In this document: piece by piece, positions 1 to 64,000 of the stretch | Position numbering within the stretch: the first letter of the stretch is position 1 | Layout of the letters: the number at the start of each line of letters is the position of its first letter | DNA from: Nitrosomonas halophila | GTDB taxonomy: Bacteria; Pseudomonadota; Gammaproteobacteria; Burkholderiales; Nitrosomonadaceae | DNA length: 64,000 bases | NCBI RefSeq assembly: GCF_900107165.1 | Contig: NZ_FNOY01000002.1 | Coordinates: 1-64,000 of the forward strand | Reading direction: 5' to 3' | Notes under the pieces: generated by a model | Database searches by the model: none | What the model was told of the DNA's origin: nothing | What the model saw: the letters and a program-made list of their open reading frames with translations, nothing else | Made by a program: the position numbers and the translations under genes

Positions 1-459
1 TTGCTGCAAGCCATTCTGACAGATGTTAAAGCACAAGGAGATGTTTTACCCACAGAACAGGCCGAGCATTATACACAACGCTACCGGGCTTTATTGAAAC
101 AAGCGGAAAATGAATGTCCTGCGCCGGATGAAACAAAAAAACCAGGTCAACGAGGGCGGGTTAAACGAAGCAAGGCTCGAAACCTGCTCGAACGTCTTCA
201 ACTTTATGAACAGGATGTCTTGCGATTCATGACTAATCCCATCGTGCCTTTCACAAACAATCAAGGCGAAAATGATATCAGGATGATCAAAGTGCATCAG
301 AAAATATCGGGTTGCTTTCGTTCAAAAGAGGGCGCCGATATCTTCTGCCGGGTACGCAGTTATCTGTCTACTTGCAGAAAAAATAATGTTTCTGCTTCCG
401 AGGCGCTTTCCCTGCTCTTCGCTGGGAAACTGCCTGATTTTATGTTGCAGAATGACTGA
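1..459 (+). CDS. IS66 family transposase, C-terminal part (5' end outside window)
   Basis: The 152 residues visible are the end of an IS66-type DDE transposase, the enzyme that moves IS66 insertion sequences. The segment VPFTNNQGENDIRMIKVHQK carries the catalytic glutamate region of the family. It is followed by KISGCFRS, FCRVRSYLSTCRKN and the usual final motif ASEALSLLFAGKLPDF. The window starts inside the gene, so the N-terminal zinc-binding part and the left end of the element are not visible. No right inverted repeat of the element could be recognised after the stop. Whether the full gene is intact cannot be judged. Confidence 0.9.
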   Translation: MLQAILTDVKAQGDVLPTEQAEHYTQRYRALLKQAENECPAPDETKKPGQRGRVKRSKARNLLERLQLYEQDVLRFMTNPIVPFTNNQGENDIRMIKVHQKISGCFRSKEGADIFCRVRSYLSTCRKNNVSASEALSLLFAGKLPDFMLQND

Positions 460-559
460 GAGAAAGAATACGCTGAATAGTTACTTTTGAAGAAGCCGCT
501 TCCCAACGGCAGGTGTTCGCAAGGTGTAACTCACAAACAGCGCTGTTTATATCTCGAGA

Positions 560-800
560 AAGGCAGCAGTAGCTATATTCCTTGCTTTCGATAAGGTTGA
601 CCCGGACAGTGCCGGAGTACTTGGCCACTTGGGTGGAATTGCCATTCTCGTCGGCAAGCAGATAGGCGGCATAGTTGTAATCACCCTCTTCGGCGAGCAG
701 CTCCAGGTTGGTGGCAAACTTATCGTTGAGGGTGAGGCCTGCCTCCTGGCAGTAGATTTTCAGCTGGGCAAAGCTGAGATCCTGCCGTGGTGAACGGATG
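560..800 (-). pseudogene. Remnant of an AlbA/divergent-AAA ATP-binding protein (RecG-like annotation)
   Basis: Read on the minus strand, about 75 residues (SFAQLKIYCQEAGLTLNDKF, then ATNLELLAEEGDYNYAAYLL and AKYSGTVRVNLIE) match by memory the middle of the Schlafen/AlbA_2 putative DNA-binding ATPases often labelled ATP-dependent helicase RecG-like. The similarity stops on both sides. Downstream (460-560) the frame reads unrelated residues, and upstream (801-981) I recognise nothing. It is therefore a gene fragment, probably left by the IS66 insertion next to it. The open frame that continues into mnmE is fortuitous. Confidence 0.6.
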
Positions 801-981
801 CGAGTCAGCGAGTTACGGGTGCGGCGAACAACCCCTTGCTTTCTCGCCAGCGATAGACTGTGCCCTGATGATGCCCGGGTGCTGGGCAACTTGCTGACCA
901 TTGACTCAGGATCCGGTTGGCATGGCATTGGCGCCCAGTATGATGGATCAAAATCGTTTTCAATCACCAGCCGGGCTATCA
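801..981. other. Unassigned DNA between ATPase remnant and mnmE
   Basis: About 180 bp with open frames on both strands but no family I recognise. It lies between the ATPase remnant and the mnmE stop codon and may be more of the same degraded gene in another frame. Confidence 0.3.
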
Positions 982-2385
982 TTATTTTCCAATACAAAAA
1001 CTTGAGAAAATTTCTCCCAGTAGATCGTCGGCGGTAAATTCTCCTGTAATCGAGGACAATGCCTGTTGCGCCATTCGCAGTTCTTCGGCCAGCATTTCCA
1101 GCTGGCAAGCGTCATTCAGCCAGGTGGCCGCGCATTCGAGTGCTGCTTTTGCCTGCATCAATGCCCGGAGATGCCGCTGGCGCGCCATGAACACGCCGCC
1201 GCCTGCCAGATTGGCCTGCCAGCCTACGGTTTCGAGCAGCGTGGCCCGCAGCAGCTCGATGCCCTCCCCTTGCTTGGCCGATAGATAAACAGCCTTGCCC
1301 AGTGAATTCTGTTCCACGCGCGGGGCCTGATTTAACAGATCGATCTTGTTGTAAACCGTCAGAACGGGGAGTCTTGCGGGCAGGCCTGCCAGAACTGTTT
1401 GATCGGCACTGGTCAATCCGTGACGGCAATCGACCAACAGCAACACCATGTCTGCCTGCTCGATAGCGGCATGGGTCCGGGCGATTCCGTGTTGCTCCAC
1501 AATGTCGCTGGTTTCCCGCAACCCTGCGGTATCGATCAGATGTATCGGCACGCCAGCGAGCTGTATCGACTGCCGGATTGTATCGCGCGTTGTGCCAGGG
1601 ATTTCGGTCACAATGGCGACATCATCGCCAGCCAGCTGATTGAGCAAACTCGATTTGCCGACATTGGGTTGCCCCACCAGCACAACCTTGACGCCTTCCT
1701 GCAGCAAGCTGCCTTGGCGGGAAGCGAGCAGCACCTGCTCCAGCTGTTCCTGAATGATCTGCAGTTGTTCCATGGCGCGGGCGGACTGCAGAAAATCGAT
1801 TTCCTCCTCCGGAAAATCCAGCGTGGCTTCGACCAAGACACGCAAGTCGATCAATGACTGCACCATTTTTTGAATCGTTGCGGAAAACTCGCCTTTCAAG
1901 GAGCGCATGGCGCTGCGGGCAGCTTCCGCACTACTGGCCTCGATCAGATCGGCGACACTTTCGGCTTGCACCAGATCCAGCTTGTCGTTGAGAAAAGCGC
2001 GCAGGGTAAACTCGCCCGGCTCCGCCAGCCGTGCGCCCAGCTGCAGGCATCGATCCAACAGCAGGTTCATCACGGCAGTGCCGCCATGTCCTTGCAGTTC
2101 CAGGACATCCTCGCCGGTATAGGAATGTGGGGCAGGAAAGAACAGCGCTATTCCCCGATCGAGCACTTCGCCTTGCGCGTCAAGAAAATCGCTCAATTCA
2201 GCGCGCCGGGGTTCGGGCAACCGGCCGCTGATGGCGGTCGCTATTGAGCAAAGATTGGGGCCGGAAATCCGGACGATTCCGACGCCACCCTGACCGGGCG
2301 GTGTCGCGATCGCGGCGATAATATCATTGCCCCCGCTACGGACAGCCGACTGTGGCATTACTCCTTGATTGGAGGATATCGCCAT
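982..2385 (-). CDS. mnmE: tRNA uridine-5-carboxymethylaminomethyl(34) synthesis GTPase MnmE
   Basis: MnmE works with MnmG (present here at 13.6-15.5 kb) to modify the wobble uridine of several tRNAs. The 467-residue protein has full family length. An N-terminal tetrahydrofolate-binding domain opens with [20 protein letters not shown]. The inserted G domain carries the P-loop GQPNVGKSS (residues 238-246), GTTRDT (264-269) and DTAGLRET (285-292). The C-terminus is FCIGK, whose cysteine is the invariant family residue. In many proteobacteria mnmE follows yidC, as here (same strand, 183 bp downstream of yidC). Nothing is missing. Confidence 0.97.
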
Positions 2386-2409
2386 TTGTTCTGCTTGTTT
2401 CAGTTACAC

Positions 2410-2425
2410 GGTGCGCACGCGCGCC
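2410..2425. repeat. Degenerate copy of GGTGCRCAAGYGCACC palindrome
   Basis: GGTGCGCACGCGCGCC followed by CTACC, between yidC and mnmE. It is a decayed member of the short palindrome family described at 9.07-9.2 kb. Confidence 0.45.
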
Positions 2426-2568
2426 CTACCGTACCAGAGATCTTCAGCAGGGTGCATGCACGTTATGCCTGCACGCTGGCTTGGCTTTGTAGCCTCTGGG
2501 GCGAGCCATGCCAGCGATGATCGTTGCGCCTGTAGCGTTACTGAAAATGGTTGCTGAGCTTTTCAGTC

Positions 2569-4431
2569 TTACCGGCGTTTTTTCCCTCTGGTTCTTTTCT
2601 CGCCAGCTTTGCTATCTGCCGGGGCTGAGTCACTCGCCTTGGCTTTAGCCGGAGCCGCAGCAGGCTCCGGCGCCTCATCCGGATCCGGGGCCTTGACCGG
2701 TTCCGAAGCCTTAGCCGGGGCTGCAGCTGCCGTTGTAGCGGCAGCCGGCGAACCATACATCCGGGTGATTTGCCATTGTTGTGCGATTGACAGGATATTG
2801 TTCACCAGTGAGTACAGCACCAGACCAGCCGGGAAGAAGAAGAAGAAAATACTGAACGCGAGCGGCATGATTTGCATCACTTTAGCCTGGATGGGGTCCG
2901 TTGGCGTGGGGTTCAGCTTGGTCTGCACAAACATGGAAATTCCCATGATCACGGGCAAGATGTAATAAGGATCAGGCGTCGACAGATCGGTGATCCACAA
3001 TGCAAAGGGCGCGTAACGCAACTCGACTGCGGCCAGCAGCGTCCAGAACAGTGCGATGAACACGGGGATTTGCACCAGAATCGGCAAACATCCCCCCATC
3101 GGATTGATTTTTTCTACCTTGTAGAAATCCATCATCGCCTGGTGCATGCGCTGGCGATCGCCTTTGTATTGTTCCTGGATGCGCTGCAGTTTCGGTGTCA
3201 CTAAACGCAGTTTCGCCATGGACCGATAGCCGGCAGCGGACAAGGGGAAGAACAGGAACTTGACCGTCATGGTAAGCAAAATAATCGCTACCCCCCAGTT
3301 GCCTACCCAGGAATAATAAAACGACAGCAGCCAGAACAAGGGCACGGCAATCACGGTCAGCCAGCCATAGTCAACTGTCAGTTCCAGTCCGGGCGCCAGT
3401 TCGGCCAGCTTGTCCTGCTCCTGGGGACCGGCATACAGTGGCACAGCGGTCCGAGCGACCTGGCCTGGCTCGATCGCACCTATCGGCGTGATGACGCCAG
3501 CCGTATACAATTCGTCACTTTGCCGTTTGGCAAAGAACTCGCGTGGCGTTTGTTGCGGCGGCAACCAGGCAGAAAGGAAATAATGTTCCAGCATGGCGAT
3601 CCAGCCATTGTCGGCATTGGCAGGATAATCAGCCTTGTTTTTATCCAGATCGGAGAAATGTATTTTCTGGAACTTCTCTTCTTCCGTGTAGATCGCCGCC
3701 CCCAGATAGGTCGGGATCATCATGGTCGTTCCAGATGGCGGGTTGCTATCCCGCAGCATTTGGTAATAGGCAAAAGGACGCACCGTGGATGCGCCCAGGT
3801 TCTCGACCTCGAAACCCACATCGATCACATAGCTATTGCGGCGGAAGGTGTAGGTTTTGACCACTTGCACACCTTCCAGATCGGGAGCAAACAACCGGAT
3901 GACAATTTCATCATCGCCGGCGGTCATTTCATAATTGCGCCGCTCCGATTCCGGCCGGTAAACCGTCTTGTGATTCGGCATCCCCTCCCCGATCAAGCCT
4001 GACTGGGCGACATAGATGCGCGAAGCCTGGCTTTGCAGCAGCGCGTAGGGAATATCCTTGCTTTCTGTGGAAGGATGATGAAGCAGCTCCAGTCGCCGCA
4101 AATCACCGCCAACCGTATCGATTTCCGCGATGACCATGTCAGTCACCACGCGAATTTGCTCACCCGTGGCCAACAAGCGCGGTGTCACGGATTCAGTCGG
4201 GCTACCGGCGACAGGTATCTGGCTGGTATCCGATTCCGCCTGGGATGTGACCAACGTGTCCCCAGGGACCGGTGGCGCATCCTGACTAGGCTGGACACCG
4301 CCAGTCACTGCGCCGTTTTGCTGAGCAACGGCCTGTGTATCGAGACGCTCCTGCTCTTTTATCCATGCGTCCCACAAAAACAGCAGCGATGTTGAGAAAA
4401 TGATGAGTAATACGATTCTTTTGGTATCCAT
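2569..4431 (-). CDS. yidC: Membrane protein insertase YidC
   Basis: Inner-membrane insertase that helps fold and insert membrane proteins with or without SecYEG. The 620-residue protein begins with one transmembrane helix (IVLLIIFSTSLLFLWDAWI). A large periplasmic beta-domain follows, then the conserved core helices from about residue 355 (WLTVIAVPLFWLLSFYYSWV, GVAIILLTMTVKFLFFPLS, PMGGCLPILVQIPVFIALFW). After the last helix a tail of about 60 residues rich in Ala, Pro and Lys ends in RGKKRR. That tail is longer than in E. coli YidC (548 residues); basic C-terminal tails can contact ribosomes. It lies in the rpmH-rnpA-yidD-yidC order. Confidence 0.97.
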   Translation of the reverse strand: MDTKRIVLLIIFSTSLLFLWDAWIKEQERLDTQAVAQQNGAVTGGVQPSQDAPPVPGDTLVTSQAESDTSQIPVAGSPTESVTPRLLATGEQIRVVTDMVIAEIDTVGGDLRRLELLHHPSTESKDIPYALLQSQASRIYVAQSGLIGEGMPNHKTVYRPESERRNYEMTAGDDEIVIRLFAPDLEGVQVVKTYTFRRNSYVIDVGFEVENLGASTVRPFAYYQMLRDSNPPSGTTMMIPTYLGAAIYTEEEKFQKIHFSDLDKNKADYPANADNGWIAMLEHYFLSAWLPPQQTPREFFAKRQSDELYTAGVITPIGAIEPGQVARTAVPLYAGPQEQDKLAELAPGLELTVDYGWLTVIAVPLFWLLSFYYSWVGNWGVAIILLTMTVKFLFFPLSAAGYRSMAKLRLVTPKLQRIQEQYKGDRQRMHQAMMDFYKVEKINPMGGCLPILVQIPVFIALFWTLLAAVELRYAPFALWITDLSTPDPYYILPVIMGISMFVQTKLNPTPTDPIQAKVMQIMPLAFSIFFFFFPAGLVLYSLVNNILSIAQQWQITRMYGSPAAATTAAAAPAKASEPVKAPDPDEAPEPAAAPAKAKASDSAPADSKAGEKRTRGKKRR

Positions 4432-4507
4432 TTTGATCTGGCGATTAGGAGTACGACAAACTTGACGCTATACGCGCGACGAATAAAAAACTGGCAATTT
4501 TTCCGAA

Positions 4508-4723
4508 TCAGGGAACGGGATCATACCCCCCCTGATTCCAGGGGTGGCAACGCAGTACGCGCCTGACACTCATCCACAATCCCCTGACCAAGCCGTATTT
4601 TCCCAAGGCTTCCTGAGCATAATTCGAGCATGTCGGATAAAACCGGCAGGAAGGCGGCGTCAACGGACTGACACAATACTGATAGAGCTTGATGAGACCA
4701 ATTACGAACCGCTTCATGATCAT
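4508..4723 (-). CDS. yidD: Membrane protein insertion efficiency factor YidD
   Basis: Small peripheral membrane protein (71 residues) that assists insertion through YidC. The family core [18 protein letters not shown] and [14 protein letters not shown], with its three cysteines, is complete. Its start codon overlaps the rnpA stop by 4 bp, so translation is probably coupled to rnpA. Confidence 0.95.
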
Positions 4724-5073
4724 TTGACTTTAAGCAGAAGCATCGATGCTTCCTGATAGATGCGTCCAGAATCAGTTGATGAAAAAGGATGCCGCAGCTG
4801 AAAAATACAGTCCAGGCCTGCAATTGCTTGCTGGTTTCGACGAAAGGCCTCTCTGAGTATACGCTTGACCCGATTGCGTTTGACGGCCCCACGCTCGACT
4901 CTTTTGGCGACAATCAAACCTATCCGGCCATAATCGCTATCGGTGGGTTTCACATAGAGCCTCAGAAACGTTCCATTGAATATGGTCCGGCTTCTCAGCA
5001 CCGCCCGAAATTCGATAGCCTTGCGCAGTCTTTGCTGCTTGGGCAGCGAGTAAGCGTGTGGTTGAGTGAACAA
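4720..5073 (-). CDS. rnpA: Ribonuclease P protein component
   Basis: Protein subunit of RNase P, which trims the 5' leader of tRNA precursors together with the RNA encoded by rnpB at 37.8-38.1 kb. The 117-residue protein holds the RNR motif [14 protein letters not shown] at residues 65-78, plus the basic N-terminal part [16 protein letters not shown]. It lies 44 bp downstream of rpmH and overlaps yidD by 4 bp. Confidence 0.95.
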
Positions 5074-5117
5074 TAAATTGCTTAGGCGACGAAACCTATT
5101 TTCTAAGTCAACTGAAC

Positions 5118-5252
5118 CTAAACACTAAGCTTGACTCGTCCTTTTGCGCGACGCGCCCGAATGATCGCTCTTCCGCCCCGCGTGCGCATACGAACACGAA
5201 AGCCATGAGTACGTTTTCTGCGGGTTACTGATGGTTGATAAGTACGTTTCAT
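5118..5252 (-). CDS. rpmH: 50S ribosomal protein L34
   Basis: A 44-residue ribosomal protein reading [20 protein letters not shown] and ending GRVKLSV, the complete and highly conserved L34 sequence. It is the first gene of the rpmH-rnpA-yidD-yidC run. In many bacteria dnaA is divergent from rpmH; here the next gene is a DUF2905 protein, so the replication origin region has been rearranged relative to that order. Confidence 0.97.
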
Positions 5253-5329
5253 TTTAGAAAATAATTATGATTGAAAAACTGATACAAACCTGTGTTGATA
5301 AAGACTGCCAATTTCATCTATAACTCGAT

Positions 5330-5357
5330 ATTATAGCCTAACGGGATGCGCGCTACA
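5330..5357 (-). promoter_or_regulatory. Candidate rpmH promoter
   Basis: On the minus strand a perfect TATAAT (positions 5330-5335) lies about 80 bp before the rpmH start. A -35 box at the right spacing is weak (TGTAGC-like), so only the -10 element is convincing. Confidence 0.4.
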
Positions 5358-5421
5358 TGGGTTTTTGATGGTAGTAAATATGAAACCCGGGATCATTTCC
5401 CGTTAAATTTTATCCTGCAAT

Positions 5422-5437
5422 GGTGCGCAAGCGCACC
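5422..5437. repeat. GGTGCRCAAGYGCACC palindrome
   Basis: GGTGCGCAAGCGCACC, an exact inverted repeat around a central AA, followed by CTACC. Same family as the copies at 9070, 9121, 9185, 15804 and 38256. Confidence 0.7.
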
Positions 5438-5752
5438 CTACCGCATCAGTCCACGCGGTTCGCAACAAAAAAGTATCCGCGTGCAGGGTACGGCCTGCAC
5501 GCCCTCAAACTGACGAGCATTGACGCCGGCACTGTCACCAGCGCGGGGTGATGGCTCATCGCTGCACAAGAGCGAGACCATAACGCATTTCATGCCAGGA
5601 CATACGTGAAAGAAATGGCGAGACGATCCATAATGTGGGCGCTGCCATCAAACCTGAATACAGGCTTGCAAGCCGCCCGCTCGATACATCATGTCCTGGC
5701 GTGCATCGATCCCCAAAAATGTGAAAGTATCATATAAGGCTTATTCAACAAT

Positions 5753-5968
5753 ATGGAACAGATGGCAAAATGGATAATGATAGCGGGTGCCGCATTGCTC
5801 ATCATCGGGGCAGTTCTGCATCTTGCGCCCTGGTTACTGAATTGGTTCGGAAAATTGCCGGGTGATATTCGGATAGAAACGCAGCGGGGCAAAGTGTTCA
5901 TCCCGATCACTTCTATGCTGATCGTGAGCATCGTTTTAAGTATCATTATCAATTTATTCAGAAAATAG
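5753..5968 (+). CDS. DUF2905 family small membrane protein
   Basis: A 71-residue protein with two hydrophobic helices (IMIAGAALLIIGAVLHLAPW and PITSMLIVSIVLSIIINLF) separated by WFGKLPGDIRIETQRGKVFI, the hallmark of DUF2905. Its function is not known. The alternative start three codons downstream (MAKW) is equally compatible. It stands alone upstream of proC. Confidence 0.85.
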   Translation: MEQMAKWIMIAGAALLIIGAVLHLAPWLLNWFGKLPGDIRIETQRGKVFIPITSMLIVSIVLSIIINLFRK

Positions 5969-6106
5969 TCGTAAACGGATGCCTGTGCATGTCGCCCTGC
6001 AATTTTCAGCAGCATGCATGCAGGCCGGGACAATTCATCGTCAGTTTCAAGGTGCGCAAGCGCAGACGCATCCTTCACAAAGCCAAACAAGTCGCGGAAA
6101 TCACTT

Positions 6107-6925
6107 ATGAATATAACTTTTATTGGCGGGGGAAACATGGCCTCCGCCATCATTGGCGGCCTGATACAGAACGGCAGCCAGCCTGCGAGCATATGCGTCG
6201 TCGAGATCGATGCCCACGCCCGCGAGCGCCTGATCCGGCAATTCGGCATTACTGTCACCGAGGTGCTGGCCGACGGCATTGATGCGAGCGATATCATCGT
6301 CTTTGCCATCAAACCGCAGCAACTGCAGGCCCTGGCCGTCCAAGCCAGACAACTGCTTCAAAATAAACTTGTCATCTCGATTGCAGCGGGCATCCGCACG
6401 CATCACCTGAGCCAGTGGCTGGACAACCATGCGCGCATAATCCGGGCCATGCCCAATACCCCCGCGCTGATCGGCAAGGGCATGACCGGCCTCTATGCCC
6501 AGCCCACGGTGGATAACCTACAAAAGGAACAGGCCGCGAAAATCCTGGGCGCAGTCGGCACTGTCCTATGGGTCGATGAAGAAATCTTGCTGGATGCCGT
6601 CACTGCGATATCGGGCAGCGGCCCTGCGTATGTATTCTATTTTCTGGAAGCCATGCAGGAAGCGGGGGTCGAATTGGGATTGACTGCCGATATCGCCAGA
6701 CAACTCACCCTCCAGACTTTTCTCGGCGCAACCGATTTGGCCGCCCAAAGTGACGAGGCGTTCAACACGCTTCGCTCGCGCGTCACCTCAAAAGGCGGCA
6801 CAACCGAGCAAGCCCTGCTCAGTCTGGAGCAGTCAGCTGTCAAGCAGGCATTCAAACGCGCCATTCGAGCTTCCTACGACCGGTCACTCGAAATGGGAGA
6901 GATTTTGGGACGGACGGAATCCTGA
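6107..6925 (+). CDS. proC: Pyrroline-5-carboxylate reductase
   Basis: Last enzyme of proline synthesis: reduces 1-pyrroline-5-carboxylate with NAD(P)H, in the cytoplasm. I choose the ATG at 6107 because the Rossmann motif ITFIGGGNMASAIIGGL then begins at residue 3, as is usual; the frame is open 93 bases further upstream. The protein has 272 residues, the normal length. AMPNTPALIGKGMTGL and the C-terminal catalytic region AVTAISGSGPAYVFYFLEAM, then SRVTSKGGTTEQAL, are intact. Confidence 0.95.
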   Translation: MNITFIGGGNMASAIIGGLIQNGSQPASICVVEIDAHARERLIRQFGITVTEVLADGIDASDIIVFAIKPQQLQALAVQARQLLQNKLVISIAAGIRTHHLSQWLDNHARIIRAMPNTPALIGKGMTGLYAQPTVDNLQKEQAAKILGAVGTVLWVDEEILLDAVTAISGSGPAYVFYFLEAMQEAGVELGLTADIARQLTLQTFLGATDLAAQSDEAFNTLRSRVTSKGGTTEQALLSLEQSAVKQAFKRAIRASYDRSLEMGEILGRTES

Positions 6926-7051
6926 GCGATTCCAGCCGATTGATACATAATGATGTGCGCTCCAGCCTCGCAAGACTTGCCCGACGCAACCGCTGCCGGC
7001 AGGTCTTTCCAAACCGAAGCCGGAACGCGCATTTAATTTTCCGGAAAAACT

Positions 7052-7615
7052 ATGCTTAGCCAAATATCGATATTTCTGTTGGACACTCTACTCGGTTTAT
7101 TTTCCCTGGCACTGCTGTTGAGATTCTATGTGCAATGGTTTCGTGTACCGTATTATCATCCGGTTGCCAGATTCCTGGTCGCGGTCACCGACTTCATCGT
7201 CCGCCCGTCGCGCCGGCTGATTCCCAGCTGGCGGGGACTGGATCTTTCCACATTCGTACTGGCATGGCTGACGCAGTTCATCATGCTGCTGGGCGCCAGC
7301 TACTTGCAGGATTACGGCAACGGAAGCAGCATCATCGGTTTCGCACTGGTTGCCCTGATCGAACTCTTCAGGCTGACACTTTATATTCTGGTGATCATGA
7401 TCATCGCCCAGGCGATTTTGTCCTGGATCAATCCACACAGCCCGCTGGCCCCGGTATTGGAAAGCTTCACCCAGCCGATCCTGGGAATCTTTCGCCGCTA
7501 TATTCCGCCGATTGCCAATATCGATCTTTCGCCACTGTTCGCCATCATTCTGTTGCAAATATTATTGATGGTCGTAGCCAACATGCAACGCACCGTAGCC
7601 CTTGCATTTCAATGA
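7052..7615 (+). CDS. yggT: YggT family membrane protein
   Basis: A 187-residue integral membrane protein made of two repeats of the YGGT domain, each with two helices. The first repeat contains LLLRFYVQWFRVPYYHPVAR, the second QAILSWINPHSPLAPVLESF and PILGIFRRYIPPI. The family is linked to osmotic or ion homeostasis and to division-site proteins, but its precise role is unsettled. The order proC-yggT-DUF167 is common in proteobacteria. It overlaps the next gene by 4 bp. Confidence 0.93.
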   Translation: MLSQISIFLLDTLLGLFSLALLLRFYVQWFRVPYYHPVARFLVAVTDFIVRPSRRLIPSWRGLDLSTFVLAWLTQFIMLLGASYLQDYGNGSSIIGFALVALIELFRLTLYILVIMIIAQAILSWINPHSPLAPVLESFTQPILGIFRRYIPPIANIDLSPLFAIILLQILLMVVANMQRTVALAFQ

Positions 7616-7911
7616 ACTGGTATTGCCTCGACAGCAACAGCCATCTGGTCCTCAAGCTTCACGTGCAACCCGGCGCACGCCGCACAGAAGCGGTCGGCCT
7701 GCATGGCGGTGAGCTCAAAATCAAACTGGACTCACCGCCAGTCGACGGCAAGGCCAATGACCAACTGTTGAAATTCCTGGCCAAGCGTTTTGCCGTCCCC
7801 CTGAAACAAGTCGTACTGAAACGCGGCGCACAATCCCGGCACAAAATAGTCGAAATACACCATACCGCTTGCGCGCCGGAAATACTGCTCACAGACCTCA
7901 GGGCTCATTAA
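7612..7911 (+). CDS. DUF167 (YggU) family protein
   Basis: A 99-residue cytoplasmic protein with the DUF167 core LVLKLHVQPGARRTEAVGLH and SPPVDGKANDQLLKFLAKRF, then VLKRGAQSRHKIVEI. The start at 7612 (ATGA overlap with the yggT stop) gives the usual length; the same frame is open further upstream inside yggT but that part is out-of-frame yggT sequence. Biochemical function is unknown. Confidence 0.92.
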   Translation: MNWYCLDSNSHLVLKLHVQPGARRTEAVGLHGGELKIKLDSPPVDGKANDQLLKFLAKRFAVPLKQVVLKRGAQSRHKIVEIHHTACAPEILLTDLRAH

Positions 7912-8285
7912 TACCGGTTCATGGAAGCAGTATCCTGAATGCCTCGGTTGGAATAAGGTGCAAAGTGCGGCTGTTTTTTTGGGGCCGCACGCCCAACTAC
8001 CGGCCTGAGTGAAGCTCCCAGAGGCTGCTTGGGAATTTCCGTTTGGTGCCTATCTTTTAAACGTCATATCCACAGCGGCGGCGCATTTCGCCGAAAGGCG
8101 TCTGGATAGCCGCGCAAGCAGTACGTATTGACACGCATCATGCTGCTGCATGATCAATCATCCAATGTTTCCATGCAGCTTCTTAATAAAGCTTATATTT
8201 TCTGAACAAGTGCTTTGCTATGGCAGTCAAACAGTTTGATTTTGAGCTTCATGTAAAATGGTCAAACTCTCCTTAAAGCACTGTT
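7912..8285. other. Intergenic region with one copy of a 44-bp repeat
   Basis: About 370 bp without a gene. Positions 8136-8178 (CATCATGCTGCTGCATGATC and onward to TTTCCATGCAG) recur with a few changes at 9432-9477. Nothing else is recognisable. Confidence 0.5.
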
Positions 8286-8969
8286 ATGTTTTACTTGATA
8301 TTAATTGTCTTGCTTCTGGGCCTGATCGCGGGGCCATCCTACTGGGTTAAACGCACCATGGCCAAGTACAGCCATCCCGATGACCGCTATCCTTATACCG
8401 GTGCGGAATTGGCACGCAGCCTGCTTGATGAGGCGGCATTACAAGCTGTCAGAGTTGAAGTGACCGAGCTGGGCGATCACTATGATCCGATCGAGAAAGC
8501 CGTTCGCCTCACTCCGGATAAGTACCACGGCCGGTCATTGACTGCAATCACAGTGGCTGCGCATGAAGTGGGACATGCGATCCAGGATCGTGATGGCTAT
8601 CCGCCGCTTGCCCTGCGTACCCGGCTTGTTCAATGGGCCGCGCCCGCTGAAAAACTGGGTGCTTCCATACTCATGCTCGCTCCGGTCATTTTAATGGCGA
8701 CTCGTGCACCGGTTGCCAGTCTGCTCTTCATGGCCGGGGGGCTCTTGACACTGGGAACCTCCACGCTCGCGCATCTGCTCACCTTGCCAATGGAGCTCAA
8801 TGCAAGCTTCGCCCGTGCCTTGCCGCTGCTGGAACAAAAACGTTATCTGATCAGAGGGGACATGCCACACGCACGGCGCTTGCTCACCGCCGCCGCCTGG
8901 ACCTATGTCTCCGCTTCGCTGATGACGCTGCTCAATGTCGCGCGGTGGCTAACGATCCTGCGCCGGTAA
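8286..8969 (+). CDS. Neutral zinc metallopeptidase (Zn_peptidase_2 family), membrane-bound
   Basis: A 227-residue membrane protein of the family once called YugP. An N-terminal helix (LILIVLLLGLIAGPSYWV) precedes a domain with the zinc-binding motif HEVGH at residues 93-97. The segment HYDPIEKAVRLTPDKYHGRS just before it is typical of the family. Two hydrophobic stretches follow (ASILMLAPVILMA, VASLLFMAGGLLTLGTS). The substrate is unknown. It is a single gene, not in an operon. Confidence 0.9.
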   Translation: MFYLILIVLLLGLIAGPSYWVKRTMAKYSHPDDRYPYTGAELARSLLDEAALQAVRVEVTELGDHYDPIEKAVRLTPDKYHGRSLTAITVAAHEVGHAIQDRDGYPPLALRTRLVQWAAPAEKLGASILMLAPVILMATRAPVASLLFMAGGLLTLGTSTLAHLLTLPMELNASFARALPLLEQKRYLIRGDMPHARRLLTAAAWTYVSASLMTLLNVARWLTILRR

Positions 8970-9069
8970 TATTGCTTTATGCCCATGAGCCATTTTCAGT
9001 AACCCTTCGCTCGTAGCGGTAATCTCTGTTATGACCAGCGCCAACAGGCGCGAAACCATCCGGCTGATC

Positions 9070-9200
9070 GGTGCGCAAGCGCACCCTTGGGGAGAGCCGG
9101 CAACGATCCCATCAGCGTAGGGTGCACTTGTGCACCGGTTTTTGCTATGCAATGCGACTTCTAGAGGTGGTCAGAGTGTTTGACGGTGCACAAGTGCACC
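9070..9200. repeat. Cluster of three GGTGCRCAAGYGCACC palindromes
   Basis: GGTGCGCAAGCGCACC at 9070-9085, GGTGCACTTGTGCACC at 9121-9136 and GGTGCACAAGTGCACC at 9185-9200. The second and third, with flanking TAGG/CCTA bases, are inverted relative to each other, so a larger hairpin is possible. Other copies in the window: 5422, 15804, 38256, and decayed ones at 2410, 6051 and 52208. Confidence 0.75.
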
Positions 9201-9384
9201 CTACAAACTTCGCCAACCATTCTTGCCGTCTTGCAAGGTGCCTCGCAGCCAAACGATCCAGCCGACGTTGAATTACGGTGGCCGGGAAAAAATCTGGCTT
9301 CATGATTTTCAGTTTCGTGAGTGGATGAGCCTTTGCGCGGCTATCCAGCCCAATGTTTACCTGGTCTTGATGCTGCGCGCCTTG

Positions 9385-9431
9385 CTAGGAGTCTATCCGA
9401 GAATAGACTGATCTACTGCGGACGAGCCTGG
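9385..9431 (+). mobile_element. Left-end fragment of element family A
   Basis: CTAG followed by GAGTCTATCCGAGAATAGAC and TGATCTACTGCGGACGAG, matching the left 46 bp of the complete copies at 52008 and 58021. The right end is absent. Confidence 0.7.
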
Positions 9432-9481
9432 CATTATGCTGCTGTGTGATCATCGATCGTCCAGTGTTTCCAAACAGATTT

Positions 9482-10471
9482 CTAGCGATCGGCCGAATCA
9501 CCATTTATTGCTGCCAGTGCATCCGCCGCCATCTGCAGGTTATGGTAGCGTGCGAGCCAGGCAAGCGGAATGCCATTGGATTGGCTTTTCTGGCCGGACC
9601 AGTAGGCGGCCATGATTGCCCCGAGCGCGATCGAGCGGCCGCAGCTGTCTCCTCCTATGCGGATATTCTCCTGTATTGCTGTCCTGTAATCGGGTTCACG
9701 GCTGGCAATGTGGAACACGATTGGCAGCCCTTCCTTGACATGGCAGGCGGAACCGAATTCTGTCGCGATTGCGAGGCTACTCTCATGACGCCTGCCAATT
9801 GCGTCGGTGAGCAAGTCCGAAAGTGTATGTCCGGCATGGGGGACAGCCTGTTCAAGTGCTTCGCCCATCGGCATCCTCCTTTTCAGGCTGAACAGGACAG
9901 AGGCAACGCTGCGCGCAGCCGCGACCGCCACATCATTGTTGTTGGTAATGCGTACCACTCTGTCCACCAGCGCCATCAGTTGATCCGCGCTCCCCTGATG
10001 CGCCGCCGCCAGGACGGGGATGCTGGACAGTGCCATGAACTGGTCATCGTCGGCGCCGGATTTTTCCGGATAGGCATCATTTTGCCCGGCCTGCAATACC
10101 CGTAATGTCTGGCGGGTTGGGGAATCGATATACCCTACATATTGCCCGCCCGGTCCAAAATGCAGGCTGAATTGCTGCTGATAAGCGCGATGATCGAACG
10201 AACGATAGTCCGCAAAATGTTTGAGCGCAAGCAGGCAGGTTTCGCCATAACCCGATGATTCCCCTGCTTGCTTGTTAGCATGTGCAAAATAGCCTTTCGC
10301 CCCCGCATAATGTTTTGCATCGGGTGGCAGGAATACCAATCCGCTTTCTTTTTCTATTTGCGCGATACGTTGCGAATCGTATATCCAATGCAGGCCGAGT
10401 GATGCGGCATCGGCCACCAGTGCTCCCAGCACCATGGCTGCACTCGGCTCGAGCGATATATTTACATTCAT
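9482..10471 (-). CDS. ADP-ribosylglycohydrolase family protein
   Basis: A 329-residue cytoplasmic protein of the family that removes ADP-ribose from proteins (type member DraG). It begins with AMVLGALVADAASLGLHWIY, the family's N-terminal helix bearing metal-binding acidic residues. It has GADDDQF in the middle and ends with NIRIGGDSCGRSIALGAIMA, where the second metal ligand set sits; the usual Asp-rich GDSDT is here GDSCG. A strong AGGAAGGA ribosome site precedes the ATG. No DraT-like transferase is nearby, so the substrate (protein, DNA or small molecule) cannot be said. Confidence 0.88.
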   Translation of the reverse strand: MNVNISLEPSAAMVLGALVADAASLGLHWIYDSQRIAQIEKESGLVFLPPDAKHYAGAKGYFAHANKQAGESSGYGETCLLALKHFADYRSFDHRAYQQQFSLHFGPGGQYVGYIDSPTRQTLRVLQAGQNDAYPEKSGADDDQFMALSSIPVLAAAHQGSADQLMALVDRVVRITNNNDVAVAAARSVASVLFSLKRRMPMGEALEQAVPHAGHTLSDLLTDAIGRRHESSLAIATEFGSACHVKEGLPIVFHIASREPDYRTAIQENIRIGGDSCGRSIALGAIMAAYWSGQKSQSNGIPLAWLARYHNLQMAADALAAINGDSADR

Positions 10472-10914
10472 TTCTTTTCCTTCCTATGAATCATTGTGAG
10501 TGACACATTTGATACGTCATCCTTCGTCACGACCAACACCAAGGGACGCAAAGCCAACCCGTTCGTCGTTGGCAGCCTACGCAACGCCACATCCTAAGTA
10601 GCCGTCGCAGTCACTGCCAGCTTGCTGCACGGCTCATGTGAATTGTATGCGTAAAAAAAGCCTGGGCGTCGGGTGCGCCTGGGCACCCTCAATTAGACGA
10701 TGATTCCTACCGGGCTGCATGCCTTTCAATTCAGGTTTGCCGATATAGTCATGCGTACGGGTCAATTTATGATGGCTCTGGCAAGATGCTCTGTTCCGGC
10801 ACTCCGATCATTATCATGATAAACCAATATTTAATTCTCATATTAATTTGTCATTATTTAAATGCAATACAATTAATGCTATTTAGTTAACTAATACGCA
10901 TTAATTGACGGCAT
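10472..10914. other. Intergenic region downstream of parB, AT-rich near parB
   Basis: About 440 bp without a gene. The 100 bp next to the parB stop (10800-10910) are strikingly AT-rich, with ATTAAT-type words. No RNA gene or repeat is recognisable. Confidence 0.5.
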
Positions 10915-11748
10915 TCAGAATCTTGAAAGTATGCCATCCAGTTGCTCAAGGCTAGCGTAATGTATGACCAGGTTGCCGGCTCCTTTCTTGCCGGGCTTGA
11001 TCACAACACTCGCCCCCAGGCGCGCTGAAAGATCCTCTTGCAAGCGCAACAGGTCTCTGTCCTCATGCTGTCTTCTTTCGGCGGCCAAAGGCTGGTTCAG
11101 GCGCTTGATCAGACTCTCTGTTTCGCGCACGGACAACTGTTTCTGTACAATCAGAAGTGCGACCTCGATCTGCTTCTCGGCGCTCAGGGCCAGCAAGGCG
11201 CGGCCATGCCCCATGTCGATTTTTCCTTGCATGATCAACTCCTGGACAGGCTCAGCCAGATTGAGCAATCGCAACAAGTTTGTGATGGCACTGCGTGAGC
11301 TTCCCAAAGCCTGGCCCGCAGTCTGGTGCGTCATGCCAAACTCCTCGACCAGCCGCTGAATACCCAATGCCGCCTCCAGCGGATTGAGATCTTCCCGCTG
11401 TATGTTCTCGATCAGGGACAGGGCAAGCGCTGATTCATCCGGCACTTCGCGAACGATCGCGGGGATTTGCGCCAGCCCCGCTAATTGTGCGGCACGCCAG
11501 CGACGCTCGCCGGCAATGATTTCGTAACCACTGGCAACGAGCGGACGCACCAGTATCGGTTGCATGATGCCCTGTGCCTTGATGGAATCAGCCAGGCTGG
11601 TCAGGGAAGCCTGATCCATGCGAGTGCGCGGCTGATATCTGCCTGCATGCAATAAGTTGATATCCAGGTTAAGCAGTGACTCTGTTTCGGAATGATCGCC
11701 TGACAGCAGAGCATCCAGCCCTCTTCCCAATCCCTTTGGTTTAGCCAT
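10915..11748 (-). CDS. parB: Chromosome partitioning protein ParB
   Basis: DNA-binding CTPase that loads on parS and spreads to organise the origin region for segregation by ParA. The 277-residue protein starts with the basic MAKPKGLGRGLDALLS. The CTP-binding fold contains YQPRTRM and the box GYEIIAGERRWRAAQLAG. A central helix-turn-helix follows (TAGQALGSSRSAITNLLRL), and the C-terminal dimerisation region ends LEQLDGILSRF. A matching parS lies at 17838-17853. A spacer of 328 bp separates it from parA. Confidence 0.96.
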   Translation of the reverse strand: MAKPKGLGRGLDALLSGDHSETESLLNLDINLLHAGRYQPRTRMDQASLTSLADSIKAQGIMQPILVRPLVASGYEIIAGERRWRAAQLAGLAQIPAIVREVPDESALALSLIENIQREDLNPLEAALGIQRLVEEFGMTHQTAGQALGSSRSAITNLLRLLNLAEPVQELIMQGKIDMGHGRALLALSAEKQIEVALLIVQKQLSVRETESLIKRLNQPLAAERRQHEDRDLLRLQEDLSARLGASVVIKPGKKGAGNLVIHYASLEQLDGILSRF

Positions 11749-12076
11749 TGTTATCGTGTCTGGTTAGATAGCACCCATCATGGGATACTCGTTTTGAAAT
11801 AATCATATGCCTACGGTTCATTTTGGTAACGCTTGAGGCGCAGCGGTAGTTCGCGTCCCGCAGAGTCCCTGCGAGTTGCGGGATTACCCAGCGCAGCGCT
11901 CATGAATGCGCAGCCACAGCGTTGCAATTTGCCGCCAAGGCAGCTGCTGGATTGCCGCGCCACTCGCATGCTCCACAATGAGGCAACCAAGCAGGGCACA
12001 CTGGCGCAGCATAAGATTGACGAGTCATGATTCCGGTCTGCATGCATTTCGCTGAAAATTTCATGGAGACCTCCGA
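11749..12076. other. Spacer between parA and parB
   Basis: In most chromosomes parA and parB are adjacent or overlap. Here 328 bp lie between them. A short minus-strand frame overlaps the parA stop but has a composition unlike a real protein (runs of Cys, Ser, Leu) and no family resemblance. I treat it as non-coding. Confidence 0.5.
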
Positions 12077-12844
12077 TCATTGGCTGGCAGCAGTCAACAC
12101 CTCGTTTGCAAGCGCGAGATAGGCCTGGGCGCCCTTGGATTGCCGGTCATGATACAGAATTGGCAAGCCAAATCCCGGTGCTTCCGCTAACCGGACATTG
12201 CGGGGAATCACCGTCTGGTAAACCTTGTCGCCAAAGTGCTGCTGTAATTGTTCCGAGACTTGCTGGGCCAGCAAATTGCGTGGATCGAACATTGTCCGCA
12301 GCAATCCTTCTATTCTAATCGATGGATTGAATCTGGAACGCACCCTTTTGATCGTGTTGACAAGATCGCTGAGCCCTTCCAGGGCATAGTATTCGCATTG
12401 CATGGGTATCATGACCGCATGGGCGGCACACAGGCCGTTCAGCGTCAACAGGTTAAGCGCGGGTGGGCAATCAATCAGAATAAAATCATAATCCCCGGAA
12501 ACGGATTGCAAGGCGGTTTTGAGACGCGTTTCGCGTGCATCGAGTGCCACCATCTCCACTTCGGCACCGGCAAGATCCTGATTGGCGGGAATCAGATCAT
12601 ATTTTCCGGGATCGACCGATAGCCGAACGCTTGCGATATCCTGTTCTCCCAGGAGCACATGGTAGAGGGTGCGATCGAGCGGGCGCTTATCTACGCCGCT
12701 GCCCATGGTCGTATTTCCCTGCGGATCCAGATCGACCAGCAACACTCGCTTTCCGGAATTGACGAGGCTGGCAGCCAGATTGATGCTGGTGGTCGTTTTC
12801 CCCACGCCTCCCTTTTGATTCGCTATGGCAAGTATCTTGAGCAT
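12077..12844 (-). CDS. parA: Chromosome partitioning ATPase ParA
   Basis: A 255-residue Walker-type ATPase of the Soj/ParA family. The deviant Walker A is KGGVGKTTTSINLAAS near residue 12, Walker A' is VLLVDLDPQGN, and Walker B is DYDFILIDCPPAL. The short N-terminus without a DNA-binding extension marks it as chromosomal rather than plasmid type Ia. It moves ParB-parS complexes over the nucleoid. The order mnmG-rsmG-parA-parB is standard for an origin-proximal region. Confidence 0.97.
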   Translation of the reverse strand: MLKILAIANQKGGVGKTTTSINLAASLVNSGKRVLLVDLDPQGNTTMGSGVDKRPLDRTLYHVLLGEQDIASVRLSVDPGKYDLIPANQDLAGAEVEMVALDARETRLKTALQSVSGDYDFILIDCPPALNLLTLNGLCAAHAVMIPMQCEYYALEGLSDLVNTIKRVRSRFNPSIRIEGLLRTMFDPRNLLAQQVSEQLQQHFGDKVYQTVIPRNVRLAEAPGFGLPILYHDRQSKGAQAYLALANEVLTAASQ

Positions 12845-12917
12845 ATATTTAGAGTCTCAGCGGGTTAATAGCCTTGTAACAACGCGAGCTGCGGGTTGCA
12901 TGCATGCAGCGCACCCT

Positions 12918-13556
12918 CTAGTTGCAGCGCAGTTTGATCAAATGCCGTTTGGCTTTGAGACCGGGCACTGTCACTGCAATGATTTGCTCAACATGGAACT
13001 CGGGCGATAGCTGCATGAGCTCCAAATCTGGAAAAGCCCCCTTCATCGCAACCAATCGGCAATGCTCGGCGTTATCCTTGCACAAACCACTGGCCAACTG
13101 GGCGAAACGATTGAGGTTGGAAAAGGCGCGCGAAATGACGGTATCGATTTTATTTTCAACACTGAGTTTTTCTATCCGCTGAGACTTGACCACAACGTTA
13201 GTTAAGTTCAGTTCAATCACTGCCTGCATCAAGAATGCCGCTTTTTTCTGATTGCTTTCTACCAGGACGACCTGCCAATCGGGCCGTGCCAGCGCGATCG
13301 GGATCCCCGGCAGGCCTGCGCCACTTCCTGCATCGACGATATTGGGCCCGCTGATATGGGGCAATACTGCCAGACTATCCAGCAAATGCCGCGCGACCAT
13401 CGCGCCGGGATCTCTGACCGCGGTTAAATTATGGGTAGCATTCCACTTGGCGATAAGCTCGATATATTGCAGCAGCCGGCGCCCCAGGCCCTCCACATCC
13501 GCAGGCATGCCTGGCAATGCCTGAAGGCCTTCCAATAAACGTTTCTCTAAATCCAT
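12918..13556 (-). CDS. rsmG: 16S rRNA (guanine(527)-N(7))-methyltransferase RsmG
   Basis: Methylates N7 of G527 in 16S rRNA using S-adenosylmethionine. The 212-residue protein has family length, with the SAM-binding motif NIVDAGSGAGLPGIPIALAR and the preceding KWNATHNLTAVRD. It lies 4 bp downstream of mnmG on the same strand. Confidence 0.96.
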   Translation of the reverse strand: MDLEKRLLEGLQALPGMPADVEGLGRRLLQYIELIAKWNATHNLTAVRDPGAMVARHLLDSLAVLPHISGPNIVDAGSGAGLPGIPIALARPDWQVVLVESNQKKAAFLMQAVIELNLTNVVVKSQRIEKLSVENKIDTVISRAFSNLNRFAQLASGLCKDNAEHCRLVAMKGAFPDLELMQLSPEFHVEQIIAVTVPGLKAKRHLIKLRCN

Positions 13557-13560
13557 GCAG

Positions 13561-15453
13561 CTATCCTGTTATGGTTGTCGATGCCATACCACGTTTCAAG
13601 TGCACCAGCAGCAGTGAAATGGCTGCGGGTGTGATACCGGAAATCCTGGCAGCCTGGCCAATGGTTTCTGGCTGATGCAGATTTAATTTTTGCTGAACTT
13701 CGGTGGAAAGTCCGCGCACGTTTCGATAATCCATATTTTTCGGCAGAATCGTCGATTCATGATGCGCATGACGCGCGACTTCCTGCTTCTGCCGTTCGAT
13801 GTAGCCTTCGTATTTGACATCGATCTCGACCTGCTGGGCGACAATGGCATCGCCGACGGCTTGACCGATTTCCGGCAACGCCATCAATGTGGCATAAGTG
13901 ACTTCTGGCCGGCGCAGCAGCTCGTACAAGGTGTAGGCATTATCGACCGGTTTTGCCGCGCCCTCAGACGTATTTAACTTGCTGAGCGTTTCCGGCTGCA
14001 CCCACACCTTGCGCAGCCGGGCTTTTTCGGTCTCAATCGCCTCTCTTTTCAGGGAGAACGCCTGCCAACGGTCTTCATTGACCAGTCCCAACCGGTAGCC
14101 CATTTCCGTCAATCGCATATCGGCGTTGTCTTCCCTGAGCTGCAGGCGGTATTCGGCGCGGCTGGTAAACATCCGGTAGGGTTCTGTCACACCACGGGTA
14201 ATGAGATCATCCACCAGCACGCCCAGATAGGCCTCATCGCGCCGCGGGCACCATGCCTCCTGCCCTTGTACTTTGCGGGCGGCATTCAAACCGGCCAGCA
14301 AGCCTTGTGCAGCGGCTTCTTCATAACCTGTCGTACCATTGATCTGGCCCGCAAAAAACAACCCGTCGATTGCCCGGGTTTCAAGCGACCGCTTGAGTGC
14401 CCGCGGATCGAAATAATCATACTCAATTGCATAGCCAGGACGGGTGATATGTGCATTTTCGAGCCCTTTGATCGAGCGCACCAGCTTGATTTGCACATCA
14501 TAGGGAAGACTGGTCGAGATCCCGTTCGGATAAATCTCGCTCGCTTCGAGCCCTTCGGGTTCCAGGAAAATAGTATGCGAATCGCGTTCTGCAAAACGCA
14601 CCACTTTGTCTTCTATGGAGGGGCAGTAGCGCGGTCCGATGCCGTCAATTTTGCCGGTATACAGCGGCGAGCGATCCAGGCCGGCTTGTATGATTGCATG
14701 TGTCTGTGCATTGGTGCGCGTTATCCAGCAAGGTATCTGCCGTGGATGTTGGCTGGCATCGCCCAAGAACGAAAATACGGGAACCGGTTCGTCTCCTGGC
14801 TGTTCGAGCAGTACCGAAAAATCGATGCTCCGTGCATCAATACGTGGCGGGGTGCCGGTCTTGAGCCTGCCAACCGGCAGATTCATGGCCCGCAATCGTT
14901 GTGCCAGGCTGATCGAAGCCGGATCGCCCGCACGGCCAGCCTGAAAATTCTGCTCTCCAATATGCGCCAAGCCTGCCAGGAATGTACCGACTGTCAGCAC
15001 AACCGCTTGTGCAGAAAAAGTGATGCCCAAATGCGTGATCACACCTGTGATTTGATGGCCGCTCAATACAAAATCGTCCACTGTCGATTGCAGGATCCAC
15101 AGGTTTGCTTGTGCCTCTAGCCGCTTGCGTATCGCTTGCCGATACAACACGCGGTCTGCCTGCGCGCGTGTTGCGCGCACCGCCGGGCCTTTGCTGGCAT
15201 TGAGTATCCGGAACTGAATGCCCGCTTCATCTATCGCCGCCGCCATGGCGCCACCCAGCGCATCGATTTCCTTAACCAAATGCCCCTTGCCGATTCCACC
15301 GATTGACGGATTGCAGGACATCTGCCCTAAAGTATCCAGGTTTTGCGTCAGGAGTAACGTCGTCTGTCCCATGCGGGCAGCGGCCAGCGCGGCTTCTGTG
15401 CCGGCATGACCGCCGCCGACAACGATGACATCAAAATCTCTTGAAATCTGCAT
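13561..15453 (-). CDS. mnmG: tRNA uridine-5-carboxymethylaminomethyl(34) synthesis enzyme MnmG
   Basis: FAD-dependent partner of MnmE in wobble-uridine modification. The 630-residue protein opens with the dinucleotide-binding motif [20 protein letters not shown]. It has the conserved [20 protein letters not shown], with a catalytic cysteine, and [13 protein letters not shown] with the second cysteine. The C-terminal helical tRNA-binding domain ends in the window-typical length. It is the first gene of mnmG-rsmG-parA-parB. Confidence 0.97.
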
Positions 15454-15740
15454 GAATGCTTAATTCTATGAAATTCATTCGGTTAGTGTAAAAAAGCTCG
15501 CCCAAAAACTGCCCAGCTTTATTCAACCTATAAAATCCGGTTGGATGCGGTTTGGAGTATGTTGTTTCTCAGGTTCAATAGCCACGATGCCGACATGGCG
15601 CTTCGACACTGGCCAGGCAAGCCCTCCGGCCTGGCAGTATGGCGATCCAGCCAGCCGCACAATCAAGTGCTGCGATTGCAATATCAATATTTTATCTGAT
15701 TTTTAATGCCAGGACATTAATCTGGCCTGTCAATATCGCT

Positions 15741-15797
15741 TAGGACTCGTTAATGAATAACTTGGGCATACGCTGGGGTCGCTTTTGGCGCATACCA
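15741..15797 (+). mobile_element. Single-end fragment of element family C
   Basis: TAGGACTCGTTAATGAATAA and then CTTGGGCATACGCTGGGG followed by TCGCTTTTGGCGCATACC match the terminal about 57 bp of the complete element at 26852-27118 (right end, inverted). The rest of the element is absent. Confidence 0.7.
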
Positions 15798-15803
15798 AAA
15801 ACC

Positions 15804-15819
15804 GGTGCACAAGTGCACC
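15804..15819. repeat. GGTGCRCAAGYGCACC palindrome
   Basis: GGTGCACAAGTGCACC, perfect copy, 6 bp after a family-C fragment. Confidence 0.7.
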
Positions 15820-15983
15820 CCGTGGCAATAGTGCATCGCCATCAAGGATATGATATTGAAGCTGGCGATAACTTAAAGGCATGAGACTTTTCAACGATCA
15901 TTGCCAGACGGACACTTGACCGCATATCAGGAGTCGCTCAAAAATAACTGTAACACTTATTCCTTCACGGCTCCCAACCATGA

Positions 15984-17114
15984 CTAAACTACTTGCTCAT
16001 ATGACTTTTTTTGCTCGCCATCCCGCAAAATCGGCTGGAACAGTCGCCTGTATTGCCCTGGAGTCAAGCCCGTCAGGCGCCTGAATAACGCTCTAAAAAA
16101 TGAAATATCTTCATAGCCTACTGCAGCACTGATCTCCGCCACCGGACTATGGGTAGTTTCCAGCATTTTCTTCGCTTCTTCGACGCGCAAATTATGCAGA
16201 TGCTCGATGAGGGTATGGCCTGTTGCGGCCTTGAAGCGGCGCTTCAGCGAACGCTCTGGAATGTCAGAGACTTCGACCAGTTTCTGTAACGCTCCATTCT
16301 CGCGAAAATGTTCTGCCAACCAAGTTTCGCAATGGCGCACCACTGAATCACCGTGCAAGCTCCTGCGCACCAATGGCGTAAAGGGGAGTTGGCTTTCCTC
16401 ATGCCATTTCAGCAGATACACTTTGGCAATACGCAGCGCTTCGCCTGGGCTGCCATGACGCGCAATGATATGCAAAGCCAAATCATGCCATGATGTCGCC
16501 CCGCCTGCGGTAACGATCCGGGCAGATGGATCAGAAAAGACCAGATTGGGCTGCGCCTGAAAATGCACCTCGGGATAATACTTGCGGAACAAATCCTGGT
16601 AACCCCAGTGAGAAGTTGCCTCATACCCATTAAGCAAACCCGTCTCGGCCAGCATCACGGTGCCTGAGCAAGCGGAATAAATGGTTATGCCTTCCTGAAA
16701 TTTGCGCTTGATCCAGGCTATCAGTGCCGGATATTGTCCATGCAGACTTTCATCTGGACCCAACCATAGTTCCGGCAGGATCAATATCTCTCCCCCGGGA
16801 TTATCTGTAATCGAGAAATCAGGGATGACCGGAATACCGTGGCCACACCGGAATGGCGCTCTATCCAGCGCCACAATATCCACATGAAACATGCGATGCT
16901 CGGGCTCGCCTGCCATTGCCTGCCACAAATTACCGGCTGCCATGAGCACATCGACCATACCATACAAGGCCGATCCTGCCGTTTGCTCAACAGCCACAAT
17001 CAACACCTTGACTGACTCACGCCCACCGTCAGGCTTATCCACCGGGATCTCCTCAATTAGTGGCACAAATGCCCTCTTTTCGTCAAGAATCCTACTTACC
17101 CATTTGACTGTCAA
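15984..17114 (-). CDS. GlxA family transcriptional regulator (DJ-1/PfpI domain plus AraC-type HTH)
   Basis: A 376-residue regulator with an N-terminal DJ-1/PfpI-like amidotransferase fold (VKVLIVAVEQTAGSALYGMV; nucleophile-elbow region ITIYSACSGTVMLAETGLLN). The C-terminal AraC/XylS domain has two helix-turn-helices (LVEVSDIPERSLKRRFKAAT and SPVAEISAAVGYEDISFFRA, ending TGLTPGQYRR). The first about 35 residues before VKVLIV are unusual, so translation could begin later. It is transcribed divergently from the osmC-like gene, 90 bp away, which is a plausible target. The inducer is unknown. Confidence 0.9.
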   Translation of the reverse strand: MTVKWVSRILDEKRAFVPLIEEIPVDKPDGGRESVKVLIVAVEQTAGSALYGMVDVLMAAGNLWQAMAGEPEHRMFHVDIVALDRAPFRCGHGIPVIPDFSITDNPGGEILILPELWLGPDESLHGQYPALIAWIKRKFQEGITIYSACSGTVMLAETGLLNGYEATSHWGYQDLFRKYYPEVHFQAQPNLVFSDPSARIVTAGGATSWHDLALHIIARHGSPGEALRIAKVYLLKWHEESQLPFTPLVRRSLHGDSVVRHCETWLAEHFRENGALQKLVEVSDIPERSLKRRFKAATGHTLIEHLHNLRVEEAKKMLETTHSPVAEISAAVGYEDISFFRALFRRLTGLTPGQYRRLFQPILRDGEQKKSYEQVV

Positions 17115-17203
17115 GCTTTATCGTTACCACAAGTCGCGACCAAGACAGCCCTGCTGCCAGCAACGTGACCCACTCAATTATTCAACCCATACAGGAGGCA
17201 ACG

Positions 17204-17776
17204 ATGAGCACGCAAACAGTCACTCAACCCACCACTAAAACCGTCAATGGCGTCAATGTAACCGCTTTGTTCGAAACGATCGATGCGGTCAAGAAGGATC
17301 AGGAGCTGGCTGCATTCCAGTTCCGCAGCAACAATCATTGGATAGATGGCGGGCACAACCGCTCCACCATTCAATCTTTCTATGGCTGCCGCAACGAGGA
17401 CAGCACGCGCAGCGAGCCTTTTATGCTTGATGCCGACGAACCCCCTATCCTGCTTGGACAGGACAAGGGCGCGAATCCGGTTGAATTTATCTTGCACGCG
17501 CTGGCCGCATGCCTCACAACCACTATGGTCTATCATGCTGCGTCACGCGGAATAGAAATTGAGGCCGTTGACTCTGCACTAGAAGGCGATCTCGATTTAC
17601 GGGGATTTCTCGGGCTTTCCGATGAGGTGCGCAAGGGTTATCACGATATCCGGGTCAAGATGCGTGTCAAATCGGGCGCCACCCCGGCGGTACTAAAAGA
17701 ACTGGCCCAGTTCTCACCCGTGTTTGATGTGGTCTCCAGATCGGTTCCAGTCAAGCTGGAAATCGAGACTTATTGA
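17204..17776 (+). CDS. OsmC family peroxiredoxin-like protein
   Basis: A 190-residue OsmC/Ohr fold protein, the class of thiol-dependent peroxidases acting on organic hydroperoxides. Two cysteines fit the redox pair: one in SFYGCRNEDS and one in LHALAACLTTTMVYHA. I place the start at 17204, where AGGAGG precedes ATGAGC; an upstream in-frame ATG at 17165 lacks such a site. It is divergent from the GlxA-type regulator, which suggests control by it. Confidence 0.88.
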   Translation: MSTQTVTQPTTKTVNGVNVTALFETIDAVKKDQELAAFQFRSNNHWIDGGHNRSTIQSFYGCRNEDSTRSEPFMLDADEPPILLGQDKGANPVEFILHALAACLTTTMVYHAASRGIEIEAVDSALEGDLDLRGFLGLSDEVRKGYHDIRVKMRVKSGATPAVLKELAQFSPVFDVVSRSVPVKLEIETY

Positions 17777-17830
17777 GCGATGCGTATTTCCCACGGCAGC
17801 GGGTGCTTACATCCGTTGCCGTGAAGGCAG

Positions 17831-17860
17831 TCAATAATGTTTCACGTGAAACATTATTGA
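17831..17860. promoter_or_regulatory. parS centromere site inside a 30-bp perfect palindrome
   Basis: Positions 17838-17853 read TGTTTCACGTGAAACA, the canonical 16-bp ParB-binding site. The symmetry extends seven bases on each side (TCAATAA / TTATTGA), giving a perfect 30-bp palindrome. It sits between the convergent osmC-like gene and flgN, 6 kb from parB. It is the only exact copy I found in the window. Confidence 0.93.
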
Positions 17861-17875
17861 CGTGACAGACAGCTT

Positions 17876-18328
17876 CTAAAAAGCGGTCAATCCCTTGGCG
17901 CTATAGAGCGTAACTTGCCCGGCCGCGCTCTGCAGGGCGCTCAAGCTTCGCTGGGTATGCAATAGATGGTTTGAAACAATGGCGGCATTGGTTAGATTGA
18001 GCGCCTTGGCACAGCGAGCCAGATCAAGCAGCTGCTTCCAAGCGCATTCGATTGATGACTCTGCGTGATTGGCTGACAACCAGATTTCAACTCCTTGTGC
18101 ACCACCTGGCAGGCCGGCAGTGGTTAACAGCTGATTCCGCCGCACCTCTAACTGCGAGAGCTGATCTGCCACACGATCCTTATCCCCGGTCAATAAAGGC
18201 AATTCATTGATATCTCCGTCAGCGAGTATCGCCTGCTCCCGCTCGAGCAAAGCAAGAAATGTTTGCATGGCCTCCAGCTCAAGTTGCAAAATTTCGCACA
18301 GCGTGCCGCTATTCAAGATTTCATTCAT
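17876..18328 (-). CDS. flgN: Flagellar chaperone FlgN
   Basis: A 150-residue, nearly all-helical protein. FlgN binds the hook-filament junction proteins FlgK and FlgL in the cytoplasm and delivers them to the flagellar export gate. The region LELEAMQTFLALLEREQAIL, followed by heptad-like helices, fits the FlgN family, and the position 6 bp after flgM supports the call. No other flagellar structural genes are in the window. Confidence 0.8.
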   Translation of the reverse strand: MNEILNSGTLCEILQLELEAMQTFLALLEREQAILADGDINELPLLTGDKDRVADQLSQLEVRRNQLLTTAGLPGGAQGVEIWLSANHAESSIECAWKQLLDLARCAKALNLTNAAIVSNHLLHTQRSLSALQSAAGQVTLYSAKGLTAF

Positions 18329-18334
18329 GTGACG

Positions 18335-18646
18335 TCACTTGCCGGTGGGTGGGCGCTTGGTCTGGATAAGCTCCTTAACGGATTCCAGCAAGCGATCTGC
18401 AACAACCTCGGGATTTACCTTGAAGCGCCCCTCGCTAATAGCCTGCTTGATTTCAGCAACCTTGGCGGCATCCACGACCTGGTCATTGGGACCGGCCGCC
18501 TGTATTTGCGTGGCAAGCGGACTGATATGCACATGATCCTTGTCCTGAACGGCATCGGGTTTGGTAACACCCGCCTTATCCACTTTTCCTTGATCACCAT
18601 CAGCGGCGACACCCGAGCGGCCCCGGATTGTTTGATCTATCTTCAA
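18335..18646 (-). CDS. flgM: Anti-sigma-28 factor FlgM
   Basis: A 103-residue inhibitor of the flagellar sigma factor FliA, exported through the completed hook. The N-terminus is disordered and polar. The C-terminal half DHVHISPLATQIQ and AAKVAEIKQAISEGRFKVNP, then EVVADRLLESVKELI, is the conserved sigma-28-binding part. A strong FliA-type promoter lies just upstream, giving the usual feedback. Confidence 0.92.
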   Translation of the reverse strand: MKIDQTIRGRSGVAADGDQGKVDKAGVTKPDAVQDKDHVHISPLATQIQAAGPNDQVVDAAKVAEIKQAISEGRFKVNPEVVADRLLESVKELIQTKRPPTGK

Positions 18647-18686
18647 GGTACAATTCCTTATGGTATGAACTCATATAACTGTGAAC

Positions 18687-18713
18687 GTATCGGCATTCCG
18701 CTTCAGAACTTTA
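18687..18713 (-). promoter_or_regulatory. Sigma-28 (FliA) promoter for flgM-flgN
   Basis: On the minus strand, TAAAGTTC (18706-18713), an 11-bp spacer and GCCGATAC (18687-18694). The consensus is TAAAGTTT-N11-GCCGATAA, so 14 of 16 positions match. It lies about 40 bp before the flgM start. Confidence 0.85.
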
Positions 18714-19041
18714 GCCGATAGCGGCTGACCATCTCAGCATTCCACCAAATCATGCCACATGCATTTTATTACGAATATACGCTCGAACAAGCAACCATTT
18801 CAACCAGGATATGCAGGCTGTCTTTTACGCCGCTTTGGATGCGGCCCAGCGCACTTCGGATTTGAACGACCATACCGCATGAGACAAGTACTATATGCAC
18901 CATTTACCGCGAACCAGAAACACCAACACATCGGTTGCCTTGCCAGGCAGGCAACCGGACATCGCCGCAATGGCTATAAGGTTGAAACAATGAATCTAAA
19001 ACGGAGATTTACAACACAGCCCACCAAATAATCTCTTGCAC
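18714..19041. other. Intergenic region between flgM promoter and prfC stop
   Basis: About 330 bp, AT-moderate, with no frame, RNA or repeat that I recognise. FlgA, often next to flgM, is not here. Confidence 0.5.
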
Positions 19042-20652
19042 TCAAACGGCATGCGCCTGAAACATGAGCCCGGCATGCTCCCGCATTTTATGGAAACGGA
19101 TGGCTGGCCAGTTTTCTTCCGCGACACTGATTTCAGCCGCAAATGAAGCCAGGAAAGTGGGCGCGTCGACAGCATCATAAGCGATACGATGGGCATTTGC
19201 CTCGATGAATCGCTGCAGCTCGCGTGGATTATCCGCGGTCACCCAGCGAGCCAGCTGATACTTGGCTGGAGCAATACGCGCTTCGACACCATACTCGTAT
19301 TTCAGGCGATGGGTCACGACCTCGAATTGCAAGATCCCGACCGCGCCCAGCAATAGAATGCTGCCGATATGTGGGCGAAATACCTGGATCGCACCTTCCT
19401 CCCCCAATTGAGTCAGCCCAAGCTTGAGCTGTTTGCTGCGCAATGGATCGGCAATTTCTACAGTCTGGAAAATTTCAGGCGCAAAGAAGGGTAGGCCGGT
19501 AAATTGCAAGGCCTCTCCTGCCGTCAGGGTATCGGCCAGCTGCAGTGTGCCGTGATTGGGAATACCGATAATGTCGCCTGCATAAGCGGTCTCAAGCAGC
19601 TCGCGACGCTGCGAAAGAAAAGAGACAACAGTATTGGTGCGAACCTCTTTCCCACTGCGCACGACTTTGAGATTGATTCCGCGCTTGAACTCACCCGAGC
19701 AGATACGCACGAATGCAATCCGGTCCCGATGCGCAGGGTTCATATTGGCCTGAATCTTGAAAACCACCCCGGAGAATTTGGCTTCAGTTGGCAGCACTTC
19801 TCTTTGCAGCGCACAACGCGCGCTGGGCGATGGCGCCAGTTCGACCAGCGTATCAAGCACTTCCTGCACCCCAAAATTATTGATAGCAGATCCAAAAAAA
19901 ACCGGCGTTTGATGACCGGCCAGAAATGCATCCTGATCGAATTGCGGCGCGGCATCGAGAATGAGCTCGATTTCCTGCTGCGCCTGTGTCAGGCTCATCC
20001 CAAATCGTTGCAACACCGAAGGATGATTCAGATCCTTGATAATTTCAACCTCGTCCTGACCGGAACGATCCGCACCGGGACGAAAGACCCGCATATGCTT
20101 GTGCTGCAAGTCATAAACGCCATGAAACGATTTTCCCATCCCAATGGGCCAGGTAAAGGGTATCGTATCCATGCCGAGGGTACGCTCGATTTCATCGATC
20201 AGATCGAGCGGCTCGCGCACTTCGCGATCCATCTTGTTGACAAAGGTTATGATCGGTGTATTGCGGGCGCGGCATACTTGCAACAAACGCAAAGTTTGCG
20301 CCTCCACCCCGTTGGCGGCGTCAATAACCATCAGGGCGGCGTCAACGGCCGTGAGCACGCGGTAGGTATCTTCGGAAAAATCCTGGTGGCCTGGGGTATC
20401 CAGCAAATTGATCACACAGTCGCGGTATTCCATCTGCATGACAGAACTGGCCACCGAAATTCCCCGTTGCTTTTCGATTTCCATCCAATCCGAGGTGGCA
20501 TGACGGCTGGCCTTGCGCGCCTTGACACTGCCGGCGATATGGATGGCGCCCGCAAACAACAGCAATTTCTCGGTCAGTGTGGTTTTACCCGCATCCGGAT
20601 GGGAAATGATGGCAAACGTCCGGCGACGCTTTACCTCATGGTCTATCGTCAT
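19042..20652 (-). CDS. prfC: Peptide chain release factor 3
   Basis: Translational GTPase that recycles RF1/RF2 after termination. The 536 residues contain the G1 loop SHPDAGKTTLTEKLL, then QRGISVASSV (G2), DTPGHQDFSEDTYR (G3) and NKMDRE (G4). The RF3-specific C-terminal domain ends with EENWPAIRFHKMREHAGLMF. It is complete and 16 bp away from the upstream ABC transporter gene. Confidence 0.97.
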   Translation of the reverse strand: MTIDHEVKRRRTFAIISHPDAGKTTLTEKLLLFAGAIHIAGSVKARKASRHATSDWMEIEKQRGISVASSVMQMEYRDCVINLLDTPGHQDFSEDTYRVLTAVDAALMVIDAANGVEAQTLRLLQVCRARNTPIITFVNKMDREVREPLDLIDEIERTLGMDTIPFTWPIGMGKSFHGVYDLQHKHMRVFRPGADRSGQDEVEIIKDLNHPSVLQRFGMSLTQAQQEIELILDAAPQFDQDAFLAGHQTPVFFGSAINNFGVQEVLDTLVELAPSPSARCALQREVLPTEAKFSGVVFKIQANMNPAHRDRIAFVRICSGEFKRGINLKVVRSGKEVRTNTVVSFLSQRRELLETAYAGDIIGIPNHGTLQLADTLTAGEALQFTGLPFFAPEIFQTVEIADPLRSKQLKLGLTQLGEEGAIQVFRPHIGSILLLGAVGILQFEVVTHRLKYEYGVEARIAPAKYQLARWVTADNPRELQRFIEANAHRIAYDAVDAPTFLASFAAEISVAEENWPAIRFHKMREHAGLMFQAHAV

Positions 20653-20668
20653 TAAAAATCCTGAAAAT

Positions 20669-22708
20669 TTAAAAAGCTGAATTATAAAGATGGCAATGCG
20701 TCATGTGCGTGGAACCGAATTGACTGACACCCGGATAAACCTCACGGCAAATTGGCATGACATGCGGACAACGTGGATGGAAATGACAACCTGCCGGCGC
20801 GTTGGCCGGGGATGGCAACTCGCCTTCCAGGCGGATCACGGCACGCGAGTCCTTGGATTCGATCGCAGGAACGGCCGACAGCAATGCCTGCGTGTAGGGA
20901 TGCTTGGGATCATCAAGGACCTCTGTCACATAGCCTCTTTCAATGATTCGCCCCAGATACATCACCGCCATTTCATCAGCCAGATAGTCCACGACCGATA
21001 TATTATGGGTAATGAACAAATAGGCCAGCCCACGATCCTGCTGCAGAGTTTTGAGCAAATTCAAAATCTGCGCTTGTACCGAGACATCCAGCGCACTGGT
21101 CGGCTCATCGCAGATCAACAGCTGCGGATTGACCGCCAGCGCGCGCGCAATCGCGATACGCTGACGCTGCCCGCCGGAGAATTCATGGGGATAGCGCCAC
21201 TTGGCCTCAACCGGTAACCCGACCTGCTGCAGCAAAGCATCGATATCTTGCCCTGTTCGATTCTTCCCTGCCTTGGAAGTTTCCATTAAATTATGGTTGA
21301 GTGCCTGCATTCCCTCCTCGATAATTTCAGCGATCCGCATACGCGGATTAAGCGATGAATAGGGATCCTGAAAAATAATCTGAAACTGCGCGCGTTTTTT
21401 CAACAGTTGTCTGCGGTGCAACCCACTCAGCTCCACGCCGTCCAGGCAAATACTGCCCGCTGTGGCTGGAATGAGTTGCAGAATGGCTTTGCCCACGGTT
21501 GTTTTACCGCACCCGGATTCGCCCACCAACGCCAGTGTTTTGCCATAGGCGATGTCCAGCGTCAGGCCATCGACAGCCTTGACCTGACCGGCCACACGCT
21601 TGAATAAACCCTTGTGAATGGGAAAATGCACCCGCAGATCATCTACTTTCAGTAACGGGGTCGCTTCTGCCGGTTGCAGCGGCTGGCCAACCTCCGCCGC
21701 GCTGTGTTGCGGGAAGGCGTTGATAGCTGGCTGCTGTGCCTCACCTGTGGCATAAAGGTGACATCGCACCCGATGTCCGGGGGCGACTGCCGTCCATGGC
21801 GGCGCAACCTGGCGGCATTTTGCCCACGCCCGGTCACAACGATCGGCGAAACGGCAACCGACAAAGATTTCCGACAACGGCGGGACATTTCCGGAAATGA
21901 CGGACAGCCCCTGGTTGCGCTTGTGCCGGGTAGGCAAGGCGGCAAACAATTTCTGGGAATAGGGATGGGCAGGATGCTTAAAGAAATGTTCGCGGCTGGC
22001 GGTTTCAATGGCCTCCCCGGCATACATGACAGCGATGCGATGCGCCATTTCGGCAACCACACCCAAATCATGCGTGATCAGGAGAATCGCCATATCCATT
22101 TGGCGCTGCAAGTCGCGCATGAGATCCAGCACTTGGGCCTGAATGGTCACATCCAGCGCAGTCGTGGGCTCGTCGGCGATCAGTAGTTCAGGCTGCCCGG
22201 CCAGTGCCATGGCAATCATGACACGCTGCTTCATGCCGCCAGAAAACTGAAACGGGTATTCCGTCTTGCGCCGCGCAGGATCCGGAATACCCACCTGTGC
22301 CAGGAGCTCCAGAATCCGGGCCTGCGCGGCAGCATGACCGATGGTGAAATGCCGCGCCAATACTTCCTCTATTTGCTCTCCCACCGTCATCACTGGATTG
22401 AGACTGAGCATGGGTTCCTGGAAAATCATGCCGATACGGCCACCCCGCACCGCACGCATGGCCGCTTCCGGCAGCGTCAGCAACTCATCGCCATTCAAGC
22501 GGATACTGCCCTGGACAATATCCCCGCCATCCGGCAACAAGCGCATGATGGACAATGCCGTCATCGATTTCCCGCACCCCGATTCCCCCAGCAGAGCGAA
22601 TGTCTCTCCCCGCTGGATTTCAAGCGTCAAGCCATCCACTGCCCGCACAGGTTGCGCACCGGTTCGCAGAATGGTTCTGAGATTGTCAATTGCAAGCAGT
22701 GGTTTCAT
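20669..22708 (-). CDS. yejF: Peptide ABC transporter, fused two-domain ATPase (YejF/DppDF-like)
   Basis: A 679-residue protein carrying both ATPase domains of a peptide/microcin importer in one chain, as in YejF. Domain 1 has Walker [14 protein letters not shown] and signature [15 protein letters not shown]. Domain 2 has [17 protein letters not shown] and [15 protein letters not shown]. Each is followed by the C-terminal oligopeptide extension with cysteines ([32 protein letters not shown]). It overlaps the permease gene by 4 bp. The other permease and the binding protein are not adjacent on this side. Confidence 0.9.
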
Positions 22709-24231
22709 GTGCGGACAGCGCCCTGGGTCGCCGATAGGGTATTCTCTGCCTGGCTATCCGGCGCAGGTTGCCCGTTGGATCCGTCCGAGTGTCCGACTCG
22801 CGTGCTGATACGCGGATTGAATGCGTTCTGCACTGCGTCTGAAAAAAGGTTTGCGCTCAGCACCAGCGCAAACATAAAAATAAACGCGGCGAACAGCGTC
22901 CACCAAACCATCGGCTCACGCGCCAACTCCAACCTGGAAGCATTGATCATGGTGCCAAAACTGATCATGGATGGATCAACCCCTACCCCCACATAAGAAA
23001 GCACGGCTTCTGCCAAAACCAGCCCACTGAAATCCATGACGGTGGCGATCAACACAATATGCATGACATTGGGCAGGATGTGGCGGCTGATAATCCGCCA
23101 GTGAGAGACACCAAACGCATGCGCGGCCTGAATATACTCCATTTCACGCAATTTCAGGGCTTCGCCCCGCAGCAGTCTGCATAAGCCAGTCCAACTGGTG
23201 ATTCCCAGAATGATGCAAAGAAACAACAATCGCAAATCAGCGCGTGCCGCCACTGTATCGAACAATTCCGCATGCGTCTCGATATAAACCTGCATCATCA
23301 GCACCGCTGCGGCAATCAGCAGCACGCTCGGAATGGAACTGAGCGTGGTATAAATATATTGGATGGCATCATCGATCCAGCCACGGAAATACCCCGCCGC
23401 AATCCCCAGCAGCAAGGCAAATGGCAACATGATCAAGGTTGTCAAGGTGCCGATAACCAGGCCGGTGCGTATGCTCTTGAGCGATTGGTACAACACATCC
23501 TGGCCGACTCTATCGGTGCCAAGCACATGATAATGCGAGGCCAAGGCAAAAACCGCGCCGACCGTAAGCAGAATGAGTGCGAGTGTGGTCCATATGGCAT
23601 GCCAGGGAATCTCGGTTCTGCCACGCCAGATGGCTGCCTGCATCGGCCAGAATGCAGTTTGGCAGCGCCTCGCCTGCATCATGCCAAAACCCATCATCAG
23701 CCCCCCCCATACCAGCAGTCCTCCGCCGAGGCCTGACATTGCTCGCCAAAAAATATCTGGCGCCAATTCGGTATCGGGATCACTCAAATGCGCGCCACCA
23801 TAGATTAACCGGGCAAAATCCCTGATTTGCTCACCATCGGATGTCTCAAGGGTTTCTTTCGCATACAGATGTGCGGACAACGGCGCCGAGTAAGTTTTTT
23901 CCACATGCAGGCGCAACGGTCCAAGCAACACGTCGAGCAGACTCAATACTTCGGCGCTGTAAACCTTGTCCTCCACGCCATGCAGCGATTGTTCCAAGGC
24001 CGGACGAAAATGCACCGTATCCAGCAAACCAATGAATAAGAAACACAGCAGCACTGTCAACGCAGCCATGCCGCTGGCACTATGCGCAACCCTCCGCCAG
24101 GATACAAGCAGATAGGTATGGCGCCTGATATAGAAACCGAAGGCGATGCCCACTACTACCAACAGATAAACCAGCAGGTCGGTCCAGAGGATTACAGGGC
24201 TAAAAGGCATAACGAATAAAATCCTGGGCAA
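22705..24231 (-). CDS. yejE: Peptide ABC transporter permease (YejE/DppC-like)
   Basis: A 508-residue inner-membrane permease. The C-terminal 300 residues form the binding-protein-dependent domain (FASHYHVLGTDRVGQDVLYQ, IRTGLVIGTLTTLIMLPFAL) with the EAA loop EYIQAAHAFGVSHWRIISRH. The N-terminal part has two or three extra hydrophobic segments and a long periplasmic loop, longer than in DppC; YejE-type proteins also have an extended N-terminus. The third component, a YejB-like permease, should be upstream but the adjacent gene is a divergent L,D-transpeptidase, so the transporter is split in this genome or incomplete. Confidence 0.85.
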   Translation of the reverse strand: MPRILFVMPFSPVILWTDLLVYLLVVVGIAFGFYIRRHTYLLVSWRRVAHSASGMAALTVLLCFLFIGLLDTVHFRPALEQSLHGVEDKVYSAEVLSLLDVLLGPLRLHVEKTYSAPLSAHLYAKETLETSDGEQIRDFARLIYGGAHLSDPDTELAPDIFWRAMSGLGGGLLVWGGLMMGFGMMQARRCQTAFWPMQAAIWRGRTEIPWHAIWTTLALILLTVGAVFALASHYHVLGTDRVGQDVLYQSLKSIRTGLVIGTLTTLIMLPFALLLGIAAGYFRGWIDDAIQYIYTTLSSIPSVLLIAAAVLMMQVYIETHAELFDTVAARADLRLLFLCIILGITSWTGLCRLLRGEALKLREMEYIQAAHAFGVSHWRIISRHILPNVMHIVLIATVMDFSGLVLAEAVLSYVGVGVDPSMISFGTMINASRLELAREPMVWWTLFAAFIFMFALVLSANLFSDAVQNAFNPRISTRVGHSDGSNGQPAPDSQAENTLSATQGAVRT

Positions 24232-24484
24232 TAATGAATGGTATTGTAGAGCAATATTTGCCGGCTTGAATCACTTCCAGCAGCAGTAAACGGCGGAAAA
24301 AGCCCTTTGATTTCTGCTTTATGGATAACCAAAGGTATGATAAAACGCAATTTCTCGCGGAAAAAGGTTACGCATCCGCACCCATATCAAGATTGAATGA
24401 TAAGTGATTTTCCCTATCGATAAATACCAGGCACCTTTTCCGTGCCTGACATCGGGTGTTGCAAGCCCCCCCGTCAGGCAAACA

Positions 24485-26128
24485 ATGATGATGCGGCAGC
24501 TTTTGGCGCTGCTCATCGGGCTATTAGTGCTGCTTCCGGTTTATGCTGGGACAGCCTCGGCAATGGTCAGCGCGGAGACAATACGCCGGCAACTGGCACA
24601 AGATACCGATGACACGGGCAACCAGTCAGCCCAGGTGAGATTGAAGCATTTTTATGCCCAGCGTGATTACCAGCCTGCCTGGATCATATCCAACCAGTAC
24701 CAACCTATCTTGGATACGGCCTTATCCTTTATCGCACGCGCCGACGAGGAGGGCCTGGATATAAGCAATTATAGCAGCGCCCATTTACAGCAGCTGCACG
24801 CAAGCCCTGAAGGGGAAACCGGTCTGGCGCTGGAATTGGGTGTCACCCGGTCACTGTTGGCGCTGGCCCAAGATTTGTACAGCGGACAACTATCCGCAAC
24901 CGCCGCCGATCCGGACTGGCATATTCCACAACAGAAATTTGACTCGGTAACATTCTTGCAGCAAGCACTCACGCAGAACAATCTGCAGCAGGCCTTCGCT
25001 GACCTGGCTCCGAGCATGCCCCAGTATAACGCTCTCAGGCGCCTGCTCATGAAACTGCGTCAGCTGGCTGCCGCAGGCACCCACTGGACGCAAATCCCGG
25101 AAATCGCGTCTGCCATCCGGCCCAATTCGACCCACCCGGCCATTCCATTGATTCGCCAACGCATCCTTGAAGCCCATGCAGCGTATACGAAAGCAGAATA
25201 TGCTCTCACCACCGCTGAGAGCGAATGGTACGACCATGAGCTGGAGGCTGCCATCAAAACCTTTCAGCAGCAACATGGCCTGAATCCGGATGGTATTATC
25301 GGCAGACATACGAGACGCGCGCTCAACACGCCACTGGAAAAACAGATTCAAAAATTGCGCATCAATATGGAACGGCTGCGCTGGCTTCCCAGAAACTTCG
25401 GCGATCGCTATGTGCTGGTCAATATCGCCGGGTTCTACTTGACCGCAATCGAGCATCACACACCGGTTCTGGATATGCGCATTGTCGTCGGGCGTGATTA
25501 TCGTTCCACGCCAAGCTTCAATAGCCGAGTCTCACATCTCGTACTCAATCCGTACTGGAATATTCCCAATAGCATCGCACGCCAGGATCTATGGCCCAAA
25601 CAAAAAAAGAACCCGGATTATTTTGCTTCCCAAGGAATCAGAGTGTTTTCAAGCTACCGGTATGAATTTGAGCTTGATCCTGATGGGATTGATTGGCATG
25701 CAGTCGAGAGACGCTTTCCTTATGCCTTGCAGCAAGCACCGGGCAATCTGAATGCGCTTGGTAACATCAAATTCATGTTTCCGAATCCTTTCAGCATCTA
25801 TTTGCATGACACGCCTTCCAAATCACTTTTTCAGAAGGATATCCGGACCTACAGTTCGGGCTGCATCCGCTTGGAGAAACCGTTCCAGTTGGCTGAATTT
25901 CTACTGGGACGCTCACTTGAAGATGCCAATATCACACAGCAGGTGGACAGCGGCAAGACGCGTACTGTTCACTTGCCAAAACGCGTACCGATCTACCTCG
26001 TATACATAACGGCCTGGAGCGACGAACAAGGCGATGTACGCTTTTCCTCCGATATATATGGCCGCGACAAACGAGCCTTGGCCCATGCGCGCTGGCCCGA
26101 ACCCGCGCAACTTTCACAGTCGTATTAA
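24485..26128 (+). CDS. L,D-transpeptidase of the YcbB/LdtD type
   Basis: Periplasmic enzyme that makes 3-3 cross-links in peptidoglycan. Signal peptide QLLALLIGLLVLLPVYAGTA, cleaved near ASA. A peptidoglycan-binding repeat follows (LEAAIKTFQQQHGLNPDGII). The YkuD catalytic domain ends in HDTPSKSLFQKD and YSSGCIRLEKPFQLAEFLL, with the catalytic Cys in SGCIR. I choose the start at 24485 (ATGATGATGCGG) because it puts the signal peptide at the N-terminus; the frame is open upstream to 24404. About 547 residues, close to E. coli LdtD. The next gene also works on the wall. Confidence 0.92.
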   Translation: MMMRQLLALLIGLLVLLPVYAGTASAMVSAETIRRQLAQDTDDTGNQSAQVRLKHFYAQRDYQPAWIISNQYQPILDTALSFIARADEEGLDISNYSSAHLQQLHASPEGETGLALELGVTRSLLALAQDLYSGQLSATAADPDWHIPQQKFDSVTFLQQALTQNNLQQAFADLAPSMPQYNALRRLLMKLRQLAAAGTHWTQIPEIASAIRPNSTHPAIPLIRQRILEAHAAYTKAEYALTTAESEWYDHELEAAIKTFQQQHGLNPDGIIGRHTRRALNTPLEKQIQKLRINMERLRWLPRNFGDRYVLVNIAGFYLTAIEHHTPVLDMRIVVGRDYRSTPSFNSRVSHLVLNPYWNIPNSIARQDLWPKQKKNPDYFASQGIRVFSSYRYEFELDPDGIDWHAVERRFPYALQQAPGNLNALGNIKFMFPNPFSIYLHDTPSKSLFQKDIRTYSSGCIRLEKPFQLAEFLLGRSLEDANITQQVDSGKTRTVHLPKRVPIYLVYITAWSDEQGDVRFSSDIYGRDKRALAHARWPEPAQLSQSY

Positions 26129-26154
26129 ATTATTTTCATGAGGGAGCAGAACGA

Positions 26155-26739
26155 ATGTTCAATCAACCAATTGATATCAACATCACCAAAAAATTGACCG
26201 CCCATGGCACCACACGCCGCCATCTCTTGCGAGCGGGACTTGGTGCATGCGCGCTGCTGGCGATCCCTTCCGCCTACGCGAGTCAAGCCCGGGCAAATGA
26301 GAAACACCTGTCACTGCTCAATTTGCATACGGGAGAACGCATCAAAACTGTTTATTGGGAACAAGGAACATATATTCCGGAAGCACTCCAGGCGATACAA
26401 AAGGTGTTGCGCGATCATCGTTCCGGCGAACAGCATCCAATCGATCCCCAATTACTCGATGTCATGCAACTGCTGCATCATCGAATGAGAATTTCCAGGG
26501 AATTTCAAGTGATATCCGGCTATCGATCACCTGCAACGAATGCTGCCCTTGCAGCCAACAGTCATGGTGTCGCCAAAAAAAGCTTGCACATGCAGGGCAG
26601 AGCCATAGATATACGTCTGCCTGGGGTACCGCTCAACACCCTCAGAAAAGCGGCGATATCATTGAACGCCGGCGGCGTAGGTTATTATCCAGCCTCTAAC
26701 TTCATTCATCTGGATACTGGCAATGTGCGCTACTGGTAG
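26155..26739 (+). CDS. DUF882 / peptidase M15 family protein (MepK-like)
   Basis: A 194-residue exported protein. The N-terminus contains a twin-arginine type signal (TTRRHLLRAGLGACALLAIP, cleaved near AYA-SQA). The DUF882 domain has QVISGYRSPATNA, HGVAKKSLHMQGRAIDIRL and NFIHLDTGNVRYW, supplying the His/Asp/His zinc site of M15-type DD- or LD-peptidases. E. coli MepK cleaves 3-3 cross-links, so pairing with an L,D-transpeptidase 26 bp upstream makes sense: one forms and the other opens the same bonds (inference). Confidence 0.9.
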   Translation: MFNQPIDINITKKLTAHGTTRRHLLRAGLGACALLAIPSAYASQARANEKHLSLLNLHTGERIKTVYWEQGTYIPEALQAIQKVLRDHRSGEQHPIDPQLLDVMQLLHHRMRISREFQVISGYRSPATNAALAANSHGVAKKSLHMQGRAIDIRLPGVPLNTLRKAAISLNAGGVGYYPASNFIHLDTGNVRYW

Positions 26740-26848
26740 ACATGCAGCACTCGGGCGGCAATGAAAAAACCAGAACTGATGAATAAGGCGAGCACAAGCA
26801 TCTCGCAGTGATTTTATATGCCTCTCTACAACTTTCAGCAGTGGATAT

Positions 26849-27121
26849 TAAGGGCTCGTTAATGAATAATTTGGGTATACGTTGTTACGTATTCGGGAAA
26901 GATGTAAGGCGCGAGGTATAACCGAATGGTCGTTCCATTCGCAAGCCTCGCAACGAAGCAGATGCCCGAATACGCAACAACCCTTCGGGCTGGGGTCGCT
27001 TTTGACGCAGACCAAGGCGCAAGACAGGCCGTTGTGTCATTCACAACAAGTGGTTTGCAACGCCGGTATGCGCCAAAAGCGACCCCAGCGTATGCTCAAG
27101 TTATTTATTAACGAGCCCTAA
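26849..27121. mobile_element. Complete element family C (267 bp) with TAA target duplication
   Basis: The element proper is 26852-27118, flanked by TAA at 26849-26851 and 27119-27121. Ends are GGGCTCGTTAATGAATAA and the inverse TTATTAACGAGCCC, with further inverted similarity inward (GGTATACG / CGTATGC). The interior is also partly self-complementary. It codes for nothing plausible. A 3-bp TNA duplication is typical of some IS5-group transposases (inference), so it is probably a MITE moved in trans. Fragments lie at 15741 and 38138. Confidence 0.8.
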
Positions 27122-27219
27122 GCTCAGGACAAACTCTCGTCGGTTTTATGGCGCGCAAACGCACCCTGCTGAAACTGAAAAGGCTCCAGAGGCATATGAT
27201 TCATGCGACGTTTTTGTGA

Positions 27220-28827
27220 CTAGCTGACCAGAAAATTGCGCATCATCCCCATATCCTCATGCTCGAGGTTATGGCAGTGGTAAAGATATAGCCCGGTATA
27301 ATCATTGAAGGGCTTGAGAATGGTCACTTCTTCGCCCGGCATGACTAGGACCGTGTCTTTCCTGCCACTGTTGATAAAACCTTTTTTCACGGTGTCATAG
27401 TCGCTGGTGTTCTGATCACGCATGATGCGGGAAAGTATCTGGAACTGCTCTCCATGCAGGTGAATGGGATGTGGCATGGTCATTCCCATACCCCCCCTTC
27501 CCCCACGTGCGCCGCCCGGGCCTCCTCGGCCACCGCGCATCCCATGGCCATCATGATAAATTCTGATTTTCTGGATGGTATTGACAGGGATGCGTTCGGC
27601 ATCCACCACCTTCAGCATCTCAAACGACAAGCCATTGAGTTGGGGTGACATGCGCCTCATGCTGAGCGCGATCGGAATCTCCCTGGCAGGATCCGAAACA
27701 TCCTTTTCAGTCAGACGATGAAAAGGCGTTAAATTTTCCGGCAATCCGGGTGACTCGCTGACTTTTTCGGCAATGTGAAATTTAACCACTGGAAATACCG
27801 CGCCCTGAGGCATGCCATGCCGCCTCATACCGCCGCCTCCACGCCTGCCACCGCCCATGCGTGGCACGGCGCCTTTAAATTCGAGACTATAGAGCATGAG
27901 GTCCGTGCCAGGCTCGCGCCCGCTGAAATCCACCCAACACTCCACTCTTTCTGCAGGCGCCAGCATAATATAAGGATAGGTCTCGGGCTTTTCCAGCAAA
28001 GTGCCATCGGTACCGATCACTGTAAGTGGCGTCCCATCCTTCCACCCCAGTTTGTAAATTCTGGAATTGGAGCCATTAAAAAAGCGCAGGCGATAGGCAC
28101 GCGTTTTAACCGGAATCACCGGTTTGATTTGCCCGTTGACCACAATCGTATCGCCCAGAAAACCCACCATACGCTCATGCATACCACGCTGCAGATATTG
28201 CAACTGGTTATCTGCAGTAAAGTTTCTATCCTGGATCACAATCGGTAGATCATATTCCCCGCCAGGCAGCGCCAGCTTTTGCTCCTGCTCATCGGTAATC
28301 GTAAGCAATCCCGCCAGTCCCTGGTAGACTTGGGTGGCCGTCATTTCATGAGTATGCGAATGATACCAATTCGTGCCGGCCGGATTTCTGATTTCGTATT
28401 CATAAATATATTGCTGACCCTGCGCAATGGCATACATAGGGTGGCCATCCATCACCTGTGGCACGTGCAAACCATGCCAATGGGCGATAGTCGGCTCAGG
28501 TAATTGATTATGGAAGATGATGCGGACTTTCTGCCCCTGCACGAAATTCAGGGTGGGCCCTAGATAGCCCGGCATGGGAACAAGAGTCGAAGGCGGGCCT
28601 TTGCGCAAGGTCGCATGGTAGCGAAAAACCCGAGTAGCCGGACCGGGTTTAAGGGAAACAGTCTCCCGCCTGGCAACCAGCTCGATTTCCACATCCGGCT
28701 TAAAACCCTTGTCAGCAATTGGCTGGAATTTTCTTTCTGCAAAAACAACACTAGGCCAGCTGGCCGCGAGTGACGCCAATGCAGCACTTTGCAGGAATTG
28801 TCGCCTTTTCCAGTTACCAGGCGCCAT
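27220..28827 (-). CDS. Multicopper oxidase, Tat-exported
   Basis: A 535-residue periplasmic three-cupredoxin-domain oxidase. The twin-arginine signal is KRRQFLQSAALASLAA. All four copper motifs are present: HWHGLH, WYHSHTH, HPIHLHGEQF and HCHNLEHEDMGMM; the last provides the His-Cys-His and axial Met of the type 1 site. Two Gly/Arg/Met-rich insertions (GGGRRGGGGMRRHGM; HGMRGGRGGPGGARGGRGGM) sit near the substrate side, reminiscent of Met-rich regions of cuprous oxidases such as CueO, but enriched in Arg and Gly. Possible roles are copper tolerance or oxidation of a reduced metal or organic. The gene is 105 bp downstream of the MBL gene on the same strand. Confidence 0.9.
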   Translation of the reverse strand: MAPGNWKRRQFLQSAALASLAASWPSVVFAERKFQPIADKGFKPDVEIELVARRETVSLKPGPATRVFRYHATLRKGPPSTLVPMPGYLGPTLNFVQGQKVRIIFHNQLPEPTIAHWHGLHVPQVMDGHPMYAIAQGQQYIYEYEIRNPAGTNWYHSHTHEMTATQVYQGLAGLLTITDEQEQKLALPGGEYDLPIVIQDRNFTADNQLQYLQRGMHERMVGFLGDTIVVNGQIKPVIPVKTRAYRLRFFNGSNSRIYKLGWKDGTPLTVIGTDGTLLEKPETYPYIMLAPAERVECWVDFSGREPGTDLMLYSLEFKGAVPRMGGGRRGGGGMRRHGMPQGAVFPVVKFHIAEKVSESPGLPENLTPFHRLTEKDVSDPAREIPIALSMRRMSPQLNGLSFEMLKVVDAERIPVNTIQKIRIYHDGHGMRGGRGGPGGARGGRGGMGMTMPHPIHLHGEQFQILSRIMRDQNTSDYDTVKKGFINSGRKDTVLVMPGEEVTILKPFNDYTGLYLYHCHNLEHEDMGMMRNFLVS

Positions 28828-28932
28828 ATAGTTTCTCCTTCTTGAAAATAACAGCCAATCAGAGCGCCACCCGCTCTTGCCGCCATTGGCTATGGCTCGG
28901 ATTGAACCATAGCATAACGTCGCGCCGCGTCT

Positions 28933-29793
28933 CTAAAGAGCGTTGATAGGTATTTTGAAATAGGCTACACCATTCTCCTCCGCCGGTGGCATTTTTCCTG
29001 CGCGTACATTCAACTGCACGGATGGCAGAATCAAAACCGGCATCTCCAAGGTCGCATCACGTGCTGTGCGCATGCCGACAAATTCATCTTCACTCACCCC
29101 ATCATGGACATGAATATTGTGCGCATGCTGAGCCGCCACCGTGGTCTCCCACGCAACCGGGCGATCAGTAGGTGGGTAGTCGTGACACATGAACAACCTC
29201 GTCTCAGCTGGAAAGGCTAGCAGTTTTTGTATCGAACGATAAAGCTGCCGGGCATCGCCCCCGGGAAAATCGGCCCGTGCTGTTCCCACATCCGGCATGA
29301 ACATGGTATCGCCAATAAAGATTGCATCCGCAAACTGATAAGCGAGATCAGCAGGGGTATGGCCGGGAACAAACAATACCTTCCCCTGCAAGCGCCCAAC
29401 TTCAAAAGTATCACCATCGGCAAACAAATGATCGAATTGCGAACCGTCAGGATTGAAGCTGTCTTCCATATTGAACAGTTGCTTGAAAACACGCTGCACA
29501 TTGGGAATATGGTCCCCGATCGCTGTTTTGCCACCCAATTTCGATTTGAGATAGTCTGCCGATGAAAGATGATCGGCATGGGCATGCGTTTCCAGTATCC
29601 AATCGACCGTTAGGCGCTCGGATTGCACAAACTCGATCAATTTATCCGCCGAGGTATTTTTGGTCCTGCCTGCTTTTGGGTCATAGTCGAGAACCGGATC
29701 AATGATGGCACAGTGCCCACCCGGCTCGTCAAACACAACGTAGCTGACAGTCCAAGTCGCCGAATCAAAGAAAGCCTGGATATTGGGTTGCAT
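28933..29793 (-). CDS. Persulfide dioxygenase-like MBL-fold hydrolase
   Basis: A 286-residue cytoplasmic metallo-beta-lactamase-fold protein. The metal motif THAHADH has H70, H72, D74 and H75. FVPGHTPADLAYQF and GDTMFMPDVGTARADFPGGD are typical of the ETHE1/Blh persulfide dioxygenases, as is LFMCHDYPP. These oxidise glutathione persulfide to sulfite. It lacks the DUF442 domain found fused in Blh; that domain is instead fused to the sulfide:quinone oxidoreductase at 31.5 kb, which supports one pathway. It is divergent from the YeeE/YedE genes. Confidence 0.87.
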   Translation of the reverse strand: MQPNIQAFFDSATWTVSYVVFDEPGGHCAIIDPVLDYDPKAGRTKNTSADKLIEFVQSERLTVDWILETHAHADHLSSADYLKSKLGGKTAIGDHIPNVQRVFKQLFNMEDSFNPDGSQFDHLFADGDTFEVGRLQGKVLFVPGHTPADLAYQFADAIFIGDTMFMPDVGTARADFPGGDARQLYRSIQKLLAFPAETRLFMCHDYPPTDRPVAWETTVAAQHAHNIHVHDGVSEDEFVGMRTARDATLEMPVLILPSVQLNVRAGKMPPAEENGVAYFKIPINAL

Positions 29794-29824
29794 AACCTTC
29801 TCCTTAAGGTAGTTGATATTTCAG

Positions 29825-29852
29825 TTGATTATAATATATATATTGCTATAAT
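29825..29852 (+). promoter_or_regulatory. Promoter and AT-rich probable operator in the divergent intergenic region
   Basis: TTGATT (29825-29830), a 16-bp spacer and TATAAT (29847-29852, with TG one base upstream). On the other strand TTGAAA and TATTAT-like boxes overlap the same DNA and face the persulfide dioxygenase gene. The alternating AT stretch with ATTATA/TATAAT symmetry is a plausible binding site for the ArsR regulator encoded at 30979 (inference). Confidence 0.55.
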
Positions 29853-29898
29853 GTTTCAACATATTCTATCTATACATATATTATACCGAGGTGTCATC

Positions 29899-30327
29899 AT
29901 GATTGACTGGCAATCTTTCACGCCGATAAGCGCCCTGGCTGGCGGCGCAATCATTGGACTGGCCACTGCATTTTTATTGATTTTTGCAGGCCGCATTGCC
30001 GGCATCTCCGGCATTGTGGGCGGACTGTTCAGGCTACAAAAGGGTGATTTCGGATGGCGCGCTGCATTCGTGGCCGGCCTGCTGCTGGCGCCATGGCTAT
30101 GGCGCTGGTTCGACGAGCTGCCTGCCATTCAGGTTGAAACCAGCCATGGACTGCTCGCACTGGCCGGGCTGATCGTGGGGCTTGGCACCCGGTATGGTTC
30201 TGGCTGTACCAGCGGGCATGGGGTGTGCGGCCTGTCACGCCTGTCACCGCGCTCAATCGTGGCCACCCTGCTATTCATGACAATGGGAATGATTACCGTT
30301 TATGTCATTCGGCATGGCCTGTACTGA
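29899..30327 (+). CDS. YeeE/YedE half-transporter, first of pair
   Basis: A 142-residue membrane protein with four hydrophobic segments, starting [20 protein letters not shown]. It has the YeeE/YedE motif [20 protein letters not shown], whose cysteines are thought to relay sulfur in the thiosulfate transporter TsuA family. The start at 29899 gives [10 protein letters not shown]; the frame is open upstream but runs through the divergent promoter. Half-size YeeE/YedE proteins usually act as pairs, and the partner follows at 30470. Confidence 0.88.
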
Positions 30328-30371
30328 GCCATTGGCTGGCAACTGAATCGCGCATCGAGAAAATCATTATG

Positions 30372-30420
30372 CCAGGAGGCTATCCGAGAATAGACTGATC
30401 TACTGCGGACGAGTCTGGCT
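30372..30420 (+). mobile_element. Left-end fragment of element family A between the paired transporter genes
   Basis: CCAG then GAGGCTATCCGAGAATAGAC and TGATCTACTGCGGACGAG, the same left-end piece as at 9385. It lies in the 142-bp gap between the two YeeE/YedE genes, which otherwise would be close neighbours. Confidence 0.7.
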
Positions 30421-30469
30421 GGCCGTGCCTGTTTATATCAGATTGCAATAATGTAGAGGACTATCACTC

Positions 30470-30898
30470 ATGCTTATCCAATTAATCGCATTACTTTCAG
30501 GGCTCGTCTTCGGCATCGGACTGATTCTGTCTGGTATGGCAAATCCCGCGAAAGTGCTTGCATTTTTAGATGTCACCGAGCAATGGGATCCTTCCCTGGC
30601 TTTTGTGATGGCCGGTGCCGTAGGTGTCGGTTTTTTCGCCTTCCGGCTGGCAAAAAAACGCGGCCAGACATTATTGGCATCTCCCTTGCATTTGCCCACC
30701 TCCAATATTCTGGACCACCGTTTAATTCTGGGCAGTATCGCATTTGGCGTGGGCTGGGGCATAGCGGGTATATGTCCCGGACCGGGACTGGTGCTGGCTG
30801 CATCCGGTCATTCAGGTGCAATCATATTCGTCGTGGCCATGCTCTCAGGGATGGTGATTTTCGATCAACTGGAAAAACACCGCATGCGCCGTCACTGA
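30470..30898 (+). CDS. YeeE/YedE half-transporter, second of pair
   Basis: A 142-residue membrane protein with four hydrophobic segments. FGIGLILSGMANPAKVLAFL opens the family domain. GVGWGIAGICPGPGLVLAAS carries the conserved cysteine of the second half. Together with the gene at 29899 it makes the equivalent of one full-length sulfur-compound permease. Such pairs commonly accompany SqrR/BigR regulators and persulfide dioxygenases. Confidence 0.88.
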   Translation: MLIQLIALLSGLVFGIGLILSGMANPAKVLAFLDVTEQWDPSLAFVMAGAVGVGFFAFRLAKKRGQTLLASPLHLPTSNILDHRLILGSIAFGVGWGIAGICPGPGLVLAASGHSGAIIFVVAMLSGMVIFDQLEKHRMRRH

Positions 30899-30978
30899 CC
30901 GGCAAAGATTTCCCATCAGAACACGACACAATGCACGCCGATTCCATCATTAATGCCTATAATCTTGAAACTTGAACT

Positions 30979-31407
30979 ATGATTAACTCATCTGCACAAC
31001 TGCCAGACCTGTCGGCAATGATAGAGGAAAGAGCGGCCGCCGTCAGAGCCTGTGCAATGCTGAGAATTCTGGCCAACGAAGATCGCTTATTGATTCTATG
31101 CAAGTTAATGCAGGGAAGAAAAAATGTCGGCGAACTGGAACAGCAACTGGGCATTCGACAACCCACACTCTCACAACAGCTGACCGTACTGCGCGAGGAG
31201 AAGCTCGTGTCGACAGAACGCCAAGGGAAATATATTTACTACAGTCTTGCCAGTCCGGAAGCGATTCAAATCATGCTGACTCTATTCAATCTATATTGCC
31301 AGGACAGCGGCCTGCAGGCAGCACGCAATTCGCACGACACGACGCCCTTTATCGACAACCTCTTCGAGCGTTCGCGCCGGACAAGCGGAGGTGCCGCATC
31401 ACGATAA
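30979..31407 (+). CDS. ArsR-family persulfide-responsive repressor (SqrR/BigR-like)
   Basis: A 142-residue winged-helix repressor. The recognition part is NVGELEQQLGIRQPTLSQQL and the wing is STERQGKYIYYSL. Cysteines fall at positions 25, 41 (LLILCKLMQ) and 107 (NLYCQD). C41 and C107 coincide in number and context with the two redox cysteines of Rhodobacter SqrR and correspond to C42/C108 of BigR, which form a di- or tetrasulfide bridge on exposure to persulfide (established for those proteins). A TATAAT lies at 30958-30963 just before the start. The likely regulon is this cluster. Confidence 0.9.
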   Translation: MINSSAQLPDLSAMIEERAAAVRACAMLRILANEDRLLILCKLMQGRKNVGELEQQLGIRQPTLSQQLTVLREEKLVSTERQGKYIYYSLASPEAIQIMLTLFNLYCQDSGLQAARNSHDTTPFIDNLFERSRRTSGGAASR

Positions 31408-31491
31408 TCCAATTGACATATCCCGGAAAAGCCTCGCATACCTGGTCATGCCGGCAATTATGCAAATTTATCCCAACAGGAGGAGCGCATC

Positions 31492-33189
31492 ATGAGCACA
31501 ACACCCCAAGCAAACTGGAACAAACTGGATGACAAAGTCGCTGTCACGGGACAAATCAGCACCGAAGATATCGCCAAGATCGCCACAGCCGGTTACAAGT
31601 CGATCATCTGCAACCGTCCCGACGGGGAAGGCGGGGAAAACCAGCCAGCCAGTTCCGAGTTGAAAAATTCAGCGCAAGCAGCTGGCCTGCAATTTGCCTA
31701 TCTGCCGGTTGAAATTGGGAAAGTGACCGCTGAAAAGTGCGCCGAATTCCACCAGCTACTGGAAAAGCTGCCCGGCCCGGTATTGGCTTTTTGCGGCTCG
31801 GGCAAGCGCGCCAAGGCCCTATATGAGCAAAGCGAAGCAACCCAAGTCGCTGGCAAGCAAGAAGAGCGCGTCACCGATGCCTGCAACTGGGAAGAAGGTT
31901 CGCCCAAAACATACAGCGTTCCGCCTGCACAGGCTGGCGAAAAACAAACCCTGGCGGCCTGCAGCTGGGACAATGCATTCGACATCGTGGTGGTGGGCGG
32001 TGGGTCAGCAGGCATTGGCGTCACGGCGAGCCTGTTGCGTCGCCAGCCTTCTCTGCGAATCGCCATCCTCGAACCAAGCACCAAACACTACTACCAGCCT
32101 GCCTGGACGCTGGTGGGTGGTGGCGCATACGACATTGCAGAAACAGTCCGCGATACGGCCAATGTCATTCCACCGGGTGCGGAATGGATACAGGCCGAAG
32201 TCAACGGTTTTACACCGGACAACAATCTGGTTCATTTAGCAGATGGACGCTCGATCGGCTATCGTCAATTGATCGTGTGTCCGGGCATTCGGTTGGCATG
32301 GGAAAAAATCGAGGGTATCGAAGAAACGCTCGGCAAGAATGGCGTCACCTCGAACTACCGGTTCGATCTGGCGCCTTATACATGGTCTCTGACCGAACAA
32401 CTCAAGAACGGCAAAGCGCTATTTACACAACCACCGATGCCGATCAAGTGCGCCGGCGCGCCACAGAAGGCAATGTACTTATCCTGCGACCATTGGTTGC
32501 GTCAAGGTGTTCTGGATAACATCGACGTCGAATTCAATACCGCCACACCTGCACTATTCGGGGTGGCGGATTTCGTGCCGCCCTTGATGGAATACGTCAA
32601 GCGCTATCACGCCAAGCTGGTTCTCAGTTCCAACCTGATCAAGGTCAATGGCCGCGATAGGATTGCAACGTTTGAGGTCAAGGACAGCTCGGGGCAAGTC
32701 AGCCGGGTAGACAAACCTTTTGACATGCTCCATGTCACGCCACCCCAAGCCGCCCCCGATTTCTTGCGCAACAGCCCCCTGGCCGATGCCAGTGGTTTCT
32801 GCGAAGTCAATCCGCAAACATTGCAGCATGCCCGTTATCCGAACATCTTCTCGCTGGGTGACGCAAGCTCCTCGCCCAACGCTAAAACTGCGGCTGCGGC
32901 CAGAAAACAAATTGTCATCGTCGCCGAAAACCTGCTCGCCGCCAAAACAGGGCACGAACTGAAAACTATATACGACGGCTATGGCGCCTGCCCCCTGACG
33001 GTTGAGCGAGGCAAGGTGGTCATGGCCGAGTTTGGTTATGGCGGTAAATTGCTGCCTTCCTTTCCACTCAACCCGACGGTTCCCAGGAGATTTTATTGGC
33101 AGCTCAAGGTCAAGTTTTTTCCTTGGCTGTACTGGAATGCCATGTTGAAGGGACGTGAATGGCTGACACGCTCCACAGGCGCCAATTGA
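31492..33189 (+). CDS. DUF442 domain fused to sulfide:quinone oxidoreductase
   Basis: A 565-residue fusion. Residues 10-115 form a DUF442 phosphatase-like domain with loop FCGSGKRA (C101, R106). From residue 163 a flavoprotein of the sulfide:quinone oxidoreductase family starts with VVGGGSAGIG. Its redox cysteines fit C263 (LIVCPGIRL) and C320 (PIKCAGAPQK). The C-terminus FPWLYWNAMLKGREWL is amphipathic and would hold the enzyme on the membrane. It oxidises sulfide to persulfide, passing electrons to quinone. AGGAGG precedes the ATG. In Blh proteins DUF442 is fused to the dioxygenase; here the dioxygenase is separate. Confidence 0.9.
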   Translation: MSTTPQANWNKLDDKVAVTGQISTEDIAKIATAGYKSIICNRPDGEGGENQPASSELKNSAQAAGLQFAYLPVEIGKVTAEKCAEFHQLLEKLPGPVLAFCGSGKRAKALYEQSEATQVAGKQEERVTDACNWEEGSPKTYSVPPAQAGEKQTLAACSWDNAFDIVVVGGGSAGIGVTASLLRRQPSLRIAILEPSTKHYYQPAWTLVGGGAYDIAETVRDTANVIPPGAEWIQAEVNGFTPDNNLVHLADGRSIGYRQLIVCPGIRLAWEKIEGIEETLGKNGVTSNYRFDLAPYTWSLTEQLKNGKALFTQPPMPIKCAGAPQKAMYLSCDHWLRQGVLDNIDVEFNTATPALFGVADFVPPLMEYVKRYHAKLVLSSNLIKVNGRDRIATFEVKDSSGQVSRVDKPFDMLHVTPPQAAPDFLRNSPLADASGFCEVNPQTLQHARYPNIFSLGDASSSPNAKTAAAARKQIVIVAENLLAAKTGHELKTIYDGYGACPLTVERGKVVMAEFGYGGKLLPSFPLNPTVPRRFYWQLKVKFFPWLYWNAMLKGREWLTRSTGAN

Positions 33190-33708
33190 TCAACAGGCCG
33201 GATATTCGCTGATCCGGCCGCATGCACAAGGGGTCGATAGACCATGTACCTGCGCTAAGCGGCAGATAATGCTATCATAAACGCCCTTGTGCTGATTTTG
33301 GGTCGGCAGGACGTCAGTGCTGAAATGACCTCAACACACAATCTAAAAAAGCTAATAGTGCGCTCAGCAGAGTGGCAGGCCCTTGGTATGGGCGAGTGTT
33401 GCGCCATCATCGTCACCTGTGGCTGATACCCGCAAACGACTCACTTCGTCTGATCTGTCATCTTGCCGGCGGCTTTGCACTGACCTCCTAAACTTACATT
33501 ATTCTGGCTACTTGTGTATTAGTATCATACACATCAGCACACCTTATCAACCTGGCAATTCTTGACAATGCAGCCGCTGGATAGAGAAAATTTGCGGTCA
33601 GGGCACGCCTCGTAAACCGCTCCAGCTTCCCGGGAACCCCCTGCGAGAGATGACAGTCTGTCAAGAATGATCGCCCGGTAAATCCTTGCAATTTTCAGGA
33701 CATACCTC
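33190..33708. other. Intergenic region with a candidate structured RNA
   Basis: About 520 bp without a credible gene. An extended -10 (TGC-TATCAT, 33270-33278) precedes a stretch closed by a long-range stem: AGGA-C-GTCAGTGC (33308-33320) can pair with GCACTGAC-C-TCCT (33476-33488), and ATGAC just inside can pair with GTCAT near 33457. No Rfam-type family is recognised and no terminator follows, so this stays a suggestion. Confidence 0.3.
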
Positions 33709-35097
33709 ATGCATTTATATGATTATTCAAGCACTCATAACAACAATCCATTAAAGAATCTGACCGCTGTCAGAAACTATCGAGTCTATACCGAGCAGCA
33801 TCTCGAAGCCATTCCACAAATAGCGCGGCTATCGCCCGCACAGCGGCGTGCCATGCAAGTCGTTGCCAAGGTACTGCCCTTCCGCGTCAATCAATATGTC
33901 ATAGATGAATTGATCGACTGGAATAACATTCCGCATGATTCGATATTTCAGCTTACCTTCCCGCAACAAGACATGCTGGCACCGGAAGACTTTGATCGGA
34001 TCGCCTCGATGCTCGATGCCCAGGCCGACCCTGCTTCCCTGCAAACAGCGATCAAAGCAATCCGCGAACAACTCAACCCACATCCAGCCGCGCAACAGTC
34101 ACTCAATGTGCCACGCCTGGATGGCGAGCATCTCGATGGCATGCAACATAAATACCGTGAAACGGTATTGTTCTTCCCTAGCCAGGGCCAGACCTGTCAT
34201 AGCTACTGCACTTTCTGCTTTCGCTGGGCCCAGTTCGTGGGCGACAAATCACTGCGTATCGCAACCAGCGAATCTACCCTGCTGCACCGATATTTGGAGC
34301 GGCACCGGGAAGTGACCGATCTCCTGATCACAGGCGGAGATCCCATGATCATGAAAACCCGCCATCTAACAAGCTATCTTGAACCCCTGGCCACACCGGC
34401 ATTCGAGCATCTCCAGACCATACGCATCGGGACCAAAGCCTTGTCGTACTGGCCCCACCGTTTTGTGCTGGATGATGACGCGCACGCTTTGTTACAACTG
34501 CTCGAAAAATTGGTACAAGCCGGCAAACATGTCTCCATCATGGCGCACTGCAACCATTGGCGCGAATTGGACACACCCATCGCCCGCGAGGCAATTCGAA
34601 AGCTGCGTGAAACCGGCGTCGTCATACGCAGCCAATCACCACTGGTTGCACATATCAACGACGATGCCGAAATTTGGGCGCGAATGTGGAAAGACCAAGT
34701 CAAGCAGGGTATTGTGCCTTACTATATGTTCGTGGAACGCAATACCGGGGCAAAACGCTATTTCGAAGTCCCACTGGTCAAGGCCTGGGAAATTTACCGT
34801 ACAGCAATCCAACAGGTTTCCGGCATGGGGCGCACCGCACGCGGACCATCAATGAGCGCCGGTCCAGGCAAGGTTGAAATCCAGGGCGTAGCGGATATCA
34901 ACGGAGAACGTGTATTCGTGCTGCGCTTCATTCAAGGCCGCAATCCGGACTGGGTGCAGCGGCCATTTTTCGCCCGTTATGATGCACAGGCAACCTGGCT
35001 GGATGATTTGCGTCCCGCGTTCGGAGAACAGAAATTTTTCTTCGAAGAGGAATATGCAGCCATGTCGCGCGATGAGCATGGGTTGCTGATGAATTGA
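33709..35097 (+). CDS. KamA family radical SAM protein (lysine 2,3-aminomutase-like)
   Basis: A 462-residue radical S-adenosylmethionine enzyme. The iron-sulfur motif CHSYCTFC is at residues 163-170, followed by LLITGGDPMIM (SAM-binding GGDP), IRIGTKALSYWPHRF, and RSQSPLVAHINDD. The C-terminal half has MFVERNTGAKRYFEVPLVKA and the PGK element SMSAGPGKVEI. It is longer than EpmB and no EF-P gene is nearby. The family moves amino groups between alpha and beta carbons; the substrate here is unknown. It is a monocistronic gene. Confidence 0.87.
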   Translation: MHLYDYSSTHNNNPLKNLTAVRNYRVYTEQHLEAIPQIARLSPAQRRAMQVVAKVLPFRVNQYVIDELIDWNNIPHDSIFQLTFPQQDMLAPEDFDRIASMLDAQADPASLQTAIKAIREQLNPHPAAQQSLNVPRLDGEHLDGMQHKYRETVLFFPSQGQTCHSYCTFCFRWAQFVGDKSLRIATSESTLLHRYLERHREVTDLLITGGDPMIMKTRHLTSYLEPLATPAFEHLQTIRIGTKALSYWPHRFVLDDDAHALLQLLEKLVQAGKHVSIMAHCNHWRELDTPIAREAIRKLRETGVVIRSQSPLVAHINDDAEIWARMWKDQVKQGIVPYYMFVERNTGAKRYFEVPLVKAWEIYRTAIQQVSGMGRTARGPSMSAGPGKVEIQGVADINGERVFVLRFIQGRNPDWVQRPFFARYDAQATWLDDLRPAFGEQKFFFEEEYAAMSRDEHGLLMN

Positions 35098-35138
35098 TGC
35101 GGCTTATAGCAATCCAGTCAGGAATCCTCGGTTGACCG

Positions 35139-35209
35139 CTAGGCTATCCGAAAATAAACTGATCTACTGCGGACGAAGCTGTGATCGCTATTCTCGGACA
35201 GCCTCCTAG
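35139..35209. mobile_element. Internally deleted copy of element family A (71 bp)
   Basis: Starts CTAGGCTATCCGAAAATA, continues ACTGATCTACTGCGGACGAA, then jumps to the right end ATCGCTATTCTCGGACAGCC and TCCTAG. Both ends are kept and about 95 bp of the middle are missing. Its right CTAG is shared with element B that follows. Confidence 0.75.
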
Positions 35210-35371
35210 TACTCCGTTCCGTCAATTGGCTTACAAATGAAATCGATGGATTCGCCTGCCAGGCTAGGCACAAACCGCAGTCATAGCCGTAGCTATGGCG
35301 AGGATTTGCAACAACGCATGACAGGCGAAGACGCGATTTCATGTAAGCGGTTTGGCGGAACGGAGTACTAG
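35206..35371. mobile_element. Element family B, copy 1
   Basis: 166 bp including CTAG at both ends. Left end TACTCCGTTCCGTCAATTGG and right end inverse TTTGGCGGAACGGAGTA, with inverted similarity continuing through CTTACA and TGAAATCG. No coding capacity. It is nearly identical to 46988-47153 (a few substitutions only) and abuts a deleted family-A element, sharing one CTAG. Confidence 0.85.
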
Positions 35372-35567
35372 GCGAGTTTATATGGCTAAATTACATCATG
35401 ATGCATAAAACAATTCTTCATTTTCGTAGCCGCCCGATTGCTACGATGCTCACAAACCTGGGACAACCATGCAACCAAGCTCTGCCATGTGGCAAAAACC
35501 GCACAATTCGACCAGTCCAAGTGAAGATTCCGAGTCAATCACATTCCCTTTTTCTGGCTATCGCTAA

Positions 35568-35960
35568 ATGAGTGCGCCGGTTCCAAGCGAGAAATACCGC
35601 ATTGACAAATGGTTATTCGCCGCGCGCTTTTTCAAGACACGGTCACTGGCCGCCGAAGCGATCGAACGGGGGCGGGTGCATATCAATGGTGCACGGATCA
35701 AACCCTCCAAAACCCTCTCGGTGGGCGACAGACTGGATATCCGTATAGGACCTTATCATTATCAAGTGGAAGTGCTGGCATTATCGAATAAACGCGGACC
35801 CGCCACGACGGCGCAGAAGCTCTACCACGAAACCGATGAAAGCCGTCAGGCGCGCGCAGAACTCGCCGAGAAACTGAAAGCACAACCCCATTTCGAGGGC
35901 AAGGGCAGGCCAACCAAGCGTGTCCGGCGTGCGCTGGAGAAATTCACGAGTAGCGAATAA
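35568..35960 (+). CDS. hslR: S4-domain RNA-binding protein, Hsp15-like
   Basis: A 130-residue protein with an N-terminal S4 domain (YRIDKWLFAARFFKTRSLAA, then ERGRVHINGARIKPSKTLSV) and a basic C-terminal tail (GRPTKRVRRALEKF). Hsp15 binds 50S subunits carrying nascent chains after heat shock and recycles them. Length and domain order agree. No partner gene such as hslO is adjacent. Confidence 0.9.
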   Translation: MSAPVPSEKYRIDKWLFAARFFKTRSLAAEAIERGRVHINGARIKPSKTLSVGDRLDIRIGPYHYQVEVLALSNKRGPATTAQKLYHETDESRQARAELAEKLKAQPHFEGKGRPTKRVRRALEKFTSSE

Positions 35961-36329
35961 TGACCCGGACAGGCATCAACCCTCCACCCTAGCAATTGCA
36001 CGCCGCACTTCCCTGAGTGATCCGGGACACCCACCACATCAACTGATCGGGAAGCGATTTTTTCCTGCCATCCATGGATTTCTCGACTAGCAAGGTTGAT
36101 GTGTTGCTCAAAAACAACAAATCAAGGCAGAAAAAGCAAGAAAAGCTTGTTTATTGTTGCGCGACTGATTCCTCTTGGGCACAATCCGACTAACCCTTCT
36201 GATCTGGAAGGTCTGAATCAAGCAAGACATTCAAGACGCATGCCCTCGGTAGATTTTGAATGTGCAATGTTCAACATTACGATCTTTATCGTTGATTGTG
36301 GTTGTTTTAATCTTTAAGGAGAGTTTCAA
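35961..36329. other. Leader region of the porin gene
   Basis: About 370 bp upstream of the porin start. A short open frame here has no family resemblance. It presumably carries the porin promoter and a long leader, but I see no clear boxes. Confidence 0.4.
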
Positions 36330-37550
36330 ATGAAAAAAAGACTGATTTCTCTGGCTGTGGCCGGAGCCTTGGCAGCGCCATTGATGGCTTCCGCTCAAGG
36401 CACGCATGTCACCATCTTCGGTCGCTTGCAAGCTGAATACGCTACCATTGATATCGATGGATTCAGAAATCAAACAGCGATCACCGATGATGCTTTGCAA
36501 TCCCGCTGGGGTCTGCAAATCGCTGAAGACTTGGGAATGGGTTTGCGTGCATTGGGACGGGTTGAATTTGCCATCAACCCAGGCTCGGGCAGACAACAAA
36601 CCGCACGTGAACAATGGGTCGGTCTGGGTGGCGATCAATGGGGTGAATTGAAATTCGGCCGCGTACAATCGCCTTTCAAAGACTTTGCCGGTGGTCAAAC
36701 CATCGATCCATTCGCCTACACCAGCTTGCACGCCACCGGTAGTGGCGGTCTGATGGTCTCCTCGCTGAATGGCTATGGCGCTGGCGATAACGGTTTTGTC
36801 AACAGCGCAGTACGCTACGACTCCCCGGTCGTAGAAGGTTTCTCCTTGTCTGCTTTGCTGATGCCTGGCAGCGCTGACAAACTGAGTCCTGCGGCCAACA
36901 ACTTCGGTGTAGGTGGAGATCCTACCAACGCTGGCGGCAAAAATGGTGAATGGGATTTCCAGATTGCTGCCAAGTACAGTGCACAATTTGATGCACTGGG
37001 CGTAGACGTTTTTGGTGGCTATTCCAGAGACAACAGAAGTGAATGGCAGAAAGATGTCGGCGGAAGAAATGAAGAAATCTACCGTGGCGGTGCAAGCCTG
37101 AGCTATGATGAGTTCCGTTTACGTGGACAATATGAATATGTCAACAATGCCAACCCATTCGGCGGCGCGGCAACCTGTACCGATGCAGCTGCCTTTGGTC
37201 AAGCAGTCGGACCTATCAGTCTGGATGGTGGCCGTGGCCAATGTAACTCCGCAATGAATGCAAATGGCGATGGTTATCTCTGGATGCTGGGCGCAGACTA
37301 CACCATTGGCAACACCATGCTGGTCGCACAGGGTGGTATGACCAAAGCGAAAAGCCAGGGCGCAAGAGGTATCTTCGGCGCTTCTGCCAAACGCAACGTA
37401 GAAAACATCACTGTCGGCGTCATTCACAACCTGAGCCGTCGTTCCAGCCTGTTTGGTGGTTACCAACGCGTCTGGGTAAACGATAGAAACATCGTTGTCG
37501 GCGATGCTGACCGTAATGTCTACTCTGTAGGCGTACGTCACGATTTCTAA
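36330..37550 (+). CDS. Gram-negative outer-membrane porin
   Basis: A 406-residue beta-barrel porin of the betaproteobacterial type. Signal peptide KKRLISLAVAGALAAPLMAS, mature chain starting AQGTHVTIFGRLQAEYATID. Alternating-hydrophobic strands run to the end, terminating in NVYSVGVRHDF with the C-terminal Phe that is the BAM recognition signal. Constriction-loop-like sequence follows FGRVQSPFKDFAGGQ. AAGGAGAG precedes the ATG and a strong terminator follows, so it is a highly expressed single gene (inference). Two cysteines (AATCTD, GQCNSAM) in one outer loop could form a disulfide. Confidence 0.94.
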   Translation: MKKRLISLAVAGALAAPLMASAQGTHVTIFGRLQAEYATIDIDGFRNQTAITDDALQSRWGLQIAEDLGMGLRALGRVEFAINPGSGRQQTAREQWVGLGGDQWGELKFGRVQSPFKDFAGGQTIDPFAYTSLHATGSGGLMVSSLNGYGAGDNGFVNSAVRYDSPVVEGFSLSALLMPGSADKLSPAANNFGVGGDPTNAGGKNGEWDFQIAAKYSAQFDALGVDVFGGYSRDNRSEWQKDVGGRNEEIYRGGASLSYDEFRLRGQYEYVNNANPFGGAATCTDAAAFGQAVGPISLDGGRGQCNSAMNANGDGYLWMLGADYTIGNTMLVAQGGMTKAKSQGARGIFGASAKRNVENITVGVIHNLSRRSSLFGGYQRVWVNDRNIVVGDADRNVYSVGVRHDF

Positions 37551-37579
37551 GTAAATGCTTGGATAGCTGAATGACCAGA

Positions 37580-37616
37580 AAAGGGCGATAGAACTTATCT
37601 ATCGCCCTTTTTGTTT
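37580..37616 (+). terminator. Rho-independent terminator after the porin gene
   Basis: Stem AAAGGGCGATAG / CTATCGCCCTTT (12 bp) with a 7-base loop, followed by a T-rich tract TTTTTGTTTTG. Confidence 0.95.
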
Positions 37617-37829
37617 TGTACACCGGTCATCATTGGATGCGCCATGACCCGGCAACAGTGGCCCTGCATAGGACGTGCAAGTGCGTATGCAAACAAGGGT
37701 TGGGGCCACGCTTGCTCTGAGGCCAAGCCATACAAGATCAAGATAAAGAAATAGGGCTGTACTCGAGAAAAAAGGGAATACAGGCGGACAATCGATGCAG
37801 CGGCAGCGCCTGGTTGACCCAGGAATAGC

Positions 37830-38116
37830 GAAGCTGGCCGATAAGCCGGGTTCTGTCATGGACAGTCATTCATCTAGGCGCATGGTTACCCATGCGCTCA
37901 AGCAACCTACCCGCAGACTCGGCGAGCAACGTCATCATCTGCCTATTTGGTCTTGCTCCGGATGGAGGTTACCGCGTTTCACCGTAACTTAATACGCTCG
38001 TCTCTGTGGCCCTGTTCCTCACCTCACGGCGGCCGGCCATTAACCGGCATCCCGCTCTATGGAGCCCGGACTTTCCTCTCCCTGGTTATCCAGGCAGCGA
38101 CTGTCTAGCCAGCTTC
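37830..38116 (-). ncRNA. rnpB: RNase P RNA (bacterial class A)
   Basis: On the minus strand the RNA begins GAAGCTGGCTAGACAGTCGC and contains GAGGAAAGTCCGGGCTCC. It also has GGTGAAACGCGG and the universally conserved ACAGAACCCGGCTTATCGGC near the 3' end. Both ends pair to close helix P1. At about 287 nt it is shorter than E. coli RNase P RNA (377 nt); the difference is probably in P3/P12-type peripheral helices. It cleaves tRNA leaders with the RnpA protein. Ends are estimated from the conserved termini. Confidence 0.95.
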
Positions 38117-38137
38117 ACAATGTATTCTAACAGGACT

Positions 38138-38177
38138 TAAGGACTCGTTAATGAATAACTTGGGCATACGCTGGGCG
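38138..38177 (+). mobile_element. Single-end fragment of element family C
   Basis: TTAAGGACTCGTTAATGAAT and AACTTGGGCATACGCTGGG match the end of the complete element at 26852. It lies just upstream of rnpB, within its probable promoter region. Confidence 0.65.
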
Positions 38178-38255
38178 GCTGGATGGCTGCAGCCCATTGA
38201 GCCTCGCCTGCGTTTGCGCAGCTTAAAGCCGATGATTGATTATTGCTGGACGAAT

Positions 38256-38271
38256 GGTGCGCAAGTGCACC
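38256..38271. repeat. GGTGCRCAAGYGCACC palindrome
   Basis: GGTGCGCAAGTGCACC (one mismatch in the symmetry) followed by CTGCC, downstream of the pncC stop. Confidence 0.6.
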
Positions 38272-38286
38272 CTGCCACCCTGCCGT

Positions 38287-38814
38287 TCAGGCCAATTGAG
38301 AATGGGACTGCAGTAGATCGAGGGTGCCCTGCAACCCGGTAGCGACGGCCTGTCGCCGGATTGTCTCACGATCGCCTTTACACAAGCAGGTTGCGCTATT
38401 TAGCAGCCGATCCTTAACGATCCAGCCGAAGCAAACGGTCCCCACCGGTTTTGCTACCGACCCGCCATCGGGCCCGGCTATCCCCGTGACTGCCACAGCA
38501 ACCTGCGCTGCGCTCATTTTAAGCGCCCCTTGCGCCATTTCCCTGGCGGTTTGTTCGGAAACCGCGCCAAAGGTCTTCAATGTCACCGACTGCACGGTTA
38601 GCATTTGCTGCTTGGCCAGATTACTATAGGTGATGAAGCCCCGGTCATACCAACCGGAACTGCCCGGCACAGCGGTCACTGCCTGCCCTATCCAACCGCC
38701 CGTGCAGGATTCCGCAGTCGCCAGCAGCAAACCATTTATCCGGAGGACATCGCCCAGCTGCTGGGCCAGGCACAGCAACGCTTGATCACTCGGCTCGGAA
38801 TGGCCATCAGGCAT
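38287..38814 (-). CDS. pncC: Nicotinamide-nucleotide amidohydrolase (CinA C-terminal domain)
   Basis: A 175-residue stand-alone CinA-C domain that deamidates nicotinamide mononucleotide in NAD recycling. The core LLLATAESCTGGWIGQAVTA and YSNLAKQQML, then AVAVTGIAGPDGGSVAKPVG, is intact. Its ATG overlaps the pgpA stop by one base (TAATG). It is the last gene of the ribE-to-pncC operon. Confidence 0.93.
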   Translation of the reverse strand: MPDGHSEPSDQALLCLAQQLGDVLRINGLLLATAESCTGGWIGQAVTAVPGSSGWYDRGFITYSNLAKQQMLTVQSVTLKTFGAVSEQTAREMAQGALKMSAAQVAVAVTGIAGPDGGSVAKPVGTVCFGWIVKDRLLNSATCLCKGDRETIRRQAVATGLQGTLDLLQSHSQLA

Positions 38815-39356
38815 TAGAAATAGCTCTCAAACAACACCATTGACTTCCAACCCGCCAGGCAGAGCAGCGTATAGAAGGCAGCGACCAAATCATCGAGCAT
38901 GACACCCAACCCGCCTTTGAGCTTGCTGTCCAAATAGCCAATCGGCGTAGGTTTGACGATATCGAAAAAACGGAATAGCACAAAAGCCGCGAGTAGCCAG
39001 AGCCAGTGATCCGGGGTAAAAAACAATACCAGCATGAAGGCCACTATTTCATCCCACACCATGCCAGAATGATCGGGCGAGCCGAGCGCCCGGCCCGTCA
39101 CGGCACAGGCCCAGATACCCAGAATAAAGAAGACATCAATAATCAGCAAAAGTGAAATGGGTTCGACCAGCGTTTCCAGGAACCAATAAAGCGGAAATGC
39201 CACCAGCGTGCCCATCGTGCCGGGCGCGAAGCGTATCAAGCCAATACCAGCCCCCATGGCAACGAAATGCGCCAGCCTGACATGGACAAACGCAATATCC
39301 GGCTTCAATGGGCGTCGATGTTGTGGCGAATAATTATCGGGCAAGGAAGTGATCAT
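38814..39356 (-). CDS. pgpA: Phosphatidylglycerophosphatase A
   Basis: Inner-membrane phosphatase that makes phosphatidylglycerol from its phosphate. About 180 residues with the family motifs GAGIGLIRFAPGTMGTLVA, GSPDHSGMVWDEIVAFML and KPTPIGYLDSKLKGGLGVML, plus hydrophobic helices between. I take the ATG at 39356; an in-frame TTG five codons earlier is possible. The start overlaps the end of thiL by about 23 bp. Confidence 0.93.
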   Translation of the reverse strand: MITSLPDNYSPQHRRPLKPDIAFVHVRLAHFVAMGAGIGLIRFAPGTMGTLVAFPLYWFLETLVEPISLLLIIDVFFILGIWACAVTGRALGSPDHSGMVWDEIVAFMLVLFFTPDHWLWLLAAFVLFRFFDIVKPTPIGYLDSKLKGGLGVMLDDLVAAFYTLLCLAGWKSMVLFESYF

Positions 39357-40320
39357 GGCCTTTTCTCTCAACGATTACAGGATTTCCAGTGGTAGTCAGA
39401 ATAGTCAATCCGCTTCCTGTCATGATCTTGCCGATACGGGAAAGAGGAATGTCCAATTCATGCGCAAGCCGCACAATAGCCTCACGTTTGCTCTCAGGTG
39501 CAGTCATACACAATTCATAATCATCCCCGCCCGCCAACAAACAGTCAATAACCAGCTGCCGGTCAGTATGTCCCAGGGACAATCTGCTCTTCATGGCCGA
39601 AGAACAGGGAATCTTTTCCAAATCGATGACCGCCGCAACATCGGAGCGCGCCAGTATATGGCTCAGATCGGCCACCAGCCCATCTGAAATATCAATGGCG
39701 CTATGCGCCAGCATCAACAATCGCTGACCAAGCCGGACGCGAGGGAGCGGTGCATGCAACGCACGCAGGCAAGGCGAAGCCTCCTCTGCTGTCAGTACCA
39801 AGCGCCGCTGCAAATATGCCAGCCCCATGGCGGCATTTCCGAGCTCTCCCGAGATCCAGATATCGTCGCCTGACACTGCGCCACTGCGCTTGAGTGCCTT
39901 GCCAGCCGGAATTTCACCGATAATCTGTACCCCAATATTGAGCGGCCCACCCGTCGTATCGCCGCCTATCAGCTCGACCTGATATAAATCCGCCAATGCA
40001 AAGAAGCCGCTGGCGAAACCCTTGAGCCAGTCGTCATTTTGCGCCAGCGCTTCGGTCAATGTCAGGGATAATGTGACCCAGCGCGGCGCCGCGCCCATCG
40101 CAGCCATATCGGACAGGTTCACGGCAAGCGCCTTGTAAGCCAATTTGTCGGGTGCGACATCCGGGAAGAAATGCCGCCCCGCCACCAATGTATCGGTCGA
40201 AATGGCCCAATCCTTGCCTGGCGAACAAGCCACCAATGCGGCATCATCCCCCACGCCCAACAACGCATGCTTGGGCGCACGGGAAAAATAGTGACGGATG
40301 ATATCAAACTCGGAATTCAT
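39334..40320 (-). CDS. thiL: Thiamine-monophosphate kinase
   Basis: Phosphorylates thiamine monophosphate to the active diphosphate cofactor. The 328 residues start FDIIRHYFSR, with LLGVGDDAALV, the substrate-binding STDTLVAGRHFF and NLSDMAAMGA, then AIDISDGLVADL and GGDDYELC. Length matches the family. It is followed by pgpA with overlap, a common arrangement (nusB-thiL-pgpA). Confidence 0.96.
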   Translation of the reverse strand: MNSEFDIIRHYFSRAPKHALLGVGDDAALVACSPGKDWAISTDTLVAGRHFFPDVAPDKLAYKALAVNLSDMAAMGAAPRWVTLSLTLTEALAQNDDWLKGFASGFFALADLYQVELIGGDTTGGPLNIGVQIIGEIPAGKALKRSGAVSGDDIWISGELGNAAMGLAYLQRRLVLTAEEASPCLRALHAPLPRVRLGQRLLMLAHSAIDISDGLVADLSHILARSDVAAVIDLEKIPCSSAMKSRLSLGHTDRQLVIDCLLAGGDDYELCMTAPESKREAIVRLAHELDIPLSRIGKIMTGSGLTILTTTGNPVIVERKGHDHFLAR

Positions 40321-40373
40321 CGCTGATACCAGCCCTTACCGGAGACGGACAATCCCTGTTCCAGCCAGGCGGA

Positions 40374-40868
40374 TTAATTCTGTTTGAGAGGACGGGTACG
40401 GTGCAGCGCCAATTCTTCGGGCCGCAGCCGGCTGGCCAACTTGTCCAATACGCCATTGACATACTTATGCCCGTCTGTGCCACCATAGCTCTTGGCCAAT
40501 TCGATTGCTTCATTGATGACCGCCCGGTAGGGTATTTCCGGATGGTGAACCAATTCATAGGTGCTGAGCGATAGAATCGAAAACTCTACGGGACTGAGCT
40601 CAGACAACTGACGGTCCAGGCAAGGCTGAATTTGTGCCTGCAATGCCGTGACATGTTCCAGCACGCCATATAATAAATCCGCAAAATAAGCGGCATCGAC
40701 CCTGCTGAAAATTTTGGCCTCACGTAGCTGAGCATCGATATCACTGGCATTGCCGCCAGCCAACCGCCATTGGTAAATTCCCTGCAAGGCAAGCTCTCGT
40801 GACAAATGGCGGCGCTTTTTGAATTTTGGCGCCGGCTTCGCAGGTGCAACAGAATCAGTCAAGGTCAT
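40374..40868 (-). CDS. nusB: Transcription antitermination factor NusB
   Basis: A 164-residue all-helical protein that binds boxA RNA with NusE in rRNA antitermination. It starts with a basic tail and the helix [20 protein letters not shown], and ends with [20 protein letters not shown] and [11 protein letters not shown], the family signature. It overlaps ribH by 4 bp. Confidence 0.95.
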
Positions 40869-41359
40869 ACATCAGTAGATTGGTCAATTTCATCAAGTTT
40901 CAAGGTGAGATTGGCCATTTCCAGCGCGGCTTGTGCGGCATCAATCCCTTTCTGTGTCATGCGGGCCAGCGCCTGGTCCTCGCTTTCGGTGGTAAGAATG
41001 CCATTAGCGATGGGAATATCACACTCCAGCGCGACCGAGGCCAAACCACGCGCGGATTCATTGGCCACAATCTCGAAGTGGTAGGTATCACCGCGAATGA
41101 CTGCGCCCAGTGCGATCAAGGCATCGTACTGATCGGATATGGCCAGTTTCTGCAAGGCAATCGGGATCTCCAGTGCACCGGGTACTGTCACCAGGAGCAT
41201 ATCCGCTTCCAGCACACCCTGTTTGACCAACTCTGCGGTACAGGCGCCAAGCAACCCTTCGCCAACGTCGATATTAAAACGGCTCATAACAATGCCAATG
41301 CGGAGCCCATCACCCTTAAGACTTGTATCGAGCTCAAGAATATTGTCGTAGTAGGCCAT
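40865..41359 (-). CDS. ribH: 6,7-dimethyl-8-ribityllumazine synthase
   Basis: Condenses 5-amino-6-ribitylaminouracil with dihydroxybutanone phosphate. The 164 residues show [54 protein letters not shown] and [14 protein letters not shown], all active-site segments including the catalytic His in YHFE. It is between ribBA and nusB. Confidence 0.96.
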
Positions 41360-41408
41360 GCGGAATGCTCCTTAAAGAATGAAATTGATTACTGATGGTT
41401 GGGGGGTT

Positions 41409-42530
41409 TCAGTCACATGAGCGGCGTTTAGGCTCCAGATAACCGGTCACTTCCAGACCGAAGCCTGTCATGCTGGGCATTCTACGGGGAGTAGCCAGCA
41501 AGCGCATTTTGCCAACACCCAAGTCTTTCAGAATTTGGGCGCCTATGCCATGATGGCGCAAATCAGCGGTAGGTTTATCTTGCTGGCGTGGCCGGGTCTG
41601 CGCAATGCGCTCTGCCAGGATATGCGCATCATTTTTTCGATGGAGCAACACTATCACCCCTTGCTCTGCGCACGCAATGGCAGACATCGCGTCGTGCACG
41701 CTCCAGGAATGGGTACAGTCATCGATTTCAAGTATATCGATCACGGACAGCGGCTCATGCACACGCACCAGCACTTCCTTGTCGGCGCTCGGCACACCCT
41801 TTACCAGCGCAAGATGCATCACGCCGATCATTCTATCATGGTAAGCAACCAGCCTGAATGCTCCCTGAGCAGTTTGTATCGGCCGTTCGGCTATCCGCTC
41901 CACCAGACTCTCGGTCAGACTGCGATAGTGAATCAGATCCGCGATCGTGCCAATTTTTAGCTGATGCTGCCTAGCAAATTTGATCAAATCCGGCAGCCGC
42001 GCCATTTCGCCATCCTCCTTGAGGATTTCACAGATCACAGCCGCCTCGGTCAATCCAGCCATGCGCGCCAAGTCACATCCCGCCTCGGTATGGCCTGCGC
42101 GCACCAGCACGCCGCCTTTCTGCGCCTTGAGCGGGAAGATATGACCGGGCTGAACCAGATCCTCAGGCCTGGCATCCGGCTTGACTGCTGCCTGAATCGT
42201 GCAGGCACGGTCGGCGGCAGAAATACCTGTCGTGACGCCACTGGCTGCTTCGATCGAAACCGTGAAATTGGTGCCCAATGGCGCATGATTGGCTACCACC
42301 ATCATCGGCAGCTTGAGTTGCTGGCAACGCGTCTCGGTCAAGGTCAAACAGATCAGCCCTCTGCCATGCCTGGCCATGAAATTGATCGCTTCCGGCGTGA
42401 CAAAATCCGCGGCCAGCACCAGATCACCCTCATTTTCGCGATCTTCCTCATCGACCAGGATGACCATTTTGCCGGCCTTGAAATCAGCCAGAATTTCTTC
42501 TATTGGACTAATGACCATATCTGCCGTCAT
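41409..42530 (-). CDS. ribBA: RibBA-type protein: DHBP synthase with GTP-cyclohydrolase-II-like C-terminus
   Basis: A 373-residue fusion. The N-terminal RibB domain is complete (DFKAGKMVILVDEEDRENEG, the metal site; RHGRGLICLTLTETRC; RAGHTEAGCDLARMAG) and makes 3,4-dihydroxybutanone 4-phosphate from ribulose 5-phosphate. The C-terminal RibA-like part starts after residue 210. It lacks the zinc-binding GDVFGS/CDCG segments; HSWSVHDAMSAIA replaces the cysteine-rich loop. It is therefore unlikely to act as a GTP cyclohydrolase, as in many betaproteobacterial RibBA proteins. A separate ribA should exist elsewhere. Confidence 0.92.
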   Translation of the reverse strand: MTADMVISPIEEILADFKAGKMVILVDEEDRENEGDLVLAADFVTPEAINFMARHGRGLICLTLTETRCQQLKLPMMVVANHAPLGTNFTVSIEAASGVTTGISAADRACTIQAAVKPDARPEDLVQPGHIFPLKAQKGGVLVRAGHTEAGCDLARMAGLTEAAVICEILKEDGEMARLPDLIKFARQHQLKIGTIADLIHYRSLTESLVERIAERPIQTAQGAFRLVAYHDRMIGVMHLALVKGVPSADKEVLVRVHEPLSVIDILEIDDCTHSWSVHDAMSAIACAEQGVIVLLHRKNDAHILAERIAQTRPRQQDKPTADLRHHGIGAQILKDLGVGKMRLLATPRRMPSMTGFGLEVTGYLEPKRRSCD

Positions 42531-43117
42531 GCCTGGTTCAGTAAGCGCGCCACATAGCGCGCCACGATATCGATTTCGAGATTCACTTTTTTGCCTTGTT
42601 CAAGATATTTGAAATTCGTGTTTTGCAATGTATGGGGAATAAGATTGACTTCAAAACTGAGGCCGGTGACTTGATTCACCGTCAGACTGACCCCATCGAC
42701 CGTGACCGATCCCTTGGGGGCAATATATTTCAATAGTGCTTCGGGCGCCTGGATTGCAAGCAGACAACGATCGCCTGTCTGCCGGAATTGCACCACTTCC
42801 GCCACGCCATCGACATGACCGCTTACCAGATGGCCGTCCAATCGATCGGAGAACTGCAACGCTTTTTCGAGGTTAACTGGATTGTCAAAAAGACTCAGAC
42901 CGCAAGTGCAGTTTAGAGTTTCGCCAGAAATGTCGGCCGCGAAAGAATTATTTTCCAGCGCGGCCACCGTCAAACACGCACCATTGACAGCGATACTGTC
43001 GCCGATGGCAACGTCCGATAAATCCATGCCGCCAGGATCGATGTGGACACGCAGGGTATCCCCGCCAGCATCCACGGATTTGATTCGACCAACAGCCTCA
43101 ACGATTCCTGTAAACAT
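42527..43117 (-). CDS. ribE: Riboflavin synthase, alpha chain
   Basis: Dismutates two lumazine molecules to riboflavin. The 196-residue protein has two lumazine-binding repeats, the first starting MFTGIVEAVGRIKSVDAGGD with GDSIAVNGACLTVA, the second with VDGVAEVV and KGSVTVDGVSLTVN. It is the first gene of the riboflavin operon; its stop overlaps ribBA by 4 bp. No FMN riboswitch is visible in front of it. Confidence 0.96.
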   Translation of the reverse strand: MFTGIVEAVGRIKSVDAGGDTLRVHIDPGGMDLSDVAIGDSIAVNGACLTVAALENNSFAADISGETLNCTCGLSLFDNPVNLEKALQFSDRLDGHLVSGHVDGVAEVVQFRQTGDRCLLAIQAPEALLKYIAPKGSVTVDGVSLTVNQVTGLSFEVNLIPHTLQNTNFKYLEQGKKVNLEIDIVARYVARLLNQA

Positions 43118-43252
43118 CGATTATTTCCTGAATGTAATAAATAATTTACTTGCAGCCATGCATGCGCCGGACCAACCCGGCCAGGCGCATCCGCTGTTAT
43201 AATAATGAATTTGGCTAGCCCGCCCAGATTGATTCTCAAGGACACGTTTATT

Positions 43253-45067
43253 ATGACACGCCAGCTCCGCAATATCGCCATTATTGCCCACGTAGACCAT
43301 GGCAAAACCACCATGGTCGACAAACTCCTGCATCAAGCCGGCACATTTGCCGCCCATCAGACAATAGCCGAACGCGTCATGGATTCCAACGACATTGAAC
43401 GCGAACGCGGCATTACCATTTTCTCCAAAAATTGTGCAATCGACTATGAAGGTGTCCATATCAATATCGTGGACACCCCCGGACACGCCGATTTCGGCGG
43501 CGAAGTCGAACGCGTGCTGTCAATGGTCGATGGCGTCCTGCTGCTAGTAGATGCCGTGGAAGGTCCGATGCCACAAACCCGGTTCGTCACCCGCAAAGCC
43601 CTGGCGCTGGGTTTGTGCCCGATCGTAGTCGTCAACAAGGTCGATCGACCGGGCGCCCGGCCCGACTGGGTCGTGAATCATACCTTTGATCTATTCGATA
43701 AACTGAGCGCGACGGAAGCACAGCTCGATTTTCCTGTAGTTTACGCCTCCGCGTTGAACGGTTTCGCCACATTGGACTTGAATCAGCCCAGCAAAGATAT
43801 GCGTCCACTGTTTGACATGATTCTCAAACATGTACCAGCGCCCACTGGCAACCCCGACGGACCGCTACAATTGCAAATCAACGCACTCGATTATTCGAGC
43901 TTTGTCGGGCGCATCGGAATTGGCCGCATTAACCGCGGCCGCATCCGGCCAGGGCAGGATGTCATGGTCATGACCGGCGATCAACCAATGAAGAAAGCGC
44001 GCGTCAATCAGGTCTCGGGATTCCAGGGCCTGGACCGCATCCAACTAAGTGAAGCGGCTGCCGGTGACATCGTCCTGATCAGCGGTATCGAAGAACTCAG
44101 CATTGGCACCACGCTGACAGATATCGAACGGCCCGAAGCGCTGCCGATGCCGGTTGTCGATGAACCCACGCTCTCAATGAACTTCCAGGTCAATACCTCG
44201 CCTTTCGCAGGCCGGGAAGGCAAATTCGTCACCAGCCGCCAATTGCGTGAGCGCCTGGAAAAGGAGCTGCTGACCAATGTCGCCCTGCGGCTGGAAGAAA
44301 CCAGTGAAACCGATTCATTCCTGGTCTCGGGTCGGGGTGAACTGCATTTGACAATTCTGCTTGAAAACATGCGGCGCGAAGGCTACGAGCTTGCTGTCTC
44401 GCGCCCCCGCGTAGTGATCCGGGAAATCGATGGGGTCAAATGCGAACCGTTTGAAATCCTGAGCATCGACGTGGACGAAACCAACCAGGGCCCTGTCATG
44501 GAGGCCATCGGTACGCGGCGCGGCGATCTATTGGACATGATTCCAGATGGGCGCGGACGGGTACGCCTGGAATATCGCATTCCTGCACGGGGGTTGATTG
44601 GTTTTCAATCGGAATTCCTGACCATGACACGCGGCACTGGCATCATGAGTCATATATTTGATGAATATGCACCGATGCGCCCGGACATCGCATCGCGCAA
44701 GAATGGCGTGTTGATCTCGGCTGAAAATGGCGAAGCAGTCGCGTATGCGCTGTGGAAGCTGCAGGAACGCGGACGGATGTTCGTGAGCCCCGGCGATCCG
44801 CTGTACGAGGGCATGGTCATCGGCATACACAGCCGCGACAACGATCTGGTCGTCAATCCGATCAAGGGCAAGCAATTGACCAATATTCGCGCATCGGGTC
44901 ACGATGAAGCAGTTGTGCTGACACCCCCCATCCAGCTCACACTGGAATCCGCGATAGAATTCATCACCGATGATGAACTGGTTGAAATCACGCCCAAAAG
45001 CATCCGGATCCGTAAACGCTTGCTGCTCGAACATGAACGCAAGCGTGCTTCGCGTTCGGCAGCGTGA
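43253..45067 (+). CDS. typA: Translational GTPase TypA/BipA
   Basis: Ribosome-binding GTPase needed for growth at low temperature and for 50S assembly. I start at 43253 ([20 protein letters not shown]), giving 604 residues as in the family; the frame is open 48 bases upstream. G motifs [33 protein letters not shown] and [10 protein letters not shown] are intact, as is the BipA C-terminal domain with [20 protein letters not shown]. Divergent from ribE. Confidence 0.97.
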
Positions 45068-45090
45068 CAGGCCCCGCCTGAGTTGTCAAC

Positions 45091-45714
45091 ATGACCACCC
45101 CCACGCTATGGTATGTGGCAGACCCCATGTGCTCATGGTGCTGGGGGTTCGCGCCGGTAATAGAACGAATCAGAACGGAATACTCGCAGCTTCTGACCAT
45201 TCGACTGCTGCTGGGAGGGCTCCGGCCCGGCACCAAGCTGCCACTGGCGCCAGCCAAAAGAGCAGAGATCCTGCATCATTGGCAATCCGTACAAGCTACG
45301 ACCGGCCAGCCATTCAAGTTCGAAAATGCCTTGCCGAAAAATTTCATCTATGACACCGAGCCTGCCAGCCGGGCGCTGATCAGCGTAGCGCTGATCGAAC
45401 CTTCGCAAGTCTTTCCATTTTTTTCGGCAGTGCAACGGGCGTTTTACCTTGAACAGGTAGATGTCACGCAGCCGGATAACTTAAAAAAACTGGCAGCCGA
45501 ATTGCATCTGCCGGCAACCCGTTTCATCGAGACTTTCGAATCCGATCAGACAAAACAGCAAACCCTCGATCATTTCCGCCGCGCAGCAGCATGGGGCATC
45601 ACCGGGTTTCCAGCGCTCGTGGCCGAGAAAGCGGCACAGCACCGGCTGATAACCATGGGCTATTGCCCATACGACACGCTCCAGCAGCGGCTGGATGGCT
45701 GGCTATATTCGTAA
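45091..45714 (+). CDS. DsbA family (FrnE-like) thiol oxidoreductase
   Basis: A 207-residue thioredoxin-fold protein with an inserted helical domain. The redox motif is MCSWCWGFAP at residues 14-23; CSWC is the pattern of cytosolic FrnE/2-hydroxychromene-isomerase-related members. FPALVAEK supplies the cis-Pro loop. There is no signal peptide, so it acts in the cytoplasm. It lies 23 bp after typA and may be cotranscribed. The substrate is unknown. Confidence 0.87.
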   Translation: MTTPTLWYVADPMCSWCWGFAPVIERIRTEYSQLLTIRLLLGGLRPGTKLPLAPAKRAEILHHWQSVQATTGQPFKFENALPKNFIYDTEPASRALISVALIEPSQVFPFFSAVQRAFYLEQVDVTQPDNLKKLAAELHLPATRFIETFESDQTKQQTLDHFRRAAAWGITGFPALVAEKAAQHRLITMGYCPYDTLQQRLDGWLYS

Positions 45715-45811
45715 CCGCTGCCATGTCTGCGAGAGCGGGAAATGGCCAGGCCCATATGCCGTCAATGACTCAACCGATTCCTAATCCATAAGACCTGACA
45801 GGCGCCTCTGA

Positions 45812-46100
45812 ATGAAAATTTACTGGCTACTCACGGCACTCCATGCCACACCCGCTCTGGCGGCAGAGATGGTCACTTATGAAGCAGACATCGCGCCGAT
45901 CCTACAAGCCCGCTGTGTCATCTGTCATTCGGCTGGACGGCTACGCCCACCGCTTGGATTAAAACTGGACAGCCTGGAAGGCATGTTCGAAGGCAGCCAG
46001 AATGGACCGATTGTCAGAGCCAATGATAGGAGACAGCCAGGCCGAAGCGGAAATCGCATTATTCGAACAGTGGATTGCAAATAGCCTGCAAACTGAATGA
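45812..46100 (+). pseudogene. Truncated, internally deleted cytochrome c domain protein
   Basis: The gene begins with a signal peptide (IYWLLTALHATPALA), then MVTYEADIAPILQARCVICH with one CxxCH haem site, and GLKLDSLEGMFEGSQNGPIV. After about residue 70 the frame becomes nonsense (NDRRQPGRSGNR) and stops at 46084. The original C-terminus continues in another frame as SQAEAEIALFEQWIANSLQ, ending at 46100. Relatives have 20 or more residues between these parts (usually ending MPP), so an internal deletion with frameshift has inactivated it. Confidence 0.75.
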
Positions 46101-46262
46101 ACCGGCTGGCTCAGTCCGTAGCGCTGCCACAGATTGAGTTGCTTGCAAACATAGCAGCCAATCATCACGCATGTCTTCTGGCAATCTCGCCTTAATGGCT
46201 ATCCGAGCAGCATGCTTGCGCGCTGATCCATGGTCAAGGTTTGACTTCATGCCATTATTGAT

Positions 46263-46293
46263 ATATAGATATGCCGGTTAGTTATATCTATAT
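46263..46293. promoter_or_regulatory. 10-bp perfect inverted repeat upstream of the hypothetical gene
   Basis: ATATAGATAT (46263-46272) and ATATCTATAT (46284-46293) separated by 11 bp, the second followed by TTTT. It may be an operator for the next gene or a weak terminator of the previous one. It is too AT-rich for a stable terminator, so I favour an operator. Confidence 0.45.
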
Positions 46294-46315
46294 TTTTCAA
46301 AAAGGATTACAAACC

Positions 46316-46948
46316 ATGATGGAAACCTGGCAAGAATTATCTTTAAATACGCGACGCTTGCTGGTGACCCTGGGTATTATCAGCGTGATCGTACTGATAG
46401 GGATGCAATTTCATGTCAGCTCCCAGGGCGATATGTCCGACACCTATCCCAAAGGCTTTCGTGGCGGCACCTGCACGATCGAAACCGATTCACTGCTGAT
46501 CGGCTTTTCCGCCTACCTGATTCCCAAGGATTACGAGATTCCACAGGATGCCATGAGCGCCCTGTCAGTGCCCGTTCTATGCGGCAAAGTGCCCGGACCC
46601 GGCATGCTTGACGTGACGATCGACCTGCTCTACCCAGAAGCCATACGCGACAAACCCCTGGCACTGCGCTTGGCTAAATTGGAAGCAGCAGGCAGTGAAC
46701 GAGACATACTGTCACTGCCAGCCAGCCTGTATCGATCCGGCACCATCTCCCAAGCGCTGCAGCTGGACCAGCCTGGGCAATACAGCCTGTATATCCAGGG
46801 CCAGAATCTTGATAATCAGGACTTCAGCCTGGAGATGCCGATCAAAGTCGGGACCGAATGGTGGGAAGAGTTGCTGACCAACTGGCCGCTGGTCTTGATA
46901 CTTGCAGGCGCCCTATTCTTCTATAACTTCAGAAGAGTCGTCGATTGA
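46316..46948 (+). CDS. Hypothetical membrane-anchored protein with two terminal helices
   Basis: I do not recognise this 210-residue protein. An N-terminal helix (LLVTLGIISVIVLIGMQFHV) and a C-terminal helix (WPLVLILAGALFFYNF) flank about 150 residues that are probably periplasmic. That part has two cysteines (GGTCTIET, VPVLCGKV), perhaps a disulfide, and looks beta-rich. The start at 46316 follows AAGGA with good spacing; an upstream in-frame ATG at 46271 overlaps the inverted repeat. It is next to a broken cytochrome gene, so a link to periplasmic redox is possible but unproven. Confidence 0.75.
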   Translation: MMETWQELSLNTRRLLVTLGIISVIVLIGMQFHVSSQGDMSDTYPKGFRGGTCTIETDSLLIGFSAYLIPKDYEIPQDAMSALSVPVLCGKVPGPGMLDVTIDLLYPEAIRDKPLALRLAKLEAAGSERDILSLPASLYRSGTISQALQLDQPGQYSLYIQGQNLDNQDFSLEMPIKVGTEWWEELLTNWPLVLILAGALFFYNFRRVVD

Positions 46949-46987
46949 CCCTATCAAATAGCGATCAGGCGTTTCAGGCGCAACCTC

Positions 46988-47153
46988 CTAGTACTCCGTT
47001 CCGTCAATTAGCTTACAAATGAAATCGATGGATTCGCCTGCCAGGCTAGGCGCAAACCGCAGTCATAGCCGTAGCTATGGCGAGGATTTGCAACAACGCA
47101 TGACAGGCGAAGGCGCGATTTCATGTAAGCGGTTTGGCGGAACGGAGTACTAG
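46988..47153. mobile_element. Element family B, copy 2, abutting mutM
   Basis: 166 bp with CTAG at each end, nearly identical to 35206-35371. The right CTAG (47150-47153) contains the TAG stop codon of mutM read on the minus strand, so the target was the stop codon itself and the duplication preserved it. Confidence 0.87.
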
Positions 47154-47968
47154 CGCTGGCAATTCGCGCAATAAAAAGTCGAGCGCTGTCCTTGCCGTAT
47201 CTTCATAATGGGCCTGCCGCACTGTCGGCAGGCCTGGTGCGTGCGGTCATAAACCCAATACTGCTGTTGAAAATATCCCGGACTGCCCCCGCAATCGACG
47301 AAATCCCGCAGACTGCTGCCGCCCGCCTCGATCGCACGCAGCAAAGTCACCTTGACCGCTTCGGCCAATCGCTCACAGCGCTTCACCCCCAAACGGCCAG
47401 CCGATGTCAGCGGGGAAATCCCTGCATGAAACAAGGCCTCGCTGGCGTAAATATTGCCTATGCCAACCACTATATGTTGATTCAGGAGCGCTTCCTTGAT
47501 GCTGATGCGCCGGCCACGCGTCCTGGCATGCAAAACCTTGCCGTCAAACTGCTCGCTCAGGGGCTCGGGGCCCAACCCGGCCAGCAAAGGATGCTGGCAA
47601 ACATCGTCGCCTGGCCACCACAAAATTGCGCCGAATCGACGCGGATCGCGAAAACGCAGTAGGCGACCGTTGGCCAGCAGCAGATCGAAATGATCGTGTT
47701 TGCCTGGTGCCACCGGTTCGGACAAAACACGCAAACTGCCGGACATGCCCAAATGAATGATCAACACGCCATGATCGCAGGCCATCAGCAAATATTTTGC
47801 CCGCCGGCTCACGGCATGTATGATTTGCTGCGGCAGAACCGATGCCAGATTGGCGGCTATCGGCCAGCGCAGCCCCGTATGCCGCACGGCCACTTGCGCG
47901 ATGCGCTGGCCAGTCAAATGGGCCGCAACCCCGCGTCGGGTGATCTCGACTTCTGGCAATTCCGGCAT
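47150..47968 (-). CDS. mutM: Formamidopyrimidine-DNA glycosylase
   Basis: Base-excision enzyme removing 8-oxoguanine and ring-opened purines. The start at 47968 gives [13 protein letters not shown], with the catalytic Pro at position 2; an ATG two codons earlier must be rejected for that reason. 272 residues, family length. [19 protein letters not shown] supplies the helix-two-turn-helix, and the C-terminal zinc finger is [20 protein letters not shown] with CANCQ. Its stop codon lies in the CTAG flank of element B. Confidence 0.97.
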
Positions 47969-48065
47969 AATCAAACACCCCGATTCCGCTGAGTCAGGGT
48001 GCTCCGCCTGCCATCCACCTTATTGGCCGACGTCGGATTCATGCCAGTTTTACCGTCTTCCAGCA

Positions 48066-49400
48066 TCATCGGCGCTTGCGATACCAGCCGACCAAAATCC
48101 CGCTTGCCAGGAATGCCAGCGGCAACGCAACCAGGAAGACCCCCACCATCACGGTCAATGCCCATTCACTCAGCACCAGCCGGCTGTCGACCGTAGCGGA
48201 TGGTTGAATCGCGATCAGAGCTTCATCTCCGGCCAGCCAATTGAGCATATTGATTCCGAAATCGAGATTGCCGCCATTACCGAGATGGCTATTCGCCAGA
48301 AAATGCCCGTTTCCCACCACGATCACGCGCTGTTCGCGATCATCCACAATCCGACTCAACGCCACGGCCACGCTGACCGGGCCCGCCACATCGCTGTCCG
48401 CATCGAATGAGACTTCATCGCTGATCTCGCCAGTTTCCACCCAACCTTGTGGGGCAGCTTCCACCAATACACTGCCGAACCACTCCCTATTGTGTTCCAG
48501 AATCAGCTGGCGCGCAAACGGGAACACGGTGAGATAATCAAAATTCTCGGTCACGGCATGCCGACCATAGAGTGTGCCCAAAGCGAATCCAGGCGGCGCA
48601 CGCAACCGCTTCGCCTGGGGATCGACAATCACGCCGGGCGTGAAAACAATGCCCAGTCTCTCCGCCAATGGCAACAATCCATGCAATGCACCCACGTCGG
48701 CCAGCCATAGCAAATTTCCGCCTCGCGCCAGGTAATCCAGCAGTTGATCGATTTCCCCCTCCAGCAGATCAATTTGCGGTGACGCGATCAGCAACACGCT
48801 CGTATCGCGCGGAATATCCGCTTCATCAGCAAAATTGAATGCCTCGCTGTTGAAACCGATTGCCTCCAGCCTGCTGCCGAAGTCTCCCAGATCGCGCTGG
48901 GCAATGCCGTCCAGCTTGCGCTCACCATGGCCGGATAAAGCCAGCAGGCGTTTTTCATGGGTCCGCGCCAGCCGGAGCAAGGTATTGGTGAACGCCTGTT
49001 CATTGATGGCCGTCAGGCGCGCGCTGCGCTGATGGTAGCGCACTACCAGCTCACCATTGAGCTTGACACCTGCCTCGTGCGCAAGCTGTGGCTGCTCGGC
49101 CGGATCAATGAAATCCAGCGTGAGATCAGGCTTGATGCGTTGATAGACAGCAATAAAATTACGGATCATGCCGCGCACATCCCCCAGCTGCGGGTCTTGC
49201 GCCGTTGCATAAGCCGTCACCTGCACCGGTCCATCCAGCTTCTGGAGTAGATCGACACTGGCCTGACTCAGGCTGTTGCGGCCATTCTGGGTGATATCCC
49301 ACTGCATACGGTATTCCAGCGCCCACACCCCCAACAACACCATCAAGATCCCCAGCAAAATACGCACCATCCCTCTCTGCGGTCGCCCCTGTTTAACCAT
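48066..49400 (-). CDS. GldG-like auxiliary membrane protein of an ABC exporter
   Basis: About 444 residues. One N-terminal helix (GILMVLLGVWALEYRMQWDI) and one C-terminal helix (ALTVMVGVFLVALPLAFLAS) bracket a large periplasmic part of the ABC_transp_aux family (DITQNGRNSLSQASVDLLQ; ALSGHGERKL). The ATG at 49400 overlaps the permease gene by 8 bp; a start six codons upstream is also open. The family is named from gliding motility but is widespread in non-gliders. Cargo is unknown. Confidence 0.85.
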   Translation of the reverse strand: MVKQGRPQRGMVRILLGILMVLLGVWALEYRMQWDITQNGRNSLSQASVDLLQKLDGPVQVTAYATAQDPQLGDVRGMIRNFIAVYQRIKPDLTLDFIDPAEQPQLAHEAGVKLNGELVVRYHQRSARLTAINEQAFTNTLLRLARTHEKRLLALSGHGERKLDGIAQRDLGDFGSRLEAIGFNSEAFNFADEADIPRDTSVLLIASPQIDLLEGEIDQLLDYLARGGNLLWLADVGALHGLLPLAERLGIVFTPGVIVDPQAKRLRAPPGFALGTLYGRHAVTENFDYLTVFPFARQLILEHNREWFGSVLVEAAPQGWVETGEISDEVSFDADSDVAGPVSVAVALSRIVDDREQRVIVVGNGHFLANSHLGNGGNLDFGINMLNWLAGDEALIAIQPSATVDSRLVLSEWALTVMVGVFLVALPLAFLASGILVGWYRKRR

Positions 49401-50139
49401 GCAAGCGCTCCCTATCAAGCTGACGCATGGTCAATGCCAGAAAGGCCACCACAAAAAGCAGGCAAAAAGCCAGGCTAAAGGTATCGATCAAGCCCAGATT
49501 GAAATTCTCGAAATGCTGGAATATCGATAGATAACGAACCGAATGCGCCACCACATCCAGCGCCACAATATCCAGGAGCCACAAAAACAGCAAAACACCC
49601 ATACTGCTCAGTGCGGCCAGCGCCGGGTGCGAAAACAAGCTGGAAAGATATAACCCCAGGGATGCAAAACAGGCAGCCAGCAGCGTGAGCCCGAGTACAT
49701 TACTGCATAACAATCCGAAGTCCAGGGTACCGCCAACCAGCAGTGAGCTGGACAGCACCAAGATCAGCAGCAATGCCAGCAGAAAGAAAACCATCAGCGC
49801 AGCAAACTTGCCCAGCACGATCGCCGCGATGGATACCGGTGCGGAAATCAGCATCACCAATGTATGATTGCGCCGCTCTTCCGCCAGCATGCGCATGCTC
49901 AAAATCGGCGTGATCATCAAAAAAGCGATTGATGCCACGGAAAATACCGGCGCCACGATCACTTCGGTGATGCCGGGTGGATTGACAAGCTGGGTGAGCT
50001 GCGTTTGTATCGCCAGGAAGGTATGCAGGCGCTCCAGAAATACCCAGGCCAGCACCAGTTGCATCAAGGCCAGAAAAATCCACGCCAGGGATGAAGCAAA
50101 TAATATTTTCAGTTCCTTGCAAACAATGGTGGTGATCAT
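49393..50139 (-). CDS. GldF-like ABC transporter permease
   Basis: A 248-residue ABC-2-type permease with six hydrophobic helices (for example FASSLAWIFLALMQLVLAWV, FAALMVFFLLALLLILVLSS, PALAALSSMGVLLFLWLLDI) and the conserved SMRMLAEERRNHTLVMLISA. It pairs with the ATPase gene (4-bp overlap) and the GldG-like gene. Confidence 0.87.
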   Translation of the reverse strand: MITTIVCKELKILFASSLAWIFLALMQLVLAWVFLERLHTFLAIQTQLTQLVNPPGITEVIVAPVFSVASIAFLMITPILSMRMLAEERRNHTLVMLISAPVSIAAIVLGKFAALMVFFLLALLLILVLSSSLLVGGTLDFGLLCSNVLGLTLLAACFASLGLYLSSLFSHPALAALSSMGVLLFLWLLDIVALDVVAHSVRYLSIFQHFENFNLGLIDTFSLAFCLLFVVAFLALTMRQLDRERLHG

Positions 50140-50900
50140 CTTGTCGCTTCCCGCATAGGTCTATCTCCCATAGTAAGCTGCCCGAACAGGGTTTCCAGGT
50201 TTTCGCTCTGCTGCTTCAGCGCACCCAGCCCGGCATCCAGAACCAACCTGCCGTGATGCATAATTTGCACATGGCTACAAACCGCTTCAACCTCCGATAA
50301 AGCGTGGGTAGAAAATATGATCGCATGCGACCGGCCAAGCTCACGGATCAGCGCACGGACATGCTGAATCTGATTGGGATCGAGTCCCGCCGTCGGTTCG
50401 TCCATAACAATCACTTCCGGCTGATGAATGATGGCCTGGGCAAGTGCGACACGCTGCTGAAAACCCTTGGACAACACGCCGATCAGGCGCTTGCCGACTG
50501 CGTTCAATTCACAGCGCTGCTTGACTTCGTCCAGGGCGGCCGGCAATGCCGCACTATCCATACCATGCAGTCTGGCGGCAAATCGCAGGTATTCGTCCAC
50601 GGTCAGCTCGCGGTAGAGCGGCGGCATTTCGGGCAAATAACCGATATACCGCTTGGCTTCCAGCGGATACGCCACCAAATCCACGCCACAAATACGCACG
50701 CTGCCACTGCTGGGCGCAAGATTGCCCGTCAACATCCGCATCGTCGTGCTTTTGCCCGCACCATTCGGCCCCAGCAGGCCCAGAATATCTCCGCGATGCA
50801 GTTGCAGACTGTATTCGTGCACCGCGTTGTGGCGGCCGAAACGGCGGCTCAGATTATGGACTGCCATTGCTGGCATGGCACTAGTTTCAATCACGGCCAT
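50136..50900 (-). CDS. GldA-like ABC transporter ATPase
   Basis: A 254-residue ATPase with Walker A LLGPNGAGKSTTMRMLTG, signature VLSKGFQQRVALAQAI and Walker B VIVMDEPTAGLD. First gene of the three-gene exporter operon. The start at 50900 leaves a short leader before AVHNLSRRFG; a start 8 codons later is also possible. Confidence 0.9.
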   Translation of the reverse strand: MAVIETSAMPAMAVHNLSRRFGRHNAVHEYSLQLHRGDILGLLGPNGAGKSTTMRMLTGNLAPSSGSVRICGVDLVAYPLEAKRYIGYLPEMPPLYRELTVDEYLRFAARLHGMDSAALPAALDEVKQRCELNAVGKRLIGVLSKGFQQRVALAQAIIHQPEVIVMDEPTAGLDPNQIQHVRALIRELGRSHAIIFSTHALSEVEAVCSHVQIMHHGRLVLDAGLGALKQQSENLETLFGQLTMGDRPMREATR

Positions 50901-51238
50901 TCTCCATATTGAACTTGCATATCATATATAAATATTTCTGGCCTTCGGAACAGAAAATGAACAAGATGTCATCGGAGAACAACCTGTCTGCATATATTTT
51001 CCAGAAAAGTTGCCGATAATTTAATGGCAGGCCTCCAAATATGATTGATACACTGTTGTGTAAAGACAACACACGCGTTTGACAAAAATAAAAGGAACGA
51101 CTCATAATCGAATCAAGCAGTGCATGAACAATCATTTTCAGGCCAGGATCAAGGGAAAGATCGTGTCAGCAGGCATGATCCATGAAAGAAGTGGGTGTGA
51201 TGATTGAGACCAGGGTTTTTATACATAAGGACAATAGC
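50901..51238. other. Divergent intergenic region between the ABC operon and the OmpA-like gene
   Basis: About 340 bp, AT-rich next to the ABC operon (CATATCATATATAAATATTT). It must carry two divergent promoters. No RNA or repeat is recognised. Confidence 0.45.
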
Positions 51239-51949
51239 ATGAATAAGATAATATCAACCAAGAAATACCTAATCGGGGCGGTTGTTTTGCCAGGGCTGCT
51301 GAGTGCCGGCGCAGTAATGGCCGATATGCATGGCCTGGATGGCATTTCTGCCAGACAGGGGTTCAGCGTGGCCGAAAAAACGGAAGCCTATAGCGTAGAC
51401 GATCGCGGCGTTGTTGTCAGAAATTCTACCGGCTTATGCTGGCGTACCGGTTACTGGACACCTGCCATGGCCATCTATGAATGTGATCCGGATCTGGTCA
51501 AACAGCCCGAGCAAGTTGTCGAGGCACCACCACCGCCGCCAGCCCCCGCACCACTGCCGGAGCCTGAAAAAGTATCCTTCTCGGCCGATGCCCTGTTTGA
51601 TTTTGACAAGGCAGCACTGAAACCTGATGGCAAGCAAGCGTTGGAAGACTTCGTCGGCAAATTGGAAAATGTCAATTACGACCTGATCATAGCTGTCGGC
51701 TACACCGACCGGATTGGATCGGATGAGTACAACAAAAAACTTTCCGTCAGACGCGCCGAAGCCGTCAAGAGCTATCTCGTCTCGCTCGGCGTCAGCCCGG
51801 ACCGCGTCTTTACCGACGGCAAAGGCAAAGCCAATCCAGTGACCGGCGATAGCTGTAAAGGCGTCCGTGCCACCAGAGACCTGATCGCCTGTCTGGCACC
51901 CGATCGCCGCGTGGAAATCGAAGTCGCAGGCACCAGAGAAGCCCACTGA
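51239..51949 (+). CDS. OmpA family outer-membrane/peptidoglycan-binding protein
   Basis: A 236-residue exported protein. Signal peptide KYLIGAVVLPGLLSAGAVMA. The mature part has CWRTGYWTPAMAIYECDP, a short conserved domain with two cysteines found in betaproteobacterial OmpA proteins. A proline linker (PPPPPAPAPLPEP) and the C-terminal OmpA domain follow (ALFDFDKAALKPDGKQAL, GYTDRIGSDEYNKKLSVRRA, CLAPDRRVEIEV). It has no eight-strand barrel, so it probably tethers the envelope through peptidoglycan. The start at 51239 follows AAGGA; the frame is open 57 bases upstream. Confidence 0.9.
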   Translation: MNKIISTKKYLIGAVVLPGLLSAGAVMADMHGLDGISARQGFSVAEKTEAYSVDDRGVVVRNSTGLCWRTGYWTPAMAIYECDPDLVKQPEQVVEAPPPPPAPAPLPEPEKVSFSADALFDFDKAALKPDGKQALEDFVGKLENVNYDLIIAVGYTDRIGSDEYNKKLSVRRAEAVKSYLVSLGVSPDRVFTDGKGKANPVTGDSCKGVRATRDLIACLAPDRRVEIEVAGTREAH

Positions 51950-51968
51950 TTTTCCTTTGAAATCGACC

Positions 51969-52000
51969 AAAAAGCCCTGTCTTCGCACAGGGCTTTTTGG
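51969..52000 (+). terminator. Rho-independent terminator after the OmpA-like gene
   Basis: Stem AAAAAGCCCTGT / ACAGGGCTTTTT with loop CTTCGC, then GG. Strong GC core with flanking A and T tracts. Confidence 0.93.
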
Positions 52001-52007
52001 TGTCTGC

Positions 52008-52174
52008 CTAGGAGACTATCCGAGAACAGGCTGATCTACTGCGGACGAACCTGCCAGGCTGAATTTTTCGATCCTTTTCGTTGAATAGAACAACTATTCG
52101 CCTCAAATGATCGAAAAATCCCGCTCAGCCAGCTTCGCCCTCGCTACGATCGCTATTCTCGGACAGCCTCCCAG
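52008..52174. mobile_element. Element family A, nearly complete copy
   Basis: 167 bp from CTAG to CCAG. Left end GAGACTATCCGAGAACAG (two or more changes from the consensus), right end CTATTCTCGGACAGCCTC, internal inverted repeat around AATTTTTCGATC / GATCGAAAAATCC. A further partial end (AGGAGGCTGTCCGG, 52173-52186) follows directly, indicating a second insertion or a tandem remnant. Confidence 0.85.
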
Positions 52175-52305
52175 GAGGCTGTCCGGCAAGCGTCAGCAGT
52201 CACGCAAGGTGCGCTTGCACACCATGAAACTAACCATAAATTGTTTCAGACTGTGTGAATCTGTTGATAATCGGACAGGGACATATTTTGGCATCCCCAT
52301 ACACC

Positions 52306-53625
52306 ATGCACCCCACAGTCATCGATACCTTGATCGAAGCTCGTTGGATCATCCCGGTCGAGCCATCCAGCAGCATCCTGACAGAACATGCCATTGCCGT
52401 TCACCAAGGCGTGATCCAAGCGATACTGCCCATCCCTGAAGCACGGTCGCGCTACCAACCCGCCCATCATGTCGCACTGAAACAGCACGCCCTCATTCCC
52501 GGATTGATCAATTTGCACACCCACGCCGCCATGACCCTGATGCGCGGCCTGGCCGATGACCTGCCGCTGATGACATGGCTCAAACAACATATCTGGCCGG
52601 CTGAAGCCCGATTCGTCGATGCACGCTTTGTGCGGGAGGGCACACAGCTCGCCTGCGCGGAAATGCTCAAGGGGGGCATCACTTGCTTCAACGACATGTA
52701 TTTCTTTCCGGCGGCGGCAGCCGAAGTGGTCACGGCCTGTGGCCTGCGAGCCGGAATCGGGCTGGTCGTGATCGACTTTCTGAGCGCCTATGCCAGCGAT
52801 GCCGATGATTATCTGGCCAAGGGGCTGGCGCTGCGCGACCAGTATCCCCGCCATCCGTTGCTGACCTTTTGCCTGGCCCCGCATGCACCCTATTCGGTCA
52901 GCGACAAAACCCTGAGCAAAGTCATGACGCTGGCGGAGCAGCTTGAACTGCCCGTCCATATTCATGTGCACGAAACACAGGCTGAAATTGAAGAAAGCCT
53001 CACAACCCATGGCATACGCCCATTGATGCGACTGCAACGGCTCGGGCTGCTGGGCCCGAATCTTATCGCCGCACATATGGTCCACCTGAACGAGGATGAA
53101 ATCAGTCTATTCAACCAATATGGCGGACATGTCGCACATTGCCCGACCTCCAATCTCAAACTTGCGAGCGGCATAGCGCCCATCACCACTTTACTCCAGC
53201 AGGGGGTCAACGTTGGCCTGGGCACGGATGGTGCAGCCAGCAACAATCGGCTCGACATGTTCGAGGAAATGCGCCTGTGCGCCCTGCTTGCCAAAGGCTT
53301 CAGCGGTCAGGCCGACGCGCTGCCCGCCTGGCAGGCATTGCGCCTGGCGACCCTGAATGGCGCCAAGGCACTGGGGCTGGAACAGATAACCGGCAGCCTG
53401 GTTGCAGGCAAGGCAGCAGACATTGTTGCAGTCGAGTTCTCTGAGCTCGAGTTGTCCCCTTGTTACGACCCTGTTTCACATCTCGTATATACTGCCGGAC
53501 GTGAACAGGTCACCCATGTGTGGATCAACGGGCAGCTATTGCTGGACAATAAAGAACTTGTTACTCTCAAGGAATCCGAGTTGCTTAGTCACGCAGCTTA
53601 CTGGCAAAAACGTCTTACCAGTTAA
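52306..53625 (+). CDS. mtaD: 5-methylthioadenosine/S-adenosylhomocysteine deaminase (TRZ/ATZ amidohydrolase)
   Basis: A zinc amidohydrolase of about 439 residues. It starts [15 protein letters not shown] after the ATG at 52306; the frame is open 51 bases upstream. Metal site [21 protein letters not shown] (HxH), [22 protein letters not shown] and [17 protein letters not shown] are all present. It converts methylthioadenosine or S-adenosylhomocysteine to the inosine form in methionine salvage. The order mtaD-ubiG-gph is common in betaproteobacteria. Confidence 0.9.
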
Positions 53626-53644
53626 CTCTCAAGGCAAAAATTGT

Positions 53645-54349
53645 ATGGAAAATGATGGCATCAATGCAGATCCGCTGGAACTGGAAAAATTCAGTCAACT
53701 GGCACACCGCTGGTGGGATCCCCAAAGTGAATTCAAGCCCTTGCATGAAATCAACCCGCTGCGGCTGAATTTTATCGACGAAATGGCCGGACTAAAAGGA
53801 AAAGCCGTGGTCGATGTCGGGTGTGGCGGCGGCATCCTGTCGGAATCGATGGCCGCACATGGCGCCCAGGTAACCGGCATCGATCTGAGCGACAAGGCAC
53901 TCAAAGTCGCCAAACTGCACCTGCTGGAAAGCGGTCATCAGGTCGACTACCGGAAAATCACGGTCGAAGCGCTCGCAACCGAACAACCCCATCACTACGA
54001 CATCGTCACCTGCATGGAAATGCTGGAACATGTGCCCGACCCGGCCAGTGTCATTCACTCCTGCTCGCGGCTGGCAAAACCCGGAGGGTGGGTCTTCTTC
54101 TCGACCCTGAACCGCAACCCAAAATCCTATTTATTTGCCATCATCGGCGCCGAATACGTGCTCAATCTACTGCCGCGCGGCACCCATGAATACGCCAAAT
54201 TCATCAAACCCTCCGAACTGGCACTCATGGCGCGCAATGCAGGACTGATGGAAACCAAAATCATCGGCATGACCTACAACCCGTTAACCAAAGTCTATGC
54301 CCTGGAAGCCGACACCAGTGTCAACTACATCATGGCGTTCCAGGCTTGA
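53645..54349 (+). CDS. ubiG: Ubiquinone biosynthesis O-methyltransferase UbiG
   Basis: Carries out both O-methylations of ubiquinone synthesis. 234 residues from the ATG at 53645, starting [20 protein letters not shown], with the SAM motif [20 protein letters not shown] and [12 protein letters not shown]. Family length. It follows mtaD by 19 bp. Confidence 0.95.
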
Positions 54350-54373
54350 TGCACATCGGCTGGCAGCGCTGAT

Positions 54374-55021
54374 ATGATCGAAGCGATCCTGTTTGACTTC
54401 GATGGCACGGTTGCGGATACCGCCCCTGACCTGGGCCATGCGCTCAACCGGCAGCGGACCGCACGCAACCAGCCCCCCTTGCCCATCGAGCAAATCCGCA
54501 CCGAAGCCTCGGGCGGTGCGCGCGCGCTCCTGCGTCTCGGCTTCAACCTCACCCCGGAGGATCCGGATTATTCAGCGATGCGCGAGGAATTCCTGATCTT
54601 CTACACCGAACAGCTATGCCAGGATACCTGCCTGTTTCCAGGCATTCCCGCGCTGCTCGCACAACTCGAACAGAAAGGCATTCCATGGGGGATTGTCACC
54701 AACAAGCCGGCCAGATTCACCCAGCCGCTGATGCGGCTGCTTGGCCTGCATCAGCGCGCTGCCTGCGTCATCAGCGGCGACGACACCCCCCACAGCAAGC
54801 CACATCCCGAACCGTTGCTGACCGCCTGTCGGCAAATCGCCGCCCAGCCCAGCCGCTGCATCTACCTGGGTGACGATGCGCGCGATGTGCAAGCCAGTCT
54901 CGCGGCCGGCATCAAACCCATCGTCGCCCTGTATGGTTACCTTGGCAGCCACAGCGCACCGCAATCCTGGGGTGCTGCCGAACTGATCGAACAGCCCGAA
55001 GACCTGCTGCGTTACATTTAA
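54374..55021 (+). CDS. gph: Phosphoglycolate phosphatase (HAD family)
   Basis: A 215-residue HAD hydrolase. Motif I AILFDFDGTVADTAPDL, motif II IVTNKPARFTQPLM, motif III PHPEPLL and motif IV YLGDDARDVQASLAAG. It dephosphorylates 2-phosphoglycolate; UbiG-linked members may alternatively be MupP phosphatases of cell-wall recycling, which sequence reading cannot exclude. 24 bp after ubiG. Confidence 0.85.
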   Translation: MIEAILFDFDGTVADTAPDLGHALNRQRTARNQPPLPIEQIRTEASGGARALLRLGFNLTPEDPDYSAMREEFLIFYTEQLCQDTCLFPGIPALLAQLEQKGIPWGIVTNKPARFTQPLMRLLGLHQRAACVISGDDTPHSKPHPEPLLTACRQIAAQPSRCIYLGDDARDVQASLAAGIKPIVALYGYLGSHSAPQSWGAAELIEQPEDLLRYI

Positions 55022-55092
55022 TCTGCTAGAATGTCCGCAGTTGAACTTTTAGCATCAATCACCACTCTTACCTGCAATTAAGAATTCCATGG

Positions 55093-55451
55093 GGGGCGAT
55101 CCGGCTTCGACGTGGGTTGCAAAGCAGAGCAGGGCATACCGAGGATCAGTAACCTCGTAAAACCACTGAAAAAAAATAGTCGCAAACGACGAAAACTACG
55201 CTTTAGCCGCTTAATCCGGCTAAACTCCACACCGGTGGGCCTCAACGCCGGGTCTGGCAGCAGACAGTGGAGTCACTAACGAGGATCGCGTTTTGCAGGG
55301 TTACTTTGCAGAGCGCTAAACGATAGGTAACTCGCTTGCCACCAGCCTGCCGGTTGGCGTGTGGTAAGTCAAACTAAACAATTCGGCTAAGTATGTAGAA
55401 CTGTCTGTAGAGGACTTGCGGACGCGGGTTCAATTCCCGCCGCCTCCACCA
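55093..55451 (+). ncRNA. ssrA: Transfer-messenger RNA
   Basis: 359-nt tmRNA. The 5' end GGGGGCGATCCGGCTTCGAC pairs with the 3' end CGCCTCCACCA to form the acceptor stem; the T arm is GGACGCGGGTTCAATTCCCG. The tag frame, 55182-55214, reads ANDENYALAA then TAA. Pseudoknot regions lie between. It rescues stalled ribosomes with SmpB. The CCA is encoded. Its 3' end is a classic integration target; accessory genes begin right after it. Confidence 0.98.
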
Positions 55452-55457
55452 ATAACG

Positions 55458-55490
55458 AAACCCCAACCGAGAACGGTTGGGGTTTTTTGT
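55458..55490 (+). terminator. Rho-independent terminator of ssrA
   Basis: Stem AAACCCCAACCG / CGGTTGGGGTTT with loop AGAA and a TTTTTT tail. Confidence 0.95.
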
Positions 55491-55547
55491 TGCCTGAGCG
55501 GGCCGGCTCCCGCGCGTTGCCGGGGTTGCTGCGAAAAGCGGACCCTG

Positions 55548-56762
55548 TCAGTCCGACAGATGATGGGCGAGGATCGATTTCAGAAACGAATTGCCGGGCT
55601 GAGTGCTGGCGATCATGTCCCGGATCTGTTCGTTGATATGCTGGACGGGGATGCCTGTGCCCGCTGCCGCCTGCCTGACTGCCGAATACGCATCGAGCAC
55701 ATCGGCCCCGGTAATTTCGTAGCCATGGCCGAGGGAGATCCAGCGCAACGCGGCCAGGCCGGCGGCGAGCGCGAAGTCAGGTTGCTTCTCAGCGTAGTCG
55801 CGGGCAGCGCGGGTCAATGTGCGTGGATCGGTTGGGCTGCATGCCGCCAGCTCAACCGCCATGGCGAACAGACCCGCGTCCTTGGCGGCGGCGAACCACT
55901 TGCCCTCGGCACCGGGTGTACTGGACACCAGGTCACGCAGGATCTCTTCCGGCTGCTTGTCGGGATACTTCTTGGCGATGGCACGAAAGGTCGCCAGGTT
56001 CGTTGTGCCCCGATTCGCCTCCAAGGCATAGCGCCGGTAGGCCTCGTCGGCCAAGCCGGAGGACAACAGGATGGCCTCGCAGGCCTGTGCAATCTGCCAC
56101 TCCGGGTCATTGAGGTTACGTGATTCCTCGGCGTAGCGGATCGCCTCCGCCCTCCTGCCCATCGCCGACAATGCTTTCACGCCCCAGCGCTGGTAATGCC
56201 ACCACTTGAATGGCGCTTTGTCGATCAGCGCCAGCAGTTCCTGGTGGCGGCCTGCGGCGTACATCGATGCCAGGCAGGCACTGGTGCCCTTGAAATACCC
56301 GTGATCAGACGCCTTTGCGCTCCACACGCTTTCAAGGACAGGCATGAACTCATCGGCCCAGTGCGATGCCAGCTCTGGCGTCACGCACAACTCGCCCCAG
56401 TAGTCACCCAACAGTTCGATGTAGGGCACTTCGTCGTCCTGCAGCGCCTGCCACAAGCGCTCGAGCCAGCGCTGGCGCAAGGATGCGTCGACATCGGCCT
56501 TGGCGATGATGGGCACCAGTGTTTGGATGGCCTTGTTGACGGCCGAACCCAGGGCACCCGATGAGCTGTCCACCTGCTCCAGGGCTGGCGAGAGTTTTTC
56601 CAGCAGGGTGATGGCCCCCTCAGCCGCCAGCACAGGCTCCTTGCGGGCGACCTGTTTGATCTCGGTTAACGCTTCCTTGATGCGCTTGATCGGTAGATCG
56701 GAGCGCCAGCCGAAGGCATTACGGCGGAAACGGGAAGTGAATTGCCATTTGTGGGTAGTCAT
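55548..56762 (-). CDS. Conserved hypothetical helical-repeat protein next to fic
   Basis: A 404-residue cytoplasmic protein with no family I can name. The N-terminus WQFTSRFRRNAFGWRSDLPI, then IKRIKEALTEIKQVARKEP, precedes a chain of antiparallel helices with TPR/HEAT-like spacing (for example YQRWGVKALSAMGRRAEAIR and PEWQIAQACEAILLSSGLA). It has no catalytic motif and no membrane segment. It is 120 bp downstream of fic on the same strand and probably cotranscribed, so it could modulate or be a target of Fic (inference). Confidence 0.7.
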   Translation of the reverse strand: MTTHKWQFTSRFRRNAFGWRSDLPIKRIKEALTEIKQVARKEPVLAAEGAITLLEKLSPALEQVDSSSGALGSAVNKAIQTLVPIIAKADVDASLRQRWLERLWQALQDDEVPYIELLGDYWGELCVTPELASHWADEFMPVLESVWSAKASDHGYFKGTSACLASMYAAGRHQELLALIDKAPFKWWHYQRWGVKALSAMGRRAEAIRYAEESRNLNDPEWQIAQACEAILLSSGLADEAYRRYALEANRGTTNLATFRAIAKKYPDKQPEEILRDLVSSTPGAEGKWFAAAKDAGLFAMAVELAACSPTDPRTLTRAARDYAEKQPDFALAAGLAALRWISLGHGYEITGADVLDAYSAVRQAAAGTGIPVQHINEQIRDMIASTQPGNSFLKSILAHHLSD

Positions 56763-56882
56763 ATTCCTGGCCGGTCTCCCTGATCAGACGTTAATTGGAG
56801 TAGTCTTGCTAACATCCTGCGCCAAGGCGATGAGCATTCATGTCGCTCCTCGGTGGACCTTCTCTGCCCAACGCTGGTCAGC

Positions 56883-58264
56883 TCAACCAAACTGCAGATC
56901 AGGTAGTTGCCGCTCTTGGATAGTGTAATCATGAGAAATAAAATGCGAGATCCTGAGTTCTTCTAGGAGGCGCAGCTGCTCAGGGAGATCATTCAGCTCA
57001 TAGCTGGTGCTACGCCCACCCGCATCCGTTTTCCGTAGTACACCCCGCCCAAGTAGATCGTTGATGTCGCGCAGAGCAGTATCTGGCGAACACTTGGCGA
57101 TGGCCGCCCACTTGCTGGTGATGAGCTTGCCTTCGAAGCCGTCAAGCAGCTTGTTCAGCAACCTCACCTGTCGCTCGTTCAGTGGCGTGGTCGCCCAGTA
57201 CTGCCAGAATCGCGCCTTGGTCAGTACGGCATCGAGCGTGTGCTGCACCTGACCGACGGCACGATGGAGGGTATCGAGAAACCAAGCAAGCCACTCGGTG
57301 ACGTCCATTGATCGCTTCTGGGTCCGCTCCAGGATGTCGTAGTAGGCCTTGCGTTCGCGCTGAATCTGCGCCGAGAGGCTGTAGAAACGTTGCGGGCTGC
57401 CATCGGCGCGCGCCAGCAGCAAATCGCCTATGGCCCGGGCGATACGGCCATTGCCATCGTCGAACGGGTGCAGGGTGACGAACCACAGGTGGCCAAGCCC
57501 GGCCTTGAGCAGCGGCGGGTCGTTCGATGCGCCGTTGACCCAGCCGAGGAAGCAGCGGGCTTCGGCCTCCAAGCGATCGGCAGGCGGCGCCTCGAAATGC
57601 ACCCGCTGGCGGCCGATAGGGCCAGACACCACCTGCATCGGGCCGGTGGCATCGTCGCGCCAGCCGCCAACCTTGATCTTGGAGAGCCCAGAGTAACCAG
57701 CAGGAAACAGCGCGGCATGCCAACCGAACAGCCGCTCCCGCGACACCGGCGCAAGACAGTTGGCAGTGGCATCGAACACCATCTCAACCACGCCCTCGAC
57801 GTGGCGATCGACCGGCGCCAGGGCGCCTATGTCCACACCCAGCCTACAGGCGATGGACGAGCGCACGGATTCGACGTTGAGCTGCTCACCCTCGATCTCG
57901 CTAGTCTTGACCACGTCCTCGGTCAGTGCCGCCAGGCTCGCCTGATCGCGCAGGGCCATGCCCACGTCGGCCAGGCGGCCCATCAAAAGCCCCTGGGTGC
58001 GACTGACCTCAGCCATGGGCCTAGGAGGCTGTCCGAGAATAGACCGATCTACTGCGGACGAACCTGCCTGAGCGGGATTTTCCGATCCTTTTCGTTGAAT
58101 AGAACAGCTATTCGCCTCAAATGATCGAAAAATCCCGCTCAGCCAGCTTCGCCCTCGCTACGATCGCTATTCTCGGACAGCCTCCTAGCCAACGCCGCCA
58201 GATCGAAACGCCAGTTCGTCCAGTCGCTGGCCTGCCAGATATATTTGTAATCGCCGCTATTCAT
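56883..58264 (-). pseudogene. Fic family AMPylase gene split by element A
   Basis: The original gene starts at 58264 and encodes YIWQASDWTNWRFDLAALA, the DUF4172-type N-terminus of this Fic class. A 164-bp element (58021-58188 with both CTAG) interrupts it. Deleting the element and one CTAG restores the frame, reading AALARPMAEVSRTQG, for a 405-residue protein. The remaining open part (377 residues from 58016) has the inhibitory motif TSEIEG at 38-43 and the catalytic HPFDDGNGRIAR at 183-194, which adds AMP to target proteins. No ribosome site precedes the internal ATG, so expression of the stub is doubtful. Confidence 0.88.
58021..58188. mobile_element. Element family A, complete copy inserted in fic
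   Basis: 168 bp including CTAG direct repeats at 58021-58024 and 58185-58188. The perfect 18-bp terminal inverted repeats are GAGGCTGTCCGAGAATAG and its complement. Inner inverted repeat: CTGAGCGGGATTTTCCGATC / GATCGAAAAATCCCGCTCAG. There is no coding capacity. A CTAG duplication suggests mobilisation by an IS5-type transposase in trans (inference). Confidence 0.92.
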
Positions 58265-58842
58265 GCGGAGATTATGGCCCGCAATCTCCGCACGCGCAAG
58301 TTATTCGCCGCCCGGCTGTCTCCGCCACCCCGTAATGGGTGTGCTTTTGCTTACCCGCCCAACAACACCGCGCTCGTTTTGGATATTGCGAATTTTTGTT
58401 TGTTTCATTTATGCTTCCTCCCATGATGCTGTTCGAGCAAGCACAGGCGCTCAAGATGGGGTGCGACTAACTGGCCTGACGGACGCGGGTTCGATTCCCG
58501 TTTAGGGAATTGAACTGACATCGGAAAGCAGACGAGGTTGAGCAGCCATTCCGGCCATTAATCAAGGCGGAAAACCTGCTCGAATGTCCGCAGACTTGGT
58601 CTGTCAGCCCCCGCTTTTCGCACCAGTACGCAGGACTCCGTAACTTGCCAGAACGCCGGTATCGCGTACTTTCAATCGTCATTTGATGCGGGGTACCATC
58701 CCACCACCAATACCAGAGCGGTTTCAAAACTATCGACACTCCCTCAAATTTTGAGTTGCACACCGCATAGCAGATGCTATATTGTCGGGTAGTTTTGAAT
58801 GCGAGAAAGACCGGAAGATAAACTGCCTTTGGAGGCTGAGCG
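58265..58842. other. Junction region between fic and the restriction locus
   Basis: About 580 bp without a credible gene; a long minus-strand frame that runs through the next genes is spurious. It holds a 20-bp copy of the ssrA T arm at 58481-58500 and a possible promoter (TTGAGT at 58751, TGCTAT at 58775) in front of the restriction operon. Confidence 0.5.
58481..58500 (+). repeat. Second copy of the ssrA T-arm sequence (possible attachment-site remnant)
   Basis: GGACGCGGGTTCGATTCCCG differs at one base from ssrA positions 55420-55439. Similarity does not extend to the CCA end (TTTAGGG instead of CCGCCTCC). Together the copies bracket 3 kb holding the helical protein and fic. Confidence 0.5.
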
Positions 58843-59076
58843 ATGAACAGACAACGTGTCCTTGACCTGCTGCGCCGCAGCAAACCCAAGTTGCAGGCCC
58901 GTTTCGGCGCAACCTGGCTGGCCTTGTTCGGTCCCATCGCCCGTGACACGGCGAGCAGCGGCAGCGATGCCGATGTGCTGGCGGCCTTCGATGCCACCCT
59001 TTGGAGCATCATCCAGGATGATGTGCCGGAACTGCTGCCGCTGCTCAAGGCGCTGAAAAACGAGGCGCAATCATGA
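58843..59076 (+). pseudogene. In-frame chimera of MNT nucleotidyltransferase and HepT ends
   Basis: A 77-residue frame. Residues 1-49 are the start of a minimal nucleotidyltransferase antitoxin of the MntA type (LLRRSKPKLQARFGATWLAL, then FGPIARDTASSGSDADVLAAF with the GSDAD catalytic site). Residues 50-77 (ATLWSIIQDDVPELLPLLKA) match the final helix of HepT/DUF86 toxins. The antitoxin's second half and most of the toxin are missing, so an in-frame deletion fused the two genes. A GGAGG ribosome site remains. It overlaps the next gene by 4 bp. Confidence 0.72.
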
Positions 59077-59330
59077 GACCCGGCAGCGTCCAAATTGTCG
59101 GTCGCGTCCCCACCGTCGGGGTGATCAAGCGATTGAACGAAGAGGATCTTCTCTTTCTCAACCGGCTGAACGTCGAGCGGCTTAAGCTCATATCCCAGGT
59201 CCGCGCCACCACGCTGATAACCCGCTTCACCCAGGGTGACCGGGTCGGCCTCCAAGCCCCGGACGGCCAGATGCGGGAAGGCATGGTGCGCCGCCTGGTC
59301 CAATCAGCAGGAGATTCCCAATGGCCATGA
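59073..59330 (+). CDS. Small hypothetical protein in the restriction operon
   Basis: An 85-residue protein without a recognised domain. The N-terminus reads [20 protein letters not shown], then [16 protein letters not shown]; the C-terminus [20 protein letters not shown] resembles a small beta barrel. Both ends overlap neighbours (MNT/HepT stub and the XRE gene), so translation is coupled. I have seen similar genes next to XRE regulators but cannot assign a role. Confidence 0.6.
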
Positions 59331-59536
59331 TCCGCCAACCCGAAAACTTCCCGGAAACAGTCAAGGCCGTCCGGCGGCAGCTGGCGCTCTCCCAGGAAGA
59401 ACTGGCTCACGCCCTCGGCGTGAGCTTCGCCACCGTCAACCGCTGGGAAAACGGCAAGACAGTACCATCGAAACTGGCGCAGCGTCAGTTTTGGCAGTTT
59501 TGTGCACAAATGAAAGAACAGGGAAAACTGATTTGA
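59321..59536 (+). CDS. XRE-type helix-turn-helix protein
   Basis: A 71-residue DNA-binding protein. The helix-turn-helix is [20 protein letters not shown] and [18 protein letters not shown]. It starts at 59321 behind AGGAG and overlaps hsdR by TTGA. It is probably a controller of the restriction operon. Short XRE proteins in this position often delay endonuclease expression (established for C proteins of type II systems; inference here). Confidence 0.85.
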
Positions 59537-61983
59537 CGAACAAGAAGCAACTCTCCGAGCGCGATATCTGCACCAAGTTCATTACACCCGCCCTGGAGCA
59601 GGCGGGCTGGGATGTCATAACTCAAGTCAGAGAGGAGTTCCCTCTCACCAAGGGGCGCATCATCGTTCGCGGCAAGCTCCATGCCCGAGCCAAGCACAAG
59701 CGCGTCGATTACGTGCTGTTCTTCAAGCCGAACATCCCAATTGCCCTTATCGAAGCCAAGGACAACAACCACAGCATCGGCGATGGCATGCAGCAAGCAC
59801 TGGGCTATGCCGAGATGCTGCAAGTCCCATTTGTATTCAGCTCCAACGGCGATGGTTTCCTGTTTCACAATAAGATCGCTCCGGACGGCATCATAGAGCG
59901 TGAGTTTGCCCTCCATGAATTTCCCGCTGCGGAAACGCTGTGGCAATGGTGGGTGCAGCATCGGGGACTAAACGACCAGCAGAATACGCTGGTTACTCAG
60001 GATTATTACAGCGACGGCAGCGACAAGACCCCGCGCTATTACCAGCTGCTAGCCATCAACAAAACCATCGAGGCAATCGCTCGCAGCCAAAACCGCATTC
60101 TGCTAGTCATGGCGACTGGCACCGGCAAGACCTTCACCGCCTTTCAGATCATCTGGCGGCTCTGGAAGTCAAAAGCGAAAAAACGCATCCTGTTTCTCGC
60201 CGACCGCAACATCCTGATCGATCAGACCATGACCAACGACTTTAAACCGTTCGGTTCGGCCATGACCAAAATACAGAATCGGCAGGCCAACAAATCCTAC
60301 GAGATTTATCTTTCGCTCTATCAGGCAGTAACCGGCAGCGAGGAAGAAAAAAACATATACAAACAATTCAGCCCGGATTTTTTCGACCTTATCGTCATCG
60401 ATGAATGTCACCGGGGCAGCGCCGCTGCCGACTCTGCCTGGCGAGAGATACTCGAATACTTTTCCTCAGCCACTCAGATCGGCCTAACCGCCACGCCCAA
60501 GGAAACCAAAGCAGTCTCCAACATCGATTATTTCGGCGATCCCCTCTACACCTACTCCCTCCGGCAAGGAATCGACGACGGCTTTCTGGCCCCCTACAAG
60601 GTGGTGCGCATCGACCTCGACAAAGACGTGACCGGTTGGCGGCCAGACAAAGGAATGGTCGACAAGTACGGCAACGAGATTGCAGACCGCATCTACAACC
60701 AGAAGGATTTCGACAAGACCCTGATACTTGAGCCGCGCACCCAACTGGTGGCAAAGAAGATCAGCGAGTTTCTCAGACAAACCAACCGCTTCGACAAAAC
60801 CATTGTCTTCTGTGAAAACATCGACCATGCCGAGCGGATGCGGCAAGCGCTGGTCAATGAAAACGCCGATCTGGTGGCGCAGAATAGCAAATACGTCATG
60901 CGCATCACGGGTGACAACGAGGAAGGCAAGGCCGAACTCGACAACTTCATCTTCCCCGAGAGCAAATACCCAGTCATCGCCACCACCTCCAAACTGATGA
61001 CCACCGGCGTCGATGCCCAGACCTGCAAGCTGATCGTACTCGACCAGCACATCCAGTCCATGACCGAATTCAAGCAAATCATCGGGCGTGGCACCCGCAT
61101 CAATGAAGATTACGGCAAATATTACTTCACCATCATTGATTTCAAGAAAGCTACCGAGCAGTTCGCCAATCCCGATTTCGACGGTGATCCGGTGCAGATC
61201 TATACGCCCAAAGGGGGAGATTCACCGGTGCCACCGGATGCTTCAGGCGAGAGTGAAGACGGAAATGGCATCATCTATTCGGAACACAACGAAGACCGGG
61301 AGTGGATAGGCATCCATGAGCGCGATCCGGAAGAGGAAAACAGCAGTGTGCGCCGCTATGTGGTGGCCAATGTCGAAGTCAGGGTCGCCGCCGAGCGGGT
61401 CCAGTACTTTGATGCAAGCGGAAAACTGATCACCGAATCCCTCAAGGATTACACCCGCAAGGCCCTGGCCAAGGAATACGCCTCACTCGACGATTTCCTG
61501 CAGCGTTGGCACCACGCCGAGAAAAAGCAGGCCATCATCGACGAACTAGCGGAACAGGGGGTATTCTTCGAGGCCCTCGCCGAGGAGATCGGGCGACAAT
61601 CCGGCAAGACATTTGATCCCTTCGACCTGGTCTGTCATGTCGCCTGGGATATGCCACCCCTCACCCGCAAGGAACGGGCCGAACAGGTCAAAAAGCGCAA
61701 CTACTTCACCCAGTATGGCGAACAGGCCCGCCGGGTGCTGGAAGCCCTACTCGACAAGTACGCCGATGAAGGCATGGTCCACATCGAAGAAACGCAAATT
61801 CTCACCATTGCCCCTTTTACCAAATTCGGCACGCCGCTGGAAATTATCCGCACATTTGGAGGACTGGATCAGTACCAGCAAGCGGTGCATGAACTGGAGA
61901 ATGCGCTTTACCTTTCCGATCGTCATTCCCGCGTACAAAGGGCCCCTCCTCGCGAAGGCGGGGACGGGAATCCAGGTGCGTGA
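59533..61983 (+). CDS. hsdR: Type I restriction endonuclease subunit R
   Basis: ATP-dependent translocase and nuclease. I start at the TTG at 59533, which overlaps the XRE stop (TTGA) and puts [20 protein letters not shown] at the N-terminus; 816 residues. The nuclease site is [20 protein letters not shown]. Helicase motifs are [15 protein letters not shown] (Walker A), [11 protein letters not shown] (DECH box), GLTATPKET, and [20 protein letters not shown]. The last about 20 residues ([20 protein letters not shown]) are encoded by an inserted repeat, not by hsdR proper. It is shorter than EcoR124 HsdR. Confidence 0.93.
61920..61975. repeat. Left inverted repeat of the GIY-YIG unit
   Basis: Starts TCGTCATTCCCGCG and ends CGGGAATCCAGG, with a second palindromic core CCCCTCCTCGCGAAGGCGGGG inside. 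It codes for the tail of HsdR. Confidence 0.75.
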
Positions 61984-61984
61984 A

Positions 61985-62272
61985 ATGAAACAGCCCTGCG
62001 TCTACATCCTCGCAAGCCAAAGAAACGGCACCCTTTATACCGGGGTAACCAGCGACCTCATCAAACGGATATGGGAACACAAAAACGATCAGACGAAAGA
62101 CTTTACAAACAAATATGCAGTGCATCGCCTGGTCTACTTCGAACACCATGAAGACATGATTTCTGCAATCACCCGCGAAAAGCAGATCAAGAAATGGAAC
62201 CGGGCCTGGAAACTGCGCCTGATCGAAGAACAAAACCCAGGTTGGAACGATTTGTACGAAAAATTACTTTGA
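61985..62272 (+). CDS. GIY-YIG nuclease domain protein
   Basis: A 95-residue single-domain nuclease. CVYILASQRNGTLYTGVTSD holds the two motifs (VYI for GIY, LYTGV for YIG), followed by LIKRIWEHKN, YAVHRLVYFEHHEDMISAIT and REKQIKKWNRAWKLRLIEE with the metal-binding Glu. It belongs to the UPF0213/YhbQ-like branch. It sits in the 340 bp between hsdR and hsdM, bounded by inverted repeats beginning TCGTCATTCCC on both outer sides, so it looks inserted. Confidence 0.88.
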   Translation: MKQPCVYILASQRNGTLYTGVTSDLIKRIWEHKNDQTKDFTNKYAVHRLVYFEHHEDMISAITREKQIKKWNRAWKLRLIEEQNPGWNDLYEKLL

Positions 62273-62277
62273 AATTT

Positions 62278-62306
62278 CTGGATTCCCGCCTGCGCGGGAA
62301 TGACGA
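62278..62306. repeat. Right inverted repeat of the GIY-YIG unit
   Basis: CTGGATTCCCGCCTGCGCGG followed by GAATGACGA, a 29-bp palindrome-like sequence complementary to the ends of the left repeat. Confidence 0.78.
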
Positions 62307-62323
62307 AGGAGAAAATCGAAAAT

Positions 62324-63790
62324 ATGTCCCTCACCACCCTCATCAAAACCATTCAGGACATCATGCGCAAGGATGTCGGCGTCGATGGCGACGCCCAGCG
62401 CATCAGCCAGATGGTCTGGCTGATTTTCCTGAAAATCTTCGACGACAAGGAACAGGAGTGGCAGCTCACCGTGCCCGGCTACCAATCGCCGCTGCCCAGC
62501 CGTTTCCGCTGGTCCAGCTGGGCCAAAAACCCCGAGGGGATGACCGGTGAGGAACTGATCGACTTCGTCAACAACGACCTCTTCCCGGCGCTCAAGAAAC
62601 TGGCCACCGCCGCCGGTGTTTCACCCCATGGCAAAGTGGTCGGCTCGGTGTTCGAGGATGCCTACAACTACATGAAATCCGGCACCCTGCTGCGCCAGGT
62701 GATCAACACCATCGAAGAGGATGTGGACTTCAACAAGTCCGGCGACCGTCACCTGTTCAACGACATCTACGAGAAAATCCTCGCCGACCTGCAATCGGCC
62801 GGTAACGCGGGCGAATACTACACCCCCCGCGCCGTCACCCAGTTCATGGTCGACATGCTCGACCCGCAGCTCGGGCAAACCCTTCTCGACCCGGCCTGCG
62901 GCACCGGTGGCTTTCTCATCTGCGCCATCGAACACCTGAACAAGCAGGTCAAAACCGCCGACGACCGCAAGCGCCTGCAGGAATCTATTTACGGCGTGGA
63001 GAAGAAACCGCTGCCGCACATGCTGGCCATGACCAACATGATGCTGCACGGCATCGATATGCCCACCAACGTCCGCCACGACAATACCCTGGCGAAGCAA
63101 CTTCAAAGCTACACACCAAAAGATAGGGTGGACCTGATCATCACCAACCCGCCCTTCGGCGGCATGGAAGAGGACGGGATCGAATCAAACTTCCTCAAGA
63201 AATACCAGACCCGCGAGACCGCCGATCTCTTCATGGCGCTGATCATGCATCTGCTCAAACACGACACCGGCAAGGCGGCCGTGGTGCTGCCCGACGGCTT
63301 TCTCTTTGGTGAAGGCGTCAAAACAACGCTCAAGCGCGAACTGCTGGAGGAGTTCAACCTGCACACCATCGTGCGCCTGCCCAAGGGCGTGTTCAGCCCC
63401 TACACCAGCATCGCCACCAACATCCTCTTTTTCGAAAAGGGCGGGCCGACCAAGGAGGTCTGGTTCTTCGAACACCCCTATCCAGACGGGTACAAGTCCT
63501 ACTCCCGCTCCAAGCCCCTGACTATCGCCGAGTTCGACCTCGAAAAGAGTTGGTGGGGCGGCGCCGAACGTACCGGCCGCAAGATCACCGAGCAGGCCTG
63601 GAAGGTCCTGGCCAGTTCCTTGGCTGAGCGCAACTACAACCTGGACTGCAAGAACCCCCACGAGGTGGCGGTCAACCACCGCGATCCGGAGGAACTGATG
63701 GCCGAATACCAGCAGATCGTCCACCAGCTCGAAGCGGCGCAGGCCGCCTTGAAGGCCGAGTTGATGGCCTGCCTGGGCGGCAAGGCATGA
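62324..63790 (+). CDS. hsdM: Type I restriction-modification DNA methyltransferase subunit M
   Basis: Adenine methyltransferase of the type I complex. The ATG at 62324 (MSLTTLIKTIQDIMRKDVGV) lies behind AAGGAG; an upstream ATG at 62300 falls inside the inserted repeat and is less likely. 488 residues, family length. SAM motif I LDPACGTGGFLICAI, catalytic motif IV NPPF (LIITNPPFGGME), and GEYYTPRAVTQFMVDML are intact. Its stop overlaps the next start (ATGA). An hsdS specificity gene is not in the window. Confidence 0.95.
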   Translation: MSLTTLIKTIQDIMRKDVGVDGDAQRISQMVWLIFLKIFDDKEQEWQLTVPGYQSPLPSRFRWSSWAKNPEGMTGEELIDFVNNDLFPALKKLATAAGVSPHGKVVGSVFEDAYNYMKSGTLLRQVINTIEEDVDFNKSGDRHLFNDIYEKILADLQSAGNAGEYYTPRAVTQFMVDMLDPQLGQTLLDPACGTGGFLICAIEHLNKQVKTADDRKRLQESIYGVEKKPLPHMLAMTNMMLHGIDMPTNVRHDNTLAKQLQSYTPKDRVDLIITNPPFGGMEEDGIESNFLKKYQTRETADLFMALIMHLLKHDTGKAAVVLPDGFLFGEGVKTTLKRELLEEFNLHTIVRLPKGVFSPYTSIATNILFFEKGGPTKEVWFFEHPYPDGYKSYSRSKPLTIAEFDLEKSWWGGAERTGRKITEQAWKVLASSLAERNYNLDCKNPHEVAVNHRDPEELMAEYQQIVHQLEAAQAALKAELMACLGGKA

Positions 63791-64000
63791 GCGACCTGCA
63801 TTTGACAACGGTTGAATACCGCGACTGGCTGAAGGAGATTAAACAGCGGTTGCGGCAGGCGCAGGTAAAGGCGGCGGTGCAGGTGAATAGCGCCTTGCTG
63901 ACCTTCTATTGGGAGCTGGGCGCGGACATCGTGGAGCGCCAGCAAACAGCCCGATGGGGCAGCGGGTTCCTGAAGCAGTTGAGCGTCGATCTGATGGCGG
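63787..64000 (+). CDS. YhcG/DUF1016 family PD-(D/E)XK nuclease, N-terminal part
   Basis: The first 71 residues (YRDWLKEIKQRLRQAQVKAA, then VQVNSALLTFYWELGADIVE and RWGSGFLKQLSVDLM) are the DUF1016 N-terminal domain. The full protein normally has a C-terminal PD-(D/E)XK nuclease fold; the gene runs beyond the window. It overlaps hsdM by 4 bp, so it is cotranscribed. Such genes are frequent passengers in type I loci, between hsdM and hsdS. Confidence 0.85.
   Translation, partial: MSDLHLTTVEYRDWLKEIKQRLRQAQVKAAVQVNSALLTFYWELGADIVERQQTARWGSGFLKQLSVDLMA

Follow-up and report, generated by a model that had tools for sequence, protein, structure and literature searches.

Our analysis describes a five-gene cluster at positions 28933-33189 of the window, a 64,000-nucleotide stretch of DNA from a Nitrosomonas-like genome, and we put the probability at roughly 85% that it is a sulfide and persulfide detoxification regulon operating through the steps proposed below. 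The open reading frames and their Pfam matches place a persulfide dioxygenase (PDO) on the minus strand; a YeeE/YedE half-transporter, a DUF6691 half-transporter, an ArsR repressor and a fusion of DUF442 with sulfide:quinone oxidoreductase (SQR) lie on the plus strand. The gene set of the original prediction (PDO, paired YeeE/YedE, ArsR and SQR together) is confirmed, with every gene found in its predicted place and supported by Pfam; the observation itself is correct. The plus-strand genes are separated by gaps of 80, 84 and 142 nt, which leave space for additional promoters among them.

The PDO (28933-29793, minus strand; PF00753, Lactamase_B) is an ETHE1-type enzyme that stands alone, without DUF442. 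Among NCBIfam models it matches best to Blh, NF040641, over the dioxygenase half of that model (141-423; E = 1e-120); against the full-length model it scores 403 bits, below the cut-off of 625, matching the dioxygenase part only, and it does not combine DUF442 and dioxygenase in a single chain as Blh does. The YedE1-like YeeE/YedE half-transporter (29899-30327, plus strand; PF04143, Sulf_transp, E = 4e-4, below the cut-off) most likely starts at the ATG at 29899; a 234-residue frame starting with TTG at 29623 is a mechanical call, over which we prefer this ATG. The DUF6691 half is YedE2-like (30470-30898, plus strand; PF20398, E = 2e-55). Cys103 of the YeeE half is kept in 42 of 42 non-redundant rows and Cys102 of the DUF6691 half in 46 of 46. 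In C. pinatubonensis, YedE1E2, an importer of zero-valent sulfur, has one essential cysteine in each half (Cys104 and Cys101).

The ArsR repressor (30979-31407, plus strand; HTH_5) has cysteines at positions 25, 41 and 107 and no others. C41 and C107 align with cysteines of the PDB chains 13ct_A and 6o8k_A (E = 6e-21 and 1e-20), which we take to be R. capsulatus SqrR, and with cysteines of the biofilm growth-associated repressor 3pqj; both are present in all 43 non-redundant relatives. The predicted equivalence of this pair to the SqrR cysteines is borne out by the alignment and the conservation, and the protein unites an ArsR fold with the Cys41/Cys107 dithiol (SqrR numbering) that marks the SqrR/BigR group. 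Its score of 93 bits does not reach the NCBIfam BigR equivalog cut-off of 155, and we therefore name it SqrR/BigR type and not BigR itself. Metals are the usual signal of most ArsR family members, and this, together with the score below the cut-off, would accord with a regulator that senses a metal, an oxidant or some other signal and is a mere neighbour of the sulfur genes. We consider such a regulator very improbable: the top matches among solved structures are 13ct/6o8k and the BigR chains, the dithiol is invariant in the 43 rows, and the content of the cluster agrees with the BigR control of yeeE-yedE-pdo2 described in published work.

The putative operator of this SqrR/BigR-type repressor, at 29825-29859 (not assigned to a strand), coincides with a candidate bidirectional promoter. 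A promoter scan finds TTGATT (29825-29830) and TATAAT (29847-29852) on the plus strand and TTGAAA (29859-29854) and TATTAT (29836-29831) on the minus strand, and the two divergent promoter-like sites overlap. The frame TTGA-N25..29-TCAA, which doubles as a pair of -35 boxes, recurs in 12 of 39 divergent regions of relatives, against a mean of 1.0 and a maximum of 5 in shuffles; these 39 were drawn from 46 regions after removal of a window copy, of L033, of regions longer than 300 nt and of near-duplicates (>85%). Palindrome scoring of the window's region with 17-nt arms gave no signal, 47 of 100 shuffles scoring as high. We propose that a single operator overlapping two divergent promoters would switch on both sides of the cluster together.

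The DUF442-SQR fusion (31492-33189, plus strand; 565 residues, PF04273 and Pyr_redox_2) begins with a DUF442 domain (residues 12-116, 31525-31839; PF04273, BLH_phosphatase, E = 1.8e-22), whose active loop AFCGSGKR contains C101, kept in 64 of 64 fusion rows. A linker at 31840-31971, probably flexible (pLDDT <50 at residues 123-135 and 143-159 of the structure model), leads to an SQR domain of the human SQOR type (31972-33153), which matches human SQOR with E = 1e-100, 40% identity and, in the model comparison, a TM-score of 0.93 to the target. Alignment with human SQOR shows both redox cysteines to be retained as C320 and C500 (62 and 64 of the 64 fusion rows); counting along this alignment, with an offset of 40, we take them to be Cys201 and Cys379 in the human numbering. 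The domain thus pairs the FAD-protein fold with the two redox cysteines of human-type SQR, and all three catalytic cysteines of the fusion (C101, C320, C500) are present. An apparent loss of the second redox cysteine (GDAS, against GDCT in the human protein) was rejected, the catalytic Cys379 being a later residue that is kept as C500. Further analysis of the fusion protein took in 60 of the 64 rows.

An N-terminal PF04273/TIGR01244 domain above the cut-off, a C..G.R loop and an in-frame SQR together define the C. pinatubonensis type of fusion, to which the window's protein belongs; the predicted contrast, with DUF442 on SQR here and on the dioxygenase in Blh, is upheld by the Pfam and TIGR01244 matches within the 565-residue chain. 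The Pfam family name is phosphatase-like, and among the matches listed the fusion is entered as 'protein tyrosine phosphatase family' in 14 of 25 plasmid records, labels that would suit a phosphatase-like protein regulator in place of a sulfur carrier. This we find barely credible, given that the window's domain exceeds the TIGR01244 sulfur transferase cut-off and that both relatives are sulfurtransferases: the isolated DUF442 of C. pinatubonensis SQR, measured directly, forms C94-SSH from GSSH and gives thiosulfate with sulfite (PMC6441731), and the DUF442 of Blh is a sulfur transferase as well (PMC5823870). By analogy with these two domains, the prediction that DUF442 acts on a shared persulfide appears to be right.

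Fused DUF442-SQR is common, accounting for 69 of the best 80 matches, and occurs in 12 of 22 Nitrosomonas genomes. Where a fused locus is flanked by 4.5 kb or more on each side (52 loci), a PDO is present in 47, a BigR-type ArsR in 40 and the YeeE pair in 24; the corresponding counts for 10 unfused SQR loci with sufficient flank are 7, 4 and 1. No DUF442 was found in 5 of the 10 genomes with unfused SQR that were searched (three Pseudomonas, and Caballeronia and Nitrosomonadaceae MAGs, absence from a MAG carrying less weight), so that DUF442 seems dispensable. Separate genes occur in the order PDO-DUF442-SQR (L083, L211), and in L171 and L058 a DUF442 gene is immediately followed by an unfused SQR gene. 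Nitrosospira-type relatives have an SQR without DUF442 and a free DUF442 elsewhere, 48-108 nt ahead of a metallo-hydrolase gene (108 in L232, 48 in L235). We rejected this free DUF442 as a partner of SQR: across the 22 genomes of the Nitrosospira genus group it is found in 20, SQR in 11 and both in 9, and the two are therefore not linked in occurrence. Also rejected, as fusions, were the long frames with DUF442 at the end in L181, L231, L240, L241 and L242, which have no second Pfam domain. Separately, DUF442 was seen at the C-terminus of IscS-like cysteine desulfurases in Trinickia, Burkholderia and Cupriavidus; a search of largely open-access full texts, and of titles under other family names, found no report of such a fusion.

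The original prediction also held that DUF442 had been swapped between two steps of the pathway, and here the trees point elsewhere. Blh-type and SQR-type domains lie apart, a single clade of the two being rejected by the AU test (p = 0.003); free DUF442 sequences fall between them, and free DUF442 genes exist. The active loops differ too, reading AHC..G.R in 6 of 7 PDO-fused rows (AHG..G.R in 1) and A[FY]C..G.R in 52 of 55 SQR-fused rows (SFC or GYC in the remaining three). A direct move between the PDO of Blh and SQR, from a shared fused ancestor, would agree with the existence of both fusions, each with DUF442 N-terminal, and with the borderline rejection of a clade of Blh and the Nitrosomonas SQR type (p = 0.049). 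Moreover, in four Nitrosospira-type genomes the free DUF442 is nested among SQR-fused domains (97/93 support) and adjoins the metallo-hydrolase gene, so the domain does change company. Taken with the loops and the AU test, we nevertheless judge a direct swap quite unlikely. The trees have 103 columns and poor resolution, and the bootstrap of the 68-row tree had not settled; that tree, used for the AU test, holds a random subset of SQR-fused and free sequences, with distant or long-branched ones dropped, and 5 of 6 Blh rows (L117 dropped). A larger tree has 138 of 179 distinct rows (thinned at 80% identity) and another 74 of 102 (thinned at 90%).

The distance between Blh and SQR domains, together with free DUF442 genes lying between PDO and SQR genes, suggests separate fusions from a free gene, which fit these sequences better than a swap does. 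More broadly, and with the odds about even, DUF442 may be a portable persulfide-acceptor module that became attached, in independent events, to three or more enzymes producing or using up persulfides (SQR, PDO and apparently IscS-like desulfurases), with free genes as the common source; by genus, it is carried on SQR in Nitrosomonas and stands free before a metallo-hydrolase in the Nitrosospira type. Support for the independence of the three fusions comes from the Blh and SQR pair.

These data suggest a model for the cluster. By analogy with SqrR and BigR, rising persulfides would oxidise C41/C107 of ArsR, which would then leave its putative operator, and the PDO side and the YeeE-DUF6691-ArsR-DUF442/SQR side would be induced together. 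SQR would convert H2S to protein-bound sulfane sulfur and pass electrons to quinone; the tethered DUF442 would accept this sulfur on C101 and hand it to glutathione or sulfite, yielding GSSH or thiosulfate, a transfer that may limit free polysulfide. PDO would convert GSSH to sulfite, and the YeeE pair would bring in zero-valent sulfur. Sulfide is a known inhibitor of ammonia oxidisers, and in such an organism the pathway could protect copper and haem enzymes from it. Gene order and trees suggest that DUF442 was fused to SQR from an adjacent free gene, separately from the Blh fusion.

The fusion, its chemistry and the type of regulator are already known, and databases annotate the protein as "DUF442/Sulfide:quinone oxidoreductase". 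What is added is the assignment to ammonia oxidisers of a complete regulon for persulfide detoxification that includes a fused sulfur carrier; the largely open-access full texts searched yielded no paper on Nitrosomonas and persulfide dioxygenase. That some SQRs of one family have the DUF442 head and others lack it, and that DUF442 occurs on varied partners, constitutes a natural experiment by which the contribution of the tethered carrier can be tested directly.

Ran et al. 2022 reportedly described rhodaneses both as separate proteins and as fusions with SQR or with PDO. Human SQOR has the fold, both redox cysteines and 40% identity in common with the window's SQR, but its solved chains are without a sulfurtransferase domain. 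Blh (DUF442-ETHE1), which is under BigR, likewise places DUF442 N-terminal to a persulfide enzyme, although the partner is different and its DUF442 branches elsewhere in the tree. Plasmids of Agrobacterium tumefaciens F2 (AFSD01000008.1) and Sphingobium sp. WTD-1 (NZ_CP119128.1) bring together ArsR, PDO, the YeeE pair and DUF442/SQR as the window does; in both, unlike in the window, the PDO shares a strand with the YeeE pair and the fusion, and cydAB and a peroxiredoxin are added, with an annotated TauE besides in Sphingobium. The yeeE-yedE-pdo2 operon of Acinetobacter baumannii, controlled by BigR, combines PDO and the YeeE/YedE pair with an ArsR dithiol repressor, a kind of regulator found also as BigR in Xylella and SqrR in Rhodobacter; its SQR belongs to a separate FisR regulon, whereas the window's SQR is fused and lies within the ArsR cluster. 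The SQR of Cupriavidus pinatubonensis JMP134 (AAZ62946.1) resembles the window's fusion in having DUF442 joined to SQR, a C..G.R loop with the catalytic cysteine (CRTGTR, against CGSGKR here) and a PDO with which it works; its yedE1E2 lies beside an ArsR gene near ttcA, whereas in the window these genes all stand in the one cluster.

Gene calls and Pfam matches recover all five genes that the original prediction had named in the putative persulfide-responsive locus of N. halophila (28933-33189), whose genome comprises 3.2 Mb in 156 contigs. The persulfide dioxygenase (PDO) is a stand-alone protein, each of the two small membrane proteins is a YeeE/YedE half-transporter, and the sulfur transferase domain DUF442 (PF04273/TIGR01244) is fused to sulfide:quinone oxidoreductase (SQR; 31492-33189, + strand). 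This 565-residue fusion, whose closest matches are from Nitrosomonas (best 75% identity, among the best 80 of 582 relatives), consists of DUF442 at residues 12-116, a linker and, from residue 161, an SQR part that matches human SQOR (E 1e-100). An AlphaFold2 model of the fusion from 60 aligned sequences (mean pLDDT 87.7, pTM 0.73, low confidence in the linker) has human SQOR as its top Foldseek match (TM 0.93 to target, 40% identity). Among 64 fusion sequences, DUF442 Cys101 and SQR Cys500 are each kept in 64/64 and SQR Cys320 in 62/64. The ArsR regulator has cysteines at positions 25, 41 and 107; the predicted likeness to SqrR holds, with Cys41 and Cys107 aligning with the cysteines of PDB 13ct_A/6o8k_A and of BigR (3pqj). 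Both are kept in 43/43 non-redundant relatives, and Cys25 in 29/43. Directly downstream of the PDO gene, on the same strand, lies a CueO-like multicopper oxidase (27220-28827, - strand) with a Gly/Met-rich insert, which scores below the CueO cut-off.

The segment 29825-29860, proposed earlier as the binding site of the regulator, is a good choice of putative operator. TTGATT-16-TATAAT, which begins at 29825 with 10/12 matches, is among the top two promoter-like sites scored on the + strand of 29700-33800, and is the one of this pair with TG before its second hexamer. Since the opposite-strand site TTGAAA-17-TATTAT starts at 29859, two divergent promoters would overlap within a TTGA...TCAA frame. 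The scan of 29700-33800 gave 9 promoter-like sites, against 3.2 in shuffles. The frame, TTGA-N25..29-TCAA, occurs in 12/39 comparable regions including the window (shuffle mean 1.0, maximum 5), a count inflated by kinship because nine of the 12 are from Nitrosomonadaceae, two from Gallionellaceae and one from a MAG labelled Pseudolabrys; as two -35 boxes make up this frame, it is indistinguishable from promoter conservation. With longer arms, the palindrome score of the window was no higher than in shuffles.

Fusion of DUF442 to SQR is common: by profile it is found in 69 of the best 80 of the 582 relatives confirmed among candidates, with 11 unfused, one of which (L058) carries the two as adjacent separate genes. 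Where at least 4.5 kb was available on both sides, the fused loci (n=52) have a PDO in 47, a BigR-type ArsR in 40, the YeeE pair in 24 and all three in 23; the unfused loci (n=10) have them in 7, 4, 1 and 1, respectively. The 22 genomes of the window's genus comprise 12 with fused SQR, one with unfused SQR, one with a fragment and 8 with none. PF04273 is present in 54/370 class, 119/299 phylum and 64/250 order genomes, and full Blh, the DUF442-PDO fusion, exceeds its cut-off in 6/299 phylum genomes. On plasmids, a single stretch matching at least 80% of the SQR fusion is present in 56 records. Of the 25 that were listed, 14 carry the name 'bifunctional protein tyrosine phosphatase family ...' and one is called 'DUF442/Sulfide:quinone oxidoreductase'. 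Two plasmid clusters examined carry the same gene set plus cydAB, and both were typed conjugative. On the SQR tree the unfused forms are interspersed with fused ones (at least three forced changes), a pattern that repeated loss of the DUF442 head would fit, although the change count cannot separate gain from loss.

The original prediction interpreted the SQR and Blh fusions as domain swapping between two steps of one pathway, a reading that constrained-tree tests on 68 selected DUF442 rows weaken. A single clade of SQR-fused and Blh domains was rejected (AU p 0.003), as was one of SQR-fused domains alone (p 0.004); Blh with the Nitrosomonas type was borderline (p 0.049), and Nitrosospira free genes with the Nitrosomonas type were not rejected (p 0.34). 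These tests reject exclusive clades and leave fusion events uncounted, and a free gene may in some cases descend from a fused one. On a tree of 138 thinned DUF442 domains the six Blh domains stand together, and the SQR-fused ones lie elsewhere, mixed with free ones, the SQR label changing 11 times. The active loops agree with the clade tests: AHC..G.R in 6/7 PDO-fused rows (AHG in one) and A[FY]C..G.R in 52/55 SQR-fused rows (SFC or GYC in the other three). The AHG row is L116 (G559:C60), a Blh-type domain with Gly at the catalytic Cys position (AHGRSGTR). L090/L215, a 576-aa DUF442-PDO protein, is possibly a second PDO fusion; L090 lies apart from Blh on the 138-domain tree with low support, and its loop is Blh-like. 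Free DUF442 genes occur near a PDO in 15 of the 138 rows. L083/L211 have the order PDO, DUF442, SQR as three separate genes, L171 and L058 have DUF442 directly before SQR, and in L078 (Zavarzinia; 6004-6309, +), L179 and L184 a free DUF442 precedes a DUF442-SQR fusion.

We searched for DUF442 in ten genomes with unfused-SQR loci and ten fused controls. All ten controls contain it; of the unfused-SQR genomes, four, all Nitrosospira/Nitrosovibrio, have a short free DUF442, a Nitrosomonas MAG has the distant type alone, and in five (three Pseudomonas, a Caballeronia MAG and a Nitrosomonadaceae MAG) none was found. The four free genes (L232-L235, around 3850-5090, +) precede a metallo-hydrolase that the PDO profile matches weakly; in L232, the one scanned, it is GloB-like, below cut-off, and proB precedes DUF442. 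These domains nest (97/93 support) with DUF442 domains fused to SQR in Nitrosomonas and Pseudomonas. To regard them as detached SQR heads is too simple, because they are present irrespective of SQR: in the 22 genomes of the sister genus group, taken as Nitrosospira/Nitrosovibrio from matching genome places, free DUF442 occurs in 20, SQR in 11 (all frames too short for a fusion) and both in 9.

A third kind of DUF442 fusion is an IscS-like cysteine desulfurase with C-terminal DUF442, found in Trinickia and two further genomes of the window's order: L236 (3664-5220, -), L243 (= L189; 3128-4633, +) and L244 (= L191; 6019-9024, -). All three match aminotransferase class V, with E-values of at most 3e-74. 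L189 and L236, the two scanned with NCBIfam, are IscS-like below the IscS cut-off and share the Cys-containing motif SSTSACNSAAG. A PDO gene follows in L236; L243 and L244 have no PDO match within their 10-12 kb. The fusion was recognised in 2/250 order genomes (G560, G619); in the plasmid collection, ten records have a single stretch matching at least 80% of the L236 protein, and the six of them that were listed come from Burkholderia and Cupriavidus. The three domains are ungrouped on the weakly resolved 68-row tree (3 changes, 3 rows), and a full-text literature search found no report of this fusion. Two DUF442-SQR fusions, L179 (2246-3868, +) and L184 (1941-3620, +), lack the first SQR redox cysteine, with Ala and Gly at the C320 position; on the SQR tree they sit together on a long branch, and both have the extra free DUF442 in front. 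It is possible that DUF442 replaces SQR chemistry here, or that this chemistry has changed. The window's own genome encodes a second, distant DUF442 protein (L237, contig C91, 2670-3431, +; 254-aa frame), with a signal-peptide-like stretch by eye and the loop HCATGNK, lysine replacing the loop-end arginine; genes resembling it are found close to the SQR locus of several Nitrosomonas. The most interesting by-products of this work are the desulfurase fusions and the variety of places in which one carrier domain occurs.

Our data establish which genes are present, their catalytic and sensing residues, the degree of conservation and the overlapping promoter-like sites; the enzymatic and sensing steps were demonstrated by others on relatives. 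Persulfide would induce the regulon in N. halophila, sulfur may pass intramolecularly from SQR to DUF442, and nitrification would be protected. According to published work, the DUF442 domain of C. pinatubonensis SQR is a sulfurtransferase whose loop Cys is persulfidated by GSSH, yielding thiosulfate with sulfite (PMC6441731, PMC8533005), so the proposed sulfur-transfer assay has already been done on a relative. Other papers describe SQR-rhodanese fusions as biochemically studied (PMC13047784), Blh DUF442 as a sulfurtransferase and BigR Cys42/Cys108 as oxidised by H2S and polysulfides (PMC5823870), yeeE-yedE-pdo2 as under BigR control (PMC7315123), zero-valent sulfur as imported by YedE1E2 (PMC10812762) and SqrR as sensing via Cys41 and Cys107 (PMC9774590). 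The locus is real and was correctly read, yet it is ordinary, and its kind is already known.
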